A DNA stretch of 64,000 nucleotides from Candidatus Scalindua sp. SCAELEC01 (GTDB taxonomy: Bacteria > Planctomycetota > Brocadiia > Brocadiales > Scalinduaceae). This document shows, one piece after another, positions 1 through 64,000 of this stretch. The notes beneath the pieces are model-generated. The model saw nothing but the letters and a program-made list of their open reading frames with translations. It ran no database searches and was not told the DNA's origin. The stretch lies in contig SHMT01000002.1 of NCBI GenBank assembly GCA_004282745.1, positions 62,001 through 126,000 of the forward strand. Direction: 5' to 3'. The first letter of the stretch is position 1. Every line of letters starts with the position of its first letter. A program made the position numbers and the translations under genes.

Positions 1-1883
1 CGTACTCGTGTACTCCTTGCACCAATATGTTCTACGATACCATACAAGCCATCAACCTCAACAAGATCTCCTACTTTTATTGGTCGTTCTGCAAACAGGA
101 TCAATCCGCTTATGAAATTATTGATGACGTTCTGACTTCCAAAGCCGACACCAATCGCAAATGCACCACCGAGTACAGTGAATACGGTGAGTGGTACATT
201 TACTAAACGCAGGGCAAAGAAAGTGAAAAAAAGGATAAGGATATAAAATGTAAGAGCCTGAAATGGTGCTGCAGCGGCTTCGGGAACATGCAACCTTGGC
301 AACACCTGGCGGCCCAAGAGACGACTAAAATATCTTGATACGAAAAATCCCATTAATAGTACGACAAGTGCAACGATAACCTTGCTTACCGTAATAGGAC
401 GATCATCCAGAATGAACAGCTCGTACCGCCAAACCATCGTGAACGTTTCCCAAATGACAGCTAGCCGCTCACCCCATGTAATGGTCAAGATCTTGGAGTT
501 AAATTCGGTAAGGAGATTTTCGTGAAGCAATCGGATCGATTCCAGGTTCGTATTACTGCTTTCATATAATTTAATTAGTTGAGTCAGGCTCCGCTCCTCC
601 TCGCGGAGCCATGGAATAACAGCTGAATCTACAGTGGCTGTCTCGATTTTACCTTTAAGGGTAACGAGTTCCCTGCGCAGTTCTGTTAATCGTCCCGTTT
701 GCAACTTGCTTTGTCGATTTAATTGTGTGAGGGACTGCTTTGTCAACTCCTCCCACTCTTTTAGTTTATTTGTCTTTACAATACCATTGAATGCTTCAAA
801 CCGTCGGTTCCAAAGAGTCCGTGCATCCGCAATATATTGAAGCTGAAGGCCCAGCAACGTTACTTCTCGCTGTGCTACTTGACGAGAGAGCTGTCGCGCT
901 TCCACCTCCTCTAAAAGAGTTTGGTTTTTAGTAACGGACAGTTCAAGGCGCTGCCTTGCGTCAGCCCACCTCTTATCGAGTAATGTCAGATCCAGCTTAG
1001 TCCGTTCAAGCTTTTGACTGAGCTTAAATTCCCGTTCATCGAGCTCAGAAAGAATTTCCGTTAGGTCTTGTTTGTTAAAGCTAATCTCTTTGGCTATCCA
1101 TGTAACCTTTTCGCGAAGCAAAGAGAGGCGGAGCTGAAAATTTTTCTCCTCGATTTTTTGGTTTCCCAGTTCAAACTCCCTTAACTTAACTAGTTCAAAC
1201 GCTGCTGAACTTTCGATCTGTGCAAGTTGCATCGCCATTTTCAACTCGGGTTTTGCTGCATCGTCTCTGTTTGTCTCCAGATTTTCTTTCACCTGTCGTC
1301 GCAGACTTTCCTTTTTCTCATATGCTGATTTTGCTTCATTAAATGCCTCCTCAGCTGTTCGAATGGCTTCTTTCCTTATCTGGTCCAATCCGATCTGTGC
1401 CTGCAGGTCGTTATTTAAACGATCCAATAACGTAATCGGGTAAGGGCGTTTCTCTGAGGGACCATGCATTTGCAAAAAGTTGAGACTGTTTTCAAGTTGC
1501 AGATTTGAGGTTTCCAGTTCATCTTTATGACTAAGCAACGCAAGTTGCTGTGTGTACAGCAACTCAATCTGCTGGAGCAAAGTAAGCTCTTTGTTGAGGT
1601 GCTCGAAAATTTGAACCTCTTCCTCTGAAGATGTGGCCTGTAACGCAGACTTAACAGAGTTGATCTCCTGAGCAAGCGCCGCGCGTTTGGTAGCTATTTT
1701 TTCTCGCGGTGAGGGTGGTTGTGTTGCGGTAGATGTACCAATTTGGTTTGGAATCTCTTGATCGGCAGCTACCAGGAAATCAATGGGTAAGAAAATAAAA
1801 AACAGTATGGAAAACAACACAGGCAACCATCTGGATGGACAGTGATTTTTTCTTCCTTTACAGAAAAGAGTAGTTTCATCCAT
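1..1883 (-). CDS. MscK/KefA-like mechanosensitive channel, C-terminus beyond left edge
   Basis: The minus-strand frame is open from an ATG at 1883 to the window edge (627 codons), so the C-terminus is missing. The protein begins with a charged stretch and a hydrophobic signal segment (residues about 19-40), followed by about 350 residues rich in Glu, Lys, Gln and Leu that look like a periplasmic coiled coil. Several membrane spans come next, and the last 60 visible residues are the MscS pore/beta core: VGFGSQNVINNFISGLILF followed by ERPIKVGD. This is the MscK (KefA) layout, a large-conductance osmotic safety valve of the inner membrane. It lies 128 bp downstream of a second gene of the same design on the same strand, so the two probably form one unit. 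No clear ribosome site precedes the ATG; an in-frame GTG lies five codons upstream. Family call secure, exact start uncertain. Confidence 0.88.
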   Translation of the reverse strand, partial: MDETTLFCKGRKNHCPSRWLPVLFSILFFIFLPIDFLVAADQEIPNQIGTSTATQPPSPREKIATKRAALAQEINSVKSALQATSSEEEVQIFEHLNKELTLLQQIELLYTQQLALLSHKDELETSNLQLENSLNFLQMHGPSEKRPYPITLLDRLNNDLQAQIGLDQIRKEAIRTAEEAFNEAKSAYEKKESLRRQVKENLETNRDDAAKPELKMAMQLAQIESSAAFELVKLREFELGNQKIEEKNFQLRLSLLREKVTWIAKEISFNKQDLTEILSELDEREFKLSQKLERTKLDLTLLDKRWADARQRLELSVTKNQTLLEEVEARQLSRQVAQREVTLLGLQLQYIADARTLWNRRFEAFNGIVKTNKLKEWEELTKQSLTQLNRQSKLQTGRLTELRRELVTLKGKIETATVDSAVIPWLREEERSLTQLIKLYESSNTNLESIRLLHENLLTEFNSKILTITWGERLAVIWETFTMVWRYELFILDDRPITVSKVIVALVVLLMGFFVSRYFSRLLGRQVLPRLHVPEAAAAPFQALTFYILILFFTFFALRLVNVPLTVFTVLGGAFAIGVGFGSQNVINNFISGLILFAERPIKVGDLVEVDGLYGIVEHIGARSTRV

Positions 1884-2011
1884 AAGTTTGTTACTCACGC
1901 TTTATTTATGAGGAGATAGGGAAAAAGAATATCAACGCCTTAAGATACTGATTTTCATGCTCAAGGTGATATGTACGTATTCATACGATTATACGAAGAT
2001 TCTAAGAAAAT

Positions 2012-5000
2012 TTATTCGTCTCTGAAGAGTTGTTCTTTAGATTCTTTCACAAAATTGTCAGAATTTTTTACATGAATATCACGTTGAGGGAACGCAATTT
2101 CGATACCCGCTTCTTTAAATTTGCTGTGGATTGCAGTCTGGATTTCATGCATCGTTGCCAGCCGTTTATCCAGGTTTGGTAGGTAGCAACGTAACACCAT
2201 GTTCAATGTACTGTCCCCAAATTTTTGGAACATTGCAAAGGGAGCAGGGTCTTTCAAGACCTCAGAATGTTCGTTCGCAATCTCCAAAAGCAGTTCTCGC
2301 GCGTGCTCTACGTCAGATCCATAGGCAATGCCCACATCAATGCTGAATCTGTTAATGGAGTTAGAGAGTGTCCAGTTAAGAATACGTCCGGTGATAAATT
2401 CCTTATTAGGAACCACGTATTCCTGACGATCCCAATTGGTGATTGTTGTGGCACGAATCTTGATTTTGGTAACAATCCCCGACACATCCGAAACGGTTAC
2501 GATATCGCCTACACGTATAGGGCGTTCTACAAACAGCACGATACCACACACAAAGTTTGCCACTATCTCCTGTAAGCCAAATCCGATACCAACGCTAAGG
2601 GCGGCAAATAACCAACCTAATTGCGACCAGTTCACTCCCAGAATTTTAGAGATAAAGAGTAAGCCTATTATAATGAGAATGTATTGGCTGATCGATGTGA
2701 TAGCATAGCGGCTTCCCATCTGAATCGGCAGGTTCTGGAGAATGGAGATTTCGAGAACACCAGGCAGGTTTTTCGCTGCGACAGCCGTAATAATGCCTAC
2801 TGCCAGACAGAGTATTAAATGAAACAGGGTAACCCACTGTTGCGTAGGACTGCCGTCAACAACCACAGTGTGCTGCCAAAGATATATTTTATTCAGTACA
2901 TTGAGTGCAGGCAATACAGCAGCCCAGATTATCCAGATCCCAATGACTGCCGAAAAACCGATAAAAAACCTGAGTAAATTTCTCGTTTGTTCTTTTACTG
3001 CTGAAAGGTTAACAACGGGTTCTTCAAATTGTGGTAAGGATACTTCTGCTGTCTCCGTTGTCTCTCCTGTAGCGCTCTTTGTGGCAGCGGCTCTTCGTCT
3101 TTCCAGAGCTTGTTCCAATGCAAGTTTTCGTTCACGTATGTAAAACCACCTGATACCTAGATAATAAGCAATGACTGCCCCAAATAATATCCACAGGGTT
3201 TGCAGTAACTTAAGACCTAGTTGATATGCGACATAGTAATAGCCAAAAGCCGCCAATCCCGCCAGTGATATTGGTAGTAATATTGCGGCAGGATACCAGA
3301 GCCACGTCATGCGTGACAGCCATCCGTTAGGATTCGCTAAGATAATATTTTCAAATATGCCTTTTTTGGGATTAATGAGCCTCTTTATGAAAACGGCAAA
3401 GGCCACCATACCTATAATAAAACTCAATCTCCCCAGGCTGTCACGAAAATCACTATTGCTCTGATATTCCACCAGAGTCGTGAAGAAACTTGTTGTTGAA
3501 ACAATCACAAGCAGCCAAAACAGATTATTACGAAGGATTTTTAAAGTAGTCTTCTTCCACTTGAAATGAGATTCACCAAGGCCTTTTTTATAGCAGACGG
3601 CTCTGAAAAATTGAAAGCTTACCAAGAAAAAGCAAGTAAAAAGCAGTCCAAACCCACACGCTTTAACAAATTCAACAGCCCCTTCCATCTTCAGTAACTG
3701 CCAGGAGATAAATCCCAGGAAGAACGGAAAAGGAATAGCGGATAGAGCCGTTAATAATAAGGCAAGGATAGTATATTTAAAATGATCTGTAGATATTCTC
3801 CAGATGTTATTGGACACCTCCTCCAGCTCTTTCTTGAGCTTGGCTCTTGTGAAAAGTAACCAGAATGTTAACAACAAGGATATCCCGGATAAAACCGGAG
3901 AATTGGTAAAGACTTTCAAACTGGCATTGCCCAGCTCTTTCAGATTATCGGGAGATACTAACCAGTTAAATGAACTGATAAGTTTATTCCATGTTGCCAT
4001 TTTTATAGCTGGTGAACTGGGTACCCACATTAATTGTTCGTCCATAAATGCAGCATAAATCTGAGCTTTTTCTATGTATTGATTCAATTCGGAATGGAGT
4101 TGCCCCAGTGATTTGAGAAGACTTCCATATGTGGTATCTAACTGATTGAGAAGTTCCCTCTTTTTGTCCAACAGTTTTACAATTTCACTCTCAATATTAT
4201 TTCTGTTTTCATCAAACAATGACCCTTGAACTTTCTTACTCATTATACGAGCTGCTTCCTGCCGAGTATTACTAATGGTCTTGATTTGCTCATACAACCG
4301 AAATCGGTTCAATCTTGTCGCTGTGATTTCTTCCCCTAATTCCTTACTGGTTTTGAGACTTTGCCTTAAATCAGGAAGTCTCCGTCTCTGGTCCAGTAGG
4401 ATTTCTACCAAAACCTTATCCATTCCACCTGCAATCTCAATCTGTTTTTTTGCGTTATCATAATCCAGGTTAAATTGATTGATATGCCCACTCAGAATCT
4501 CTCGCTTTGGTGAGATAGTACTTATCCGTTCCGTTACTTTTACCAGTTCAACTGACAGCCCAGAATTTTCTTCAGCGAGTTCCATTACGGCAGGATGCTT
4601 TCCAATAGATTCACGTTCAGCCTTTTTAGCAGCATATTTGGCTTGCTGCACCTCTTTATAACGAAGCTTGTTTGCCATATCTTCAAGAGCTTTTACCAAG
4701 ACTTCTTGATTTGATACCTTTATCGTGAAAACTTCACTGGCGGCAACCAGTAATTCTTTATTCAGATCATGGCTCAGCAACTCCTGTTCAAGCTTGATGA
4801 TTTCATCGGTCTTCGCTCTTTGCCTGGCTTTAAGAAGCGTTATTCGGCCATTAGATTCAATCGGGTTCTCCCCCTCAAGAGCACCTGCCTTGAGATTGTG
4901 TCCATATTTTTCCAGTTTCTTTTTCGCCTCAATAATGTTAAGCTGAATCTTTTCCGGACGACTCTGGATATTTATTATTTCTGCCTCTATGTCAGATAAT

Positions 5001-5473
5001 TTATTTTTCAATTCCAGCAGATCTCCCTGTTCTTTAGCAAGTCTTACTTCCACCTCCTTAGATGTTGCATAACCCGAAATATCGACAGGTAAAGGTTGAT
5101 TTTTTGTGTCAGGCTTTTGCAACTCCAGTAACTCTTCCTGATATTTCTTGATCTCTTCTGGAGCGGCCGCGATATAACGTTTTAAGTCTTCGACTTCAAT
5201 TTTCTGTTGTTTAGATAACGCGAGCTGATATAATGAGTCTTTGTACTGTTTAAGCAATTTTTTGCGAACGTCTTCATTAAGCTCCATGTTGCCTTCAATT
5301 TCGACCATCAAAGTTCTGATTTTATTGATACTCACCCCTTCGGTGTTTGATGGTAACGCTACATGAGTCTGCTCAGAAGAAGAATTGCTCTGCTGGGCAT
5401 ACAGATTTAGGCCGCCCATACCCAATGCCAAGATAAAGGTAACTACAATGTGTTGCAGATACCTCTTTTTCAT
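2012..5473 (-). CDS. MscK/KefA-like mechanosensitive ion channel
   Basis: A 1153-residue channel protein. The start was placed at MKKRYLQH (ATG at 5473) because it is followed directly by a signal-peptide-like hydrophobic stretch ending in YAQ; the frame stays open to 5575, but those residues would bury the signal. Residues about 30-500 are charged and coiled-coil-like (periplasmic), then about ten membrane spans follow. The MscS core starts near residue 950 with VGIGFGLQEIVANF and ERPIRVGD, and the cytoplasmic cage domain includes YVVPNKEFITGRILNW. Function: tension-gated solute release on hypo-osmotic shock. Residues 270-300 of the C-terminal half carry an Ala/Glu/Arg-rich loop between spans. 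Paralogous in layout to the gene downstream. Neither possible start has a strong ribosome site. Confidence 0.92.
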   Translation of the reverse strand: MKKRYLQHIVVTFILALGMGGLNLYAQQSNSSSEQTHVALPSNTEGVSINKIRTLMVEIEGNMELNEDVRKKLLKQYKDSLYQLALSKQQKIEVEDLKRYIAAAPEEIKKYQEELLELQKPDTKNQPLPVDISGYATSKEVEVRLAKEQGDLLELKNKLSDIEAEIINIQSRPEKIQLNIIEAKKKLEKYGHNLKAGALEGENPIESNGRITLLKARQRAKTDEIIKLEQELLSHDLNKELLVAASEVFTIKVSNQEVLVKALEDMANKLRYKEVQQAKYAAKKAERESIGKHPAVMELAEENSGLSVELVKVTERISTISPKREILSGHINQFNLDYDNAKKQIEIAGGMDKVLVEILLDQRRRLPDLRQSLKTSKELGEEITATRLNRFRLYEQIKTISNTRQEAARIMSKKVQGSLFDENRNNIESEIVKLLDKKRELLNQLDTTYGSLLKSLGQLHSELNQYIEKAQIYAAFMDEQLMWVPSSPAIKMATWNKLISSFNWLVSPDNLKELGNASLKVFTNSPVLSGISLLLTFWLLFTRAKLKKELEEVSNNIWRISTDHFKYTILALLLTALSAIPFPFFLGFISWQLLKMEGAVEFVKACGFGLLFTCFFLVSFQFFRAVCYKKGLGESHFKWKKTTLKILRNNLFWLLVIVSTTSFFTTLVEYQSNSDFRDSLGRLSFIIGMVAFAVFIKRLINPKKGIFENIILANPNGWLSRMTWLWYPAAILLPISLAGLAAFGYYYVAYQLGLKLLQTLWILFGAVIAYYLGIRWFYIRERKLALEQALERRRAAATKSATGETTETAEVSLPQFEEPVVNLSAVKEQTRNLLRFFIGFSAVIGIWIIWAAVLPALNVLNKIYLWQHTVVVDGSPTQQWVTLFHLILCLAVGIITAVAAKNLPGVLEISILQNLPIQMGSRYAITSISQYILIIIGLLFISKILGVNWSQLGWLFAALSVGIGFGLQEIVANFVCGIVLFVERPIRVGDIVTVSDVSGIVTKIKIRATTITNWDRQEYVVPNKEFITGRILNWTLSNSINRFSIDVGIAYGSDVEHARELLLEIANEHSEVLKDPAPFAMFQKFGDSTLNMVLRCYLPNLDKRLATMHEIQTAIHSKFKEAGIEIAFPQRDIHVKNSDNFVKESKEQLFRDE

Positions 5474-5712
5474 TGATTTAACAACACCTGTATGCATTAT
5501 GTACGTAACGGCCAATCGTTTGGCTTTATCCTGGTGTAATAGTTCTTGCGCGTTCTGGTATGGCATGTCAGGCATTATAATTTATAACAATAATGAAATC
5601 GATAAAAAAATAGTTATCACAAAAACAGGCAGGGCGCCATTTTGATTAACGGCCAAAATAACCATTTTTTCAACTCAATGACACTTCAACAGTTTTGTAT
5701 AGGAGGCTTTTC

Positions 5713-6273
5713 ATGATAAAAACAGGTAAAATATTGATTTTGGTTGCAGTAATGATCTACTTTTTTACTGATACTCCCGTAACTGCTAACGAAACTGTCA
5801 AGAAGCGCATGTTTGTATCGCCCCAGGATATTGGCATAGAGAAGGCCGTAGAGAGGGCGAAAAAAACCGTTCGTATGATAGATGATATGTATAAGACATT
5901 CATTGTTCTTGTAACAAAGGAATATGTCACGGATCCGACCATGTTTTCCGCCCTCATTCTCTCCAAAAAAGTTTTTGAGGCAATGAGTAAGAAGGGATGG
6001 CATGAGGCGAGATTGCTGGGTACAGATGAAACTCCGCACAATCCGGATAATCTCCCAAAAGATATTTTTGAAAGAGGTGCCGTTGAGGCATTGCTCTCCG
6101 GACAAAATTATTACGAAAAAGTTGAAAAGGTTGGTAATAAATATTATTTACGGTCAGCTACCAGTGTAATTGCCGTGATGCAGGGGTGTACGATTTGTCA
6201 CCCAGGCAAAAAAGTGGGAGATCTACTGGGTGCTATCTCGTACAGGATATCGGTAGAGGAGTATTTCGATTAG
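5713..6273 (+). CDS. DUF3365 (Tll0287-like) monohaem c-type protein
   Basis: A 186-residue exported protein. An AGGAGG at 5701 sits about 7 bases before the ATG at 5713, which decides the start over the upstream in-frame codon at 5695. Residues 1-26 are a signal peptide ending near VTAN. The body matches the DUF3365/Tll0287-like pattern, with conserved LPKDIFER, a YYEKV-like segment, and a late single haem site CTICH near residue 162. The haem-binding site lying near the C-terminus is typical of this family, which often serves as a sensory domain and here stands alone. Expected in the periplasm, with haem attached by the cytochrome c maturation system. Possible redox or gas sensing is inference. 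The next gene starts 62 bases downstream on the same strand. Confidence 0.85.
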   Translation: MIKTGKILILVAVMIYFFTDTPVTANETVKKRMFVSPQDIGIEKAVERAKKTVRMIDDMYKTFIVLVTKEYVTDPTMFSALILSKKVFEAMSKKGWHEARLLGTDETPHNPDNLPKDIFERGAVEALLSGQNYYEKVEKVGNKYYLRSATSVIAVMQGCTICHPGKKVGDLLGAISYRISVEEYFD

Positions 6274-6334
6274 AAAAAAGGTCTAAAAAGATACGGTTTT
6301 TTATTTGCACTTTTTACTATATGGAGAAATATTA

Positions 6335-7717
6335 ATGAATAAACCTTTTATCATTTGTCTGCTATCTCTTTTTTTGTATGCCTTTAACTGCTGTGGGGAT
6401 GAGCAGAAACCCCCTGGTGATCTGAAAAACACACTGTCAGTTTGGAATCAATTGTATGAGAGTATGAACAGGAGACTCTCTAAACTTGAGAAAAATTTTA
6501 AGACAAAAGTAATACAAGAGAAAGAATATAATAGTAATAATGCTGAAATCAAAAATTCAATAACAAATCTAAATGCAAGGATTGATAAGGTTGAAGAAAC
6601 AGGTTCACTCCTGGAGGCAAATAATATCGCGACATCTTTCAAAGATACAATAGCCGTATTAAACAAGAGATCATCAGAGATGGAAAAGAGATTAGAGAAT
6701 TTAGAGGTTAACGTTGCGGTGATTGAAAAGATTTATCGTGTTTCTCAAACTCCTTTAAAATCCCTTATGAAGATAATAGATGAACAAGCGGTCGTTATCA
6801 ATACAATTGAAAAAAGATTGGAAAAACAGGAAGAAATGCTTTTGGCAATGAGAAAAGATTCTCAGGATGCAATTACCTATAGCGAACCAGACGAAAAATC
6901 GGAACCTGAGGTTATCAGCAGTGAAAAAGAGACAACAACGACTCATGAGACAGCCGCCGACACCGAGGCACCAAACACTGAAAAACCTGAAGAACAAACA
7001 CTTTTAGGACAAGAAAAAGATGTCTTTGTGGAAAATGTCAGTTTCTATTCTACCGGTTCATCCACAAAGATAAGGGGAGAAATAGTAAACAAGTCCGACA
7101 TTGACTATTCCGTCGGTAATATTGAAATACAGTTTTATGATGAGAATGAAGATCTTTTGGAAAGACTTGATGTAATAACCGTAAATCTTCAGAAGGGAAG
7201 CACGAATAAATTCGATCAATTCGTTTTCGGAGTTGATTTGGATAATATTGCCAAATATATTATATTATTTAACAATATGCTACTGACCACCTTTAAAGGA
7301 GAGATAGTGGTACAAACAGTTGAAGAGAAAAAGGTAACTGTTGTAGAAGTGGAAAACAAAGTATCACACCCATTACCAGCAAAAGAGAAAATAACTAATG
7401 TGGCATACACCGCTCCTGTAGTAGATGAAGGACCTAAGCCAATTGGCAATGATTTCTATATAAAAAATGTTACCTTTTCTCAATTTGGTTCTTCGACTGT
7501 CATGAAAGGAGAGATAAAGAATGATTCAAGGGAGAGTGCTTCAATTGCTTCATTTAGTTTGAAGGTTGTAGCGAAAGACAGTGATAAAAAAGCCGAGAAA
7601 AATTTTACTATCATTAACATTAACAGTAACGAAACAAAGTCTTTTGAGCAAACAATTGACGGGATTCTCCCTTCTCAAATATCAGATTATCAAGTAGTAC
7701 TCACGGAAAAACGATAA
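6335..7717 (+). CDS. Exported coiled-coil protein with two FxLYD-like beta domains
   Basis: A 460-residue protein of unknown function. A GGAG at 6323 lies 8 bases before ATG 6335. The N-terminus is a signal sequence (MNKPFIICLLSLFLYAFNCC); the adjacent Cys residues could be lipidated, but the sequence before them is a poor lipobox. Residues about 25-185 are a long heptad-like coiled coil, 190-230 are an acidic Thr/Glu-rich linker, and two beta-type repeats follow. The repeats begin DVFVENVSFYSTGSSTKIRG (about 230) and DFYIKNVTFSQFGSSTVMKG (about 380). Each ends in an FxLYD-like pattern of hydrophobic strands. Such domains usually occur in envelope proteins. It follows the haem-c gene on the same strand and may be co-transcribed. 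No enzymatic motif seen. Confidence 0.75.
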   Translation: MNKPFIICLLSLFLYAFNCCGDEQKPPGDLKNTLSVWNQLYESMNRRLSKLEKNFKTKVIQEKEYNSNNAEIKNSITNLNARIDKVEETGSLLEANNIATSFKDTIAVLNKRSSEMEKRLENLEVNVAVIEKIYRVSQTPLKSLMKIIDEQAVVINTIEKRLEKQEEMLLAMRKDSQDAITYSEPDEKSEPEVISSEKETTTTHETAADTEAPNTEKPEEQTLLGQEKDVFVENVSFYSTGSSTKIRGEIVNKSDIDYSVGNIEIQFYDENEDLLERLDVITVNLQKGSTNKFDQFVFGVDLDNIAKYIILFNNMLLTTFKGEIVVQTVEEKKVTVVEVENKVSHPLPAKEKITNVAYTAPVVDEGPKPIGNDFYIKNVTFSQFGSSTVMKGEIKNDSRESASIASFSLKVVAKDSDKKAEKNFTIININSNETKSFEQTIDGILPSQISDYQVVLTEKR

Positions 7718-7754
7718 TATCTCTTTTGTGCTCAATTAACATACATTAGTACAC

Positions 7755-7915
7755 ACATTTCATAATAATTTTCGGATAAAATTCGAGAAAAAACGGAGCG
7801 AGTAAAGTCCTCGGCGCATTTTGTCCGAGGATACCTGCCCGCCTGAACGACTTGTCGGGCAGGCAACCAAGATCTGGTTTTCAGAAAAGACGAAAACCAA
7901 ATCGGTTTTCGTATA
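7755..7915 (+). repeat. Intergenic palindromic repeat, family A (copy 1)
   Basis: Degenerate copy of a repeat also seen near 34357, 45429 and 63917. It has the shared core TTTTCGGATAAAAT followed by CGAG, the phrase GAGTAAAGTCCTCGGCG, and the right end ACCAAATCGGTTTT ending near GTATA. It lies between the envelope-protein gene and mgtE and carries an extra GC-rich hairpin (CCTGCCCGCC/GGCAGG) in the middle. Non-coding. Confidence 0.7.
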
Positions 7916-7968
7916 CCTTCATGGTTTTCAAGTAAGGAGCTTTGCATCTGGTCGAAAAAGGAAAGCTT

Positions 7969-9279
7969 ATGTCAATGAGTAACACATTATTATCAGTTAT
8001 CAAAAAACTTATCGAAGATGACCATGCAAAGGTTGCCCGAATAATCGAGAGCCTGGATGATTCAGAGGCAATTGAGGTCTTGAAAGTCCTCCCTCCTTTA
8101 CAATCTGCAAAAGTAATTTATGACCTGCAGCCAAGTCTTGTTGCCTCCTTTCTCATTCAAGTTCCGGACGAATATTTCGAAGGAATTGTTGATAGTTTAG
8201 ATCCCCAAAAGATCAGTGATATAATTCTCAGCTTACCGGATGAACTCAGAGGCAACCTCCTTCAAAAGACCCCTGAAAAGAAAAAGAGCCTTATCAGAGA
8301 ATTGCTCACCTTTCCGGAAGAGAGCGTTGGCCGTATTGTAAGCAGAGACTATCTGGCATTTCATGTTGACTTACGAGTGAAAGACATTATCAACAAGATC
8401 AGGTTAATGGCACGCAGGAAGTCATCATTCGCATATGCCTATGTAGTGGACGGTGATCATCGGTTAATTGGTGTATTGAGAATGTTTGATCTCATTGCCG
8501 CATCCAGAGAGGCTACCATTGGGGCAATTATGAGAAGAGAGATATATTCCATAGATAGTTTTTCAAGTAGAGAGCAGGCTGCCAACTATTTTAAAGTCCA
8601 CAGATATTCAGCGGCACCTGTTGTGAATAGCGAAAACCGTCTGCTTGGAATTGTTAAAGCTGAGAAACTGATCCAGGAGGCGTGGGAAGATATTGGTGAA
8701 GATATCCAGAAGATGGTTGGAGTAGCACCTGAGGAACGCACTTTTTCATCTTTATGGTTTTCTCTTCGTAAACGTCTGCCGTGGCTTAATGTAAATTTGG
8801 CAACTGCATTTGCCGCTGCAGGTGTAGTTGCACTATTTGAGGATATCATCCATCAGATTACGGCCCTGGCGATTTTTCTTCCTGTTGTTGCAGGACAGGG
8901 TGGTAATGCAGGCGCACAGACCTTGGCCGTTGTCATGAGAGGGCTGGTTATGCGGGAAATTTCTAAGGCCAGGGTAAAAGGTTTGGTCTTGAAGGAGTGT
9001 ATGTTAGGAGCTCTAAATGGAATTATCATAGGCCTCATAACAGCCGTAGTAGCCTGGTTATGGAGGGGTAACCCTTTCCTGGGAATCGTTATCGGTTTGG
9101 GAATGATTGTAAATATGATCGTAGCAGGATTTGCCGGTGCGACAATTCCGATTGTTATGAAGAAACTGGGGATAGATCCGGCGCAATCATCAAGCATTAT
9201 CTTAACGACAATTACCGACGTAGTGGGGTTCTTTGCATTTCTCAGCTTTGCCGTAATGTTCCAGAAACTTATCACCTAA
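7969..9279 (+). CDS. mgtE: Magnesium channel MgtE
   Basis: A 436-residue member of the MgtE Mg2+/Co2+ channel family of the inner membrane. Residues 1-125 are the superhelical N domain, about 130-250 a pair of CBS domains that sense Mg2+, and about 280-436 five membrane spans. The pore signature GGNAGAQTLAVVMRGL and the final-helix signature TITDVVGFF are both intact, so the channel should be functional. The start was chosen at ATG 7969 because AAAGGA lies 6 bases upstream. The frame extends back to a TTG at 7942, but the AAGGAG there is only a base or two away from that codon. A second ATG lies at 7975. No Mg2+ riboswitch was recognised upstream, where a family A repeat ends at about 7915. 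Confidence 0.95.
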   Translation: MSMSNTLLSVIKKLIEDDHAKVARIIESLDDSEAIEVLKVLPPLQSAKVIYDLQPSLVASFLIQVPDEYFEGIVDSLDPQKISDIILSLPDELRGNLLQKTPEKKKSLIRELLTFPEESVGRIVSRDYLAFHVDLRVKDIINKIRLMARRKSSFAYAYVVDGDHRLIGVLRMFDLIAASREATIGAIMRREIYSIDSFSSREQAANYFKVHRYSAAPVVNSENRLLGIVKAEKLIQEAWEDIGEDIQKMVGVAPEERTFSSLWFSLRKRLPWLNVNLATAFAAAGVVALFEDIIHQITALAIFLPVVAGQGGNAGAQTLAVVMRGLVMREISKARVKGLVLKECMLGALNGIIIGLITAVVAWLWRGNPFLGIVIGLGMIVNMIVAGFAGATIPIVMKKLGIDPAQSSSIILTTITDVVGFFAFLSFAVMFQKLIT

Positions 9280-9376
9280 AACAATATATTTGCAATGGTT
9301 CCACGGAAGTTCAACACATTCATTTTATAGACGACAAGATTGAGGGCATCATCCCCAAAAATTTTTAGATTGCCTG

Positions 9377-11374
9377 TTAACGCATAGTTTCCAGCAGATA
9401 CTCCAGAATTCTATTAGGACGAAAGTTTTTTTTCGTACTCATGAACTGTGGTAACAGAGCTGGCGGATCAATCATTTTTCGTTGAACGAGCTCACCGATT
9501 ATATCCAAATACTCAAATGAGGTTTTGCCAACAAACAATGGCCTTATATCATAGTTTTTGAATAGCTGTAATGCCTTTCGCAATCCTCTTAAATACAAGA
9601 AATCTTTTGTAAAACCTCCTCCTCGATAGACACGTGCCGTTATTTTGAAGGTTTCATTTTGATTTAATCCGTAATCTTCCATTAATATCTTGAATGTCCG
9701 GGAAAAATCATATTCCGTTATCATCATTCTAACGGCAATCACTCTCAATGCGAGCACTTTCAGCCGTTGCAACGTTAAATTGCCTGTCATGTATTCGCTC
9801 AAAATTGCAAGCCCCTCCTGTGTACAGGTATTTCCGGGTAGTCCCAATTTAAGGACCTTCAGTTTTTGGTTTTCACTATTAACGGTTGTTAACATGTGCA
9901 CTTCCAACTCGTGATGAATCAATGCATCGAGTTCCCTTTTGTTAACGCAGGCAGACTTGTTAATCTGAATCAATCTGCGGGTTGTTTTTGACATAGCATT
10001 GGCTATAATCTTATCAGTTAACATAACTCGACACTTAATCTGGTATTTTTCAATTGCAGTGATAAACGCCTCTCTTATCTCTCTGGCTGGTATCGTTCTC
10101 GCCAGGTTAGGCTCAAACTCTTTAGCAAACAGTAAAAATTCGGCTGTTTTGATATCATTCTCTGAAGGTTCACCGTAATATCGCAGCGAGTTGTAAAGAA
10201 ACTTCTCTTTACCTACCGATGCGATCAAGTCAACTTTCATAGCATATGTATCAATAACATCTCGATAAAACTGCTGAATACTGACATCGGTAATGTCATC
10301 AACCGGTAACCGATAGAGTTTTTCCCTAAATTCATAGGGGTTGATATCTAAATGCCTATAAGTAAATGATGGTGAATAGTTGTAATTTTTTGCAAAAAAA
10401 CGCCTTCTTTCCACCGCTATATTTTGGGGATTAATATATGTTAGGGTTTCAATCCCCTTTGCAAGTTGATACAGCTGTCTATCCAGCTTGTGAATTGATG
10501 GTTCTACGTTTGAGGAGAGAAGCACCGCTTTTCTGGTATGATTTTTATTCGTGTGATGTTTAGAGAAATAGAGCGCGTTACTTAAAATGGACTGTTTCAG
10601 CACCTCTTTTAATTCAAGCAAAACCAGAGAGAAGAGATCGCCTGTGATTTCATCCATAAAGATTTTTTTGACTTCGGTAGGCAATATTAAAGTGTTACGA
10701 TAATGATTTATGACAAAGTTCGCAAGGTATCCACGCCCGTAAAACACTTCATCCGTTGCGGAACGCACCTCAATATTGTGGAGAGTAGACTTATTAAGGG
10801 TGCTTTTCCAATGTTGAATTACCGAATCCCACCGACTTTTGTCCAATTGTTCGGTACCGATATTGAAAACAGGTGCGTCGTTTATCGGTAATCGCTGGTA
10901 ATTATAGGAGTGGACATCATAAATCAAACAGGCACCAAGCTGTGACTGTATCTTCTCTATCAGCACACCAAGGACGCGATAAAAAACATGGTGCTTATGG
11001 TAACTCACATTGAGTTCCTGCTCAGTCAATGGAGAGTTCCAAACAGTTTTTCCCCATGCCCGCTCATATACACATTGCTCCGGAGAGCGGTTTAGGTCGT
11101 ATTCGTAGCGTGAGTCGAGAGCAACCAGCGTAATCGGTAAGGAAGAGATTAACTCACCGGTAAAGGGGTCTTCTTCATATAGGCGTTCCGCCTCATCTAA
11201 TGCGCATTTATTTACTAATTCCTGACGTAAGCGATGCCCGTTATGAATCGCGGTACAAACAAAAAAACTATACTCATCAATCTTGAGAGAGAACGCTCCG
11301 TCTTCAATAACAGCCTGAAAGCACTCGCCCTCTTCTATTGCCTCAATACAGGCCTGCTCAGACAACAATTGCAT
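9377..11374 (-). CDS. N-formylglutamate amidohydrolase-like domain fused to DUF1704 (QEGLA) metallopeptidase
   Basis: A 665-residue two-domain protein. Residues 1-270 resemble N-formylglutamate amidohydrolases: TAIHNGHRLR, LDSRYEYDLNRSP and YDVHSYNYQR match the metal- and substrate-binding blocks. Residues about 300-665 are DUF1704 (TIGR02421, named for its QEGLA motif), with a metal site HHELEVH (HExxxH) near 484 and TQEGLAILSEYM near 520. The DUF1704 fold is that of the MATCAP/KIAA0895 carboxypeptidases that detyrosinate tubulin, so a peptide C-terminal trimming role is plausible but unproven here. The start is ATG 11374, with AGGTGA 7 bases upstream; it overlaps the end of the ATP-grasp gene by 17 bp, so the two are translationally coupled. 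No signal peptide, so probably cytoplasmic. Confidence 0.85.
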   Translation of the reverse strand: MQLLSEQACIEAIEEGECFQAVIEDGAFSLKIDEYSFFVCTAIHNGHRLRQELVNKCALDEAERLYEEDPFTGELISSLPITLVALDSRYEYDLNRSPEQCVYERAWGKTVWNSPLTEQELNVSYHKHHVFYRVLGVLIEKIQSQLGACLIYDVHSYNYQRLPINDAPVFNIGTEQLDKSRWDSVIQHWKSTLNKSTLHNIEVRSATDEVFYGRGYLANFVINHYRNTLILPTEVKKIFMDEITGDLFSLVLLELKEVLKQSILSNALYFSKHHTNKNHTRKAVLLSSNVEPSIHKLDRQLYQLAKGIETLTYINPQNIAVERRRFFAKNYNYSPSFTYRHLDINPYEFREKLYRLPVDDITDVSIQQFYRDVIDTYAMKVDLIASVGKEKFLYNSLRYYGEPSENDIKTAEFLLFAKEFEPNLARTIPAREIREAFITAIEKYQIKCRVMLTDKIIANAMSKTTRRLIQINKSACVNKRELDALIHHELEVHMLTTVNSENQKLKVLKLGLPGNTCTQEGLAILSEYMTGNLTLQRLKVLALRVIAVRMMITEYDFSRTFKILMEDYGLNQNETFKITARVYRGGGFTKDFLYLRGLRKALQLFKNYDIRPLFVGKTSFEYLDIIGELVQRKMIDPPALLPQFMSTKKNFRPNRILEYLLETMR

Positions 11375-12395
11375 CTTCAATCACCTGCTTAAATTCAGTT
11401 TTTCTAATTTTTAGTGCTTCTTTAGAAGAGATAACACCTTCAACAAAGTCAATTACCTGTTTTTGTAATTTTGTCCGATTAAGTCGGTTAATCCGCACAA
11501 TACCACCGGGACTCAAGACATTCACCTCGATAAGTTTGCCATTTATCACATCAATGCCCACAAAAAAGAGACCGTCTCTGACCAGTTTAGCGCCAATATG
11601 TTTGCACAATCCTTTTTCCGCCTTTGTTATGTTGTGCTTAACTACCATACCTCCGGCGTGTACATTAGAACGGATGTCCCCTTGAGCCGGTATACGCCGC
11701 ATAGCGCCAATGGGTTCGGCATTCAGCATCAAAATACGTACATCACCCTGATCTGCACCTTCAACGTATTCTTGTAATATCACATAGTTTCCGCCTTCCC
11801 GGCTGTTAATATAAAATTCAAGCAGAGAGTGGAAGTTTTTCTGAGCATGCTTTTCGATTAAGATAATACCACGTCCTCCATATCCATCCAGTGGTTTCAT
11901 AATCATCTTGTCCGCCTTAGACTCTCTTAAAACCTCTTCCAGATAATCTATGTTTTTTGAGACATGCGTTACCGGAATAAATTTATTTTCAGGGTCATCG
12001 AAGGTTGAAGTATAGAGTTTATTATTGGCAATCCGCAACCCATCGATATCATTCATAATAAAGACATCGTTACGCACTGAATCGAGAAAGTTGAGTGCAA
12101 TAGCATTTAGAGGAGGTTCACAACGCATAATAATAGTATCAAAACCGGCCAAAGGCAGCCTTGATTTTCTAAATTCTACTTTTTTGTAGAAACTGACAAT
12201 ATTGCTGGGAACAGGAGTTCTTTTTTTTAATATATGGCATAATGCACTTGAAACACTTTCTCGCATTGTCAAATTGGTCAGCGTAGCAACTGCTACGGTA
12301 TGCTTTCTTGTAAAGGCCTCATGAATAAGTCGAAGCGTTGTATCAGTTTCAGCTTCAATTTTAGACCACGGATACATTAAAAAAAGAATATTCAA
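11358..12395 (-). CDS. Glutathione synthetase-like ATP-grasp ligase
   Basis: A 345-residue GshB-type ATP-grasp protein. It has the family opening ILFLMYPW, the ATP-grasp lid/P-loop region MKPLDGYGGRGI (about 165), and the catalytic segment DVRILMLN...PIGAMRRIPAQGDIRSN (about 225-250). FVGIDVINGKLIEVNVLSPG (about 285) carries the Mg2+-binding Glu and Asn. Translation appears to start at TTG 12395 with GGGAGGG about 8 bases upstream. The gene is first in a two-gene operon with the NFGA/DUF1704 fusion. No gamma-glutamylcysteine ligase is nearby, so a substrate other than gamma-glutamylcysteine is quite possible. Family secure; true glutathione synthesis not shown. Confidence 0.85.
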   Translation of the reverse strand: MNILFLMYPWSKIEAETDTTLRLIHEAFTRKHTVAVATLTNLTMRESVSSALCHILKKRTPVPSNIVSFYKKVEFRKSRLPLAGFDTIIMRCEPPLNAIALNFLDSVRNDVFIMNDIDGLRIANNKLYTSTFDDPENKFIPVTHVSKNIDYLEEVLRESKADKMIMKPLDGYGGRGIILIEKHAQKNFHSLLEFYINSREGGNYVILQEYVEGADQGDVRILMLNAEPIGAMRRIPAQGDIRSNVHAGGMVVKHNITKAEKGLCKHIGAKLVRDGLFFVGIDVINGKLIEVNVLSPGGIVRINRLNRTKLQKQVIDFVEGVISSKEALKIRKTEFKQVIEDAIVV

Positions 12396-12474
12396 GAATA
12401 GCCCTCCCCTGATTTTTTGTAAATTTGCGTCCCATATAAACGGGTATATGTGTGGTCCTGCTATTATCCTCTTC

Positions 12475-13401
12475 CTACAACCCCAGGATTAGGGAAATGC
12501 TGTACTTGAGATCGAACTGATCTTCTTCGGTTGAATCAAATTCATTGTATAATCCAAATTTTACTCCCAAGTCATGGTAGTAATTTAAATTTATCTTCCA
12601 GTCGAGAGTAGACACATTTCGATACTCGCCTTTGTTTGATATACTCGGATAAAGGTCGTTGTGGATCCCAAGAGTATGATTATCCCAGATCTTCCATAAC
12701 ATCTCTAGTCCAAAGTTCGCTTCCATTACCGTCGTACTGTTCTCATCGCCCACTGTATGGTATGTGCTTGGTCCAAACCTGCTGCGTATATTCAATTTTT
12801 CGTTCTTCACAAATTCATAGCCGAGCCCTCCTGCTGACCTGATACGATAGTCCCAATCCTTGAATTTGTCCCAGTCGTAACCGACTTTAGAAAAATAAAA
12901 CCATTTCGAATCGGGAAGGAGCCAGTCTCTGATCAGGTTGGCAGTCAAGCGATTCTCTTCGGTTTTGTTATCTTTCTCGGTCTGAAGGTAGAACATTGAA
13001 TAGAGCCAACGCTCTTTATTGTCCTCGTATCTCATTTCTAATGCTGAACGAAACTTTGAATTATCTGAGACACCGACCGCTCCGTTGAGGCTAACTTCAA
13101 GGGTACGTTTCCAGTTACGGAAAAACCCGGAGTAGAAAAGGCCCTTATCAACAAAAGGAGAAACGGCAGCCTTTTTGTCGGATATCGCTTCCCCTTCGTA
13201 ATTGATCGATACTATGTTTTCCAGGAGAATCGGAAAGGCACCAAGGTTCACGTGTTCAATATATATCTGTGTATCGGTTTTCTCTTTAACAACAGCATGT
13301 ATTATATCGCCATTTTGAAGCGTAATTATCTCAGCCGATGCTGAAGTTGAACAGCAAGACAATAGGGCAAAAATTAGTGATAGAAATAGAGAACTATACA
13401 T
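12475..13401 (-). CDS. DUF481 outer-membrane beta-barrel protein
   Basis: A 308-residue exported protein with signal peptide MYSSLFLSLIFALLSCCSTS, a short N-terminal beta domain (IITLQNGDIIHAVVKE, residues 24-75) and a C-terminal barrel-like region. The barrel has alternating aromatic strands such as WLYSMFYLQTEKD, WFYFSKVGYDWDKF and SAGGLGYEFV, and it ends in a hydrophobic terminal strand. This is the DUF481/YdiY pattern. YdiY proteins are outer-membrane proteins of unclear role, some acid-induced. It is transcribed toward the ATP-grasp operon, with 79 bp between them, and could be its upstream member, but the gap and lack of overlap make this uncertain. Confidence 0.85.
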   Translation of the reverse strand: MYSSLFLSLIFALLSCCSTSASAEIITLQNGDIIHAVVKEKTDTQIYIEHVNLGAFPILLENIVSINYEGEAISDKKAAVSPFVDKGLFYSGFFRNWKRTLEVSLNGAVGVSDNSKFRSALEMRYEDNKERWLYSMFYLQTEKDNKTEENRLTANLIRDWLLPDSKWFYFSKVGYDWDKFKDWDYRIRSAGGLGYEFVKNEKLNIRSRFGPSTYHTVGDENSTTVMEANFGLEMLWKIWDNHTLGIHNDLYPSISNKGEYRNVSTLDWKINLNYYHDLGVKFGLYNEFDSTEEDQFDLKYSISLILGL

Positions 13402-13518
13402 TTAAGAACTTTCCCACATTTAGATTTGATTTAGAAATGTCAGTATTTTCATTAACCTGGCTAGCCGGCTCTGCGGCAAGGTATTTATCCAGCGTTGACT
13501 TTTATATCCCTGGTACTA

Positions 13519-13674
13519 AGGGCCCAGGAAAGAACAACTTGTTGTTCTCGCCTGTCCGAATGGCTGATAGGCCGGGCGGGCATCTTGTTTTCAGGTACCC
13601 TTAGGCCGCCATTCACTCTCGGTATCCTCGCTGTAGCTCAGGCTAAGCCTGCGGTCCTGCTCGATCTAAAAGTA
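13519..13674 (+). repeat. Repeat family B (copy 1, right end lost)
   Basis: Starts with AGGGCCCAGGAAAGAACAAC and continues through the family B internal segments CCTCGCTGTAGCTCAGGCTA and GCCTGCGGTCCTGCTCGATC, but the matching right-hand inverted terminus is absent. It lies in a 640-bp gene-free gap (13402-14043) that otherwise shows no gene, hairpin terminator or recognisable promoter. Confidence 0.75.
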
Positions 13675-14043
13675 CCGGGCAAACGGCCGCAATAAGGTCC
13701 ACCTGCGATTTGCCACTGAACGTTATGGAGGCAAATGCAACTGCGATGATAAAAAACCACTACAGACATAAACGATAACCTTTTACATTATCTCTTTATC
13801 GTCATGGAGTGATTTGCCGTTCATTATAAAGGATTCAAGTGAGAGACTCGAGAAAAAGTCATTGGAAGATTTGCACAAAACTCGTGAGTCATGCTAGTGG
13901 TAATAGTAATATTAGCGATAAAACAAAATTTTGCAAGCAAATTACTTTTACTACTCATTTAAAAGAAACAAAGAAATCATATTGAACAACTAAACAAATA
14001 ATAATTAGACAATACCAGGTCCAAGAATATGTTTCTGTTGAAG

Positions 14044-14304
14044 TTAGTTCTTTTTTGCAAGTACAAGACGTTCTTTCCTCATGCATTCCTGACAAATACC
14101 ATGAGTAATTTTTTCCCCAGAATCTCCGGAACAAAACTCTATCGTTTTATGCCAGAACCCCTCATCATCACGAATTCTTTTGCACCATGCACATATGGTG
14201 ACAAACACATTATTTACGTGGTTTTTGTGATCCATAGACACGCACTGGACCAGCGAGAGAGATCTCTTTTCTTCATCTTTGGATTTAACTAACATTTTAT
14301 TCAT
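14044..14304 (-). CDS. Small CxxC/CxxC protein resembling the tail of PAS/response-regulator proteins
   Basis: An 86-residue protein. The core ICAWCKRIRDDEGFW and the later HGICQECM form the paired-cysteine motif often found at the C-terminus of PAS-domain kinases and receiver proteins (usual form CAWCKKIRDDEG...SHGICPECA). Here it stands alone, without a receiver or PAS domain. Four Cys spaced C-x2-C ... C-x2-C could bind Zn2+ or an Fe-S centre. The start is uncertain: ATG 14304 has no ribosome site and ATG 14295 is an alternative. It may be a remnant of a larger sensor protein or a genuine small accessory protein. Confidence 0.6.
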   Translation of the reverse strand: MNKMLVKSKDEEKRSLSLVQCVSMDHKNHVNNVFVTICAWCKRIRDDEGFWHKTIEFCSGDSGEKITHGICQECMRKERLVLAKKN

Positions 14305-14377
14305 TGTATGGGTAAAAAAATGATTGGTGAGCTATACGAGGAGAGAAACGATTCATTTGTCTTCAACCTTTTTACTT

Positions 14378-14420
14378 AGGGCCCAGGAAAGAATAACTTG
14401 TTGTTCTTTTTCTGGGCCCT
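14378..14420 (-). repeat. Minimal family B hairpin, possible terminator
   Basis: A 43-bp palindrome, AGGGCCCAG ... CTGGGCCCT with partly paired AAAGAA/TTCTTT inside. It is a family B element reduced to its two termini. It lies 38 bp past the stop of the UPF0316 gene (minus strand), where it could act as a terminator, although no T-run follows directly. Confidence 0.65.
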
Positions 14421-14457
14421 GGTTTAGCTCAAAAGGCTTGAATAATTTTTTCGGACA

Positions 14458-15081
14458 TTACCTGACCGATTCTGTTACAGGACTCAAAATTTGGTTAATT
14501 CCATTCCCGACTCTAAGGTTATGCTCTTTATCAATCTTGGATAAAGGATAGAAAAAATTAGTTAGCTTTTTACTTACACTTAATACTGGTTCAGTGAGGT
14601 AAAATGCCTCAGGATCAAGTACCTTTACCAGAAGGACAACCCTTTTTAAATCTCTTTTTTTGCATACCATGTAGAGTTCGGTTACTGGTCCGAATTCTCC
14701 TTCACCGTGAAACATTGTTACCAAAAATCCTGTTTTCCGAATGTTTTCTGCTATTTCTCCTCCATCACATCGAGTAAATACCTTCAACACTACGTGCCCC
14801 AAAGCAATCCTTTTATCTATCATGATACCCACCACGCTTCCGGCAGAAAAGCCAAAGGCGAAAAAAACACCGAGAAGTGGTTTTTGTGAAATTTCATTTA
14901 ACACCTTTGCGATTACCACTAACCAAAGGCTAATTTCTATAAATCCCAGAAGAAAGGCTAAGAAAGTCCTGCCGGATACAATGGCTAATAGCCTAATCGT
15001 ACCGACGGAAACATCAACAATCCTTGCAAAAAAAATAATTACACCTGTTAAACAGGTGCTCATATCAATGAAGGCTTCCAT
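14458..15081 (-). CDS. UPF0316 / DUF2179 family membrane protein
   Basis: A 207-residue protein with three membrane helices in residues 10-100 (for example GVIIFFARIVDVSVGTIRLL and FLLGFIEISLWLVVIAKVL), followed by a soluble DUF2179 domain. That domain includes FTRCDGGEIAENIRKTGF, HGEGEFGPVTELYMVC and KRVVLLVKVLDPEAFY. This arrangement and length are typical of the UPF0316 family, whose role is unknown. The DUF2179 part resembles the ligand-binding tail of YitT-type proteins. ATG 15081 is used; no strong ribosome site. Single-gene transcription unit in appearance. Confidence 0.88.
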   Translation of the reverse strand: MEAFIDMSTCLTGVIIFFARIVDVSVGTIRLLAIVSGRTFLAFLLGFIEISLWLVVIAKVLNEISQKPLLGVFFAFGFSAGSVVGIMIDKRIALGHVVLKVFTRCDGGEIAENIRKTGFLVTMFHGEGEFGPVTELYMVCKKRDLKRVVLLVKVLDPEAFYLTEPVLSVSKKLTNFFYPLSKIDKEHNLRVGNGINQILSPVTESVR

Positions 15082-15235
15082 AAAACTAAATTATCCTCAA
15101 TAGTAAAATTCTCTATTACCGTTAAAAGGCTCTCCATAACAGATGTCTAGAAAATTTTGACCTTTATTCTAATCACTTATAACTCGCAAACTGACATCAA
15201 CACTGTTTGTCTTGTCGGGAGTTTCCTAAAAGAGT

Positions 15236-15271
15236 AAAAAGGGAAGAAGTGCCGCAACTCCACTTCTCCCC
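15236..15271 (-). terminator. Rho-independent terminator
   Basis: Read on the minus strand, GGGGAGAAGTG pairs with CACTTCTTCCC across a 9-base loop and is followed by TTTTTACTCTTTT. It begins 13 bp past the stop of the AT-hook gene and should end the two-gene metal-binding/AT-hook transcript. Confidence 0.85.
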
Positions 15272-15283
15272 TTGCGGATTCAA

Positions 15284-15400
15284 CTAGTCCTTGTTATCAG
15301 AAAGTTTCTGCTTCCGGACTTTCTTGTTCTGAACCTCTTTTGAATTCTTTTTCGGTCTCCCACGCTTCTTAGAAGAATTGTTTCCAAAATCTTTTTCCAT
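15284..15400 (-). CDS. Small basic AT-hook-like protein
   Basis: A 38-residue protein, 16 of whose residues are Lys or Arg, with the AT-hook core KKRGRPKK. GGGAGG lies just before tandem ATGs at 15403 and 15400; the second has the better spacing (about 6 bases). The frame stays open back to 15487, but that upstream part overlaps the neighbouring gene and has no ribosome site. AT-hook cores bind the minor groove of AT-rich DNA, so a small nucleoid-associated role is possible. It follows the heavy-metal-binding gene by 52 bp and is closed by a strong terminator at 15236-15271, which supports it as a real expressed gene. Confidence 0.7.
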   Translation of the reverse strand: MEKDFGNNSSKKRGRPKKNSKEVQNKKVRKQKLSDNKD

Positions 15401-15452
15401 CATATTCCTCCCTACAAAATTGTTGTAAAAAATACTTCTCATTAAAAAGATC

Positions 15453-15881
15453 CTACTCCTCACCAACAATAGAAAATCCTGCACCATGTACTACTTTTAA
15501 AATATTATCATAATCAACCTCAAACACATTTACTTTGATGACGGCATGAGATTCTTTATAGCTCACCTTAGCCTCTTCAACACCATCACACGTTAAAAGT
15601 CCGGCTTTTAAAGTCTCTTCACACTTGCCACATGTCATACCTTTGATGTTGAGTACAATGTCTTCTACCTCTTCACCCTCAATGTCTGCAGTTTCTGGGT
15701 ATCCTACCTCAACATCACTTTCTATGAATTCATCCTCTTCATCATTGGCATATTGTTGCGTAAACTCATCTTTGTCTTTTAATGAAGACGAGGCATTCAC
15801 TAAAGAAATACCCATTACGATTACCAAGATTAAGAAAATTACTGATTGATAAAGCAGGTTAACATATTTATCCACAAACAT
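15453..15881 (-). CDS. Membrane-anchored heavy-metal-associated (HMA) domain protein
   Basis: A 142-residue protein: N-terminal hydrophobic anchor (YQSVIFLILVIVMGISLV, residues 11-28), an acidic linker rich in Asp and Glu (35-70), and an HMA domain (75-142) with the metal site GMTCGKCEETL. The HMA fold binds Cu+, Hg2+ or similar soft metals through the two cysteines. The anchor suggests that the domain faces the periplasm. AAGGAG lies 7-8 bases upstream of ATG 15881. It is first in an operon with the AT-hook gene and divergent from the NtrC-type regulator at 16245. No P-type ATPase is adjacent, so it may be a stand-alone scavenger or chaperone. Confidence 0.85.
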   Translation of the reverse strand: MFVDKYVNLLYQSVIFLILVIVMGISLVNASSSLKDKDEFTQQYANDEEDEFIESDVEVGYPETADIEGEEVEDIVLNIKGMTCGKCEETLKAGLLTCDGVEEAKVSYKESHAVIKVNVFEVDYDNILKVVHGAGFSIVGEE

Positions 15882-16076
15882 TTTTTTATCTCCTTCTTAC
15901 GAAAAGAATCAATTACCCAAAGACTAAATTCCCCTTATTTTCCATCACATGATTATCTCTTGGAATATCGTATCTGTTTATAGTACTACCTTTTCAAACG
16001 CACCATCATAACAATCAAACCCTATGCCAAATGGATGTTGTTTTTTAAGCCATTTATATGTAATATTTTACACAAG

Positions 16077-16099
16077 TTAAGCAAATTTTTATTGCTTAA
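16077..16099. promoter_or_regulatory. Inverted repeat between divergent genes, possible activator site
   Basis: Perfect 8-bp inverted repeat TTAAGCAA / TTGCTTAA with a 7-bp AT spacer; a second GCAAATTTTTATT follows at 16104. It lies in the 363-bp gap between the HMA gene and the NtrC-type activator gene, at a distance suited to an enhancer-type site. No convincing -24/-12 promoter was found for either gene, and the rest of the gap (15882-16244) shows nothing else. Confidence 0.35.
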
Positions 16100-16244
16100 A
16101 TCAGCAAATTTTTATTAACTATAGCTATGTCAATTTGGCCAAATTATAGGCTTAGACAGATTAATAAGCGCAATAATGACACATATAACAAATGATAGGG
16201 AAATAAACATTACAATTTGACATAATTCATTACAGACAAATCAA

Positions 16245-17636
16245 ATGCAGATTACTATTCTTACGATTTATGAAAAGGGAAAACCGGAATGGGGTCAAAT
16301 AGTTGGTTATTTGAAAAGAAAGAAATTACACGTTTATCAGGTTTCTTCATTAAATGAAGTGTATACAACGTTAAAAAGCGAACCCATAAATATTATTCTT
16401 TGTGATTATGATATTCTAAAAATCAAGACAGCAACATTTCTTGCTAAGATAAAACACCTAACACCATACGTAGAGTTGATTTTTCTCTCAGAGCACCCGA
16501 CTCTTTCGAACGCAATAGATGCAATGAAAAATGGTGCGTATGATTTTTATGAGTTACCGGTAAAGACGAGACTCTTAATGACCGTGATGGAGAAGGCACT
16601 CGAAAAACAAGTACTGTTTCTGGAAAAGATGGAACTTGAGAACAAGATAAAAGGAATGTTTCAATTTGGTAATATGCAGGGAAGAAGCAAACCAATGCAG
16701 TACGTTTTCAATATAGTAAACTCTGTTGCATCTAAAAACACAAACATACTCATTACAGGAGAAACGGGGACAGGAAAGGAAATGGTTGCAAAAGCCATTC
16801 ACTATAACAGCACACGTGCTTCAAAACCTTTTATTAAGGTAAATTGTGGGGCTTTTAATGAGGGGGTGCTTGAATCAGAAATATTTGGACACGAAAAGGG
16901 GGCTTTTACCGGTGCAATTATTAAGAGAGTTGGAAGGTTTGAGCTTGCGAATGAGGGTACTATTTTCCTTGATGAAATAGGTGATATATCCTTAAGCACA
17001 CAGGTTAAGCTGCTCAGGGTCCTTCAAGAGAAAGAGTTTGAAAGAGTTGGTGGTAACGAAACGATTAAAGTAGATATAAGGGTTTTGGCCGCTACAAATC
17101 AAGATCTTATAAAAATTATAGCAGAAAAAAAATTTCGAAAGGACCTCTATTATAGATTAAATATTGTACACATAGAAGTCCCACCACTTAGGGAACGGAA
17201 GGACGACATTCCTCTCCTTGTCAGTTATTTTATTAATAATTTTAACGAAGAGAAAGGGTATGGGATAAAGGGGATCAATAAAAATGCAATGCAAATGCTG
17301 CTAAACTATACATGGCCGGGAAATGTAAGAGAGCTGGAAAACGCGGTTGAAGCTGCCATGGCCCTTGCTCCTGGTGAAGTAATCGAAGCAAAGTACCTGC
17401 CTTCATTCTTATTACTTACCAAGTCACAACATGCCGATTTCTACCAGATACCACAAAACTTTACCCTTGAAGAAGCAGAAAATGAAATTATCAGGTTTAC
17501 ATTGGAAAAAACAAATGGTAATAAATCAAAAACTGCAAAATTACTTGGAATTGGTTTAAGGACTCTACAAAGAAAAATAAAGAATTTACCGATACACTTT
17601 GCCGAAGGAATAGTTTCACAAGGCTTTAAGAATTAG
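16245..17636 (+). CDS. NtrC-family sigma-54 transcriptional activator
   Basis: A 463-residue three-domain regulator. Residues 1-120 are a receiver: LCDYD carries the likely phospho-acceptor Asp and LPVKT the conserved Lys, but the acidic pair that normally binds Mg2+ at the start is replaced by TIYEKG. Residues about 145-385 are the AAA+ domain with GETGTGKE (Walker A), GAFTGA (sigma-54 contact) and IFLDEIGDI (Walker B). Residues about 415-455 are a Fis-type HTH (NKSKTAKLLGIGLRTLQRKI). It should drive sigma-54 promoters. No sensor kinase is adjacent, so its input is not given by context. It is divergent from the HMA operon. The weakened receiver suggests phosphorylation-independent or altered control. 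Confidence 0.93.
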   Translation: MQITILTIYEKGKPEWGQIVGYLKRKKLHVYQVSSLNEVYTTLKSEPINIILCDYDILKIKTATFLAKIKHLTPYVELIFLSEHPTLSNAIDAMKNGAYDFYELPVKTRLLMTVMEKALEKQVLFLEKMELENKIKGMFQFGNMQGRSKPMQYVFNIVNSVASKNTNILITGETGTGKEMVAKAIHYNSTRASKPFIKVNCGAFNEGVLESEIFGHEKGAFTGAIIKRVGRFELANEGTIFLDEIGDISLSTQVKLLRVLQEKEFERVGGNETIKVDIRVLAATNQDLIKIIAEKKFRKDLYYRLNIVHIEVPPLRERKDDIPLLVSYFINNFNEEKGYGIKGINKNAMQMLLNYTWPGNVRELENAVEAAMALAPGEVIEAKYLPSFLLLTKSQHADFYQIPQNFTLEEAENEIIRFTLEKTNGNKSKTAKLLGIGLRTLQRKIKNLPIHFAEGIVSQGFKN

Positions 17637-17675
17637 AAACTTGGTATTATAAAGTAATAATATCTATAGAGCCTT

Positions 17676-17750
17676 GGGGCCCAGGAAAGAATAACTTGTA
17701 GTTCTCGCCTGTCCGAACGACATAGCCGTGCGGGCATCTCATTTTCAGGC
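17676..17750 (+). repeat. Repeat family B (copy 3, left part)
   Basis: GGGGCCCAGGAAAGAATAAC and the adjoining hairpin CGCCTGTCCGAACGAC...GCGGGC, ending at ATTTTCAGGCCACC. It starts 40 bp after the NtrC-type gene stop and is fused directly to a family A fragment and a family C element, forming a composite of three repeats. Confidence 0.75.
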
Positions 17751-17801
17751 CACCAAGCTTTGGTTTTTTAAAAGGCCTAAAACCAAATCGGTTTTAGTAT
17801 A
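17751..17801 (+). repeat. Repeat family A, right-half fragment (copy 6)
   Basis: CCAAGCTTTGGTTTTTTAAA and the typical right terminus AAAACCAAATCGGTTTTAGT ending in ATA. It is joined on the left to a family B fragment and ends 2 bp before a family C element. Confidence 0.7.
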
Positions 17802-17803
17802 TT

Positions 17804-17979
17804 TAGTGTCTGAACGAAAACCCTGTGTTTGAATGAAAAGTGCCTAGGTACAAGGCGCGTAATAATTTCGTAACCGGAACGTACAATTGTACTTGAGGAT
17901 TGCGAAATTATTGCAGCAACGCAGTAGATGGCTTGCCTTCCAAGTGTATGCAAGCTTGGGAGTTTTCGTTCAAACACTA
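17804..17979 (-). repeat. MITE-like repeat family C (copy 1, with about 27-bp insertion)
   Basis: Terminal inverted repeats TAGTGTCTGAACGAAAAC and GTTTTCGTTCAAACACTA enclose the conserved interior with the central palindrome GTACAATTGTAC. Orientation is opposite to the three other copies. Between GTAGATGG and AGTTTTCG it contains about 27 extra bases not present in the others. The remaining gap to 18085 holds nothing recognised. Confidence 0.85.
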
Positions 17980-18085
17980 TTTATCCTCTTCAGTCAAGTG
18001 CATTACCGTTATAGTGAACTTCTAAAACAAAAAAAGTTGTAGAGGAAAAAATTTTATTGTATCTCCAATCTTACGTTAGGTTTTA

Positions 18086-20179
18086 TTAGTTCTCTTTCCC
18101 AAACAACTTTTCGAAAGAGTTCCCGATGCTCTCCCCTACACCCATAATACTTTGCGGAACGCTCTTTTCACTACTCTTCTTTTTCTCTAGTTCTTTGCTG
18201 AGTGAAGCATTAACTCCCCCTTTTGCAATCTCAATAGCGGCAAGACAGGGGTTCTGATCATCTGAATTTTTACCTATTAGGGCTGCAACAATACCAAAAG
18301 GACCAAAGAGTGCGATACCGCCTATTGCCTTACCCACGGCAATTACGGTCTGTTTTGTATCAAGGGTAAGCGAGGGATCTGAAAGGGTACCCCCAAGTTT
18401 GAAAGGTTTGGCGAGTTCACCCAGATTAAGGCTGAATTTACCTGTAGCTTGGGTCCCAAGGCCCTCCTTTGGAATCGGTTTAAGTGAAATATTGAGACGC
18501 TCTTGTCTCAGATCGCTCTCTCCACCACCTACCACACACATGTGCTCAGTGTCAAAGAGCAAGACACTACTTTTTGCTAACCCATTTTCGATATCAAAAC
18601 GCCCTACCATGCAGCGAATGTCTGTCTGCGCCTCTTTCTCCTTAAACGGATTGAGAAGACGGTAAACGGAAGTACGGAGATCTGAACCGAGTAGCTCAAT
18701 ATACTTATTCAATATCTGGCCATCACCCAATATTACGCTTACATGCCCATCAATATTTTCCATAATATTCGCTACCGAAGCACCTTGTCCACTAAGCAGA
18801 ATATCAACATCTAAATCTCCAACCATTACATTTCTCATGCCGAGATCTTTTAGCATACTTTCAAGATCTACACCGTTGGCCTTAAACTGGGTGTTCACGA
18901 CGGCATCCTTTCTAAGGATTTCCAGGTTAACGTGTCCGTTTAGGGAACCACCACCGATAGTTGCATTTATTGGTCTCACAATCAACGTATCATTTTTCGT
19001 AACGATTTCTGATGAAACGTTGTTTAAAGCCAATCTGGGTAGCAGGAGTTTCTTGATCTTGATAGTAGCTGTTCCATCAACTTTGGTCAGTACATCAATC
19101 TGCAGTGGAGTTGAAGAAAATAGCTTCCCTGCCTTTGTCTCTGACGTAGATAATTCCACTCCATCAACACCCCCTTTTCTCAGTTGAGATAAGAGTGGTC
19201 GTAAGTCGAGGTTATCAGAAGAAAGATTTGATGAAAAATAGGGTCTCTTATTTGACAAATCTATTTCGATCAAACCTTCGATTCTATTACCACCCAGGCT
19301 GATCCCGCAATCAGTAATCTGATAGCTTTTGGGTTTAACATCTGAGATACGTCCCGTAATCTGTAGTTCTTCATTGAGTGGAAGTTGTCTTCCCACAACT
19401 TTTGACAATTTTGTAAAATCGAAGGCCTGTATCGTAAAGCCTAGATCCAGCCCTCTTTGATGCAATGGATCCTTGAGAGAACCTTTCAATTTGGCGGTAA
19501 TATCAAAGGCTTTGAAGGTAAGATCAATTGTACAATCTTTTTCCGAATTTAACATATCTGGAACGGGACCAAGTGTACCACGAACTTGAAATGATTCCCC
19601 TTTGAAACCTCCATCTGATGATATTTCTAATAGGTCATAAAAACCTTCTGCTTTAGCAGTGAGGCTTTTTAATAAAATTTTGTACGCCTTACCAGATTTT
19701 CCATCCTTAAATGAGAGCCTTCCTCTTACAACCCTTATATTATTAATGGTTACTGCAGGAAGCTTTATCTTGCCAGTTGATGAAATACTCTCAAAGTTTA
19801 GCCGGCCTGACTCATCCGTCTCGAGAAGAACGTTGGGTTCAATTACAACACACCGTTTTATTTTTATCTTGCCCGTGATCAGAGAGAATAGGGCAACCTG
19901 AATTTCGAATCGCTTGATTTTTACTAGTTCTGGACGGGAACCCCACAGTGCATTTTGAAATTTGATGTCCGTTAATACTATCGTAGGTCTAAAACCAATA
20001 TCGAGGTTAATGTCTCCACCAATAGTCAGCTCTCTACCTGTTGCATCCAGTGTCGCCTTTGAAATGAGAGGTTTAAGATCTTCGCAGTCGTAGCGAGTCA
20101 GGAGTACATATACTCCAACAATTAAAGACAGAATCAATGCGACGACTACTCCTAATATCAGCTTTATCCTACTACTCAT
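18086..20179 (-). CDS. AsmA family protein
   Basis: A 697-residue AsmA-like protein. Residues 5-27 form an N-terminal membrane anchor (IKLILGVVVALILSLIVGVY). The adjacent DATGRELTIGGDINLDIG and PTIVLTDIKFQNALWGS are the AsmA N-terminal block. A long beta-rich bridge follows, and a C-terminal block (about 460-600) includes LDVDILLSGQGASVANIMEN and DGHVSVILGDGQI. AsmA-type bridges carry phospholipid between inner and outer membranes, so it implies a diderm envelope. The start was set at ATG 20179 (MSSRIK), close to the anchor; the frame opens at TTG 20197. The next gene upstream is the ExeA-like ATPase, 185 bp away. Confidence 0.88.
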   Translation of the reverse strand: MSSRIKLILGVVVALILSLIVGVYVLLTRYDCEDLKPLISKATLDATGRELTIGGDINLDIGFRPTIVLTDIKFQNALWGSRPELVKIKRFEIQVALFSLITGKIKIKRCVVIEPNVLLETDESGRLNFESISSTGKIKLPAVTINNIRVVRGRLSFKDGKSGKAYKILLKSLTAKAEGFYDLLEISSDGGFKGESFQVRGTLGPVPDMLNSEKDCTIDLTFKAFDITAKLKGSLKDPLHQRGLDLGFTIQAFDFTKLSKVVGRQLPLNEELQITGRISDVKPKSYQITDCGISLGGNRIEGLIEIDLSNKRPYFSSNLSSDNLDLRPLLSQLRKGGVDGVELSTSETKAGKLFSSTPLQIDVLTKVDGTATIKIKKLLLPRLALNNVSSEIVTKNDTLIVRPINATIGGGSLNGHVNLEILRKDAVVNTQFKANGVDLESMLKDLGMRNVMVGDLDVDILLSGQGASVANIMENIDGHVSVILGDGQILNKYIELLGSDLRTSVYRLLNPFKEKEAQTDIRCMVGRFDIENGLAKSSVLLFDTEHMCVVGGGESDLRQERLNISLKPIPKEGLGTQATGKFSLNLGELAKPFKLGGTLSDPSLTLDTKQTVIAVGKAIGGIALFGPFGIVAALIGKNSDDQNPCLAAIEIAKGGVNASLSKELEKKKSSEKSVPQSIMGVGESIGNSFEKLFGKEN

Positions 20180-20364
20180 GATCTTATGTCCCGACAAATC
20201 TTCAACTTCACTGAACGTGATTGTATACCTATTATTGCAAAATGCTTATTGGCATGGGTATTATTGGCTAAGGGGTGGTGCAAAAATAACGTATTGTTTT
20301 ATGGTCCGTCCCCGCCAGATTGATAAGTTATGGTTTCCCGAACACAAAGTCGAAAGGTTGGAAG

Positions 20365-22335
20365 TTAACTGCTTGGGCTGTTGTACAGATTTTCTAAACG
20401 CTCCATTACCTCCCTTTCCAGAAAGCGATACTTACTACCGGTACCATAATCGAGGAATTTCTGAAAATGAAAGGCTGCCCTATTGACATCATGCTCTTCA
20501 AATATTACTGCCAAATTATAGTGTGCTTCCGGATGGGTAGGGTCTATGGTGAGTGCCTCTTCGAAGAATCTTCTCGCCCTGTCAGGATGGTTCAGTTTTT
20601 TTGATAATACGCCTAGATAGGTAATACATCGTACATCTTTGGGGTTAGCCTCGAGGATAATTTTAAACTCCTTCATGGCTGCCTGAAGATCACCCTTCTT
20701 ATATAAGGCAACCCCAAGGTTATATCGTGCCATAGAGTAATTTGGGTCAAGGTTTATGGCCTTTCTGTATTCGGTTATTGCGCTATCGAAGTTTCCCCAC
20801 TCCTGGTAAACAGAGCCGAGGTTATTGTGTATCTCGTAGTCATTCGGATAGAGCTTAAGTAACTCTAGATACTCTTCCTCTGCTTTTAAAAATTCTCCAC
20901 TCTTTTGGTACATGATGGCACGTTTAAACTGCTCTTTTTCCCCAACTAAAGTTGGTGCCTGAGCAATCTTCCCTTGAAGTTGTGGCAATTCTTGCTCCGG
21001 TACATGTCCACGATTTTTTTCGGCCATCATATTATGAGAATAGAGGAGGTTTTGTTTCGGCTGCCCCTTGTTTTCAACCGCTTCTTTTGTATCGGCCACT
21101 TTCCCCTGAAGAGTCGGTATTCCTTGTCCCGCTTTGTGAGTAGGAGTGCCTTTGGTGAAGAAACGGTGAGAAATGAAAAAACCTATCGTTACCACACTAA
21201 CGAAAATCAAAGCAACTCCTGGAATAAGGACTTTCATCCTCCTCTTATTCACCCAAATTGACTGAGCATACGACCTTATCTCGGTAACTGCTGGAATAAG
21301 GAGGGCCTGCCTCATCTTATCTATCCACGTTAACTTTGCACGCGACCTTATCACAGCTACTGCTGGAATAAGGAATACCTCCCTCATCTTATCTATCCAC
21401 GTTAACTTTCCACACGACCTTATCGCAGCTACTACGGAAATAAGAAGGGTCTGCCTCATCTTATTCATCCACGTTAACTTTCTACACGACCTTATCGCAG
21501 CTACTGTTGGAATAAGGAATACCTCCCTCATCTTATCCATCCAAGTAGGCCAAGCATACGATCTTTCAAACGTTTCCATCTCTTCCTCTTGCAAAGTAAC
21601 GTCGTGAACCGCATTTTCCACGATTTCCTCTTTCGTTTCTATGGTCTGTTGGGTGTATGTGTCAGTGAGTTCGCAATCAAAGATAAGATTTCTGATACAG
21701 GGAATGCCGAGAGGATGTTTTTGTATATACGCCAAGGCTTTTTGAGAAAAATGCATACCACCTGTAGGACCAGCTACCATGAGTCGATGTTCAATATACT
21801 TTTGTATCTCATCCAACTTAAGCGGGTCGCGAGGATCCTGATACATACATTTTTCACTATTATAATATTGTTGAAACTTTGAAGATTTCAGATCATGCCC
21901 TTCTCCAACTTGCCCTATCAGCATAATCTGTAAAAACTTTTCCTTGTTTGCATACAAGTCAGACGAAATTTTCTCTTGATCTGATTCGGATAGAGGTAAA
22001 TATTGATCATCATCAACAACAAGGAGTGCGAGCTCTCCCTCCTTCAATGATTTAAGCAAGAATTGTATTAATTGATATATCTTCTTCTTGATGGGCTCCT
22101 TGGTGCTCTTTCCCAGTATACCAAAGTTTTGGAGGATTGCTCCGAGAAGTTCATTCTCATAGCAAAAGCGATTGAGAGCAAATTCAGTCTGGCTTTCTCT
22201 CCCCGCCTTTCGGAGAACCATGCGGCACATGGTAGTTTTGTCGGCACCTATCGTACCGGTTATGGCTATACACCCCTCCCTTTTGTCTCTACCATAAAGA
22301 GAGAGAAACAGGTTAGTATTATAGTTTTCACTCAT
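20365..22335 (-). CDS. ExeA/GspA-like ATPase with tandem 24-residue repeats, membrane span and TPRs
   Basis: A 656-residue protein. Residues 1-240 resemble the ExeA/GspA AAA ATPase: Walker B-like LALLVVDDDQ and the DPLKLDEIQKYIEHRL sensor region are present. The Walker A is altered to ITGTIGADKTT (Asp where Gly is usual), and the usual N-terminal 30-40 residues before it are shortened. Residues about 262-370 are five head-to-tail units of 24 residues of the type TWIDKMREVFLIPAVAVIRS; the last merges into a membrane span (VLIPGVALIFVSVVTIGFF). After a linker, residues about 460-650 contain five TPR units. ExeA-type proteins act in pilus or type II secretion assembly with peptidoglycan; here TPRs replace the usual peptidoglycan-binding tail. 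No secretion genes are adjacent. Confidence 0.8.
   Translation of the reverse strand: MSENYNTNLFLSLYGRDKREGCIAITGTIGADKTTMCRMVLRKAGRESQTEFALNRFCYENELLGAILQNFGILGKSTKEPIKKKIYQLIQFLLKSLKEGELALLVVDDDQYLPLSESDQEKISSDLYANKEKFLQIMLIGQVGEGHDLKSSKFQQYYNSEKCMYQDPRDPLKLDEIQKYIEHRLMVAGPTGGMHFSQKALAYIQKHPLGIPCIRNLIFDCELTDTYTQQTIETKEEIVENAVHDVTLQEEEMETFERSYAWPTWMDKMREVFLIPTVAAIRSCRKLTWMNKMRQTLLISVVAAIRSCGKLTWIDKMREVFLIPAVAVIRSRAKLTWIDKMRQALLIPAVTEIRSYAQSIWVNKRRMKVLIPGVALIFVSVVTIGFFISHRFFTKGTPTHKAGQGIPTLQGKVADTKEAVENKGQPKQNLLYSHNMMAEKNRGHVPEQELPQLQGKIAQAPTLVGEKEQFKRAIMYQKSGEFLKAEEEYLELLKLYPNDYEIHNNLGSVYQEWGNFDSAITEYRKAINLDPNYSMARYNLGVALYKKGDLQAAMKEFKIILEANPKDVRCITYLGVLSKKLNHPDRARRFFEEALTIDPTHPEAHYNLAVIFEEHDVNRAAFHFQKFLDYGTGSKYRFLEREVMERLENLYNSPSS
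21235..21560 (-). repeat. 72-bp in-frame tandem repeat inside the ExeA-like gene
   Basis: Four to five head-to-tail copies of a 72-bp unit, marked on the plus strand by the recurring CTCATCTTATCTATCCACGT and CGACCTTATC. Each encodes 24 residues. The near-identity at DNA level (for example CATCTTATCTATCCACGTTA twice in succession) points to recent unequal duplication rather than old structural repetition. Confidence 0.88.
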
Positions 22336-22877
22336 GAGAACTTAGTCACTGACTTCTTGTCTTTCCAACAAGGAACCAATAGGGTTCTATTTTATTGATG
22401 TATAGAGGTAAAACAGCGAAAAAAGCCAAACAGAAAATGTATAAAAATAGATGATGAATAATAATCATCATTAACAACCTCCTATCAGAGATAGAGGAAC
22501 CAAATTACATTGAACAATAATTAATTCCTTCTTTATAGTAATTGAAGTGTGTTGCTAAGACATTGCGCAGTGACATCGTCCTGCATTAAAACAAAGTGCC
22601 TCAAAACTATCAAGAAAATTTTAGTCTCACATATACATACACATATTCTGTATTTGAATAACGCTGCTAAAGTGGGCAAATGTACTAAAAATATTTTGTT
22701 TTTATTGCCGGCAATTTTCAGGAGCTGACAGATTGTGACTTGAATGAAAAAGGCAAAAATTCAATAAAAAATATTAGCCAAGTGGGGTCGGATGTGGTAG
22801 ATTAAGCCTCTGCACTATGCCGGCAGACTCGTCATTACCCTTTACACACAAAAATACACAAATTAAGGAGATGAATC
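22336..22877. other. Gene-free gap between divergent genes
   Basis: 542 bp of AT-rich sequence between the ExeA-like gene (minus) and the dehydrogenase (plus). The only structure seen is a short palindrome CCTCCTATC/GATAGAGG at 22478-22497. Promoters for both flanking genes are expected here, but none could be assigned with confidence. Confidence 0.5.
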
Positions 22878-23861
22878 TTGTCTTTAAACGTCTATGTTAC
22901 CCGAAAAATTCCTGACGATGGTATTTCTCGATTGCGCACGATTTGTGATACCGTGGAGGTAAACCCGCACGACAGATCTTTAACGTATGAAGAGCTTATC
23001 GTACAGACAAAAGGCAGGAGTGCCTTACTTACCATGCTTTCGGACAAAATTGACGCAAATCTCATACAAGAGGCAAGAGAGCTAAGGATAATTGCCAATT
23101 ACGCCGTTGGGTATGACAATATCGATATCGACGCAGCCACGGCTAAAGGTATTGTCGTTACCAATACCCCCGGTGTACTAACGAATAGCACAGCAGATAT
23201 GGCGTGGGCGCTTCTCTTTTCTGCTGCCCGAAAGATTGTGAACGGTGACACCTTGACTCGTACCGGAATGTTTCGGGGTTGGGAACCCATGCTTCTCCTG
23301 GGAGGTGACTTAACGGGAAAAACACTGGGAATTATTGGGGCTGGGAGAATTGGTACCGCTGTAGCCTTACGATCGAGAGGGTGGGATATGAAGGTGCTCT
23401 ATACGACACAGACAAGCAGAAATTCCATTCTTGAAGAAACCTTACATGCTAAGAGGGTAGATTTGGATACACTTTTAACGGAATCTGATTTTGTCTCTCT
23501 TAATACCCGTTTTTCAGAAGAGACGAGGCATTTAATAGGAGCCAGTGAACTATCAAAAATGAAACCTACGGCGTACCTTGTCAATACGGCACGCGGAGCC
23601 GTCATTGATGAAACGGCACTCGTAGAAGCGTTACAGAACAGACAGATTGCCGGAGCAGGACTGGATGTATATGAAGAAGAGCCGATTTTAAAACCAGGGC
23701 TAGCGGAACTGGACAACGTGGTCCTCGCCCCTCACCTTGGCAGCGCCACCATCGAAACACGCGCAAAAATGTCCCTCATGGCTGCGGAAGATATTATTGC
23801 CGTCATAAACAATCAGAGACCTAAAAATCCCGTTAATCCAGAAGCCATTACATTACGGTAA
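22878..23861 (+). CDS. D-2-hydroxyacid dehydrogenase (glyoxylate/hydroxypyruvate reductase type)
   Basis: A 327-residue NAD(P)-dependent dehydrogenase of the D-isomer 2-hydroxyacid family. The Rossmann motif is GIIGAGRIGTAV (about 155). The catalytic residues are in NTARGAVIDE (Arg), DVYEEEP (Glu) and APHLGSAT (His). The substrate loop NYAVGYDNID matches glyoxylate or hydroxypyruvate reductases best. It would reduce glyoxylate or hydroxypyruvate to glycolate or glycerate in the cytoplasm. The start is TTG 22878, with AAGGAG 7 bases upstream; the ATG at 22871 is in another frame. It stands alone and converges with the ABC transporter. Exact substrate is not certain. Confidence 0.92.
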   Translation: MSLNVYVTRKIPDDGISRLRTICDTVEVNPHDRSLTYEELIVQTKGRSALLTMLSDKIDANLIQEARELRIIANYAVGYDNIDIDAATAKGIVVTNTPGVLTNSTADMAWALLFSAARKIVNGDTLTRTGMFRGWEPMLLLGGDLTGKTLGIIGAGRIGTAVALRSRGWDMKVLYTTQTSRNSILEETLHAKRVDLDTLLTESDFVSLNTRFSEETRHLIGASELSKMKPTAYLVNTARGAVIDETALVEALQNRQIAGAGLDVYEEEPILKPGLAELDNVVLAPHLGSATIETRAKMSLMAAEDIIAVINNQRPKNPVNPEAITLR

Positions 23862-23931
23862 CTCATTACATCAGAAACTACATTTTAGGATAAGGTAGTA
23901 GGTGGCTAGTTTTAGTTTCCCTTCACATACC

Positions 23932-25965
23932 TCATGACCATTTTTTCTCTTGTGCGGGCTGATCTAGTTCAATAAATGGCTCTTGAGTCATGGTAAGACC
24001 TGGGTTTTCAGCATCCGTTGCTTCAGTTTCAGTTTTTTCCATCTCCTGCGCGTTAAACTGCATTTCAAAGAGTTTGCTATAGAGTCCTCCGTTCGCAAGA
24101 AGTTGATTGTGGTGACCCGTTTCAACGATTCTCCCATTTTCGAGAACAACAATTAAATCCGCATGGAGGATCGTTGATAGCCTGTGAGCGATTACAAATG
24201 TAGTGCGGTCCTTAACGAGCCGGTAGATAGCATTTTGGATAAGCTGTTCGGTTTCAGTATCCACTGAAGACGTCGCCTCGTCCAGGATCAGGATTCGAGG
24301 ATTGGCAAGAATAGCACGGGCAATGGCTATCCGCTGCTTCTGTCCCCCGGAAAGTTTAACTCCCCGTTCACCGATTAAAGAGTCATAACCGTTGGTAAGT
24401 TCCATAATAAAGTCGTGGGCGTTGGCTGCTCTTGCCGCAGCTTCAATTTCTTCTTCAGAGGCTGCGGAACGGGCATAAGCAATATTTACCTTAACGGTAT
24501 CATTAAAGAGAAAGGTCTCCTGAAGGACCATGGCCATCTGCTTTCTCAGAGAGTGAAGCTTGACCCCCTTGATATTGCAATCGTCAATTAAAATATCCCC
24601 CCTGTTCGGGTCGTAAAATCTCGGTATAAGGTTCGTAAGGGTAGTTTTTCCACTTCCACTTGGCCCTACAAAGGCAATCATCTGTCCCGGCAGTGCCTTA
24701 AGGGTAATATCCGTTAAGACTTCCGAATCGTTATTATACCGGAAGTGAACGTTTCTAAATTCAACGGTACCACGTACAAGAGGCAGATCAACGGCGTTCG
24801 GAGAATCCTGCAGATCGGCGGGTGTATCCAGGACCTCGAAAACGCGTTCCGTAGATGCTATGGCGCGTTGAACCTGATTATAAAATCGTGTTAAACCCGT
24901 AATGGGGCCGTACATCATTTGGAGATAGGGGAAGAATATGACGAAGGTACCGGCGGATAACTGTCCCTGCAGAACCTTATATCCACCCAGACAGATTACG
25001 ACTACCGCACCCGTTTCCGTGATCAGGTCAACAATCGGTCTCAACGTAGAGACAAGCCTGAGTATCCGAACATGCAGATAGTAATTTTCATAGTTTTTCC
25101 CTTTAAACCGTTTCAACTCCTCCTCCTCTTTCGCAAAGCTGGCAATAACGCGGATACCAGAGATATTATCCTGAATCAATGCATTGAGATCACCCGTCTT
25201 CTCCCTGAGGGAACGGAAAATTTTTCGTATCCTCTTTCCAAAATTATAGGTGCAGAGGGAGATAAAGGGACAGACAAGTAATACGATACTCGTAAGCTGC
25301 CAATCCAGTTTCATACAAAAATAGAGTATCCATACGAACTTAAACATGTCGGTGATAAAGGTAATCACGGGGCCGACTATTGCCTGTTCCAGCGAATTGA
25401 CATCATTCATGAGGCGGCTCATGATGTCGCCGGTCTTGTTGTTTTCAAAATAGTTGAGGGGAAATCGCTGTATGTGTCCATAGAGCTGGTTCCGCAAATC
25501 ATAGACAAGTCTCTGCCCTAACTCAGAGGTAATAAAGCCGTGGGTCATGGTAATCGCACTACCTATGGTATGCATGATTAAAAAACTTGCGGCAAGAAAT
25601 ATCAGCATGAAGAGCGTAGAATGGTACTCTCCAAACCAGTGCTCATGAAGATAATCAGAAGCCGTCAACAGTGGTCTGGAAAGGGGTATGGGACTCACTC
25701 TCCCGGTTGGCTTTCCGTTGAATTCTAAATCACTGCTCTCTTGAAGAGTGTCACTATTGTTTACAAACTGCCCTGTTAATCTTATCTCGTCTACGGCAAT
25801 CCCCAGGATTTGTGTAGGTAAGACGGCAATAAATGCACTCGTTGCCGATAGAAGCAGCACAATTAACGTCCTACGCCAGTACGGTTTCAAATACCCTAAC
25901 AATCTAAAATAGGTGCTTTTGGGGTCTCTGTTTCTCGTTGTGTGTATTGTATCCGGACGTTTCAA
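23932..25965 (-). CDS. MsbA-like ABC exporter (fused membrane and ATPase domains)
   Basis: A 677-residue half-transporter. Residues about 30-390 form the type-1 exporter membrane domain with six spans. There is an unusually long first periplasmic loop (about 65-115), and the intracellular loop contains NKTGDIMSRLMNDVNSLEQ. The ATPase has GPSGSGKTTL (Walker A), LSGGQKQRIAIARA (signature), ILILDEATSSVD (Walker B) and the H-loop IAHRLS. Such proteins export lipids, glycolipids or drugs as homodimers. The gene appears to start at TTG 25965, with AGGA about 11 bases upstream. No neighbour indicates the substrate. Confidence 0.93.
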   Translation of the reverse strand: MKRPDTIHTTRNRDPKSTYFRLLGYLKPYWRRTLIVLLLSATSAFIAVLPTQILGIAVDEIRLTGQFVNNSDTLQESSDLEFNGKPTGRVSPIPLSRPLLTASDYLHEHWFGEYHSTLFMLIFLAASFLIMHTIGSAITMTHGFITSELGQRLVYDLRNQLYGHIQRFPLNYFENNKTGDIMSRLMNDVNSLEQAIVGPVITFITDMFKFVWILYFCMKLDWQLTSIVLLVCPFISLCTYNFGKRIRKIFRSLREKTGDLNALIQDNISGIRVIASFAKEEEELKRFKGKNYENYYLHVRILRLVSTLRPIVDLITETGAVVVICLGGYKVLQGQLSAGTFVIFFPYLQMMYGPITGLTRFYNQVQRAIASTERVFEVLDTPADLQDSPNAVDLPLVRGTVEFRNVHFRYNNDSEVLTDITLKALPGQMIAFVGPSGSGKTTLTNLIPRFYDPNRGDILIDDCNIKGVKLHSLRKQMAMVLQETFLFNDTVKVNIAYARSAASEEEIEAAARAANAHDFIMELTNGYDSLIGERGVKLSGGQKQRIAIARAILANPRILILDEATSSVDTETEQLIQNAIYRLVKDRTTFVIAHRLSTILHADLIVVLENGRIVETGHHNQLLANGGLYSKLFEMQFNAQEMEKTETEATDAENPGLTMTQEPFIELDQPAQEKKWS

Positions 25966-26406
25966 TTGCGTTTCATTCCTCTATTTTTCTAAGATTCTCA
26001 AAAAATTTTACACGTGATAATAGATACTGCTGGTCTTCATTAGTGGTTGAACCACTGAATCTCCATTCAAGCACTCATTGTCAGAGAAAAAAACGATGAA
26101 AAACGTTTGGTTTTTTGATTACAATGGCGGGATAGAGAAACGTAATGGAAACGGTTGCTTGTCTTGATAATGGAAGGAGGCATAATATACCTTAAATCTG
26201 TTTCATGCATCTATAATTTCCAACATCCAACATACGCTTGTATTGTATCTTTTATCATTCCTTGACCTTCTTCCTCTCCCCACTCCTTCTCTCTAATGTT
26301 GAAACTTTCTCATGAAAAACAAGGCGTGATTATACCTTAATGGGATACCCATTTAAAATATTAAATAAAAAGGTATAGCAGACCGAATGAAAAATACAAT
26401 CTTAAC
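25966..26406. other. Gene-free gap upstream of a family C element
   Basis: 441 bp with no ORF or stable hairpin. A stretch at 26038-26076 begins TAGTGGTTGAAC and ends in TTCAAGCACT, recalling the terminus of repeat family C, but lacks its interior; it may be a decayed copy. Confidence 0.4.
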
Positions 26407-26555
26407 TAGTGTTTGAACGAAAACTACCCATCTACTGCGTTACTGCAATAATTTCGCAATCCTCAAGTACAATTGTACGTTCCGGTTACGAAATTATTAC
26501 GCGCCTTGTACCTAGGCACTTTTCATTCAAACACAGGGTTTTCGCTCAGACACTA
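26407..26555 (+). repeat. MITE-like repeat family C (copy 2)
   Basis: 149 bp with termini TAGTGTTTGAACGAAAAC and GTTTTCGCTCAGACACTA. The interior is itself palindromic: AATAATTTCGCAA pairs with TTACGAAATTATT around GTACAATTGTAC. It is followed at 26558-26579 by a second solitary terminus, TAGTGGTTGAACGAAAACTA, whose complement supplies the stop codon of the DUF1848 gene. Confidence 0.9.
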
Positions 26556-26574
26556 ACTAGTGGTTGAACGAAAA

Positions 26575-27459
26575 CTACCTTCCGAGCAGCTGAGTACCTT
26601 CGGGGTTGTGCAGTTTATGATTGTTTCGTGCACGATCGAAATTTGATGTGGCATAGCAGTAAACACATCGATAGAGACAGGTGTTATAGCTCCCGATATC
26701 ACGGCTTTCTACACAGTGACAACTCTTTCGTTGCGTTGAGTCTTTTTTGCCCGTTACCGAAATATTGAAGAGATTTTTGATTAGTTGGTCATCAATACAC
26801 TTTGAGGGAACAAGTCCGTAAGGTTGATAGTCCTCCTCCTCAGCGCAAGCATATACCTCTATTCCATATGCATGTGCAATTTTTAGCAAGACCTTAATGA
26901 TATCTCTAATGGTACCTGGCTTTGGTCTCTCAATGCAATGCCCCTCCTGCCCAATCTTGTCAAGTCGTCTTTGTATTTTGCGGTAGAAATCTACAAAACT
27001 GATAATGGATCGTTTTGTCACCCCACACAGACGGGAAGCTATCTCCTCATACCTTTGAAGATGGAACTCTTGTTTCATACCGTTTCCCAGAACAATAGGA
27101 TCGTATCTCCAGATTACTTTGTCCGGCCCAACCATCTCTGACAGTTTTTGAAACGTCTCTATCCTGGAATCCAGATCTGCCATATTGGGATCCAGGTATC
27201 TTGGGTTATCCATCAAGGTGTAAAGAAAATAGTAGCGATATCCGAGTGAATCCAGCTCTGAAAGTTTGGGTATGAGAGGTCTTGGGTTGCGGGTCCAAAA
27301 GACAATGACATCCACATCTGCCGCTCGAAGCGGAATACGTGAGACCTGGAGAGAATTGAAAGGGTTTTGCACCTCACAGAACCCTGCATAAATACGGTTC
27401 ATAAACCATTCAGCATAAAATGCAGGAATGTCTGTACGTCTGCTGGCACTAATTATCAT
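26575..27459 (-). CDS. DUF1848 family protein with C-terminal Cys cluster
   Basis: A 294-residue protein beginning MIISASRRTDIPAFYAEWF, the hallmark of DUF1848. Other conserved blocks are VIVFWTRNPRP, YRYYFLYTLMDNPR, VIWRYDPIVL and, near the C-terminus, TCLYRCVYCYA, a CxxxCxxC cluster likely to hold an Fe-S centre as in radical SAM enzymes but at the opposite end. Function unknown; the fold is predicted to be a TIM barrel related to radical SAM proteins. GGAAAC precedes ATG 27459. The stop codon TAG lies inside a family C terminus at 26558-26579, so the last few residues may have been trimmed by repeat insertion. Confidence 0.85.
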   Translation of the reverse strand: MIISASRRTDIPAFYAEWFMNRIYAGFCEVQNPFNSLQVSRIPLRAADVDVIVFWTRNPRPLIPKLSELDSLGYRYYFLYTLMDNPRYLDPNMADLDSRIETFQKLSEMVGPDKVIWRYDPIVLGNGMKQEFHLQRYEEIASRLCGVTKRSIISFVDFYRKIQRRLDKIGQEGHCIERPKPGTIRDIIKVLLKIAHAYGIEVYACAEEEDYQPYGLVPSKCIDDQLIKNLFNISVTGKKDSTQRKSCHCVESRDIGSYNTCLYRCVYCYATSNFDRARNNHKLHNPEGTQLLGR

Positions 27460-27636
27460 AATCAGTTTCCATTATCATTCAAGATCCCACGATCAAAACA
27501 GAGGAAGACTCCCTCTCTGGCCTTCATACTATCACATTATTTTTTATCTTGCAAAACCGGATTTATGACTCTTTCTTATAAGCGAAGGAAAAGGTATAAT
27601 GCTCTCTCTGTAGCTTAGATCTCAGGAAAAAATAAT

Positions 27637-27767
27637 CACACAAAGACACGAAGACACAAAGAATAACGATTGAAGATACTATATTTCATAGGGCAGGCGG
27701 AATATCAAGAATTACAAACACAAAACTCTAATAAAGACAACCTTTGTGCTCTCTGTGTCTTTGTGTG
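27637..27767. repeat. Inverted-repeat element upstream of the MutY-like gene
   Basis: Arms of about 25 bp, CACACAAAGACACGAAGACA... (27637-27661) and its imperfect complement ...TGTGTCTTTGTGTG (27742-27767), enclose about 80 bp. It is a dispersed-repeat type seen in many environmental genomes. It ends about 20 bp before the MutY-like gene start and could form a long cruciform or a hairpin in the leader. Confidence 0.75.
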
Positions 27768-27789
27768 AGGATGAGTAATTTTGAACATT

Positions 27790-28632
27790 ATGAGTGGACA
27801 GGAAAAACCAAGTAAGGAACCAACAGCTGCAACCGTTCGAAAATTCCAAAAGGAGATATACTCTCACTATCGGGAACATGGCCGTATTCTTCCCTGGAGG
27901 AGGACATATGATCCGTATTGCGTCCTCGTTTCGGAAATTATGCTCCAGCAGACCCAGGTCAAGAGGGTTCTGGAAAAGTATGGGAATTTTATTACGCAGT
28001 TCCCGGATTTTGCCTCACTCGCCAAGGCTCCATTACAAATAATCCTCAGCAAATGGCAGGGATTAGGTTATAATCGACGGGCAATAGCCTTGAAAAATAT
28101 TGCCCAAAAAGTGGTGAATGAATTTAACGGCACTCTTCCCACATCCGTCGAAACCCTGATGACATTTCCAGGAATAGGAAAGGCGACTGCCGGTGCCGTT
28201 GCCGCCTTTGCCTACCACCAACCTACCGTTTTTATTGAGACAAATATCCGGAGGGTATACATTCACCAATTTTTTCAGGACAAGGAGAATATTACAGATT
28301 CAGCAATTCTCCCGCTCGTAGAAAAAACTCTTGATATTTCAAATCCACGGGAGTGGTATTATGCACTGATGGATTACGGAGTCATGATAAAGGAAAAGTA
28401 TGAAAACCCGAATAAGAGAAGCGCTCACTATAGCAAACAATCTCCTTTTGAAGGCTCTAACCGACAGATTCGTGGAATGATACTCAGATTACTCATCCAT
28501 GAATCAGGACTTTCGAAAAGTAAAATTATACAAAAAACCCATAAAGATGAGAAGAAAATTGAAACCATACTTGTGCAACTTATCAATGAAGGTTTTATCA
28601 AAAAGAGAAGAGGTACGTTTTCCTTAACGTAG
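27790..28632 (+). CDS. MutY-like HhH-GPD adenine glycosylase lacking the Fe-S cluster
   Basis: A 280-residue base-excision-repair glycosylase. The catalytic-domain motif SEIMLQQTQV includes the MutY Glu, and the helix-hairpin-helix is FPGIGKATAGAV. The usual catalytic Asp motif (DGNVKRV type) is ETNIRRVY here, with Glu in place of Asp. The four cysteines of the Fe-S loop are absent (NPNKRSAHYSKQ occupies that place), and the C-terminal MutT-like domain is replaced by a winged-helix tail (about 215-280). It belongs to an Fe-S-free MutY subfamily, presumably removing A opposite 8-oxoG. The start may be ATG 27790 or TTG 27781; the latter sits about 10 bases after GAGGAT. The stop codon overlaps the first bases of a family B repeat. 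Confidence 0.82.
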   Translation: MSGQEKPSKEPTAATVRKFQKEIYSHYREHGRILPWRRTYDPYCVLVSEIMLQQTQVKRVLEKYGNFITQFPDFASLAKAPLQIILSKWQGLGYNRRAIALKNIAQKVVNEFNGTLPTSVETLMTFPGIGKATAGAVAAFAYHQPTVFIETNIRRVYIHQFFQDKENITDSAILPLVEKTLDISNPREWYYALMDYGVMIKEKYENPNKRSAHYSKQSPFEGSNRQIRGMILRLLIHESGLSKSKIIQKTHKDEKKIETILVQLINEGFIKKRRGTFSLT

Positions 28633-28650
28633 GGCCCAGGAAAGAATAAA
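28631..28650 (+). repeat. Repeat family B fragment at stop codon (copy 4)
   Basis: AGGGCCCAGGAAAGAATAAA, the left terminus only. Its first two bases are the last two of the TAG stop of the MutY-like gene. The following 240 bp contain no recognisable feature. Confidence 0.65.
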
Positions 28651-28898
28651 GGAAGTACTCGTTTTTACTTCGTTAGTATCTGTAGTGGTAAATTTGTGGA
28701 CAGTGATTACAGAATTCGGTATATCATACTTTTTTGTGGCAATAAGCACAGTTTAATGATAATGTTGGATAATCATTAATAGCTGTAGATCATGAGAAGT
28801 TTTTTTAATGTATCTACCACGTTAAACCAAATGCAAGTAATTCCATAATTCAGCAATTTTTTAAGGGAAAGTTTGAAAACCGCAGGTTTTCATTTTAC

Positions 28899-28960
28899 AA
28901 CCTTTTCGAACCTGAACACGTAAGGAAGTTATTCCTTTTTGGTTCTGACTCGGCAAGGTT
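28899..28960 (+). promoter_or_regulatory. Long imperfect hairpin in the etfBA leader
   Basis: Two 29-nt arms, AACCTT...GAAC...AAGGAA and TTCCTT...GTTC...AAGGTT, around a short GTTA loop, ending 10 bases before ATG 28971. The right arm contains the only AAGG that could serve as ribosome site, so the fold could mask translation start. No match to a known riboswitch was recognised. Confidence 0.45.
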
Positions 28961-28970
28961 GGGATACAAA

Positions 28971-31058
28971 ATGACCAATTATATTGTTACCGTTAAACAG
29001 GTCCCTGACGTAACGCAAATAACGGGTAACGCTTTCAATCCTGAAACCGGTACCTTGAAACGGGGCGTGCTGCCCAGCGTTATAAACAAACTCGATGCAG
29101 ATGCACTTGCATTTGCTAACAAAATGAGGGGATTATCTCCCGGTAAGATCGTTTGTCTAACAATGGGACCTCCCATGTCCAGAGAAGTTTTGGTCTATTC
29201 GTTGAGCCGGTGTGCTGACTCTGCCGTGCTCCTTACAGATAGAGCATTAGGGGGTGCGGATACCCCTGCAACAGCCAACCCTTTAGCATATGCTATAGAG
29301 AAGATAGCGAAAAATATGTTCAATGGAAGCGATGATTATATTGTGATATCTGGTATGCAATCGGTTGATGGAGATACCGCTCAGGTACCCGCACAAATAG
29401 CTGAAGAGTTGCAAATACCTTGTATAGCGTATGCAACAGAGGTTGAGTTTGTTAATGGTAAGTTCAAAATTGAGAAAATCGTTGCTGGTGGCAACCAGTG
29501 GGTAAGTCCTAAACGCCTACCCTTTGTAGTAACCGTTGCTAATTACGATTACCCGTTATTTGCATCATTGCAGCTCTCACGATGGGCTAATAAATTTGCC
29601 ATTACCAACTGGTCTATTGAGGATATCAAGCCTACGTTATTCGGATACGATGGCTCCAAAACGCGGGTTACGAGAGTTTTTCCACCGCCTAAGAGTTCAA
29701 GAAAAAACAGAGAGGTTCATACTATCGATGGGTTTATTACAGAATTATTGGCTGATTATAAAAAAGGAAGCGCTGGTAGTGCTTTTCAAACTGAAGATGA
29801 AGATTACGTAGTTCCTTCAAAAAGAGAAGGAGGAACCTTTCAACGCACTTATGAAGGCACTGATAAGGAGTGTAAGGTGTTTGAACAAGTTGCACAAGCC
29901 CTCTCTAAACTAAAAATCACTCAGGTAGAACAACTTGATGAATCTCTTGCTGACAGGGTTCATGAACATCTCCAAAAGAAAATAACAAAAAAGTCGATAC
30001 GGGAAATGTTCGAAGGATATAAGGTTACCGAGCCCAGTTATACTGGCGATGTCTGGGTCGTTGCAGAACATGATGGTGAAAAGACGAATGATGTTACTTT
30101 TGAACTCCTTGGGAAAGCTTCTCATTTAGCAAAATCTTTGGGACTAAGGGTTGGTGCGGTGCTTGTTGGTTATCAATGCAGACAGATGACGGACGAACTT
30201 ATTGCTGCAGGTGCAGACGATATTTACCTCATTGAAGATGCATTACTGGAAGATTTCAGGCCCGTGTCCTATCGAAAAGCTGTCGCTGATGTGATAAAAA
30301 GATACGACCCTCAAATTGTGCTGTTTGGCGCTACACCTCAGGGAAGAGTCTTGGCACCCATGGTTGCTTATCGCCTCGGTTGCGGACTTACGGCTGACTG
30401 TACCGGATTGGATATTCGGGACAATACAAAACGGGGAGCCGTGGGAATATTGATGCAGACTCGCCCGGCGCTCGGTGGTAATATCATGGCTACCATTATC
30501 ACAAAGGATTCAAGAACACAAATGGCTACAGCCAGGTCTGGAGTAATGAAGCGAATCCAACCTGACTATTCCAGAAAAGGGAATATCATTGAGCACAGTA
30601 TACATGTAGATGCCTCTGACATTGAGTATGACATTATGAGTACCGAATTGGGTGGTGAAAGCACAACTCTTACTACCGCAGATGTCATTGTATCAGGGGG
30701 TAAGGGGCTCAGGAACAGAGACACTTTTGATAAGCTTGTGAGTGATTTAGCCTCAGTGATGAGAAAAAAACTTAACTGTCAGGTTGAACATGGGGCATCA
30801 AGAGCCGCAGTGGAACAGGGCTTTGTTGGCCGCACCCATCAGGTTGGACAAACAGGGACTTCTGTCAGTCCGAAACTCTATATTGCCCTTGGGATTTCAG
30901 GTGCTATCCAACACTTAATCGGTATTGAAAACGCGGGAATAATTGTAGCCGTTAATTCTGATCCACAGGCACCAATATTTAAGCATTCAGACTACTACAT
31001 TGTTGGAAATGCAGAAGAGATTGTACCACAAATCACTAAAGCGTTAAGAGATTCATAA
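28971..31058 (+). CDS. etfBA: Fused electron-transfer flavoprotein, EtfB-EtfA
   Basis: A 695-residue fusion of both ETF subunits in the order beta-alpha. Residues 1-255 are EtfB: VKQVPDV at the start, and VSGMQSVDGDTAQVPAQIAE near 125-145, the DGDTAQV form found in EtfB proteins that bind a second FAD. Residues about 255-355 are a charged linker. Residues about 355-695 are EtfA, with GRVLAPMVAYRLGCGLTADC, GASRAAVEQGF and the FAD-binding signature ISGAIQHLIGIENAGIIVAV...SDPQAPIF. It carries electrons to the ETF:quinone oxidoreductase gene that begins 46 bp downstream. ATG 28971 follows the repeat-like hairpin; a TTG at 28959 is in frame. No acyl-CoA dehydrogenase is nearby. Confidence 0.93.
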   Translation: MTNYIVTVKQVPDVTQITGNAFNPETGTLKRGVLPSVINKLDADALAFANKMRGLSPGKIVCLTMGPPMSREVLVYSLSRCADSAVLLTDRALGGADTPATANPLAYAIEKIAKNMFNGSDDYIVISGMQSVDGDTAQVPAQIAEELQIPCIAYATEVEFVNGKFKIEKIVAGGNQWVSPKRLPFVVTVANYDYPLFASLQLSRWANKFAITNWSIEDIKPTLFGYDGSKTRVTRVFPPPKSSRKNREVHTIDGFITELLADYKKGSAGSAFQTEDEDYVVPSKREGGTFQRTYEGTDKECKVFEQVAQALSKLKITQVEQLDESLADRVHEHLQKKITKKSIREMFEGYKVTEPSYTGDVWVVAEHDGEKTNDVTFELLGKASHLAKSLGLRVGAVLVGYQCRQMTDELIAAGADDIYLIEDALLEDFRPVSYRKAVADVIKRYDPQIVLFGATPQGRVLAPMVAYRLGCGLTADCTGLDIRDNTKRGAVGILMQTRPALGGNIMATIITKDSRTQMATARSGVMKRIQPDYSRKGNIIEHSIHVDASDIEYDIMSTELGGESTTLTTADVIVSGGKGLRNRDTFDKLVSDLASVMRKKLNCQVEHGASRAAVEQGFVGRTHQVGQTGTSVSPKLYIALGISGAIQHLIGIENAGIIVAVNSDPQAPIFKHSDYYIVGNAEEIVPQITKALRDS

Positions 31059-31104
31059 ACAGAAGATTGGAAAATTTCACCTTTAAAGGTAATCTTTAAT
31101 AGCT

Positions 31105-32799
31105 ATGGCGAAAAAAGAAAAAGAGTATACACATGTTTCTCTCTTAGTGGTTGGCTCCGGGCCCGCTGGCCTGGCTGCTGCTATTGCCGCAAAAAACGCA
31201 AACAGAGATATCGACATAGTGGTTCTTGAGAAGGGTGAGGCAGTAGGAAATCACAACCTGTCGGGAGCTGTTTTGGAAACTGCGTCCTTAAAGCGTTTGC
31301 TTGATGAGGCCAGGCCGGATTGGCTGACTATAAAAGGTGCGGATACTATTCTGGAAAGGGTTGTCAAAGACGACGATGTACTCGTTCTTTTGGGGAAACA
31401 ACTTGCAGCTAACATATCTCCGTTCATTACGCTTGGCAAGAAATTAAGGCTCTCTTTTGGTCAGATGAGTAACGAAGGAAATGTCATAGTCTCAATAAGC
31501 AAGCTTACAAGGCTCCTTGCTGAAATTGCCGTGTCATTGGGTATAGAGATTTATACCGGCTTTGGTGTGAAGGAGATCCTCTATGATCGGGACAGGAAAA
31601 AAATTAATGGTATTAAACTGGTTGATCAGGGGCTCGACAAAGAGGGCCATCCACAACCAAACTACATTAAGGGTGAAACGATTACCGCAGACGTTCTAAT
31701 CCTTGCTGAAGGAACGGATGGACTTGTCACTGAAGATCTTGTTGCAAAGGCTGGTCTTAAACGGCAGAACAATCAAGTATTTTCGGTTAGTGTTAAAGAG
31801 ATCATGAGAGTAAGTAAAAAGCAGTATGAATTGTTTGGTGATAACCGAGCAGTTCATACGATGGGGTACCCGTTGTGGTCGCCAATATTTGGACCTGCGA
31901 TCTTTGGCGGTGGATTCGCGTACAGCTATGGTAATAATGAAATCGCTATTGGTATAATTGCCGGGGCTGACTGGAAGTATTATAACTTTAATCCGCAAAA
32001 GGCCCTCGATGATTTTAAACAGCACACTTTTATCCGGCAGTTCATCGATGGGGGAGAAGTAATTGAAGCGGGTGTAAAGATGATCCCCGAAGGTGGATAC
32101 TATGCTGTACCCCGTTGCTTGCAGCCAGGTACCAATGGAAGAAGTCTTAACACTGTCGGTTACAAAAATGCATTGATAACTGGTGACAGTGCCGGTTTTG
32201 TAAACATGCAAAAGATAAAGGGACTCCACAATGCTATAGAGTCCGGGTCGCTCGCAGGCAAAGCCGCAATTCAGTGTATGCAAAATCCAGAAATGGCTGC
32301 TCAAGTCTATACTGACATGTTAGAGAATAATTCAGTAATGGATGAGATGAAATCTGCGAAAAATCTCCGTGCATTGATCGCAAGATTTGGCCAGACAATC
32401 GGTTTACCATTATCGATCGTGGGCAACTATCTTCCCAGGTTCTCCATGGGAGAAGACTATAAAGATATGACCTCCGATGAATTTACATTTGATGTTCCTG
32501 GAGAATACGACAAGTCGACCTTTGTCTCATTAGCAGGTACCGAGCACAGAGAAGAGCAACCTTCTCATCTAAGCATCTTAGATCCCCTCCTTTGTATCAA
32601 TAAATGCGATTCTGCTTTTCAACGGCCCTGCATAACGTTTTGCCCTGCCGGTGTATATGAGAAGATTGGTATTGATACCCAACCGGCTAACCCCTCGAAT
32701 TGTGTTCACTGCAAGACATGTCAGAGAAAGTGTCCATTTGACAATATCAGATGGACAGTACCTGAAGGTAACGGTGGCCCCAAATATAAACAAATGTAA
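31105..32799 (+). CDS. ETF:quinone oxidoreductase (FixC/ETF-QO family)
   Basis: A 564-residue flavo-iron-sulfur protein. The FAD-binding GxGxxG motif is VVGSGPAGLAAAIAA (about 16-30), followed by NHNLSGAVLE. GDSAGFVNMQKIKGLHNAIE (about 360) is the second FAD and membrane-contact block. The C-terminal ferredoxin-like domain (about 490-564) contains CITFCP and NCVHCKTCQRKCP, giving Cys for one 4Fe-4S cluster. The enzyme passes ETF electrons to the quinone pool at the cytoplasmic face of a membrane. The partner EtfBA is directly upstream, so this is a complete ETF-to-quinone module. The protein is slightly shorter than mitochondrial ETF-QO but has all cofactor blocks. Confidence 0.93.
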   Translation: MAKKEKEYTHVSLLVVGSGPAGLAAAIAAKNANRDIDIVVLEKGEAVGNHNLSGAVLETASLKRLLDEARPDWLTIKGADTILERVVKDDDVLVLLGKQLAANISPFITLGKKLRLSFGQMSNEGNVIVSISKLTRLLAEIAVSLGIEIYTGFGVKEILYDRDRKKINGIKLVDQGLDKEGHPQPNYIKGETITADVLILAEGTDGLVTEDLVAKAGLKRQNNQVFSVSVKEIMRVSKKQYELFGDNRAVHTMGYPLWSPIFGPAIFGGGFAYSYGNNEIAIGIIAGADWKYYNFNPQKALDDFKQHTFIRQFIDGGEVIEAGVKMIPEGGYYAVPRCLQPGTNGRSLNTVGYKNALITGDSAGFVNMQKIKGLHNAIESGSLAGKAAIQCMQNPEMAAQVYTDMLENNSVMDEMKSAKNLRALIARFGQTIGLPLSIVGNYLPRFSMGEDYKDMTSDEFTFDVPGEYDKSTFVSLAGTEHREEQPSHLSILDPLLCINKCDSAFQRPCITFCPAGVYEKIGIDTQPANPSNCVHCKTCQRKCPFDNIRWTVPEGNGGPKYKQM

Positions 32800-32900
32800 C
32801 GCAGGAAAAGTAATTTTCTAGAACACTCCTTAAAGCGATCTCTATTACCTTTTTTAATATGTTGTTTAGAGACCCACAAATGGACAACATATCTCCAGAA

Positions 32901-32929
32901 TATACTAAAACCAATTTGTGATGGGTATA
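32901..32929. repeat. Short chimeric A/D repeat remnant
   Basis: TATACTAAAACCAATTTGTG followed by ATGGGTATA joins a family A left end to a family D right end. It is the only structure seen in the 355-bp gap 32800-33154. Confidence 0.45.
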
Positions 32930-33154
32930 TATCAATCCTCAATAGAGAGGAAATCTATAAAAAATAGAGATTAGTAATGATAATCAAAGATCACCTTGAC
33001 ATTAGATTGGTTTTATGATAGCGTTCCTATATGTTGCCTCCATTGGTATTTAAGGAAGCTTTATCCGTTGATTTGTAGAATAAATGAGTGTTGTCAACAG
33101 TACATTTTACCGTAATCTTAGTCTTGATTTTTAACTTGGGAAAAAGGAGAAAAA

Positions 33155-33646
33155 ATGGCCGTAAAGACCAAAAAAAACAGTGATAAAAAAGTATATACCT
33201 GTAAAACATGTGGAAAGGTTGCAATACAAAAAGGTCATCTCTGTACCCCTGTTACCCAAGAGAAGGCTGTTGTCTGTGAATTTTGTGGAGCAAAAGAGAC
33301 AGGAGAACGGCATGTCTGTGCTCCGATGACGCTTAATTTCAAATACTTTTGCGGGACATGTGGCAGACCTGCAGTAAGTAAGAGTAATGTATGTGCTCCA
33401 AGGGTAATACCACAAGGCAAAGCAAAAACAACCGGCAAAAAGGCTACAACAAAGAAAACTACCGCAAAGAAAACCACTACCAATAAAGTTACTACCAAAA
33501 AGGCTGCTCCGAAAGCGACTACAAAGAAAGTAGCTACGAAGAAAGCGGTTACTAAGAAACCTGCGAGCAGGAAGTGTGCTACAAAAAAAACAGCCATAAA
33601 AAAGGGCGTAAGCAAGAAGACGACAAGCGCAAAAAAAAAGAGATAG
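33155..33646 (+). CDS. Zinc-ribbon protein with lysine-rich histone H1-like tail
   Basis: A 163-residue two-part protein. Residues 12-88 hold three repeated cysteine units, CKTCGK...HLC, CEFCGA...HVC and CGTCGR...NVC, each CxxCG followed about 10 residues later by a third Cys, likely zinc-binding. Residues about 90-163 are low-complexity Lys/Thr/Ala of the type ATTKKVATKKAVTKK, like histone H1 tails and bacterial H1-like nucleoid proteins. AAAAGGAGA lies 6-8 bases before ATG 33155. The combination suggests a DNA- or RNA-binding architectural protein. It stands alone, after the ETF operon. The family name is not known to me. Confidence 0.75.
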   Translation: MAVKTKKNSDKKVYTCKTCGKVAIQKGHLCTPVTQEKAVVCEFCGAKETGERHVCAPMTLNFKYFCGTCGRPAVSKSNVCAPRVIPQGKAKTTGKKATTKKTTAKKTTTNKVTTKKAAPKATTKKVATKKAVTKKPASRKCATKKTAIKKGVSKKTTSAKKKR

Positions 33647-33760
33647 ACATACGTGTGAAAGATTATTGGTAAACCCTACTCTATTCAGGAACGGTACCTC
33701 TTTTTCTCAGAACTCTTACAAAAAATATCAACTATTATTACAATAGTTATTTGGCATTTC

Positions 33761-34000
33761 ATGACAGTTGAGATAACACGGTTAGCACCAAAAGAGAAGA
33801 GAGGCCTTATCGTCGTAATCACCGGTAATGGGAAAGGAAAAACCACAGCGGCACTTGGCATTGCCGTTAGAGCATGCGGACATAATATGAGGGTATGTAT
33901 CATCCAATTCATGAAAGGCGATCTCTATGCCGGAGAGTGGGATGGAGTAAAAACATCTCCCTCACATTCACTGAGAGATTTCTTAACACTGGCACAGTAG
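33761..34000 (+). pseudogene. cobO: Truncated cob(I)alamin adenosyltransferase (CobO/BtuR type)
   Basis: A 79-codon fragment whose first 65 residues match the CobO/BtuR N-terminus: P-loop VITGNGKGKTTAALGIAVRA followed by VCIIQFMKGDLYAGEWDG. Full-length enzymes have about 170-200 residues; here similarity ends abruptly at VKTSPSHS near 33960, and the rest of the enzyme is not found on either strand nearby. It therefore lacks most of the nucleotide and corrinoid site and is almost certainly inactive. It abuts other gene remnants (34193-34345) and repeats. Confidence 0.75.
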
Positions 34001-34192
34001 ATAAAATTTGTACATTTCCGACAAAACATCCGTAACATATAAACCTCTCTGTCATCAGCCTCCATACAATAATTAAACTCGGTAAAGGGAATCTTATTGG
34101 AGAATGCTTGCCCCCTAATCTCACATACTACTATCACGTTTGCATTGTCTAATGTTATAAAGACATTAGGTGGCTCTTTAAGGGCAAGTATC

Positions 34193-34345
34193 TCAAGTCT
34201 GTCTTGATAAGCTTTCACTCTCAATAGGGATAGAGACAACAAGCGACCGTTTAGGATTTCGTAGTCTCTCTCGAATCCCATCATCTAGCTTAAGCTTTTC
34301 AGTAACAAGATCGTACTGTTTTAAAACTGACCGTAAAAAAGACAT
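34193..34345 (-). pseudogene. N-terminal remnant of a Glu/Leu/Phe/Val dehydrogenase
   Basis: A 50-codon frame starting ATG 34345. Residues 6-40, including LKQYDLVTEKLKLDDGIRER followed by LRNPKRSLVVSIPI, match the opening of glutamate-dehydrogenase-type enzymes (about 400 residues when complete). A stop follows, and no dehydrogenase core is found downstream. An overlapping minus frame (33925-34284) encodes a segment of unknown origin (ILALKEPPNVFITLDNANVI) and then the complement of the cobO fragment; I do not consider it one natural gene. The stretch 34000-34345 looks like debris joined by deletions. Confidence 0.55.
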
Positions 34346-34356
34346 GTTTGACAATA

Positions 34357-34469
34357 TATACTAAAACCGATTTAGTTTTTGGCTTTTTAAAAAAACTAAA
34401 TCTTGGTTGCTGTTATACTCGCTCAATTGATCTCGGATTTTATCCGAGAACCATTATAAGATGAGTATA
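34357..34469 (-). repeat. Repeat family A (copy 2)
   Basis: 113 bp bounded by TATACTAAAACCGATTTAG and ATAAGATGAGTATA, with the internal hairpin CTCGGATTTTATCCGAG. It is inverted relative to the copies at 45429 and 63917 and ends 10 bp before a family C element. Confidence 0.85.
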
Positions 34470-34479
34470 CCTCATTAAA

Positions 34480-34628
34480 TAGTGTTTGAACGAAAACTAC
34501 CCCTCTACTGCGTTGCTGCAATAATTTCGCAATCCTCAAGTACAATTGTACGTTCCGGCTACGAAATTATTACGCGCCTTGTACCTAGACACTTTTCATT
34601 CAAACACAGGGTTTTCGTTCAGACACTA
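34480..34628 (+). repeat. MITE-like repeat family C (copy 3)
   Basis: 149 bp, same length and orientation as the copy at 26407 and differing at only a few positions. Termini TAGTGTTTGAACGAAAAC and GTTTTCGTTCAGACACTA. It ends 5 bp from the stop codon of the MarR gene. Confidence 0.92.
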
Positions 34629-34633
34629 AATAC

Positions 34634-35083
34634 TCATGATAATTTTGATTTAAAGCTATCAAAAGCTCCTATCAGAACCTTTAAAGACATAAACATCTCA
34701 TCTGTTCCATTCCCCTCAATCTTCTCCTTAACGGCATCAAAATATTTATCTCTAAACTCCTCAATATCTTTTGTTAACCTTTTCCCCTTATTTGTTAATT
34801 TTACCACTACCACGCGTCTATCGCAGGGGTCGCCTCCCCTTTCCACGAGTTTATCTTTAATGAGATTATCAACGATACGAGTCATCGTGCTTGAGGTTAA
34901 AACCATTGCCTCGCTCAACTCACTCATCTTCACTCTCTTTTTGTCTGTTAGCACAGAGAGTGTTAGCGCTCTTGTGGAAGATATGCCAAAATTTAATTCC
35001 ATCTCTTTATCAAGCAAGCTTATGCTTCTCAATAACCTTTTCATCAGGTCTCTAAATTCTTCATTATTGAAATCGCGCTTCAT
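34634..35083 (-). CDS. MarR-family transcriptional regulator
   Basis: A 149-residue winged-helix regulator. The DNA-binding region is VKMSELSEAMVLTSSTMTRI followed by VDNLIKDKLVERGGDPCDRR, ending in the wing VVVVKLTNKGKRL; flanking helices give the MarR dimer interface. The start was set at ATG 35083, with AAAGG about 8 bases upstream, rather than ATG 35098, which has none. MarR proteins usually repress their own and adjacent genes in response to aromatic compounds or oxidants. The nearest candidate target is the divergent carboxypeptidase gene, 290 bp away; an inverted repeat at 35105-35141 may be its operator. Confidence 0.9.
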   Translation of the reverse strand: MKRDFNNEEFRDLMKRLLRSISLLDKEMELNFGISSTRALTLSVLTDKKRVKMSELSEAMVLTSSTMTRIVDNLIKDKLVERGGDPCDRRVVVVKLTNKGKRLTKDIEEFRDKYFDAVKEKIEGNGTDEMFMSLKVLIGAFDSFKSKLS

Positions 35084-35104
35084 CGCTAGACCTTTCATAA
35101 CACA

Positions 35105-35141
35105 AAATTTGTACTGTTCCTATTTTGTATATAACAAATTT
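35105..35141. promoter_or_regulatory. Possible MarR operator
   Basis: Perfect inverted repeat AAATTTGT (35105-35112) / ACAAATTT (35134-35141), with a second smaller palindrome TTGTATATAACAA nested in the right half. It lies immediately upstream of the marR start on the minus strand, as expected for self-repression. No experimental or consensus match beyond symmetry. Confidence 0.4.
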
Positions 35142-35283
35142 ACACGAACTTTTGTTCCCCTGAAGTCCCCTTTGACTATGGCAATAGAGAGAAAAAGTGT
35201 TACCCTAATCAACCTGTATCAGTCTGAAAAATTAAGTCTTGAAAAAAAGAGAGCAAGGAAATAAAATGAAATGCCATAAAAGA

Positions 35284-35350
35284 TATACTCATCTTATAAT
35301 GGTTCTCGGATAAAATCCGAGAAAAGAGAATAATTAACCTCGACCTTCAT
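35284..35350 (+). repeat. Repeat family A, left half (copy 3)
   Basis: TATACTCATCTTATAATGG and the hairpin CTCGGATAAAATCCGAG are present; the right half is replaced by CCTCGACCTTCATGG. It lies just upstream of the carboxypeptidase gene. Confidence 0.75.
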
Positions 35351-35373
35351 GGTAATTCAGCGGCGTAACGATT

Positions 35374-36834
35374 ATGGATAATTACGAAAATCTTTTAAAT
35401 ACTTATAAGAAGTCTACAATTCTCGAATCCATTGGGGAGGCTTTGCAATGGGACCAAGAGGTGATGATGCCGGAAGGTGCCTTACCCATACGCTCCCAGC
35501 AAAGTTCAACTTTAGCAGCTTTGAAACATGATATCTTGACATCTGATGAGATGAGCGTGCTGCTCGTATCATTAGAAGATGAAGATCTGAATTCGGACCA
35601 ATCTGCAAATGTTCGAGAGATTAAGAGAAATTTTACCCGGGCAAAAAAAATCCCTAATGAGTTAGTTCGGGAATTAAGCGAAACCACTATTCAAGGTGTC
35701 GAATCCTGGAAAATAGCTCGGCAGAGTAACGATTTCAAGATATTTCTACCCTCCCTTCGGAACGTTTTTGCCTTATCCACAAAAGTTGCAGAATGTATCG
35801 ACCCAAACACTCACCCGTATGAAGTCCTCCTTGAAAGTTACGAGCAGGATATGTCGGTAGAGGAGATTCAACGTCATCTGAATACGATAAAAGAGCACTT
35901 TGTCCCTCTCATAGCCAGGATTAAAGACCAAGAGATAGACAACTCTCTGCTTACCAATGACATTGATGTAAAAAAACAGATCGACTTTAACCGTTTTATT
36001 GCCAAGGCGATTGGTTACGATTTCTCCAAAGGAAGATTAGACGTTTCTGAACATCCGTTTACTGCCTGTTATGGGAGAATAACGACAAGGTATAACACGG
36101 GATGGTGGTCGGCCATCTCCGGAACCATACACGAAGCAGGCCACGGTATGTACGAACATCACCTACCTCTTAAATCTTTCGGTCTGCCTCTTGGTCAGTA
36201 TTGCTCCATGAGTATTCACGAATCACAATCACGGTTTTGGGAAAACAATATCGGCAAATCAAAACCGTTCTGGAGGAAGTTTTTCCCCAATCTCAGCAAC
36301 TCTTACGGGTTAGATGTTGATCTAGAGAAGTTCTATAAAATTATCAACAAGGTAGAACCAAATCTCATAAGAATCGAAGCCGATGAACTGACCTATAGTC
36401 TGCACATCATTCTCAGGTTTGAAATTGAACTTGGTTTAATTGAAGGCACAATAAAATTTGAGGAGCTTCCGGAAGTTTGGAATCAGAAATTCAAGGAGTA
36501 TCTCGGTATTGTTCCACCTACTGATTCCCTTGGAGTATTACAAGATATTCATTGGTCATGGGGCAACATCGGCTATTTCCCTACCTATACATTAGGGAGC
36601 ATGATCGCTGCACAGCTCTTTGCTGCTGCGGAAGATGCTATTCCCCATTTAGCGAATAACATAGAGCAGGGTAATTTTGAGAATCTAAGGTCCTGGCTGA
36701 ACGACAACATATGGTGTCACGGAAAAAGATACTTGACCAAGGAGTTAATAAGGAAAGCCACGGGAAAAGATCCGGCACCAGACGATTACGTAGACTATCT
36801 CAAGACCAAATATTCAGAAATCTATGCGCTGTAA
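35374..36834 (+). CDS. Carboxypeptidase Taq family (M32) metallopeptidase
   Basis: A 486-residue zinc carboxypeptidase. The metal-binding HExxH is in SGTIHEAGHGMYEHHL (about 255-270), and the third ligand region DELTYSLHIILRFEIE (about 330) is present, as are the M32 blocks ALQWDQEVMMPEGA (23-36) and SIHESQSRFWEN (about 285). The family has about 490-510 residues, so the gene is complete. It removes C-terminal residues from peptides in the cytoplasm. ATG 35374 has only a weak ribosome site. It converges with the GluR0-like channel gene (20 bp between stops). Confidence 0.93.
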   Translation: MDNYENLLNTYKKSTILESIGEALQWDQEVMMPEGALPIRSQQSSTLAALKHDILTSDEMSVLLVSLEDEDLNSDQSANVREIKRNFTRAKKIPNELVRELSETTIQGVESWKIARQSNDFKIFLPSLRNVFALSTKVAECIDPNTHPYEVLLESYEQDMSVEEIQRHLNTIKEHFVPLIARIKDQEIDNSLLTNDIDVKKQIDFNRFIAKAIGYDFSKGRLDVSEHPFTACYGRITTRYNTGWWSAISGTIHEAGHGMYEHHLPLKSFGLPLGQYCSMSIHESQSRFWENNIGKSKPFWRKFFPNLSNSYGLDVDLEKFYKIINKVEPNLIRIEADELTYSLHIILRFEIELGLIEGTIKFEELPEVWNQKFKEYLGIVPPTDSLGVLQDIHWSWGNIGYFPTYTLGSMIAAQLFAAAEDAIPHLANNIEQGNFENLRSWLNDNIWCHGKRYLTKELIRKATGKDPAPDDYVDYLKTKYSEIYAL

Positions 36835-36853
36835 GGTAAATTGTTCGTACAGC

Positions 36854-37936
36854 TTACTCATCCTTTTGAATATACGTATGAATAATTTTTTCTATTTCTT
36901 GATTTTCTGCTAGTTTTAACAACGTGCGGTTGACATCTAAAATAAGCTGTGAATTTACTGGAAAAGCAAAACCATACCCTTGTTTATAATATTCAGCTTT
37001 ACCGATATATAGATTTTCCCTTACATTATTCTTTAAAAAATAGAGTAATTGTGGACGATCAAAAACCACGGCATCCACATCTTTACTTTCCAGTTTTTCA
37101 ATAGCTTCGTCTAAATTATCAACACCAATAACTTTGACTTTTGTCTTTATTAAAAACTCTTCCGAAGGCGAGCCTGAAATAGTCGCCGCTTTTCGGCCTG
37201 AAAGCTGTTCGATGGTTGAAACGGTTGTAGATTCAAGAGTAGAAAGTGTTAGGATACTTGCAATTCCAGCTACCATAGATGTGGCAAAAATTATAGATAT
37301 AACCATCCATAATCCTGCTATTATTCTACCTATTAACGTTATAGGTGCTCTATCACCATAACCCGTTGTGCTCATAGTTACAATAGCCAACCACATTCCC
37401 GTTCCAATGCCTTTTAGCGGATCGTGCGGAAACTGCTCTGGTGATTTTTTACGCTCGGCTATCCAAAGAAATGAACCTACAATAGCAAGTATTATTAAAA
37501 AAGATCCGATAGCCAATAATAATTTAATGCTAAAAAGCGGTTTGATTATTTGCCAAATGCCACGATTATCCATTCGGGAAATAATGGAGATACTTGAGTT
37601 ATAGAAAGGTTGCGAAAATTGCATGGTTTCCAAACGCTTGGCCGTAATACTGATTGGTCCTACCACTAAATCGACACCACCTTTGCTTAAAGCATCATTT
37701 ACATTTTCAAACGATACATACTCATAACTCCACGATTTTTTTTTTGCAATTTTTTCCCAAATATCCAGAGAAATCCCGGTTTCGGATTCATCAAACACAA
37801 AAGGCTTACTTCCAGCTATGCCAACGCGTAATGTTTCTGTTTCCACACCTGCTGTTTTCGTTTGCGCCATGATTGGATCAGCACAAAAAATTAGTATTAA
37901 AAATAAAAAAAATGGTTTCAACAAAGATTTGAGCAT
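36854..37936 (-). CDS. GluR0-like ligand-gated potassium channel
   Basis: A 360-residue membrane protein with the prokaryotic ionotropic glutamate receptor layout. Residues 1-24 are a signal peptide. A periplasmic solute-binding fold is split in two lobes (about 32-115 and 235-355), with LRVGIAGSKPFVFDE in the first. Between the lobes lies a pore module with two membrane spans and re-entrant loop VTMSTTGYGDRAPITL; TGYGD is a K+ selectivity filter. Binding of an amino-acid-like ligand would gate K+ flow, as shown for Synechocystis GluR0. AGGGTGA lies about 7 bases before ATG 37936. Ligand unknown. Confidence 0.9.
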   Translation of the reverse strand: MLKSLLKPFFLFLILIFCADPIMAQTKTAGVETETLRVGIAGSKPFVFDESETGISLDIWEKIAKKKSWSYEYVSFENVNDALSKGGVDLVVGPISITAKRLETMQFSQPFYNSSISIISRMDNRGIWQIIKPLFSIKLLLAIGSFLIILAIVGSFLWIAERKKSPEQFPHDPLKGIGTGMWLAIVTMSTTGYGDRAPITLIGRIIAGLWMVISIIFATSMVAGIASILTLSTLESTTVSTIEQLSGRKAATISGSPSEEFLIKTKVKVIGVDNLDEAIEKLESKDVDAVVFDRPQLLYFLKNNVRENLYIGKAEYYKQGYGFAFPVNSQLILDVNRTLLKLAENQEIEKIIHTYIQKDE

Positions 37937-38011
37937 TTTTTTTCACCCTTTATTACTCTCTGCACCCTGTGCCTGGTTAAAAGAGAAGACTAAAGCCTTA
38001 ACTCACATATT

Positions 38012-38161
38012 TAGTGTTTGAACGAAAACTACCCCATCTACTGCGTTGCTGCAATAATTTCGCAATCCTCAAGTACAATTGTACGTTCCGGTTACGAAAT
38101 TATTGTGCGCCTTGTAGCTAGGCACTTTTCATTCAAACACAGGGTTTTCGTTCAGGCACTA
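38012..38161 (+). repeat. MITE-like repeat family C (copy 4)
   Basis: 150 bp with termini TAGTGTTTGAACGAAAAC and GTTTTCGTTCAGGCACTA. Slightly diverged (TTGTGCGCCTTGTAGCTAGG where other copies have TTACGCGCCTTGTACCTAGG). It occupies the space between the GluR0-like gene and the DUF3820 gene. Confidence 0.92.
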
Positions 38162-38189
38162 TTTAAAAGGAAATTCCTATACAGCTAAA

Positions 38190-38414
38190 TTACCGGAGCG
38201 GTTTAAACAGGTATTCCAGTCCATTGAGTTTAATTTCATAGACACACATGAGCATGTTACCCAGCTCACCTTCCGGAAACCCCTTATTCGCGAACCATAC
38301 GATATACCACTCTGGTAAATCAATCAGTAACCTATCTTTATATTTACCATAAGGCATACGCATTTTCGCAATTTTCAACAAATACTCTTTATCAGAAAGC
38401 ATATCGAAGGTCAT
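38190..38414 (-). CDS. DUF3820 family small protein
   Basis: A 74-residue protein with the DUF3820 signature RMPYGKYKDRLLIDLPEWYI followed by VWFANKGFPEGELG. The family is small and of unknown role; some members occur fused to exonucleases or stand alone. ATG 38414 overlaps the cytochrome stop codon by 4 bp (ATGA), so the two are translationally coupled. The functional link with a 12-haem cytochrome is not evident and may be only transcriptional. Confidence 0.88.
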   Translation of the reverse strand: MTFDMLSDKEYLLKIAKMRMPYGKYKDRLLIDLPEWYIVWFANKGFPEGELGNMLMCVYEIKLNGLEYLFKPLR

Positions 38415-40780
38415 TTATTTGCCTTTTCCATGAGACTCTTTATCGCCTCAGAGACAATGTTATCATGCTGTGCTGGTGTTTTAGCTCTCCCATACTTATT
38501 AATAATATTTTCCCATTCGGGTGTTCCGTGATACTGGTGACACCCTACACACAAACCTTCTCTTTCAACGAGAGATCTCTCGTCTCTGTTTAATGGCCGA
38601 TCCTCGGGGAGTGGCATATTTTGTACCTGTTTGCCACTCCTTGTGACAAGCTGCTCCATTGAATAGGGGAAATCCTCTATTTTTCCCGTTTGCCATCGGC
38701 CCGTTAACGTGTTGGGAATATCGCCGTATACGCCTTTTGAAAGGTCCTGAAAAAGAGGACTTTCACCAAGGATACTTTCCGAACTTCTTGAGTTACCGGT
38801 GCCATACCCCAGAGCTTTTGGTGTTGTATGGCAATCCTCGCATGTTCTTGCAACAAGGCTTACCGAATGCGGGTGGATGGGTGCCATTGTGGGTGAATTG
38901 TGTCCGGTAGATGTCGTATAGTGCTTGTTTCGAACCTTAATGTTTCCCTCTTCATCGACGAAAGTGTAAAAGGTCTGACATCCGGGAACTAACGGCGTAA
39001 TCTTGCCTTTCATATTCACGCCTAACATGGGACTTTCCCACCTCAAAAAAGATCTATTTTCGAGAGAAAGGTTACCGAATTTTTCCGTCTCTGTCTGTCT
39101 CCCGGTCTTTGGGTCTACCCTTTTTGATGTCGTTATCCAGTCAGTGCCTTTTTCTCTTCTATCATATTGCATATGACAGCCATAGCACTGTGGTGCCCAT
39201 GTGGAGTGACACGCGTAACACTCCAACTTTTCAATATGCTCATGAACCGTAGACATAGCGACCTTACCCTGTTGAGTCTTAAATTCATCTGCCTCTTGAA
39301 TCTGCTTGAGCAATGGAACGTCATGTCTCTTACCCGAAAAAGCGCTGAAGATATAGCTCTTTTCGCCCTCTTTAAACCAGTTCCCCTTGATATTCCCCTT
39401 TGAAGTAAGTAGGTACTCTCTACTCCCCTCTTTGTGTAAACCCCTAGGACCCTCCAACGTAACCGGCGTACCATATCCTACCGGGAGTTCCCACGGATAG
39501 TGTGTAGGGGTGCCGTGACAATCATAGCAGGAGACCTCCACTTGATAGAGGGTCGCAGGATAGATATTTCCATCACCATGAACATCTATAGAGGTATGAC
39601 AATCCACACACTGCATGCCTCTCTCAAAATGAACGTCCTTTCTCACGTGTAAATACTCCTTCGTAAAGAGTGGCTCCTGTGGTTTTCCCTCTTCATCAAA
39701 AGGGGGAGCGTGCTTATCCTTGATATAATCATATTCAAACATCCCAACGAAAGTGGTCCCAATTCTCTTGCCCCTCGTGTGGCAGTGGGTGCACTGGGCT
39801 GCCGGTATGGCACTGGTAATACGATGTTTTAATGGATGTGGGCGTGACTCGTTATTTTTGATGGTTGGGTCGTTACCCTCATATTTCCCATCATTTCCAT
39901 ATAAGACATGACACGCGGCACAACCGGAAGCTCGCAGATCTCCTCGTTTGCCCCGTCCCTCACCCCAAACGTGACACCTCGCACACTGTTTTCTATAGGT
40001 ATCGGAAAACCCCGCTTTCTCTTCTGATCCAAAAACCGTTACCCCCTTTTCAAAGTCCGGGATTTCGTCTACCTTTTCCAACCTCCTCAGAAATCCTGAC
40101 TTTAAGGCCTTTGCCGACCACTCCTTATATTTCGTGGAACCTACCAACGGTATCGGCCCATCGCTATCTATCATCGTAAAATTTCCGTAGGGAAACGTGC
40201 CCTTCTCCACAACTCCGTTTGAAGAGAGTGTTTTACTTGCAATACCGGTCATGAGTGAATGGAGCGACAAAGACATCCTGAAAGTATAATCACCGATATT
40301 CTCTGCAGAGGGATTAACCGATGACATCAACTCTCCTCCGACAGGGGTTTCAAGTGTTTCTCCCATGAGCATGGTAATACTCCCCTTGCCATCATGACAT
40401 TTTGCACACCCCTTTCCCTGGTGGAGGGCCCACATACTTGACGGGTTCGGGACAAATCCATTATGGGCAACCTCTTTCTCTCTGGAAGAGGGGTTTCCTT
40501 CATGGCAGATAGCACATTCATATCCTACCGTCTCTCCATATTTTTGTTTGGCGAATGCGAGGAGAAAAGGCTGCATTACCTCACTAATAATCTCAATTCC
40601 CTGATGGCATGCAAGGCAACCCTTTCCATCCGGTTTTGCCGTTGGCGTAATAGCATCCCCCACCACTTCTTCCCGAGAAGAGTTCGTATCACTGAGTAGT
40701 TTCGTACTCCCCTTGCAACCACCTGAAGCAAAAACAGACATTGCCACCATCAGTATCGTAGATAAGTATTTCAACCTCAT
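38411..40780 (-). CDS. Twelve-haem c-type cytochrome, probable lipoprotein
   Basis: A 789-residue exported cytochrome. I count 12 CxxCH sites: CLACH, CAICH, CAKCH, CARCH, CAACH, CTHCH, CVDCH, CYDCH, CYACH, CYGCH, CEDCH and CVGCH, spread from about residue 55 to 755. The N-terminus is a signal sequence ending ASGGC, so lipidation at Cys 22 is possible. GGGGGAG lies 7 bases before ATG 40780. Twelve haems without an evident catalytic CxxCK site suggest electron transfer, for example between quinol-side and outer or terminal acceptors. It lies 76 bp downstream of the TIR-TPR gene on the same strand and is coupled to DUF3820. No close named family was recognised. Confidence 0.9.
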   Translation of the reverse strand: MRLKYLSTILMVAMSVFASGGCKGSTKLLSDTNSSREEVVGDAITPTAKPDGKGCLACHQGIEIISEVMQPFLLAFAKQKYGETVGYECAICHEGNPSSREKEVAHNGFVPNPSSMWALHQGKGCAKCHDGKGSITMLMGETLETPVGGELMSSVNPSAENIGDYTFRMSLSLHSLMTGIASKTLSSNGVVEKGTFPYGNFTMIDSDGPIPLVGSTKYKEWSAKALKSGFLRRLEKVDEIPDFEKGVTVFGSEEKAGFSDTYRKQCARCHVWGEGRGKRGDLRASGCAACHVLYGNDGKYEGNDPTIKNNESRPHPLKHRITSAIPAAQCTHCHTRGKRIGTTFVGMFEYDYIKDKHAPPFDEEGKPQEPLFTKEYLHVRKDVHFERGMQCVDCHTSIDVHGDGNIYPATLYQVEVSCYDCHGTPTHYPWELPVGYGTPVTLEGPRGLHKEGSREYLLTSKGNIKGNWFKEGEKSYIFSAFSGKRHDVPLLKQIQEADEFKTQQGKVAMSTVHEHIEKLECYACHSTWAPQCYGCHMQYDRREKGTDWITTSKRVDPKTGRQTETEKFGNLSLENRSFLRWESPMLGVNMKGKITPLVPGCQTFYTFVDEEGNIKVRNKHYTTSTGHNSPTMAPIHPHSVSLVARTCEDCHTTPKALGYGTGNSRSSESILGESPLFQDLSKGVYGDIPNTLTGRWQTGKIEDFPYSMEQLVTRSGKQVQNMPLPEDRPLNRDERSLVEREGLCVGCHQYHGTPEWENIINKYGRAKTPAQHDNIVSEAIKSLMEKANK

Positions 40781-40856
40781 GTATAACTCCCCCTGGATAT
40801 AAGTGTTGATGAAAAAGCTAGAGCAGCCCTTAACCCTTTACCTCTTTTCATACTTT

Positions 40857-43103
40857 CTACCCTTTCCCCAATCTTTCCAGTAAAAACATAATCTCGGCGG
40901 CATCCGCATAATTCAGTCCGAGGTCCTCAGCCAATTCCGACTTACGAGATCCAGCCAGGATCTCCTGTAATTTAACAACCAGAAGTTTACCGGATACCGG
41001 TATTTTAGGGTCATTGGCAACTTCGTCCAGTTGTTTTCTGACCTCCTCGGGCTTCTGCTTCTTCAAGGCTTCCTCAAACAGCGCACATAACCTCGCGCTC
41101 GGATTCTGATCTTCTCCTCCATCACGGCGACAGGCAAGATATGCTTGGACTGACTTCTCCCGCGCACGGGATGCCGCTTCCTGATTTCCCTCAGCCAGTT
41201 CAATTTCTCTCAGCTTGTCCCACGCTCTCCAGGGTTCAACATGGTGCCCATAGGGTTTGAAACATTCAAGAGCTCTCAAAATTTCCCGTCTTGCATCTTC
41301 GTAACGCTTTAGTATGATTAAGGTGATAGTAAGATTCCCGCGAACACGCCCCTCGTTTGCCATATCGTTAATATCTCGATAGAGCCCTGCAGCCCTTTGA
41401 AAATAGTTCACGGCATCCTCTGACCTGCCAACCTTTGCGTAAAAACTTCCAAGACTTCCGAGACATTTGGCCTCGTCCACCGTATTCTTTTGCTCTACAT
41501 TTATATCAAGTGCTTGTAAATATGACTGTTCAGCTTCCTCAAATTGACCTATCTCCTCATGAACAACACCCGTCTGTTGGCAGGCAACGGCAACCATGTT
41601 TGGATCACCGAGGCTATCAAATATTTCTCGAGCCTCATCATGAGACTTAAGAGACTCCTCATACTGCCCCAGAGACATTCGTACCATCCCGAGCTGGCCT
41701 TTTGCGAGAGCAATTTGCCTCTCACTTTTAACCTCTTCCGCTTTCCGTATACTTCCCTGGTAAGCGGCAGCCGCCTCTTTTGAGCGTCCAAGATCAAAAA
41801 GGCACTCACCTCTTTTCGCAAGTGAAGCGGCTACCATCTTCACCGGAGTATCGCCATCCCCCTTGTCTACCAGCAGCTGAAAGCGTCTGAGCGCTTCATC
41901 AATTGATTTGAGTGCGTCTTCGGCCGCCCCACCTACTCGCAATACCCGTCCCAAAAGCATGTGCGCCTCTGCCAGATCATACTCTACTTCCGCATAAGCA
42001 TCCTCACCTGCCTGTTCACATTTATCCAACAGAACCTGAGCAACACTCAATGCCCTGGGCAAACTTCCAATACCCATCAATCTTTCAATCTGCATTCTCA
42101 ATACCTCAAATCTGTTATGACCCCATTCTCCCGATTTCTTCTCCTCCTCTTTTCGAATGTCAATCACTTTTGAGAGGATAATTTGAGCATCAAGTTGCGC
42201 GATCAACCCCTCAAGCATTACGGCCAAATCCATCGTAACCTCTGGGACATCCTGTGCCTGTACATATCGCAGCATTTGTAAGAGGTTGGGTTGTTCCAGT
42301 TTTGTTAATGTCTCTGTGAGAGGGGTGTCTTCAGACTGTTTCTTATTCAAAAACTCTACCAGTTGCCTCATGCTTTCGCCCCACCTGGCCTGGTATGTGT
42401 TAAGCATAGACTGGTCTAATTCCTGATACAGGAATGGACAAAGGGCAGGATGGAACCGTATAAAACCATAAGGCATTGGTTCTGCCAAGCCAATCTCTAA
42501 CAATTCACGGACTAACAGATCTCTTTCCGCTTCGTTTAACTTTAAAACGTACGTTATGTTGGAAATACTCCCACCCCCTTGAAAGAGACCGAGCGGCTTC
42601 ATTTTGTCTCGAATTTCCGGAGAGATCCGGCGTAACGAATTTCCTATACTGGCCAAGATAGTTTGTTTCTGATCATCAGATAGCTCTCCTCCCAACACCG
42701 CTAATATTTGAGGTATCGCTTCATCCATACCTCCAGAGCCAAGGTAAATCTTCATACCAACGGGTTCTTGTCCCAAGACCCTCGTTATGACTGCAGGTTC
42801 AACGCCTTCCCGGATAAGAGAAATCATTTTATAATCGTTTTGATCGTTTTTTCTTACCTCAAGTGCATGTGCCGTCTCCCTCAAAACAGGGTTAGCATCT
42901 TTCGTCTCAGGGCCAATCACCACAATAAATGCCCGAGCATCGGTAATATCCTGTTTTGTTTCGGGTCGCAATTCATTAGAGTGTTCTGAACCTAATGAAT
43001 CGACACGGATTTCCAAACCCAGTTTTTCTAACCCCTTACGAAGAGACTCTCCGCATTCATGGTCTTTACTACTATGGGAAACAAATAGATAATTTTTTTT
43101 CAT
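40857..43103 (-). CDS. TIR-domain protein with winged-helix and TPR array
   Basis: A 748-residue protein. Residues 1-145 are a TIR fold: YLFVSHSSKDHECGESLRKG at the start, ARAFIVVIGPETKD (strand D), and VLRETAHALEV with a Glu in the position of the NADase catalytic residue. Residues about 160-235 look like a winged-helix segment of the kind found after NTPase domains in STAND proteins (LNEAERDLLVRELLEIGLAE), but no P-loop is present. Residues about 340-650 are eight or so TPR units. AGAAAGG precedes ATG 43103. TIR-TPR proteins occur in immune-like and signalling systems; NAD+ cleavage is possible but not shown. The next gene on the strand is the 12-haem cytochrome. Confidence 0.85.
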   Translation of the reverse strand: MKKNYLFVSHSSKDHECGESLRKGLEKLGLEIRVDSLGSEHSNELRPETKQDITDARAFIVVIGPETKDANPVLRETAHALEVRKNDQNDYKMISLIREGVEPAVITRVLGQEPVGMKIYLGSGGMDEAIPQILAVLGGELSDDQKQTILASIGNSLRRISPEIRDKMKPLGLFQGGGSISNITYVLKLNEAERDLLVRELLEIGLAEPMPYGFIRFHPALCPFLYQELDQSMLNTYQARWGESMRQLVEFLNKKQSEDTPLTETLTKLEQPNLLQMLRYVQAQDVPEVTMDLAVMLEGLIAQLDAQIILSKVIDIRKEEEKKSGEWGHNRFEVLRMQIERLMGIGSLPRALSVAQVLLDKCEQAGEDAYAEVEYDLAEAHMLLGRVLRVGGAAEDALKSIDEALRRFQLLVDKGDGDTPVKMVAASLAKRGECLFDLGRSKEAAAAYQGSIRKAEEVKSERQIALAKGQLGMVRMSLGQYEESLKSHDEAREIFDSLGDPNMVAVACQQTGVVHEEIGQFEEAEQSYLQALDINVEQKNTVDEAKCLGSLGSFYAKVGRSEDAVNYFQRAAGLYRDINDMANEGRVRGNLTITLIILKRYEDARREILRALECFKPYGHHVEPWRAWDKLREIELAEGNQEAASRAREKSVQAYLACRRDGGEDQNPSARLCALFEEALKKQKPEEVRKQLDEVANDPKIPVSGKLLVVKLQEILAGSRKSELAEDLGLNYADAAEIMFLLERLGKG

Positions 43104-43358
43104 AATGCCTTTCTCTGTTATATTAAGGTTTATTTCACATTTTTGCTCGTATTAACGCGAGAATGTGTAAATTCATAAATCATCTCTTTACCATAGTTTT
43201 GCAAATTCCTGAGTTAATTTCAAGTAATTATGACATTTATGAGCTGACTCTTCCGATTTTTGAAATGGAATTGCCTTTGGGGCTGGCTTGGTATAAAAGA
43301 GGATTGGTTGTCTGTCCCTTGTTCAATTTCTCCTATTAATCAAGAAGCTTTTGTCTAA

Positions 43359-45257
43359 TCACTTCGATATTTCAACATCTACCCCCGATTGGTCTCGAGG
43401 TTTAAGCCAAGCAACCTGATAGGGTTCGAGGGTAAGGCTTATGCTCTCGTCCTTAAAAGTATAAGAGTTTTCACCAATTAACTCATACCATTCCTCGTTG
43501 TAGATGCAAATTGTTTGCATCGGAACCGATACGTGACAGGTTTCGTCAGAAACATTGATCAAAGAGAGTATGTGCTGATCTTTTTGGGGAGAGGTTCTTA
43601 AAACAATAAATATCTCTGGCTTGGTTTTTACAATGCACTGTGCACCATTTGGATGGAAAGCTCTCTGGTCCGTCCTGAGTGAGATAAGTTCATTCAAGTT
43701 TTCACAAATCCTTGCTATTAACGTCTCCGGATTATCCAGTGCATCCACCAGGGTGTTATAGTTGACAATAGTACGATTAATCGTACGTTTTGTCTCTGTA
43801 TTCATCATGAGATCTAAATCATTTTTTGTCCCAAAAAAACTGTGCAGATAGATCCCGGGTACACCTTGAAGGACTAATGCAATAGCTCTCGAAGCGATAA
43901 ATTTTTTGATCTGCAAATCCAAGGTTTCCGGTGCACCTTCCTTACAAAGAGCGCTAAACCAGGTAATGTTGAGCTCATAGGGAACTTCATTGCCATCTCT
44001 ATCAACCTTATACGAGATGTATGCTCCATGGTCCTGTGCACTTTCGATAAGAAAGCTTACCTCTTCCTGAGTGAGGATATCTTTGACTGCCATGAGCCCT
44101 ACACCATCATGGGAATCGAGAAAATTAAAAAAGGTTGTGGTTTCTGAAAGAGGTTCAAGATTTGCCGCCCAATCTGAAATCCTCGTTGTGTTCTTCGTAT
44201 AGAATGTATAGAGCACTAAGGACGGCAGGGCAAAATTATAGACCATGTGAGCTTCGTCATTACCGTTACCAAAATATGAGATGTTCTCCTTGTGGGGTAC
44301 GTTCGTTTCGGTAATTATTGCTACATGCGGTGCGACCAGGCTTAAGATTTCATGAAAAATCTTCACAATTATGTGCGTCTGTTCTAAATTAGCACAGGGA
44401 GTCCCCCGAGAAACCCAGAGATAGGTAACCGCATCAAGCCTGATAATGTCAGCCCCTCTCCGTACATACATGAGCACAATTTCAATAACCCTCATCAGCA
44501 CTTCCGGGTTTTGGTAATTGAGATCTACCTGGTCCTTGGAAAAGGTAGACCATACATACTTTTCTCCCTCCAAGGCCTGAAATTTTGTAAGAACATCGGT
44601 GCTGCGTGGCCGAAAGATGAGGCTACGATCTTCAGGTGTAAGCTCATCATGAAAGTTATAGCTGATAAAGAAATCTTGATATCGCGGAACCCCATCCAAG
44701 AACTTTCGGAACCAGCGACATCGTGACGATACATGGTTAATGACTGCATCAAACATAAGTTTGTAGCGAGTGCCTAAATCTTCAATATCCCCCCACGTTC
44801 CAAGCATCGGGTCCACACTTTCGAAATCTAAAACAGAAAAGCCTTTGTCAGATGTGTAGGGGAAAAAGGGAAGGATGTGCAGGGTATTGATTGACTGCTT
44901 AAGATAGATACCACAAAATTTGGAGAGTGTGGTAAGTGGAGAAACGCCCTCTTCATAAATGAGGTCCCCATAGGTGATTAAGACAACATCCCGTTCAGAA
45001 AAGCGGTCTCTTGGATCAAACTTTTTTTCAGCCTCAATCATCCTTTCCGCTTTGTGAGCATAGTACAGCTTGCAAATACGTTCAATTTCAGATATATATT
45101 TATTTGCTATCTTTTCTTCGTATAAAAAGATGAGTTTCGGTAAAATCCTTTCATTAAGATACTCTTTTATCTCGATACGAGCTTTTAGATAATTGGGAAC
45201 CTTTTTATGAACAAACTTAAAGCCATCATAACGTCTTCTCTTTTTTTTATTTTTCAT
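43359..45257 (-). CDS. GH13 sucrose phosphorylase-like enzyme (GH13_18 type)
   Basis: A 632-residue alpha-amylase-superfamily protein. VLITYGDLIYEEGVSPL (about 90), LHILPFFPYTSDKGFSV and FDAVINHVSS are typical of sucrose or glucosylglycerate phosphorylases. The catalytic residues are Asp in IIRLDAVTYLW (about 275), Glu in IITETNVPH (about 320) and Asp in FLDSHDGVG. It would reversibly phosphorolyse an alpha-glucoside such as sucrose, glucosylglycerate or sucrose 6-phosphate. The first 70 residues form a basic extension beyond the core. No SD is clear before ATG 45257. The substrate cannot be chosen from sequence alone. Flanked by repeats rather than sugar genes. Confidence 0.85.
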   Translation of the reverse strand: MKNKKKRRRYDGFKFVHKKVPNYLKARIEIKEYLNERILPKLIFLYEEKIANKYISEIERICKLYYAHKAERMIEAEKKFDPRDRFSERDVVLITYGDLIYEEGVSPLTTLSKFCGIYLKQSINTLHILPFFPYTSDKGFSVLDFESVDPMLGTWGDIEDLGTRYKLMFDAVINHVSSRCRWFRKFLDGVPRYQDFFISYNFHDELTPEDRSLIFRPRSTDVLTKFQALEGEKYVWSTFSKDQVDLNYQNPEVLMRVIEIVLMYVRRGADIIRLDAVTYLWVSRGTPCANLEQTHIIVKIFHEILSLVAPHVAIITETNVPHKENISYFGNGNDEAHMVYNFALPSLVLYTFYTKNTTRISDWAANLEPLSETTTFFNFLDSHDGVGLMAVKDILTQEEVSFLIESAQDHGAYISYKVDRDGNEVPYELNITWFSALCKEGAPETLDLQIKKFIASRAIALVLQGVPGIYLHSFFGTKNDLDLMMNTETKRTINRTIVNYNTLVDALDNPETLIARICENLNELISLRTDQRAFHPNGAQCIVKTKPEIFIVLRTSPQKDQHILSLINVSDETCHVSVPMQTICIYNEEWYELIGENSYTFKDESISLTLEPYQVAWLKPRDQSGVDVEISK

Positions 45258-45284
45258 TGCGGTGATTACAGAAAAGGAATCCAG

Positions 45285-45330
45285 TTTTTATCTTCTCTTC
45301 AAACCGAAAACCATTATGAAATGAGGATAT
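45285..45330 (-). repeat. Repeat family A, left-half fragment (copy 8)
   Basis: AACCGAAAACCATTATGAAATGAGGATATA is the inverted left end of family A. The rest of the element is absent. It begins the repeat-filled gap 45258-45805. Confidence 0.5.
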
Positions 45331-45428
45331 ATAAAATATCGTTGTAACTTACTCTAATTTTAATAAAAACAGGTCTTTGTAACTCTTTCTATTACAAAAC
45401 ACTGAGAATAGATAGATATTTATCAAAA

Positions 45429-45560
45429 TATACTCATCTCATAATGGTTTTCGGATAAAATCCGAGACAAAATTGAGCGAGTAAAGTCCTCGGCGTCCGG
45501 GGATACCTTCACCAAGATTTGGTTTCCGGTAAAACCGAAAACCAAATCGGTTTTAGTATA
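45429..45560 (+). repeat. Repeat family A (copy 4, most complete)
   Basis: 132 bp from TATACTCATCTCATAATGG to AACCAAATCGGTTTTAGTATA's end, including hairpins CGGATAAAATCCG and GGTTTCCGGTAAAACCGAAAACC. Used here as the reference copy for family A. Confidence 0.88.
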
Positions 45561-45650
45561 CAAGATTTTTCCTTACATTCGCACGAAAAAACTATTTTAA
45601 AACGAGTACAAGCGCAGTGAATTGACGAGCGTTGGATCTGAGAGTATTCA

Positions 45651-45805
45651 ATATACAAAACCGATTTGATTTTCGCTTTTGTCCGTCCCCGACAGAAAGA
45701 GCGTCGACCGGCCTGTCAGCCATTCGGACGGGGGCTGGCGAACGGTTGACTGGCCGGGAGGGCTGAATCAAAAAACGGTATGAGGGTTAAAAACAAAATC
45801 GATTT
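45651..45805 (-). repeat. Composite family A-like repeat with GC-rich centre (copy 7)
   Basis: Begins ATATACAAAACCGATTTGAT and ends AAAACAAAATCGATTTTTA, enclosing a GC-rich inverted segment (GTCCGTCCCCGAC ... GACGGGGGCTGG). Its right end runs up to the stop codon of the ABC-F gene. Confidence 0.55.
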
Positions 45806-47617
45806 TTACTCCTGCTGCTTTTCCAATGCTTCCCATCGTTGATAAGCATCGGCTAATTCTGTATCCACAACGGTTAATCGTCTCTTTATATCCACTATTT
45901 CATCTTTCTGTTTCTGATAAAAGAGTGGATCACCCATGGTTTGATGTAACTGGTCTTGTTCTGTCTCAAGTGCTTCTATTTGCTCTGGTAAGATTTCGAG
46001 TTCGCGTTTCTCCTTAAAACTCAGCTTACGCGGCCGCTCACGTTTTTTCTCCAGTAGTTCTGGCTTACTATCAGAACGCTTCTTTGAAGCTTTCTCAACT
46101 TCTTGTCTCTGTCGAAGCCAATCGTCATATCCCCCGACATATTCATTCACTCCCCCTTCCCCCTCAAACACAATGGTACTGGTCACAACATTGTTGAGGA
46201 AGGCACGATCATGACTAACCAGTAGGAGTGTTCCCTTGTAGTCCACTAACAACTCTTCCAGAAGTTCCAAAGTTTCAATATCCAGATCATTTGTTGGCTC
46301 ATCCATCACGAGAACGTTTGAAGGTCTGGTAAAGAGACGGGCGAGGAGAAGACGATTTCTTTCACCGCCGGAAAGAACACTGGCGGCAGTACGTGCACGG
46401 TCAGGCGAAAAGAGAAAATCCTGCAGATAACTCATTACATGCCTCTGTTTACCATTGAAGGTAATAAAGTCACTGCCCTCTCCGACATTGTAATGGACCG
46501 TCTTATCCTCTTTCAGTTGTGCACGGAGTTGATCAAAATAGGTAATCTGGAGATGGGTACCATTATGTACGGTTCCCTCTTGGGGAGTTAATTCACCGAG
46601 CAGGAGACGCAAAAGAGTGGTCTTACCCGAACCATTCGGACCAATAATGCCCACTTTATCTCCTCTCATAATCGTTGTAGAGAAATTTTTGATAACGGAA
46701 ATATCATCATACCGGTAGCCAAGGTCTTTTACCTGTATGATCTTCGCACCGGACCGTTCGGTCTCATGGCTCTTCATCCGCACGGTTCCTGTTACCAACC
46801 GTCGTTCCCTCCGGACTGCGCGCATCTTCTCTAAGGCCCGTACCCGCCCCTCGTTCCGTGTACGTCGCGCCTTAATCCCCTGTCGTAACCATATCTCCTC
46901 CTGTGCCAGCTTCTTATCAAAGACGGCCCGTTGTTTCTCCTCGGCATCAAGTACCGCCTGTTTCCGTAAAAGAAATGATTGATAGTCACACGTCCAATCT
47001 GCCAGTTGACCGCGATCAAGCTCAATGATACGATTGGCTATCTTATTTAAAAACACACGGTCATGGGTCACAAAAAAGATGGTCCCTTTATATCGCAGGA
47101 GAAACTCTTCCAACCAATCGATCGATGCAATATCCAGATGGTTTGTGGGCTCATCGAGAAGCAATATCTCAGGTTGACGAACCAGGCCCCGGGCAAGAAG
47201 AACCCTCCGTTTTAGACCTGAGGATAGTGTCCTGAATTCTGAATCTGCATCCAACTGTATCAGCGAAATTACCTTATCTACCTGATGGTGCTTTTCCCAA
47301 TCATGATCAACTTCATCTTGTGGCCGACTCCTATCCGGCTCCCTCAGACCATCAAGTACAATGTCAAATACGGTACCCTGCACATATCGAGGAATTTCCT
47401 GTGAAAGATACGAGCTGTGGAGTCCTTTTTGGCGAACAACATCTCCCGAATCAGGCTCTATCTCCCCATTGATCAGCTTCAGTAACGTTGACTTTCCAGC
47501 ACCGTTCCGACCAAGGAGGCAGACTCGCTCACCACGCTCTATCTGCAAGCTTACTCGATCAAGGATAAGCGGACCTCCAAAGCGGACGCATACTTCCTGT
47601 AGACTCAATAATGCCAT
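45806..47617 (-). CDS. uup: ABC-F family ATPase (Uup-like)
   Basis: A 603-residue soluble protein with two ABC ATPase domains. Domain 1 has GRNGAGKSTL, LSSGLKRRVLLARGL and ILLLDEPTNHLD; domain 2 has GPNGSGKTTL, LSGGERNRLLLARLF and VLVMDEPTNDLD. A C-terminal coiled coil (about 520-603) is the Uup feature; its Lys-rich linker (EKKRERPRKLSFKEKRELE) is conserved in that group. No membrane segments. ABC-F proteins act on ribosomes or, for Uup, on DNA branch processing and ribosome assembly. AGGAGAG lies 6 bases before ATG 47617. Monocistronic in appearance. Confidence 0.92.
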   Translation of the reverse strand: MALLSLQEVCVRFGGPLILDRVSLQIERGERVCLLGRNGAGKSTLLKLINGEIEPDSGDVVRQKGLHSSYLSQEIPRYVQGTVFDIVLDGLREPDRSRPQDEVDHDWEKHHQVDKVISLIQLDADSEFRTLSSGLKRRVLLARGLVRQPEILLLDEPTNHLDIASIDWLEEFLLRYKGTIFFVTHDRVFLNKIANRIIELDRGQLADWTCDYQSFLLRKQAVLDAEEKQRAVFDKKLAQEEIWLRQGIKARRTRNEGRVRALEKMRAVRRERRLVTGTVRMKSHETERSGAKIIQVKDLGYRYDDISVIKNFSTTIMRGDKVGIIGPNGSGKTTLLRLLLGELTPQEGTVHNGTHLQITYFDQLRAQLKEDKTVHYNVGEGSDFITFNGKQRHVMSYLQDFLFSPDRARTAASVLSGGERNRLLLARLFTRPSNVLVMDEPTNDLDIETLELLEELLVDYKGTLLLVSHDRAFLNNVVTSTIVFEGEGGVNEYVGGYDDWLRQRQEVEKASKKRSDSKPELLEKKRERPRKLSFKEKRELEILPEQIEALETEQDQLHQTMGDPLFYQKQKDEIVDIKRRLTVVDTELADAYQRWEALEKQQE

Positions 47618-47708
47618 GAATACTCTCCTGAGAGATAAATTTTCCTGAATGTATAGTCCACCGGTACTCGAATAGAAACTTTCGGTGACTTTACCTGACG
47701 TTTGTTTA

Positions 47709-47880
47709 TATACCCATTACGGAGTGGTTTTAGGAATTTCAAGGCAAGAGTTTGTCTGAAATTTTGATTTTTCGATTGAACAAAAAGTAATGCTAAGTCG
47801 AGTATTTTGTGATTGAGAAAGATCTAAAGTTCTGGTGAAATCTGGTTCTGAAAACCGAAAACCAATTCGTGATGGGTATA
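47709..47880. repeat. Repeat family D (copy 1)
   Basis: 172 bp beginning TATACCCATTACGGAGTGG and ending ACCAATTCGTGATGGGTATA. The ends are inverted repeats of each other (TATACCCAT/ATGGGTATA). It also contains TTTAGGAATTTC and TTTTTCGATTGAAC, shared with the truncated copy at 59811. Confidence 0.78.
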
Positions 47881-47899
47881 TTCACGTACCAAGGCTTCA

Positions 47900-47954
47900 G
47901 CTAACGTACCATGAAATAACAAAATATCAATTTTTTATTTCATGGTACGTTAGC
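47900..47954. repeat. Perfect 20-bp inverted repeat (long hairpin)
   Basis: GCTAACGTACCATGAAATAA (47900-47919) and its exact complement (47935-47954) with a 15-base AT loop. It lies in the 930-bp gene-free region 47618-48547, far from either neighbour's expected terminator. A second inverted pair AACCAGCGAA/TTCGCTGGTT flanks 48014-48105. No gene was seen in the rest of that region. Confidence 0.8.
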
Positions 47955-48547
47955 AGGGAAACACACTCTTTCGTGGACACGCATGTTACGAGTGTAAACC
48001 ATTTTCACCATGGAACCAGCGAAGGACCTCTTTACCACCATATCGAAAAAAAGACACTTTTCGTTCACAATGAAATATTATGGGCCAACAACCTGTTCGC
48101 TGGTTGATTTCAACCATTTATTGGATATGTGCCACTATTTCTGGCGTATTTCATCAACAATGTTGTATAGGTATTTCAGATAATTAAACTTGGATATTAA
48201 GTCTACTGAAATAAAAACAATTAATTTTGCCAGTTTTTTGAATTACGTTACGTAATAATCCAATCCTCGTTACATCCAGAGTTAATAGCTAATTGTGTAA
48301 GGTATTATACAATAGACATTACAACATTTACCACAGTATATATATGCTTTGGCATAAAAATTGTTCTTTAATCCTCCAAATTAAAGATATTTCTTTTGAT
48401 GAGAGATGACCCGTATGCTTGCGACAAGCAGTATTCAGGTTTTTCGAAGCGTTATATTTATACTTTCTAAGAGACCAAGACATAAAATTCTTTAATATAA
48501 TTACCCTGTTTTCGGTGAATAATAATTATATTTACAAGGAGGTTATG

Positions 48548-49006
48548 ATGAGAAGTTATTTGTCAGTATTAGGAACCCTGATAAGTGTTGCTGTAATTAT
48601 TGTTTCCGTTTGTGGATGTGCTCAGTCGGGTAAATTTAGTAAACTTGAAACATTACTACTGAACGATGAATTATACGATGAGAGTCAATCAGAGGTTATT
48701 ACTCAAATCGAAAAAAATGATTATGAAGAGAATCATGAAAAGGTTACAGATTTAATCTTTGAGAGTGGTAATCTTCAATTACTTGATCAGCTTGTTGAAA
48801 ATTATCCAGATTATCGCAATTATATAATAAGAGGGGACGCTTATGTAAAAAATGCGAGAGTACAAAAAATGATGGGATTATTTATGAAATCTTCCATTGC
48901 TTCTTCATTGAACGAAGCTAAAAAAAGTTATCTGCGAGCGTTAGAGTTAAACAATGAAGATATTTATGCACGTGGTGTCCTTGGTTTTTATTTATGGAGA
49001 AAATAA
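48548..49006 (+). CDS. TPR lipoprotein, N-terminal part of a frameshifted gene
   Basis: 152 codons. AAGGAGG at 48536 is 5 bases before ATG 48548 (an ATG at 48545 is too close). The signal sequence ends in SVCGC, so Cys 23 is the probable lipidation site, anchoring the protein in the envelope. The mature part is helical and the first TPR (SYLRALELNNEDIYARGVLG) begins near residue 125. The frame stops at 49006 in the middle of a TPR. Removing one A from the run AGAAAATAAAG restores a continuous reading into the next frame. Either one gene broken by a +1 shift or a sequencing error. Confidence 0.75.
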   Translation: MRSYLSVLGTLISVAVIIVSVCGCAQSGKFSKLETLLLNDELYDESQSEVITQIEKNDYEENHEKVTDLIFESGNLQLLDQLVENYPDYRNYIIRGDAYVKNARVQKMMGLFMKSSIASSLNEAKKSYLRALELNNEDIYARGVLGFYLWRK

Positions 49007-49382
49007 AGAATATGAAAAAGCGGAAAGGTTATTCATTGAAGGGCTAGAGATTGCGCCAAAAAATCCTCTGCTTTACCTGGCATTAGGTCAAATGCATGAT
49101 AAAAGAACGGAGTATAGTACTGCAATTGGGTATTATCAAAAAGTTATAGCATTTACTGATGATGAAGTAAAAAAAGACTTTGAAGATATGAATCAATATT
49201 ATCACAAGTTAATGAAATACTATCCTGATTCACTTGTTAAAGCGAAAGAAGTAGCAGAAAAGTATCTTAACAGAGACTATAAAAAGTTAGGAATGCAAAA
49301 AGATGAGGCCGGAGAAGATCCTGTTGTGCAAACACTGGCATCCCACAAAGGAGCTGAAATATCAGAGGAGAGGTCATACTGA
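48954..49382 (+). CDS. TPR protein, C-terminal part of the frameshifted lipoprotein gene
   Basis: The natural continuation begins at about 48996 (NKEYEKAERLFIEGLEIAPK) and gives two further TPR units, LLYLALGQMHDKRTEYSTAI being the second, plus a charged tail to 49382. The first residues of this frame (before 48996) are out-of-frame translation of the preceding TPR and are not natural. There is no ribosome site before the ATG at 48954, so it is unlikely to be expressed independently. With the upstream part the intact protein would have about 278 residues. Confidence 0.65.
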   Translation: MKIFMHVVSLVFIYGENKEYEKAERLFIEGLEIAPKNPLLYLALGQMHDKRTEYSTAIGYYQKVIAFTDDEVKKDFEDMNQYYHKLMKYYPDSLVKAKEVAEKYLNRDYKKLGMQKDEAGEDPVVQTLASHKGAEISEERSY

Positions 49383-49603
49383 AACCTAAAAGACCAAGGC
49401 TTAAGCAAACATCACTTTAAACATTCTGAGCTCAAAAAGATTACACATTTAAACTCAAAAAGCAAATCTGTAATTCTAAGGGACCAGGAACCCAGCGAAG
49501 GCAAAAAATAGGCGTTGTGCCCCAGAATTCGCACAATGATGAGAATGTACTATATTGTTATTATGTAGTAAACTATGAGCCCCTTTATCCCCTTTCCTTA
49601 CTT

Positions 49604-49682
49604 TATACCCACACGAACTGGTTTTAGGTTTTCAGAACCCGATTTCACCAGAAATCCCTAAAATCAATTCGCGATGGGTATA
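49604..49682. repeat. Repeat family D (copy 2, compact)
   Basis: 79-bp near-perfect palindrome: TATACCCACACGAACTGGTT ... AATCAATTCGCGATGGGTATA, minus the long middle of copy 1. It ends 23 bp from the stop of the hemerythrin-like gene. Confidence 0.8.
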
Positions 49683-49704
49683 GTATCAATGTTGCTTGTG
49701 CAAC

Positions 49705-50103
49705 TCAATAACCCAGCTTTTCCAGTTCTGGATAAAACTTTGCTTCCTCAAACGCAATCCTGTCTACAAGCGCGTTTTTTATACCATCGAAATCATTCGC
49801 AAAATCGTCGCTATCTACCGCATCAGCTGATGAATATTTACCGAAGAATGGCAATAACGCAGTCTCGGCAATCTTTCCGAGTTCATCGAGAAAAGACTTT
49901 GCTGCCAACTTAAAAGACTCATCTTTTGACTTTTCTATTGCTTCTGTTATAACTTTATTTTCTTCTCCAACGTGTGCTAATAAAGCCTCCTTTAAACCAT
50001 TAAGGGTATTGACTCTTTCTTGTCCGCTCTGAGAATCAATTTGCCCTAATAAATCTGCTGCTGCCTGGTGTGTTGCTTTAAAACTATTTACCGTCACTCC
50101 CAT
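49705..50103 (-). CDS. Hemerythrin-like (HHE) domain protein
   Basis: A 132-residue all-helical protein. Candidate iron ligands follow the HHE pattern: His in FKATHQAAADLL (12), LLAHVGEENKVI with His and Glu (about 43-47), and RIAFEEAKFYPELEKLG near the C-terminus, but at least one His of the classical seven-ligand di-iron site is not in its usual place. It may therefore bind iron differently or have lost oxygen binding. AAAGGAG lies 9 bases before ATG 50103. Stand-alone cytoplasmic gene; roles of the family include oxygen or NO handling and regulation. Confidence 0.65.
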   Translation of the reverse strand: MGVTVNSFKATHQAAADLLGQIDSQSGQERVNTLNGLKEALLAHVGEENKVITEAIEKSKDESFKLAAKSFLDELGKIAETALLPFFGKYSSADAVDSDDFANDFDGIKNALVDRIAFEEAKFYPELEKLGY

Positions 50104-50427
50104 ATGTCCATACTCCTTTCGTTAATGTTACAAACCGTTACCCCGTTTAAATATGTATAAACTCTCTAATGATACATAAGACACTATCGCTCAATCACCC
50201 TATTCCTGACATCTATTTTTCTGAGAATGCCCTTGTATCAATATTCAATCCAACGTGACTTTACTACGTCTCAATTTAACACCATTTACGGACAATGACA
50301 AGGTAAAAGATATTGATGATGATGGATGATAGGAATTTCCCTTTTAGAAATTGTGTAATATTAGATAATCAGTCCTTGCATGTAAGCAGGTTCTTAACCA
50401 GGCAAATCCAGATAGTGGTTACAGCCG
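50104..50427. other. Gene-free gap
   Basis: 324 bp upstream of the hemerythrin-like gene and before the Uma2 remnant. No repeat of families A to E, hairpin or ORF recognised; the missing N-terminus of Uma2 could not be found in any plus-strand frame here. Confidence 0.4.
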
Positions 50428-50655
50428 TTGGTTTTTAAATTGTTAGTTATAAACCCTTCACCGACAACTTATCATCAATGGATTTCAAGAAAGATAGAGT
50501 TTGAATTAGAAAAGTTTGTAGAAGAAAAGAAGCTTGGATGTGTTTTTGATGCTCCACTTGACGTTTATTTTGACGAAACAAATCTTCTTCAGCCTGATAT
50601 CTTGTTTATTGCGAAAAACAGACTTGACATATGCAATAGCCCAAGGAATAGCTAA
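50428..50655 (+). pseudogene. Internal fragment of a Uma2-family (DUF820) PD-(D/E)XK nuclease
   Basis: Codons from about 50455 encode NPSPTTYHQWISRKIEFELE, then LGCVFDAPLDVYFDE and QPDILFIAKNRL, the central part of Uma2 proteins including the catalytic Asp of QPDI. The N-terminal 30-40 residues and the C-terminal half with the ExK motif are missing, so no nuclease active site can form. Full-length members have about 190 residues. Remnant, frame otherwise ends in unrelated residues. Confidence 0.7.
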
Positions 50656-50747
50656 TCAATTTACGGTAACTGTGCCTTATGCAACTGAAAGCATAACTGT
50701 GGATAGTAATTGAAACAACGGAAAATACATCAAAGAAATCCATGCTT

Positions 50748-51140
50748 TTATTTCCATTGTCTCAGTTCAATATCAAATCCATCGATATCTTTAAACTCAG
50801 CTCTCACTGAATTCCCCAGATCCACTGGCCCCCAGGTTATCCCAACTCCTTTGCCTTCCAGGTATTTTGTCGCTTTCTCCATATCTTCTACTTCGAGAGC
50901 CATTGCCCGATACCCTGTTATCCACGGCTGTGAAGATTTCAAAGATGGGTTTTCTACCGACATGAGTTCTAAAACCGTATCACCCAATTCCAGATATACT
51001 ACCTCTTTCAGGGGAGACATATCGGCCAGATTTACCATTTTCCGCGTTTTTACCTTAAAATTCAGGATATGTACGTAAAAATCGATACTTTTTTCGATAT
51101 CAGTTGGAATTAACTCAATGTGATCAATTCTCTTGAACAT
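50748..51140 (-). CDS. VOC (glyoxalase/dioxygenase superfamily) protein
   Basis: A 130-residue protein with paired beta-alpha-beta-beta-beta units of the VOC fold. It begins FKRIDHIELIPTDIEKSIDFY; YLELGDTVLELMSVE carries a likely metal-ligand Glu, and DIDGFDIELRQW carries the C-terminal one. His 7 and Glu residues could form a metal site as in glyoxalase I or methylmalonyl-CoA epimerase, but the specific reaction cannot be chosen. GAGGAGGG lies about 9 bases before ATG 51140. Single gene. Confidence 0.85.
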   Translation of the reverse strand: MFKRIDHIELIPTDIEKSIDFYVHILNFKVKTRKMVNLADMSPLKEVVYLELGDTVLELMSVENPSLKSSQPWITGYRAMALEVEDMEKATKYLEGKGVGITWGPVDLGNSVRAEFKDIDGFDIELRQWK

Positions 51141-51416
51141 CTATGCACCCTCCTCGTTACAATTGTATGATAAAAGAGTGATAGTAACACAAGAACAGAA
51201 ATAGAGTACCATGAAAACTTGAAAATATGTTTCAGGAAAATCATCTGCTGCGGTCAAATTGCAATGGGTCTATGATTGAGATATTCTGACACAACTTATT
51301 TACAATTCCATAACCTTCAGAAATAAATGCTTGTTTCTTATCAATTTTTAATTATTATAAAAGACGATTACTGGTGGGAAGACAGGTGCCTTGATCAGAG
51401 AGGTAAGTGAAAGAGA

Positions 51417-53144
51417 ATGACGTCAGATTGTGTTATCAGGATCGCGGGAGAATCGGGAGAAGGTATCGTGCTCGCAGGTGAAATCGTCACGCTTGCATTA
51501 AGCCGAGCAGGATTTAATATATTCACCTTCAGGACATATCCTGCTGAAGTAAGAGGGGGGCCGTCCCTGTTTCAGATAAGGGCCGGTGCAGGCTGCCTTC
51601 GTTCCCAGGGTGATTCACTCGACATACTTGTTTCACTGAATGATGAGGCGCGCGATGGGAATTTGAAGGATTTAAAGGAAGGCAGTGTGTTACTGTGGGA
51701 CGGGACAAGTGACGTGCAATGGGACTCACCAGCTGATAAAGATATACTGAGCTTTCCAATTCCGATAACAGAGATTGTGAGTAGAGAGGTAGGTGTCTAC
51801 CGATGCAAAAACATGGTGGCCATTGGCGCTTTATGTAATGTATTACATTTTGACTATTCTGTCCTCGAAAGCGTCATACAAGAAAAGACATCCAAGAAAG
51901 GCCGCCATCTCCTGGAAAAGAACCTTCTTGCATATAAGTTGGGTTTTGACTATGTAGAGACACATAAGACGAAATCTCTTCCCTGTCACCTCAGTCCCAT
52001 TGGCAAATCTGAAAAATTGTCGCTATCAGGCAATGAGGCTCTCGCGCTTGGCGCGCTGATGAGTGGTTGCAGGTTTTACGCGGCCTATCCAATCACCCCT
52101 GCCACAGATCTGATGGAGTGGTTAGCGCTGGAGCTTCCCAGGATTGGTGGCACAGTTATCCAGGCAGAGGATGAAATGAGCGCATTAGGAATGGTGTTGG
52201 GGGCATCATTTGTTGGTCAAAAGGCCTTTACCGCAACATCAGGACCAGGGCTTTCATTAATGGCCGAGCTTATTGGAATGGCATGTATGGCAGAAATACC
52301 CTCGGTTATTGTAGATGTCCAGCGGGGGGGACCAAGTACCGGAATGCCTACCAAAACGGAACAATCTGATTTAAATCTTGCCCTGTACGGAACACACGGA
52401 GACTCCCCAAGAATCGTCTTGGCACCGACAAACGTTGAAGACTGTTTTTATCAAATTATGAATGCATTTAACCTGTCTGAAAAATATCAGGTGCCGGTAA
52501 TTGTCTTGTCAGATCAATCATTAGGGCACAGGAAAGAGAGTGTGAGAAGACCTGTCATGGCAGATATCAAACGGGGCGAAAGGCTAAGGCCGAAGGGAGA
52601 TGAAAGTAAGGATTATCGCAGATACAGATTGACCCCGTCCGGTGTTTCCCCTATGGCAATTCCCGGAGAGGATGAGGGATACTACGTGGCGCAGGGACTG
52701 GAGCATGATGAATACGGTGCGCCCTGTTATGACCCTGAAAATCATCTCCAGATGACTACCAAACGTTTCTGTAAATTACAGGATATTTCAGACGACATTG
52801 CTCTGTTTAAAAGATACGGAAAACGGGATGCGCGTATAGGAATAATTGGTTGGGGGTCAACTGAAGGGGCGGTGAGGGAGGCCTTTGAAAGGCTTAACAC
52901 GGAAGGATACCCGGTAGAGGTCTTTTACCCTCAGGTATTAAATCCCTTACCTGATAAAGAGATAAGAAACTTTCTTGAAAACAAGAAGTCCGTCCTCGTC
53001 CCTGAGATAAATTATACAGGCCAGTTTTCCATGCTCCTCAGGGGTAAATACCTTAAGCAGGTTACCCCGCTCACTATTTGCGGCGGGGTCCCATTTACGG
53101 TAAAGGAAATTTACAGCAAAGTTAGAGAATTATGCGACACATGA
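51417..53144 (+). CDS. korA: 2-oxoacid:ferredoxin oxidoreductase, fused gamma-alpha subunit
   Basis: A 575-residue subunit. Residues 1-190 are the gamma domain (GESGEGIVLAGEIV, YPAEVRGGPSLFQIR). Residues about 200-575 are the alpha domain with FYAAYPITPATDLMEWLA (pyrimidine-binding), SGPGLSLMAELIGMACMAE and QRGGPSTGMPTKTEQSDL. The two-subunit arrangement without a ferredoxin subunit is the KorAB type, which interconverts 2-oxoglutarate and succinyl-CoA with ferredoxin, in an oxidative or reductive TCA cycle. GAGAGA sits upstream of ATG 51417... (AAGTGAAAGAGA). The beta subunit overlaps the 3' end. Substrate assignment (2-oxoglutarate rather than pyruvate) is by family resemblance. Confidence 0.92.
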   Translation: MTSDCVIRIAGESGEGIVLAGEIVTLALSRAGFNIFTFRTYPAEVRGGPSLFQIRAGAGCLRSQGDSLDILVSLNDEARDGNLKDLKEGSVLLWDGTSDVQWDSPADKDILSFPIPITEIVSREVGVYRCKNMVAIGALCNVLHFDYSVLESVIQEKTSKKGRHLLEKNLLAYKLGFDYVETHKTKSLPCHLSPIGKSEKLSLSGNEALALGALMSGCRFYAAYPITPATDLMEWLALELPRIGGTVIQAEDEMSALGMVLGASFVGQKAFTATSGPGLSLMAELIGMACMAEIPSVIVDVQRGGPSTGMPTKTEQSDLNLALYGTHGDSPRIVLAPTNVEDCFYQIMNAFNLSEKYQVPVIVLSDQSLGHRKESVRRPVMADIKRGERLRPKGDESKDYRRYRLTPSGVSPMAIPGEDEGYYVAQGLEHDEYGAPCYDPENHLQMTTKRFCKLQDISDDIALFKRYGKRDARIGIIGWGSTEGAVREAFERLNTEGYPVEVFYPQVLNPLPDKEIRNFLENKKSVLVPEINYTGQFSMLLRGKYLKQVTPLTICGGVPFTVKEIYSKVRELCDT

Positions 53145-53992
53145 AGCGTCATACACCACTTGATTATAAAGGGAGAAACAAGCCGGTCTGGTGCGCAGGG
53201 TGCGGTGATTATGGGGTGCTGGCCGCGCTATTTAATGCGTTCAGTCAAAAAGGGATCGACACAAAGGATGTTGCGATCGTCTCGGGAATAGGATGCTCCG
53301 GCAGACTGCCCGATTTCATAAAGGCATACGGCTTTCACGGTGCGCACGGACGTGCGCTTCCCGTTGCTATTGGCGTAAAGGTAGCAAATCCATCCTTACA
53401 CGTTTTTGTCGTTGGCGGGGACGGAGATGGGTTAAGCATCGGCGCAGGACATTTCCCCCATGCCGCACGAAAAAATATTGATATGACATATATACTCATG
53501 GACAATTCACTCTTCGGAATGACGAAGGGACAATTTTCTCCCACAAGTCCGTGTAAATTTGAGAGCGGCTCCTCTCCATATGGCACCCTGGAGGAACCGA
53601 TGGATCCGATTGCCTTGTCATTAATATATGGGAGCACCTTTGTAGCAAGAGGATATTCCGGGCCGTCGAAAATAGATGCTTTAATTAATATAATTCGCGA
53701 GGCAATGGAGCATAAAGGGTTTTCATTTATCCATGCCCTGAGTCCGTGCATAACGTATAACAAGGTCGTAACGTTTCAGTCGCTGAACGCTCAGGTTGTC
53801 GACATAGATGAAACGCACAGGATTGATGATAGAAATGGGGCATTGGCACTTGCCCTTCATGAAGAAAAACTCTCTGTAGGGCTGTTTTATAAAATCACAA
53901 AGCCTACGTTTAATGAAAGGCTTGTCGTCATGAATGAAAAATGCGGGAAACGCGGTCTGGATATTGAAAGACTGTATGCTAAATTTACTTAA
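53132..53992 (+). CDS. korB: 2-oxoacid:ferredoxin oxidoreductase, beta subunit (TPP-binding)
   Basis: A 286-residue TPP-binding subunit. WCAGCGDYGVL (19-29) supplies Cys for the 4Fe-4S cluster. GIGCSGRLPDFIKAYGFHG contains the TPP and second Cys region, and GGDGDGLSIGAGHF is the Mg-TPP motif; a further Cys lies in SPTSPCKFESGS. It forms the active enzyme with KorA. The frame can start at ATG 53132 or at ATG 53141; the latter gives the common ATGA overlap with korA. Its TAA stop is directly followed by a family B repeat. Confidence 0.92.
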   Translation: MRHMKRHTPLDYKGRNKPVWCAGCGDYGVLAALFNAFSQKGIDTKDVAIVSGIGCSGRLPDFIKAYGFHGAHGRALPVAIGVKVANPSLHVFVVGGDGDGLSIGAGHFPHAARKNIDMTYILMDNSLFGMTKGQFSPTSPCKFESGSSPYGTLEEPMDPIALSLIYGSTFVARGYSGPSKIDALINIIREAMEHKGFSFIHALSPCITYNKVVTFQSLNAQVVDIDETHRIDDRNGALALALHEEKLSVGLFYKITKPTFNERLVVMNEKCGKRGLDIERLYAKFT

Positions 53993-54070
53993 GGGCCCAG
54001 GAAAGAATAACTTTTTGTTTTATCGCCCGTCCGAACGGTATGAGCCGGGCGGGCGCTCAGTTTTAGATCA
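53992..54070 (+). repeat. Repeat family B at korB stop (copy 5)
   Basis: Begins AGGGCCCAGGAAAGAATAAC on the last base of the korB stop codon and continues through a GC-rich hairpin (CGCCCGTCCGAACGG ... CCGGGCGGGCG) to TTTTAGATCA. The right terminus is missing. Confidence 0.75.
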
Positions 54071-54194
54071 TGATTAGGGCAATTCAAAGAATTGCCAGGC
54101 AATTTGGAAAATTGCCCTGATTTGAGCAGGTTGGATTACGGCCGAAAAGCCGAATCCATAAGAATAGTTTTAAATTTGTCCGAAAGTATCAATC

Positions 54195-55403
54195 ATGCAA
54201 GCGAAAAAGAATATTGTTGTCATGGGAGCCGGTTACGGGGGGATTACGGCTGCGTTGCGACTCGCGCGGCTGTTTCATAAGCATCACGATTATCAAATAC
54301 ATCTTATTGATAGAAATCCTTACCACACGCTCAAAACGCAACTGCATGAGGCTGCCATCCGCAAGACAGAGGTGACCATTCCTATTGACCGCATTATACA
54401 GAGAAGAAATATTCTTTTTCATCTTGGAGAAGTAACCAGGATTGATTCCGCTACACAGACTATCTTCATGGGAAGCAAGTCTCTCTCATTTCATTACCTG
54501 GCGATAGCGCTTGGAAGCCAGGTAAATTTCCATAATATTCCAGGATTGCGGGAAAATTCTTTTCCGCTTCAAACATTAAGTGATGCTCAACTCATTTATG
54601 ACTATATTACCCGGCTCTGTGCGCGTGTGGTATCAGAGTCTAGTGAGAATCGACGAAGAGATATGCTACGATTTGTCATCGGTGGCGGCGGTTTATCAGG
54701 AGTGGAATTTGCCGCAGAACTTGCGGAACATGTTGTTCAGTGTACCCATAATTCTCACGTGAACCCTCATGAGGTTGAAATCATCGTTGTGGTATCGGGC
54801 AGTCGCGTAGTCCCGAGAATGGATGAATCCTTTTCGACACGTATTTATAAAAAACTCATTGAAAAGGGCATAAAGATTGTGTCTGAAACAAAAATTGTTA
54901 GTCGTACCGCAGACACCGTCACCCTTTCATCGGGTAAGGTGTTGAGAACGAAAACGGTAATCTGGGCGGGTGGTATTCGCATACAGGAACTCGCAAGGCG
55001 AAGCGGAATGAAGATCGGGCAATTGGGTCGTATTATTGTCGACACATTTCTTAAAGTAGAGGGTTATCCAACCATATATGCCATCGGCGATAATGCCCTT
55101 GCTGTGAATCCCTGCTCGAAAGAGGCTGTTCCCGCTGCCGCTCAGTTTGCATTGCAGCAGGGGCGACTGGCAGCAAACAATATCTATGCCGATATTTTTG
55201 GGGGAATGAGAAAACCGTATCACCCAAAACTTTTAGGCGAAGTCGTCGGTCTGGGAAGGCATCTTGCCGTTGGATGGTTCGCGCTCCCCTTCTTTGAGAA
55301 GATCACCTTTGTTGGTTTTTTAGGAAGTCTTCTTAAAGCAGCAGTTCAGGGAAAACACATCTTTCTCTTGAGAAAAGAGAGTGGGAAATGGATAACATAT
55401 TAA
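54195..55403 (+). CDS. ndh: Type II NADH:quinone oxidoreductase (NDH-2)
   Basis: A 402-residue flavoprotein. FAD-binding motif VVMGAGYGGITAALRLA (8-24), NADH-binding motif VIGGGGLSGVEFAAEL (about 155-170) and the third FAD block YAIGDNALAVNP (about 295). The C-terminal segment (about 345-402, ALPFFEKITFVGFLGSLLKA) forms the amphipathic membrane-binding helix of NDH-2. It oxidises NADH and reduces quinone at the cytoplasmic membrane face without pumping. ATG 54195; weak ribosome site. The TAA stop is followed immediately by a complete family B element. It lies downstream of korAB with a 200-bp repeat-containing gap. Confidence 0.92.
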   Translation: MQAKKNIVVMGAGYGGITAALRLARLFHKHHDYQIHLIDRNPYHTLKTQLHEAAIRKTEVTIPIDRIIQRRNILFHLGEVTRIDSATQTIFMGSKSLSFHYLAIALGSQVNFHNIPGLRENSFPLQTLSDAQLIYDYITRLCARVVSESSENRRRDMLRFVIGGGGLSGVEFAAELAEHVVQCTHNSHVNPHEVEIIVVVSGSRVVPRMDESFSTRIYKKLIEKGIKIVSETKIVSRTADTVTLSSGKVLRTKTVIWAGGIRIQELARRSGMKIGQLGRIIVDTFLKVEGYPTIYAIGDNALAVNPCSKEAVPAAAQFALQQGRLAANNIYADIFGGMRKPYHPKLLGEVVGLGRHLAVGWFALPFFEKITFVGFLGSLLKAAVQGKHIFLLRKESGKWITY

Positions 55404-55585
55404 GGGTTCAGGAAAGAATAATTTGTCGTTCTTGCATCTCATTTTCAGGCCACCTTCGGCCGCTCTTCACTCGCAGCATCCTCGCTGTAGCTCAGGCTAC
55501 GCCTGCGGTCCTGCTCGATCAGATCAACCAAATCTGATCTAAAACTGAGTGCTATAAAGCAACAAGTTATTTTTTCCTGAACCCT
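55403..55585 (+). repeat. Repeat family B (copy 6, complete)
   Basis: 183 bp with inverted termini AGGGTTCAGGAAAGAATAAT and TTATTTTTTCCTGAACCCT. The interior includes CTCGCTGTAGCTCAGGCTAC and CTGCGGTCCTGCTCGATC, plus the inner palindrome AGATCAACCAAATCTGATCT. The first base is the last base of the ndh stop codon. It matches copy 7 (58494-58676) in length, in inverted orientation. Confidence 0.9.
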
Positions 55586-55730
55586 AAGGGTCCGAAAATG
55601 GGAGATCCTGATAATGGGGCAAGCCCCGGCACCAGTTTTAAAAATTTACCGGAAGAGTGGGTTTGCCGGGAGTGTGGAGCGTCGCAGGACCAATTTGAAA
55701 AAATTTAAAATCATTAAGAGAGGAGTTTTT

Positions 55731-55991
55731 ATGAAAGCGTCTGTCTATGACACATACGTCGTAAAGAAAAACGGGGAGAAAATGCATTTTGATATTATCG
55801 TCCCGGAAGATCAATCTCACGAAAAGGTCATTCAATACGGCCATGAATATCTAAAAAAAGTTGGACAAGAGGGGCAACCGCTCACAACGAAAGAGTGCCG
55901 CTTCTGTCACATGGAAGAAGCATCAGAGGATGCCGAAAAGGCCATTAAAAAGGATGGTTATTACATTTACGAAATGGAAGGATGTAATTGA
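55731..55991 (+). CDS. DUF2024 family protein
   Basis: An 86-residue protein with the DUF2024 pattern: MKASVYDTYVVKKNGEKMHF at the start, and TKECRFCHMEE and GYYIYEMEGC near the end. GAGGAG lies 6 bases before ATG 55731, so the in-frame codons upstream to 55614 are not part of it. The family is of unknown function. CRFCH resembles a haem c motif by chance of spacing, but the protein has no signal peptide, so haem attachment is not expected. Start of a run of four plus-strand genes. Confidence 0.88.
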   Translation: MKASVYDTYVVKKNGEKMHFDIIVPEDQSHEKVIQYGHEYLKKVGQEGQPLTTKECRFCHMEEASEDAEKAIKKDGYYIYEMEGCN

Positions 55992-56114
55992 GAGATGTCC
56001 TATCCAGATGCAATATTCGAGTTTGGAATTTCAACTATTGAACGCAAAACGCTTGCAAAACAGCGACAACATGTTGATAACATGGACGCACCAAGCGCCT
56101 AAAGAGAGACTAAC

Positions 56115-56960
56115 ATGGAATTTAAAAAGTTGACAGAAAATATTACAATACCTGTTCTCGGTCTAGGAACCTGGACTATTGGCGGGAGGGATGAAGCTGA
56201 TACCACGCATGATAAAGAAGATGTTTCTGCGATTAAGACCGCTCTTCAACTTGGAGTAACACACATTGATACCGGAGAATCGTACGCCCAGGGCCATGCG
56301 GAAGAATTAATTGGAAAGGCAATCAGCGGCTTTGAGAGAAAAAGCCTGTGTATCACTTCGAAAGTTTCACCGGAACATTTAACCTATGAAGATCTCATTA
56401 CTTCTGCAAAGGGAAGTCTGCGGAGATTACGTACGGATTATATTGATTTATATTTGATTCATGCGCCTAATCCGGACATCCCAATAGAAGGAACCATGAA
56501 GGCAATGGACCATTTGATTGAGCAGAAACTGATTCGCTATATGGGCGTGAGCAATTTTTCGGTTGAACAGATAAAAGAGGCACAGAAATACGCGAAAAAC
56601 AGAATAGCGGCGAATCAGATTGAATACAACCTGCTCGTTAGAGACAAGGGTAGAGTTACGGAGAATATGGAATCAAAAATAATTCCTTATTGTCAAGAGA
56701 ATGATATTCTCATTATTGCATGGAGACCCCTTGCGAATGGCAGGCTTGCAAAACCTGGCTATAAAATCTTGGATGAACTGTCGAAAAAATACAACAAGAC
56801 TCAGGCTCAAATTGCCATTAATTGGCTGATTTCGAAAAAGAGGATTGTCACCATGACAAAATCGACAAATGTTGAGCATCTTAAAGAAAACCTAGGCGCC
56901 ATTGGTTGGAAATTAAAGCAGGAGGATATTGATCGATTGAATAACGAATTTGTACGTTAA
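56115..56960 (+). CDS. Aldo/keto reductase
   Basis: A 281-residue NADPH-dependent oxidoreductase with the AKR barrel. The catalytic tetrad is visible: Asp and Tyr in HIDTGESYAQGHAEEL (about 51-66), Lys in CITSKVSPEH (about 82) and His in LYLIHAPNPDIP (about 115). The cofactor region is near RPLANGRL and TKSTNVEHLKENL. GAGAGA lies 7-8 bases before ATG 56115. It would reduce aldehydes or ketones; the substrate is unknown. The gene follows DUF2024 by 124 bp. Confidence 0.92.
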   Translation: MEFKKLTENITIPVLGLGTWTIGGRDEADTTHDKEDVSAIKTALQLGVTHIDTGESYAQGHAEELIGKAISGFERKSLCITSKVSPEHLTYEDLITSAKGSLRRLRTDYIDLYLIHAPNPDIPIEGTMKAMDHLIEQKLIRYMGVSNFSVEQIKEAQKYAKNRIAANQIEYNLLVRDKGRVTENMESKIIPYCQENDILIIAWRPLANGRLAKPGYKILDELSKKYNKTQAQIAINWLISKKRIVTMTKSTNVEHLKENLGAIGWKLKQEDIDRLNNEFVR

Positions 56961-57096
56961 TCTAAGCCTGAGATGCTCCCAGTGAGACAGGTTGGAAGCC
57001 TGTCTCACTGATCCACATAGTTACTCTACGCTCCGGAAGTGGCTCGATCATAAAGAGGAGCAATGACAGGAGCTTAAAAGCCGATATCTTAAAGAA

Positions 57097-57630
57097 TTGG
57101 AAGAGAAAAAAACGTTATATACCATCGGGCACTCAACGAGAACGATTGATGAGTTTCTGGTCCTGCTGAAAGTGCACAATATACGAAAAATTGTTGATAT
57201 TCGAACAATTCCAAGATCTCGTCATAATCCACAGTTCAACGAAAAGATAGTTCAGCGTTCATTGCAAAAAGTAGGAGTGGATTACTTGCATCTGGCAGAG
57301 CTTGGCGGTCTTCGGCATACTACCCCAGACTCAAAAAATCTCGGATGGCATAACACTTCATTCCGAGGGTTTGCGGATTACATGGATACTCCTGAATTTG
57401 CAAGAGGAATTGAACTTCTTGAGAAGCTCGCGAAAAAAGAAGAGACCGCCGTTATGTGCGCCGAGGCGGTTCCATGGCGCTGTCATCGGTCTCTGATTGC
57501 GGATGCTCTCACGAAACGAGAATGGAATGTTTTCCACATAATGAATTTGAAAACCGCATCTAAGCATCGCCTGACGCCGTTTCTAAAGATTCAGCAGGGA
57601 AAGCTTACTTATCCGATACCAAAGATATGA
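57097..57630 (+). CDS. DUF488 family protein
   Basis: A 177-residue protein. TLYTIGHSTRTIDEFLVLL, VDIRTIPRSRHNPQF and the cysteine motif MCAEAVPWRCHRSLIAD are DUF488 hallmarks. The function is unknown; the Cys/His cluster suggests metal or nucleic-acid association. The frame appears to start at TTG 57097, preceded by AAAGAA; no ATG lies close. It overlaps the downstream glycosylase gene by 4 bp (ATGA), which suggests a joint role, possibly in DNA-damage handling. Confidence 0.87.
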   Translation: MEEKKTLYTIGHSTRTIDEFLVLLKVHNIRKIVDIRTIPRSRHNPQFNEKIVQRSLQKVGVDYLHLAELGGLRHTTPDSKNLGWHNTSFRGFADYMDTPEFARGIELLEKLAKKEETAVMCAEAVPWRCHRSLIADALTKREWNVFHIMNLKTASKHRLTPFLKIQQGKLTYPIPKI

Positions 57631-58151
57631 TCCACTATCATTATAAAAATTCAGAGATACTTTTTGCAGGTATTAATCCTCATCCTGGATCATTTGATCG
57701 GGGAATTCCTTTTTCGAACAACAAACTATTTTGGTACTTACTGTCGAGAGCCGGTCTGATCAAAGAAAAAATCGAGGATCTTAAGGATGATTCAAAGTTG
57801 CGACATATCTACAAGAATAGATTCAATACGGTCTACAAACTGGGTCTGATAAATATAATTGACAGACCCACTCGTAATATCACACTACTCAAGAAAGGCG
57901 AGGAACAGCAGGGCAAAGTGAAAATCGAGAAAATCATTAAGACCCAAAAACCTAAAGTAGTTTGTTTCATAGGAAAGGTTTCCTACGAAAAATATGCAGG
58001 AACAAAGGATTTCACTTTCGGATGGCAAAATGACATTTACCAATCAAAGGCTTTTGTTATGCATGCTCCATTACGCGGAAAAGCGGAAGTGAGAATACAC
58101 GAACTAAAAAAAGTGGTAAAAGCGAGTAGGAAAAAGTGGCAAGAAAATTGA
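57627..58151 (+). CDS. Mug/TDG-like uracil-DNA glycosylase family protein
   Basis: A 174-residue protein. The N-terminal block ILFAGINPHPGSFDRGIPFS followed by NNKLFWYLL carries the GINP motif (catalytic Asn) of mismatch-specific glycosylases. VVCFIGKVSYEKYAG and VMHAPLRGKAEV stand in for motifs 2 and 3, the latter diverged from the usual NPS form. It would remove uracil or thymine mispaired with G. ATG 57627 overlaps the DUF488 stop by 4 bp. Function assignment is moderate because of the diverged second motif. Confidence 0.82.
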   Translation: MIHYHYKNSEILFAGINPHPGSFDRGIPFSNNKLFWYLLSRAGLIKEKIEDLKDDSKLRHIYKNRFNTVYKLGLINIIDRPTRNITLLKKGEEQQGKVKIEKIIKTQKPKVVCFIGKVSYEKYAGTKDFTFGWQNDIYQSKAFVMHAPLRGKAEVRIHELKKVVKASRKKWQEN

Positions 58152-58166
58152 TTTACGGTCATCAAT

Positions 58167-58310
58167 GTCCGGTTAGATTTTTGCTTTCGTCATACCCGAA
58201 CGCCTTTATTGGGTATCCAGAGACTCATTTCATCATAGATTCCCGCTAAAAACATGCGGGAATGACAAGTTTTTTGGCGATAAATTAAATGCGCAAAAAC
58301 CTAACCGGAC
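58167..58310 (-). repeat. Repeat family E (copy 1)
   Basis: 144 bp bounded by GTCCGGTTAGATTTTTGC and GCAAAAACCTAACCGGAC (inverted), with inner pieces GACTCATTTCATCATAGATT and ACATGCGGGAATGACAAG. A second copy lies at 62551-62702 in the opposite orientation. Confidence 0.88.
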
Positions 58311-58493
58311 GCTACTGATTTACGGTAAAACCATTAAAGATCAGGGCGAAAACCCAAGAAAGGTAAAAAATAGGCATGGTGTCCCTCGAATTCCTCAGAG
58401 AGATACATTTCATTGTTCTCAACTACCTTGTATCCCTATGCTCTTAAACCTGGCTTAACCTTCGTCTCTTCTATTTAGCCTGGTCAGGCCATA

Positions 58494-58676
58494 AGGATCT
58501 AGGAAAAAATAACTTGTTGTTTTATAGCGCTCAGTTTTAGATCCGATTTGGTCGATCTGATCGAGCAGGACCGCAGGCGTAGCCTGAGCTACAGCGAGGA
58601 TACTGCGAGTGAAGAGCGGCCGAAGGTGGCCTGAAAATGAGATGCAAGAACGACAAGTTATTTTTTCCTGGACCCT
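58494..58676 (-). repeat. Repeat family B (copy 7, complete, inverted)
   Basis: 183 bp, the reverse complement of copy 6 apart from a few changes: begins AGGATCTAGGAAAAAATAAC and ends TTATTTTTTCCTGGACCCT. It ends 9 bp from the stop codon of the EEP-family gene. The region 58311-58493 between the two repeats shows nothing. Confidence 0.9.
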
Positions 58677-58685
58677 AAGCCCCTG

Positions 58686-59609
58686 TTAATTGATACCCTT
58701 GACTTTGAACTCTACAAATAACGCCTTATGATCCGATGATTTAATATCTTCCAATACATCTGTAGAATCTTGCTTCACTTCAAGCCACTTCTGACTATAG
58801 AATATATGGTCCAAAGGGGTTGGTAAAACAAACCAAGTTTTTATTTTTTTTTCATCTTTCTCGTTATAAGCAACCCTCACTAAATCCAGTCCTGTTTCCG
58901 GCACATTTAATTCGTCCTTTAAGAATTTCAACCTTTTTTTGCTTCTTGTATTGAAATCTCCGGCAAATATTATTGGACCATTGTGCTTTTCTATTTCTTC
59001 TATTATGGCAGTAATCTGTGCTGTAAATTCTTCATAGCCAACCATATTAATACCGTGAATATTTACTACTAACAATTCAGTCGAATTTGATATCTTATAT
59101 TTAGTAAACAAAGCGGTCTTTGGGGTTTTGACATACGGTTCTAATCCTTCAGTTATTAAAGCATCCCATTTTTCCGGTTTTAGTTTAGACGCAGTTAGAA
59201 CTCCAGAGTAGACGTCATGCTTTCTTTCTATTAAATTTGGAGAAAATATCCAATAAATTTTGTCATATTTATCTTTTACCTCTTTAGCTCTAAGAGTTTT
59301 AAGCGCATATTCCATGCCTGTATTTAATCTTGCTTCTTGAAGGATAATGATGTCCGGATTTTTATCTTCATAAATTGTTTGAAAGTCTGTTACCCAATCT
59401 CTGTAATTTCCTTCCTTGTGGATATTCCAAACAAGCACTTTAATTAAAGAGCTATCAGGTGATGCTGTTATTGTATCTGATGAATCAAACGAAATTCCTG
59501 TTTCAAAATATTCTCTTTTAATTGGAATATAATTTTTCGGAGAAAGAAGACATGATGAGGTAAAGATTGTTACTGTTAATAAAACAACGAAGTTCTTAAG
59601 CATTATCAC
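58686..59609 (-). CDS. Endonuclease/exonuclease/phosphatase (EEP) family lipoprotein
   Basis: A 307-residue exported enzyme. Its signal sequence ends IFTSSCLL, so lipidation at the Cys (about 20) is likely. The EEP catalytic blocks are complete: VLVWNIHKEGN, IIILQEARL, FAGDFNTRSKKR, PLDHIFYS and SSDHKALFVEF, giving the metal-binding Glu and catalytic Asp/His pairs. The family contains endonucleases, phosphodiesterases and sphingomyelinases; the envelope location argues for a nuclease or phosphodiesterase acting outside the cytoplasm. The first codon may be GTG 59609 (AAGGAG 6 bases upstream) or ATG 59603. Single gene. Confidence 0.87.
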   Translation of the reverse strand: MIMLKNFVVLLTVTIFTSSCLLSPKNYIPIKREYFETGISFDSSDTITASPDSSLIKVLVWNIHKEGNYRDWVTDFQTIYEDKNPDIIILQEARLNTGMEYALKTLRAKEVKDKYDKIYWIFSPNLIERKHDVYSGVLTASKLKPEKWDALITEGLEPYVKTPKTALFTKYKISNSTELLVVNIHGINMVGYEEFTAQITAIIEEIEKHNGPIIFAGDFNTRSKKRLKFLKDELNVPETGLDLVRVAYNEKDEKKIKTWFVLPTPLDHIFYSQKWLEVKQDSTDVLEDIKSSDHKALFVEFKVKGIN

Positions 59610-59810
59610 TATCTCTCCTTTGAAGGAAAGGATAAGGGGAAATAAGGGGTCAAGTCCATTCTTGACTACTTGTTTCCTTTAATATTTTATCTTGTTTAGC
59701 TAATTTTTTATTTGTCTTTAATTTTCCCTAAAACGAAAACATATTGTTCCTACTGTTCTGTAAGTTGATATTTTATACTTTTTAGCAATTCCCGGAAACT
59801 GAAATCCGGA

Positions 59811-59907
59811 TATACCCATCACAAAATATTTTTAGGAATTTCTGGGCCGGAGTTTACTTGAAATTTTGCTTTTTCGATTGAACAAAACCAGAGGTTCAGT
59901 AATACTA
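59811..59907. repeat. Repeat family D, left half (copy 3)
   Basis: TATACCCATC, TTTTTAGGAATTTC and TTTTTCGATTGAACAAAA match the left half of the copy at 47709. The right half is cut off by a family B fragment. Confidence 0.7.
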
Positions 59908-59925
59908 AGGGCCCAGGAAAGACTT
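59908..59925 (+). repeat. Repeat family B terminus (copy 8)
   Basis: AGGGCCCAGGAAAGACTT: the left terminus only. It marks the boundary between native-looking repeat sequence and the higher-GC block that contains glgX. Confidence 0.55.
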
Positions 59926-60096
59926 GATCCGTATATAGGATTGGCTGGTGTCATGTTATCTCCTAACGCTTCTTGTTCGCGCCTCGCAGCTGTTAGTTTA
60001 ACGACATTAACTTTCTTGGGAGAAATGGTATGGTTTGTCTAGGAGTTTCGTCAATCACGTAAGTTTCAGAAAAGTCTTGAGCGCAAAGAGCCAGAG

Positions 60097-60157
60097 GCCT
60101 AACGAATAAGGTTAGATTGTGTGAAGAACGAACCACAATCTGAACCGTTTGTTAGAG
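60097..60157 (-). other. attC-like site (integron cassette recombination site)
   Basis: 61 bp bounded by GCCTAAC (60097-60103) and GTTAGAG (60151-60157). Read in the glgX direction it ends GTTAGGC, a perfect GTTRRRY core, and begins CTCTAAC (one mismatch to RYYYAAC). Inside, GGTTAGATTGTG pairs with CACAATCTGAACC around a 12-base loop, leaving one extrahelical base, the folded form recognised by integron integrases. It lies 100 bp past the glgX stop. No integrase gene is in the window. Confidence 0.65.
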
Positions 60158-60257
60158 TTCATGTGATACGTTCACCTCATGTGTAAACGACATATCAAGA
60201 ATCAGGATCATGGATTTTCGTTGAAAAATGTGTGACGAAAAATGAGGAGTGCGAGGA

Positions 60258-62297
60258 TTAGGTAGTGAGGACAACGACGGAACGTGAGGCGACTTCGTAG
60301 CTTGTGGTGTCTATTACCTGGGAGAATTTGCCGCTTGATGTGTCGATCGCGAGTTGCCAGGTTCCGGGTGTACCTTCTTGGATTCCGAAACGGACGGGGT
60401 GTGGCGATGCGTTGATCATGACGTACAGGTCGATGTCGTTTTGCGAGGCACCGTGAAGACAGTACGCCAATTGTCGCGACTCGAATGACATATCGACGAG
60501 ACGGCCTGTTCCGTACCACTTGATATCCTCTCGCCAATACCGTGAACGACTGATCGATGGGTGCGATTTGCGAAACGAGATCAAGTTCTTCACAAATTGG
60601 ACCATCTCTTCGTTTTCGCTTTGCATATCCCAGTCTAGCCAACTCGTTTCGTTGTCTTGGTTGTACGGGTTGTTGTTGCCGCCTTGTGTCTGCATGAACT
60701 CATCTCCCATGCGGAACATCGGTGTTCCGTTAGACAGCATTAGCAGGCAAAAGAAATTGCGGATCTGTTGTTTGCGAAGCTGAGTGATTTCTGGAGGCAC
60801 GTCCTTGTCGCCCTCCCAACCGCAGTTCCAACTCAATTGGTCGGCTCCGTCTCGGTTCTCTTCCCCATTGGCCCAGTTACGTTTTTGGTTATAGGATACG
60901 AGATCGTAGAGCGTGAAACCGTCATGGGACGTAATGTAGTTGACGCTTAGCACTGGTTGCAGAGCGTGCATCAAGTCATCAGGAAAAAGATCATCACTGC
61001 CATACAGCCGCGTCATTAAATCGCCGACAAGTCCGCCATCGCCACGAACAAACTTTTGCAGCGTGTCGCGGTAGTTGGCGTTCCACTGCATCCATCGTTG
61101 ACCAGGGAATTTTTGCCCCAGTTGGAACTCACCGCCGGCGTCCCACGGTTCGGCAATCAAACGGTTGTTGATCAAGTCAGCATTTGTACCGATCTCGTTG
61201 ATGATCGGCGGATCTTCCAAGTTGATCGAACCGTTCGAGTTACGAGTGAAAACGGATGCCAAGTCGAAACGGAAGCCGTCGACATGCAAATGTTTGTCCC
61301 AGTAGCGAAGGCTGTCGACGATATACCGTCGCATCGACCGGTTTGCGGTGTGTAACGTGTTACCCGTGCCGCTGTAGTCCGCAAACGGAGCGTTCGGGTT
61401 GCCGGTTGTCATGTACGCCGAACTGTTGTCAATGCCTTTGAAACTGTAAATCGGTCCACGGTGATCACCTTCGCAAGTATGGTTATAAACCACGTCCAAG
61501 ATTACTTCGATACCGACCGCGTGCAGCGAGCGAACCATTTCACAGAACTCGGTTAGTTGCACGCAGGCTTCGGGAGAAGTCGCATAGGCGTGATGAGGTG
61601 AGTAGAAATTTAGTGGCATGTAGCCCCAATAGTTGTCCTCGTCAGGATCGAATTGGAACACCGGCATCAGTTCAACCGCAGTAATGCCAAGTTCGACCAA
61701 ATAAGGTATTTTGTCGACTAGGCCAAGAAAGGTTCCTCGATGGGCGTCAGATACACCCGACGATTCGTGCTGTGTGAATCCCTTGACGTGCAATTCGTAG
61801 ATCACCAAATCGTTGTAGTGTCGCGGTGGTTGGTCGGTTTGCCAATCGATTGGGCAGATCCGTGTCGGAAGCACACCGAGGGCTGCTTGACCAGCGTTAG
61901 AGCCGGGCCGAATTGCAGCGTCACGGCTGAACGCATCGGGAAAGAAAACACTTCGGGCACACGGATCGAGCAGGATTTTCGCGAAGTCAAAGTTGTGGTA
62001 ATCGAAACCCGCTTGTGGCGCGGGGCCGTCGATGCGGTAGGCATAATACCAAGCCTCCTGCACCGCTTCTCCGCTAATCCGGCAATGCCAAATCGGACCC
62101 GATTTGTTTTTCAAATAATCGAGTGAGTATTCGAGCAAAGGATTTATGAAATCGGTTTGGCTGTAGAGCAGCAATTGGACAACTTGGGCGTGTCGCGAGT
62201 AGATCGCGAAGTTGATCGCATCGTCTTGTTCAATCCAGATCGCACCGAGTGGAAAGGGCGATCCTTCGATTTGGTCCCACACGATGGTTGTGCTCAT
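60258..62297 (-). CDS. glgX: Glycogen debranching enzyme GlgX (isoamylase type), foreign composition
   Basis: A 679-residue GH13 enzyme. Residues 1-150 hold the CBM48-like N-domain (GSPFPLGAIWIEQDDAINFA). The barrel has VIYELHVKGFT, VILDVVYNHT, nucleophile Asp in GFRFDLASVF, acid/base Glu in LIAEPWDAGGEF, and Asp in NYITSHDGFTLYD. It cuts alpha-1,6 branches in glycogen. The GC content is visibly higher than in all neighbouring genes, and codon choice is unlike theirs. No ribosome site precedes ATG 62297. An attC-like site follows the gene. The sequence style recalls Pirellulaceae-type planctomycetes, so recent transfer is likely. No other glycogen gene is in the window. Confidence 0.93.
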   Translation of the reverse strand: MSTTIVWDQIEGSPFPLGAIWIEQDDAINFAIYSRHAQVVQLLLYSQTDFINPLLEYSLDYLKNKSGPIWHCRISGEAVQEAWYYAYRIDGPAPQAGFDYHNFDFAKILLDPCARSVFFPDAFSRDAAIRPGSNAGQAALGVLPTRICPIDWQTDQPPRHYNDLVIYELHVKGFTQHESSGVSDAHRGTFLGLVDKIPYLVELGITAVELMPVFQFDPDEDNYWGYMPLNFYSPHHAYATSPEACVQLTEFCEMVRSLHAVGIEVILDVVYNHTCEGDHRGPIYSFKGIDNSSAYMTTGNPNAPFADYSGTGNTLHTANRSMRRYIVDSLRYWDKHLHVDGFRFDLASVFTRNSNGSINLEDPPIINEIGTNADLINNRLIAEPWDAGGEFQLGQKFPGQRWMQWNANYRDTLQKFVRGDGGLVGDLMTRLYGSDDLFPDDLMHALQPVLSVNYITSHDGFTLYDLVSYNQKRNWANGEENRDGADQLSWNCGWEGDKDVPPEITQLRKQQIRNFFCLLMLSNGTPMFRMGDEFMQTQGGNNNPYNQDNETSWLDWDMQSENEEMVQFVKNLISFRKSHPSISRSRYWREDIKWYGTGRLVDMSFESRQLAYCLHGASQNDIDLYVMINASPHPVRFGIQEGTPGTWQLAIDTSSGKFSQVIDTTSYEVASRSVVVLTT

Positions 62298-62550
62298 ACG
62301 GTTTGCTCAAAAAATAAATATTTCACGGTAAAAATCACCAATCGGCGCAAACTAGGCCAAAGTTGGGAAAAAATGTTTGGTAAAAAATGAATTACGATTT
62401 CAGCACTCAATTTATATGATGATAGGAATTCGCTTAAGAGATACTTTGTAATGGTAATAAAATGATTATCAAAATACAAATATTTTTTTTGAGTAATTAT
62501 GCTCTGAATTACTTAAAAAAGTGGAGGATAAATGGAAGTTTTCAGCGTCA

Positions 62551-62702
62551 TCCGGTTAGATTTTTTACGCATTTAATTTATTGCCCCAAAACTTGTCATT
62601 CCCGCATGTTTTTAGCGGAAATCTATGTTGAAACGAGTCTCTGGATACCCGATAAAGGCGCTTGGGTATGACGAAAGCCGCCTAAGCAAAAGCCTAACCG
62701 GA
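62551..62702 (+). repeat. Repeat family E (copy 2)
   Basis: 152 bp bounded by TCCGGTTAGATTTTTTAC and AAGCCTAACCGGA, with inner CTTGTCATTCCCGCATGTTT, the complement of the corresponding piece in copy 1. It lies upstream of glgX in the gap 62298-63097, whose remaining 390 bp contain no feature I can support. Confidence 0.88.
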
Positions 62703-63097
62703 CAATGATTATGTGAATTTAGAAAAGGAAGGAAGAAATAAAAATATTGAGCTAATTATTTGGAATCTACTAAAAAACAAGTACACTTTTATCAATAAAC
62801 GCTAGTCAAGCACCAAAAATCGTTATAGTCTTAATACACGGTAAATTACAATGTCATTTATCACACACTTCAATGAGTTTAGCAGTAGAATTTTACTGAT
62901 AGGGGGCAATGTTGTACCGATTGTAAGAATCTTGGTAAAAGTGTTCAGCAGAGAGAAGAAGATAGAGAAGTATGCAAAATCTGAAAAAGTCATTGAAATC
63001 ATGTGCTATTTTTATTTTAATATTCACTTCAGTCAAAATTCCCTGTCTAGAGAACCTGGTTTTCTCAGTTGAATGAAACAAAGCTTGAGAAGTTTAT

Positions 63098-63703
63098 ATG
63101 CTACTTAACGACACATCACGTAAAGAACGAATCTGTGCGATTACTGACGGGGTCTACGCAATCGCAATCACGCTTCTCGTCCTCGATCTCAAAACTCCCA
63201 AAACCTCCGGGCTGGATGAAAGACAATTGCTCCATGACTTGATTAATCAAATCCCGAATTTTAAAACCTATATCATCAGTTTCTGTGTGATAGCCTGGTT
63301 CTGGTTTCGCCATCACGAGATCTTCAAGGCTCTGAACAGGTGCAACAATTTTTTGATTGGCATGAACTTTTTCCATATACTGTTTCTGACACTGATCCCA
63401 TTTACCGCATCGCTGGCTGCCCGGTACAAAGAGGATCAACTCGCGGTTCAACTGTTCCTTATTAATCTATGGTTGTGCGGGTTGTCGATAGAATTGCTCA
63501 GCCAGTACGTAATCAACAAGACCAAATGGCACGAAAAAGAGAGTGAGGAACAATTGCTTAAGCAGCATTGGATATACCGATATTCGATTACCATAGTCGT
63601 GATTCCGGCAATCATTATCTCGTACTTCAACCATGCCGTAGCTCTGCATATGTGTTTCGCTTTCCCAGTGGTTGTTGGACTGGTTGCCCGACGAATCAAG
63701 TGA
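63098..63703 (+). CDS. TMEM175/DUF1211 family potassium channel-like protein
   Basis: A 201-residue membrane protein with six hydrophobic segments. The first carries the family signature in the form RICAITDGVYAIAITLLVLD (normally RxxxFSDGVFAIAITLLVLD), so Phe-Ser are replaced by Ile-Thr. Later segments include IISFCVIAWFWFRHHEIF and FHILFLTLIPFTASLAARY, both typical. Bacterial homologues are tetrameric K+-leak channels of the plasma membrane. ATG 63098 has a weak GAGAAG upstream. Isolated gene near the right edge. Confidence 0.87.
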   Translation: MLLNDTSRKERICAITDGVYAIAITLLVLDLKTPKTSGLDERQLLHDLINQIPNFKTYIISFCVIAWFWFRHHEIFKALNRCNNFLIGMNFFHILFLTLIPFTASLAARYKEDQLAVQLFLINLWLCGLSIELLSQYVINKTKWHEKESEEQLLKQHWIYRYSITIVVIPAIIISYFNHAVALHMCFAFPVVVGLVARRIK

Positions 63704-63916
63704 TGGTTAATTCAAGGAGAGGTAAAGCAGGATAAGCTTCACCCTTAAACCTTGTCCACTTTAATTACGTAATTCCGAGGAACAAGATTGACGGTGCACT
63801 TCATATAACGGCCAGTATTATCTTTAATTATACCTGGGAAAAGAGCTGGGTTTGTTAGCAAACCTGAGTTGTGGAAGTACCGTAATGCAGCCTCTCACGT
63901 TTACGGGAAAGAGGAT

Positions 63917-64000
63917 GTATACTCATCTTATGATAGTTTTCGGATAAAATCCGAGATAAAATTGAACGAGCATAACAGCAACCAAGATTTGGTTGCCGGC
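63917..64000 (+). repeat. Repeat family A (copy 5, cut by window edge)
   Basis: TATACTCATCTTATGATAG, the hairpin CGGATAAAATCCG and CAACCAAGATTTGGTTG are present; the right end lies beyond the window. It fills the end of the gap after the TMEM175-type gene (63704-63916 shows nothing). Confidence 0.82.

Follow-up and report, generated by a model that had tools for sequence, protein, structure and literature searches.

A GshB-like ATP-grasp ligase paired with a fused amidohydrolase-MATCAP protein in Candidatus Scalindua, and its possible part in a make-and-break amide cycle at low osmolarity

In the tubulin tyrosination cycle, human MATCAP removes the tyrosine from the tail of alpha-tubulin, and TTL is, like the ligase described here, an ATP-grasp enzyme. 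The NAGGN osmolyte operon (asnO, ngg and an M42 peptidase), which serves osmoadaptation, also places an ATP-grasp synthetase beside a metallopeptidase. RimK adds glutamates and RimB trims them, a proven pair of opposing activities (PMC11957791). Human MATCAP works on the tails of proteins (PMC10499314), and the rlo operon of Pseudomonas aeruginosa, which encodes an ATP-grasp enzyme and a peptidase, governs hypo-osmotic tolerance, with loss of the ligase rescuing loss of the peptidase (PMC12239564). Here we describe a ligase-hydrolase pair in a window of 64,000 nucleotides of Candidatus Scalindua sp. SCAELEC01 (assembly GCA_004282745.1, contig SHMT01000002.1, positions 62,001 to 126,000). The first-pass annotation of this window had described a GshB-like ligase overlapping a gene in which an N-formylglutamate-amidohydrolase-like (FGase) domain is joined to a DUF1704 peptidase with HExxxH and QEGLA motifs. 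Both genes, their places, the end at 9377 and the overlap are borne out (Table 1), and Pfam (PF05013, PF08014), TIGR02421 and the motifs themselves confirm the two fused domains.

Table 1. Features of the ligase-hydrolase locus and its neighbours, in window coordinates
Feature	Position	Strand	Evidence and remarks
MscS/MscK-type mechanosensitive channel	2012..5575	-	PF12794, PF00924
MgtE-type Mg2+ transporter	7942..9279	+	PF01769; also beside the pair in the congener
FGase-MATCAP fusion protein	9377..11374	-	665 aa from ATG 11374 (searched as 9377-11380)
MATCAP/QEGLA metallopeptidase domain	9401..10483	-	TIGR02421, PF08014, human MATCAP structural match
QEGLA motif with third zinc-ligand glutamate	9806..9820	-	Q521, E522, G523 invariant
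HExxxH zinc motif, HELEVH	9896..9913	-	H490, E491, H495 invariant in 12 clade-C homologues
N-formylglutamate-amidohydrolase-like domain, M14-type fold	10556..11323	-	PF05013, 2q7s structural match
GshB-like ATP-grasp ligase	11358..12395	-	345 aa; PF02955, PF02951, NF009110
DUF481 protein	12475..13401	-	PF04338; upstream of the ligase, 79-bp gap

The ligase gene starts with TTG, ahead of which lies a strong ribosome-binding site, AGGGGAGGG. Its product matches PF02955 (GSH-S_ATP, E=3.8e-55) and PF02951 (GSH-S_N, E=3.6e-19), and exceeds the cut-off of NF009110 (PRK12458), a model named glutathione synthetase (448.7 bits, cut-off 408). It falls under both GshB equivalog cut-offs (NF003573, 267.3 bits against 272; TIGR01380, 223.9 against 299) and under those of RimK (TIGR00768, 80.3 bits against 143.4; NF007764, 52.6 bits against 331), so that curated scores place it outside both the GshB and the RimK equivalogs. 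In the ligase tree the window protein belongs to clade C as described below, and the clade B and C groups are set apart from GshB, to which the branches are long, and from RimK; membership of the RimK family was ruled out by score and by this separate placement. Comparison with the congener gave a dN/dS of 0.06 for the ligase and 0.13 for the fused gene, which indicates purifying selection on both.

For the fused gene the ATG at 11374 is the most likely start, which gives an overlap of about 17 bp with the ligase gene, an arrangement also present in other clade-C loci. The FGase domain of its product (PF05013, E=7.5e-16, 59.4 bits with a gathering score of 28.9, residues 40-215) retains the conserved catalytic residues H46, E70, R91, D95, H157 and E236, and the protein reaches 13.2 bits with the HutG N-formylglutamate deformylase model TIGR02017, far under its cut-off of 278.75. 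The MATCAP domain occupies residues 327-663 (PF08014, E=7.9e-101) and exceeds the cut-off of the QEGLA model TIGR02421 (396.7 bits, cut-off 338.65). Modelled with AlphaFold2 using 11 clade-C homologues (mean pLDDT 88), the protein matches the structure of human MATCAP (7z5g, E 1e-9; identity about 20% over the matched fold) and two N-formylglutamate amidohydrolase structures, including 2q7s (E 2e-8).

QEGLA genes were found in 54 of 369 Gammaproteobacteria, 39 of 349 Pseudomonadota and 49 of 343 Planctomycetota genomes sampled, and fall into three clades, sorted by profiles made from the loci and in agreement with the tree. Clade A consists of solo QEGLA proteins of about 430 aa from Gammaproteobacteria, three of which are encoded next to RimK-RimB (L080, L081, L095). 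Clade-B loci carry an FGase gene, a QEGLA gene and one or two ligases, while in clade C a ligase is followed by a fused FGase-MATCAP gene, as in the window. The first-pass annotation had proposed looking for ATP-grasp genes around DUF1704 and had named confinement of the pair to this genome as grounds for rejection. A ligase adjoins the QEGLA gene in 38 of 43 clade-B and 9 of 13 clade-C loci, whereas none of 47 clade-A genes has a ligase or FGase neighbour; the pairing is therefore kept far beyond the Scalindua genome. In Vibrionaceae, where 78 of 197 genomes match P0001, the ligase lies upstream in all 25 of the best clade-C loci and is present in nearly all loci sampled, and in the order of Thiomicrorhabdus arctica it adjoins four of five. 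In the clade-B and clade-C exceptions a ligase or an FGase gene is missing from the immediate neighbourhood, and several of these loci are cut off by contig ends; clade-C proteins lacking an adjoining ligase include those of Vibrio HDW18, T. arctica and L079. The three-gene form occurs in Sinorhizobium meliloti, on pSymB, and on rhizobial megaplasmids the clade-B triad is annotated as N-formylglutamate amidohydrolase, QEGLA protein and glutathione synthase.

The MATCAP and ligase trees divide alike between clades B and C, with strong support, so the two genes have been inherited together. The window MATCAP domain groups with that of T. arctica (61% identity, support 99) and just 5 of 62 genomes in Scalindua's own order have any QEGLA gene; lateral transfer is therefore likely, and the ligase-hydrolase pairing is both ancient and mobile. 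Catalytic residues are retained in FGase both where it is a separate protein, in clade B, and where it is fused, in clade C. In clade B, the N-terminal ~270 residues of the QEGLA protein are a degenerate FGase-like domain from which these residues have been lost (L099-L112, L198-L215). Nearly every clade-B/C system thus unites an ATP-grasp ligase with one MATCAP and a single FGase that is apparently active. The degenerate domain and the intact stand-alone FGase gene of clade B make an enzyme/pseudoenzyme pair. The possibility that the fusion is peculiar to the Scalindua genome was ruled out, as it defines clade C and the clade-B N-domain is likewise FGase-like, though degenerate.

A second system, of clade B, lies on the same Scalindua contig some 28 kb ahead of the window (G000:C96:31526-36557; L007:5527-10558) and comprises an FGase gene, a QEGLA gene and two tandem GshB-like ligases. 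Between the two QEGLA systems is a cluster encoding a RimB-like retropepsin, an AstE-like M14 hydrolase and a RimK that exceeds the S6-ligase equivalog cut-off (G000:C96:44705-47336; L120:706-3337), and in T. arctica (L009) MgtE-RimB-RimK-AstE adjoins the fused gene. The Scalindua contig also carries CorA, CNNM, MgtE, MscS and small heat-shock genes, together with glucosyl-3-phosphoglycerate-synthase-like (GpgS-like), glycerate-kinase-like and glutamate dehydrogenase genes. Genes for MscS-type channels lie within 7 kb of 10 of 55 clade-B/C loci compared with 1 of 45 clade-A loci (one-sided p=0.01, in a post hoc comparison for which several families were tried). The DUF481 gene was dropped as an operon member because the congener has a different gene at that place, namely a sucrose-phosphorylase-like GH13 gene directly upstream, with a 4-bp overlap with the ligase start (L121:6240-7991). 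This GH13 gene possibly encodes an osmolyte-sugar enzyme belonging to the same operon.

A published RNA-seq comparison of Photobacterium damselae RM-71 at 1% versus 3% NaCl bears on when such pairs are used: 'GshB' (A0J47_RS17020) was up 38.4-fold, a QEGLA gene (A0J47_RS17025) 27.5-fold and RimK 52-fold, and the induction of 'GshB' was taken by the authors as glutathione synthesis (PMC10308900). The two tags are consecutive and lie on chromosome II (PMC10308900). Because Photobacterium sp. DA100 has its clade-C pair on a 2.1-Mb second replicon, the induced genes are probably the clade-C pair, an identification made from adjacency and annotation in a species of a different phylum from Scalindua. 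The best reading of the module in clades B and C is that it serves adaptation to low osmolarity. The pairing across distant bacteria and its apparent low-salt induction in one of them point to a probable modification system of the make-and-break kind, and not to the glutathione gene that the annotation suggests.

More specifically, we propose that the pair forms one module that runs a RimK/RimB-like cycle of making and breaking an amide at a C-terminal carboxylate, used when osmolarity falls, a proposal to which we give roughly even chances. We infer the reaction directions, the added amino acid and the substrate as follows. The GshB-like enzyme would activate a carboxylate with ATP and attach an amino acid to it, and the MATCAP domain would take C-terminal residues off again. 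A second hydrolytic step would fall to the FGase domain, which is an M14-like amidohydrolase and would probably act where MATCAP cannot, on a residue attached by an N-acyl or side-chain link. The substrate of the cycle may be either a free acidic peptide or the acidic tail of a protein. The first-pass annotation had suggested that one enzyme adds and the other removes a terminal amino acid; this is a fair reading with a bacterial precedent in RimK/RimB, but a simple add-and-remove pair leaves the FGase domain unexplained. That account is extended here by the wide conservation of the pair, the presence of two hydrolase domains, the precedent of RimK/RimB and the osmotic context.

A lead to a substrate comes from Vibrionaceae, in which the first gene of the operon (L227-L271) encodes MaoP (DUF413), a protein with an acidic tail that in most ligase-bearing loci ends in D-[LIM]-[DE]-[Y/I/F]. 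Divergent upstream is a gene of ~286 aa, LysR-type where annotated, as is hdfR in E. coli, so that the operon start resembles the E. coli hdfR-maoP setting. Among distinct loci with the ligase, 30 of 32 have a tail whose last residue is Y, I or F preceded by D/E; of four loci that lack the ligase, none does. A strict tie between tail and ligase was rejected as a rule because two ligase-bearing loci end in LEDD and one in LSFT, and because MaoP of a V. campbellii without the pair ends in AEDY. An acidic-tailed neighbour as a general rule was likewise rejected (5 of 100 same-strand neighbours in clade-B/C loci, 0 of 77 in clade A), and a search of Scalindua for DUF413/MaoP found none. Judged from its sequence, the MaoP tail may be a tubulin-like candidate substrate in Vibrionaceae only. 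It is tempting to speculate that the ligase adds and MATCAP removes the terminal Tyr or Ile of this tail, thereby relaying osmolarity to a chromosome-organising protein, and that another acidic-tailed protein takes this place in Scalindua, although we regard this extended scheme as improbable.

The low-salt induction could also be explained without any protein being modified. On down-shock the ligase would condense an amino-acid osmolyte (e.g., glutamate) into short peptides, so that osmotic pressure falls without loss of nitrogen, and the two hydrolases would free the osmolyte again. FGase-type domains mostly act on small N-acyl amino acids, which agrees with such a cycle, as do the co-induction with RimK, an enzyme that makes poly-alpha-glutamate in free form as well, and the glucosylglycerate-type and glutamate-dehydrogenase genes in the same Scalindua region. 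We nevertheless consider it rather unlikely, given that human MATCAP works on protein tails (PMC10499314) and that the Vibrionaceae MaoP operon supplies an acidic-tailed protein.

A role in glutathione or glutathione-like thiol metabolism, with the ligase completing a gamma-glutamyl-cysteinyl peptide that the two hydrolases would then turn over, is suggested by the name of PRK12458 (NF009110), matched above its cut-off, and by a single 374-aa PF04107 GCS2-type protein encoded on another Scalindua contig (C55). The scores, however, stay under both GshB equivalog cut-offs. Of the three GshA families, PF04262 and PF08886 are absent from Scalindua, and in most of the gammaproteobacterial carriers tested GshA is encoded at another genomic location. 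To our knowledge, neither MATCAP nor FGase has a role with thiols. Glutathione synthesis as the function of the ligase is thus disfavoured, as far as sequence can tell, and we judge the wider thiol explanation very unlikely. One-way synthesis of a small peptide product that the hydrolases process or mature is highly improbable, since, although ATP-grasp ligases and peptidases co-occur in peptide-product clusters and the pair is patchily distributed and moves horizontally, its surroundings show no recurrent gene for a precursor peptide, a transporter or another biosynthetic step, and the module stands alone in most genomes. A role in anti-phage defence was set aside, PADLOC having given no match for the ligase or the fused protein and there being one weak phage match.

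The present evidence does not support the annotations 'glutathione synthase' and 'flavohemoglobin expression-modulating protein' that these genes carry across Pseudomonadota and Planctomycetota, and a gene that is probably one of them has led at least one transcriptome study to a conclusion about glutathione. Our literature search found no functional study of bacterial DUF1704/QEGLA/COG3930 proteins or of the triad; an earlier prediction is possible, and Iyer et al., writing on amidoligases in 2009, may mention such gene neighbourhoods. If the reversible ligation cycle is true, it would be the third bacterial add-and-trim system after RimK/RimB and Rlo, and one tied to osmotic down-shift. It would also mean that a bacterial operon unites a relative of MATCAP, the human tubulin carboxypeptidase, with a likely opposing ligase and a candidate substrate.

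Among the known systems, GshB/PRK12458 shares the fold and the subfamily model NF009110 with the module ligase, which differs in lying in operons with peptidases and not with GshA, and in scoring below both GshB equivalogs. The NAGGN operon uses other ligase and peptidase families, and its amidotransferase is absent from the window module. RloA-RloB-RloC is likewise an operon of an ATP-grasp enzyme and a peptidase needed under hypo-osmotic stress, but it has a periplasmic retropepsin and a membrane transglutaminase-like protein, without MATCAP or FGase. With the tubulin tyrosination cycle (TTL and MATCAP/TMCP) the module shares the carboxypeptidase fold and the HExxxH + Glu zinc site, and the acidic tail of Vibrionaceae MaoP, which often ends in Tyr, recalls that of alpha-tubulin. 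In contrast, the module ligase is GshB-like and not TTL-like, an extra FGase domain is fused, and at ~20% identity only the fold and the zinc site are common to the bacterial protein and MATCAP. Compared with RimK/RimB, the module peptidase is a metallo-enzyme, MATCAP with FGase, where RimB is an aspartic retropepsin, and the ligase scores under the RimK cut-offs and forms its own clade. Both systems nonetheless join an ATP-grasp ligase to a peptidase that undoes, or in the module would undo, its product, both are stress-linked and mobile, and they are found together, on one contig in Scalindua and side by side in T. arctica.
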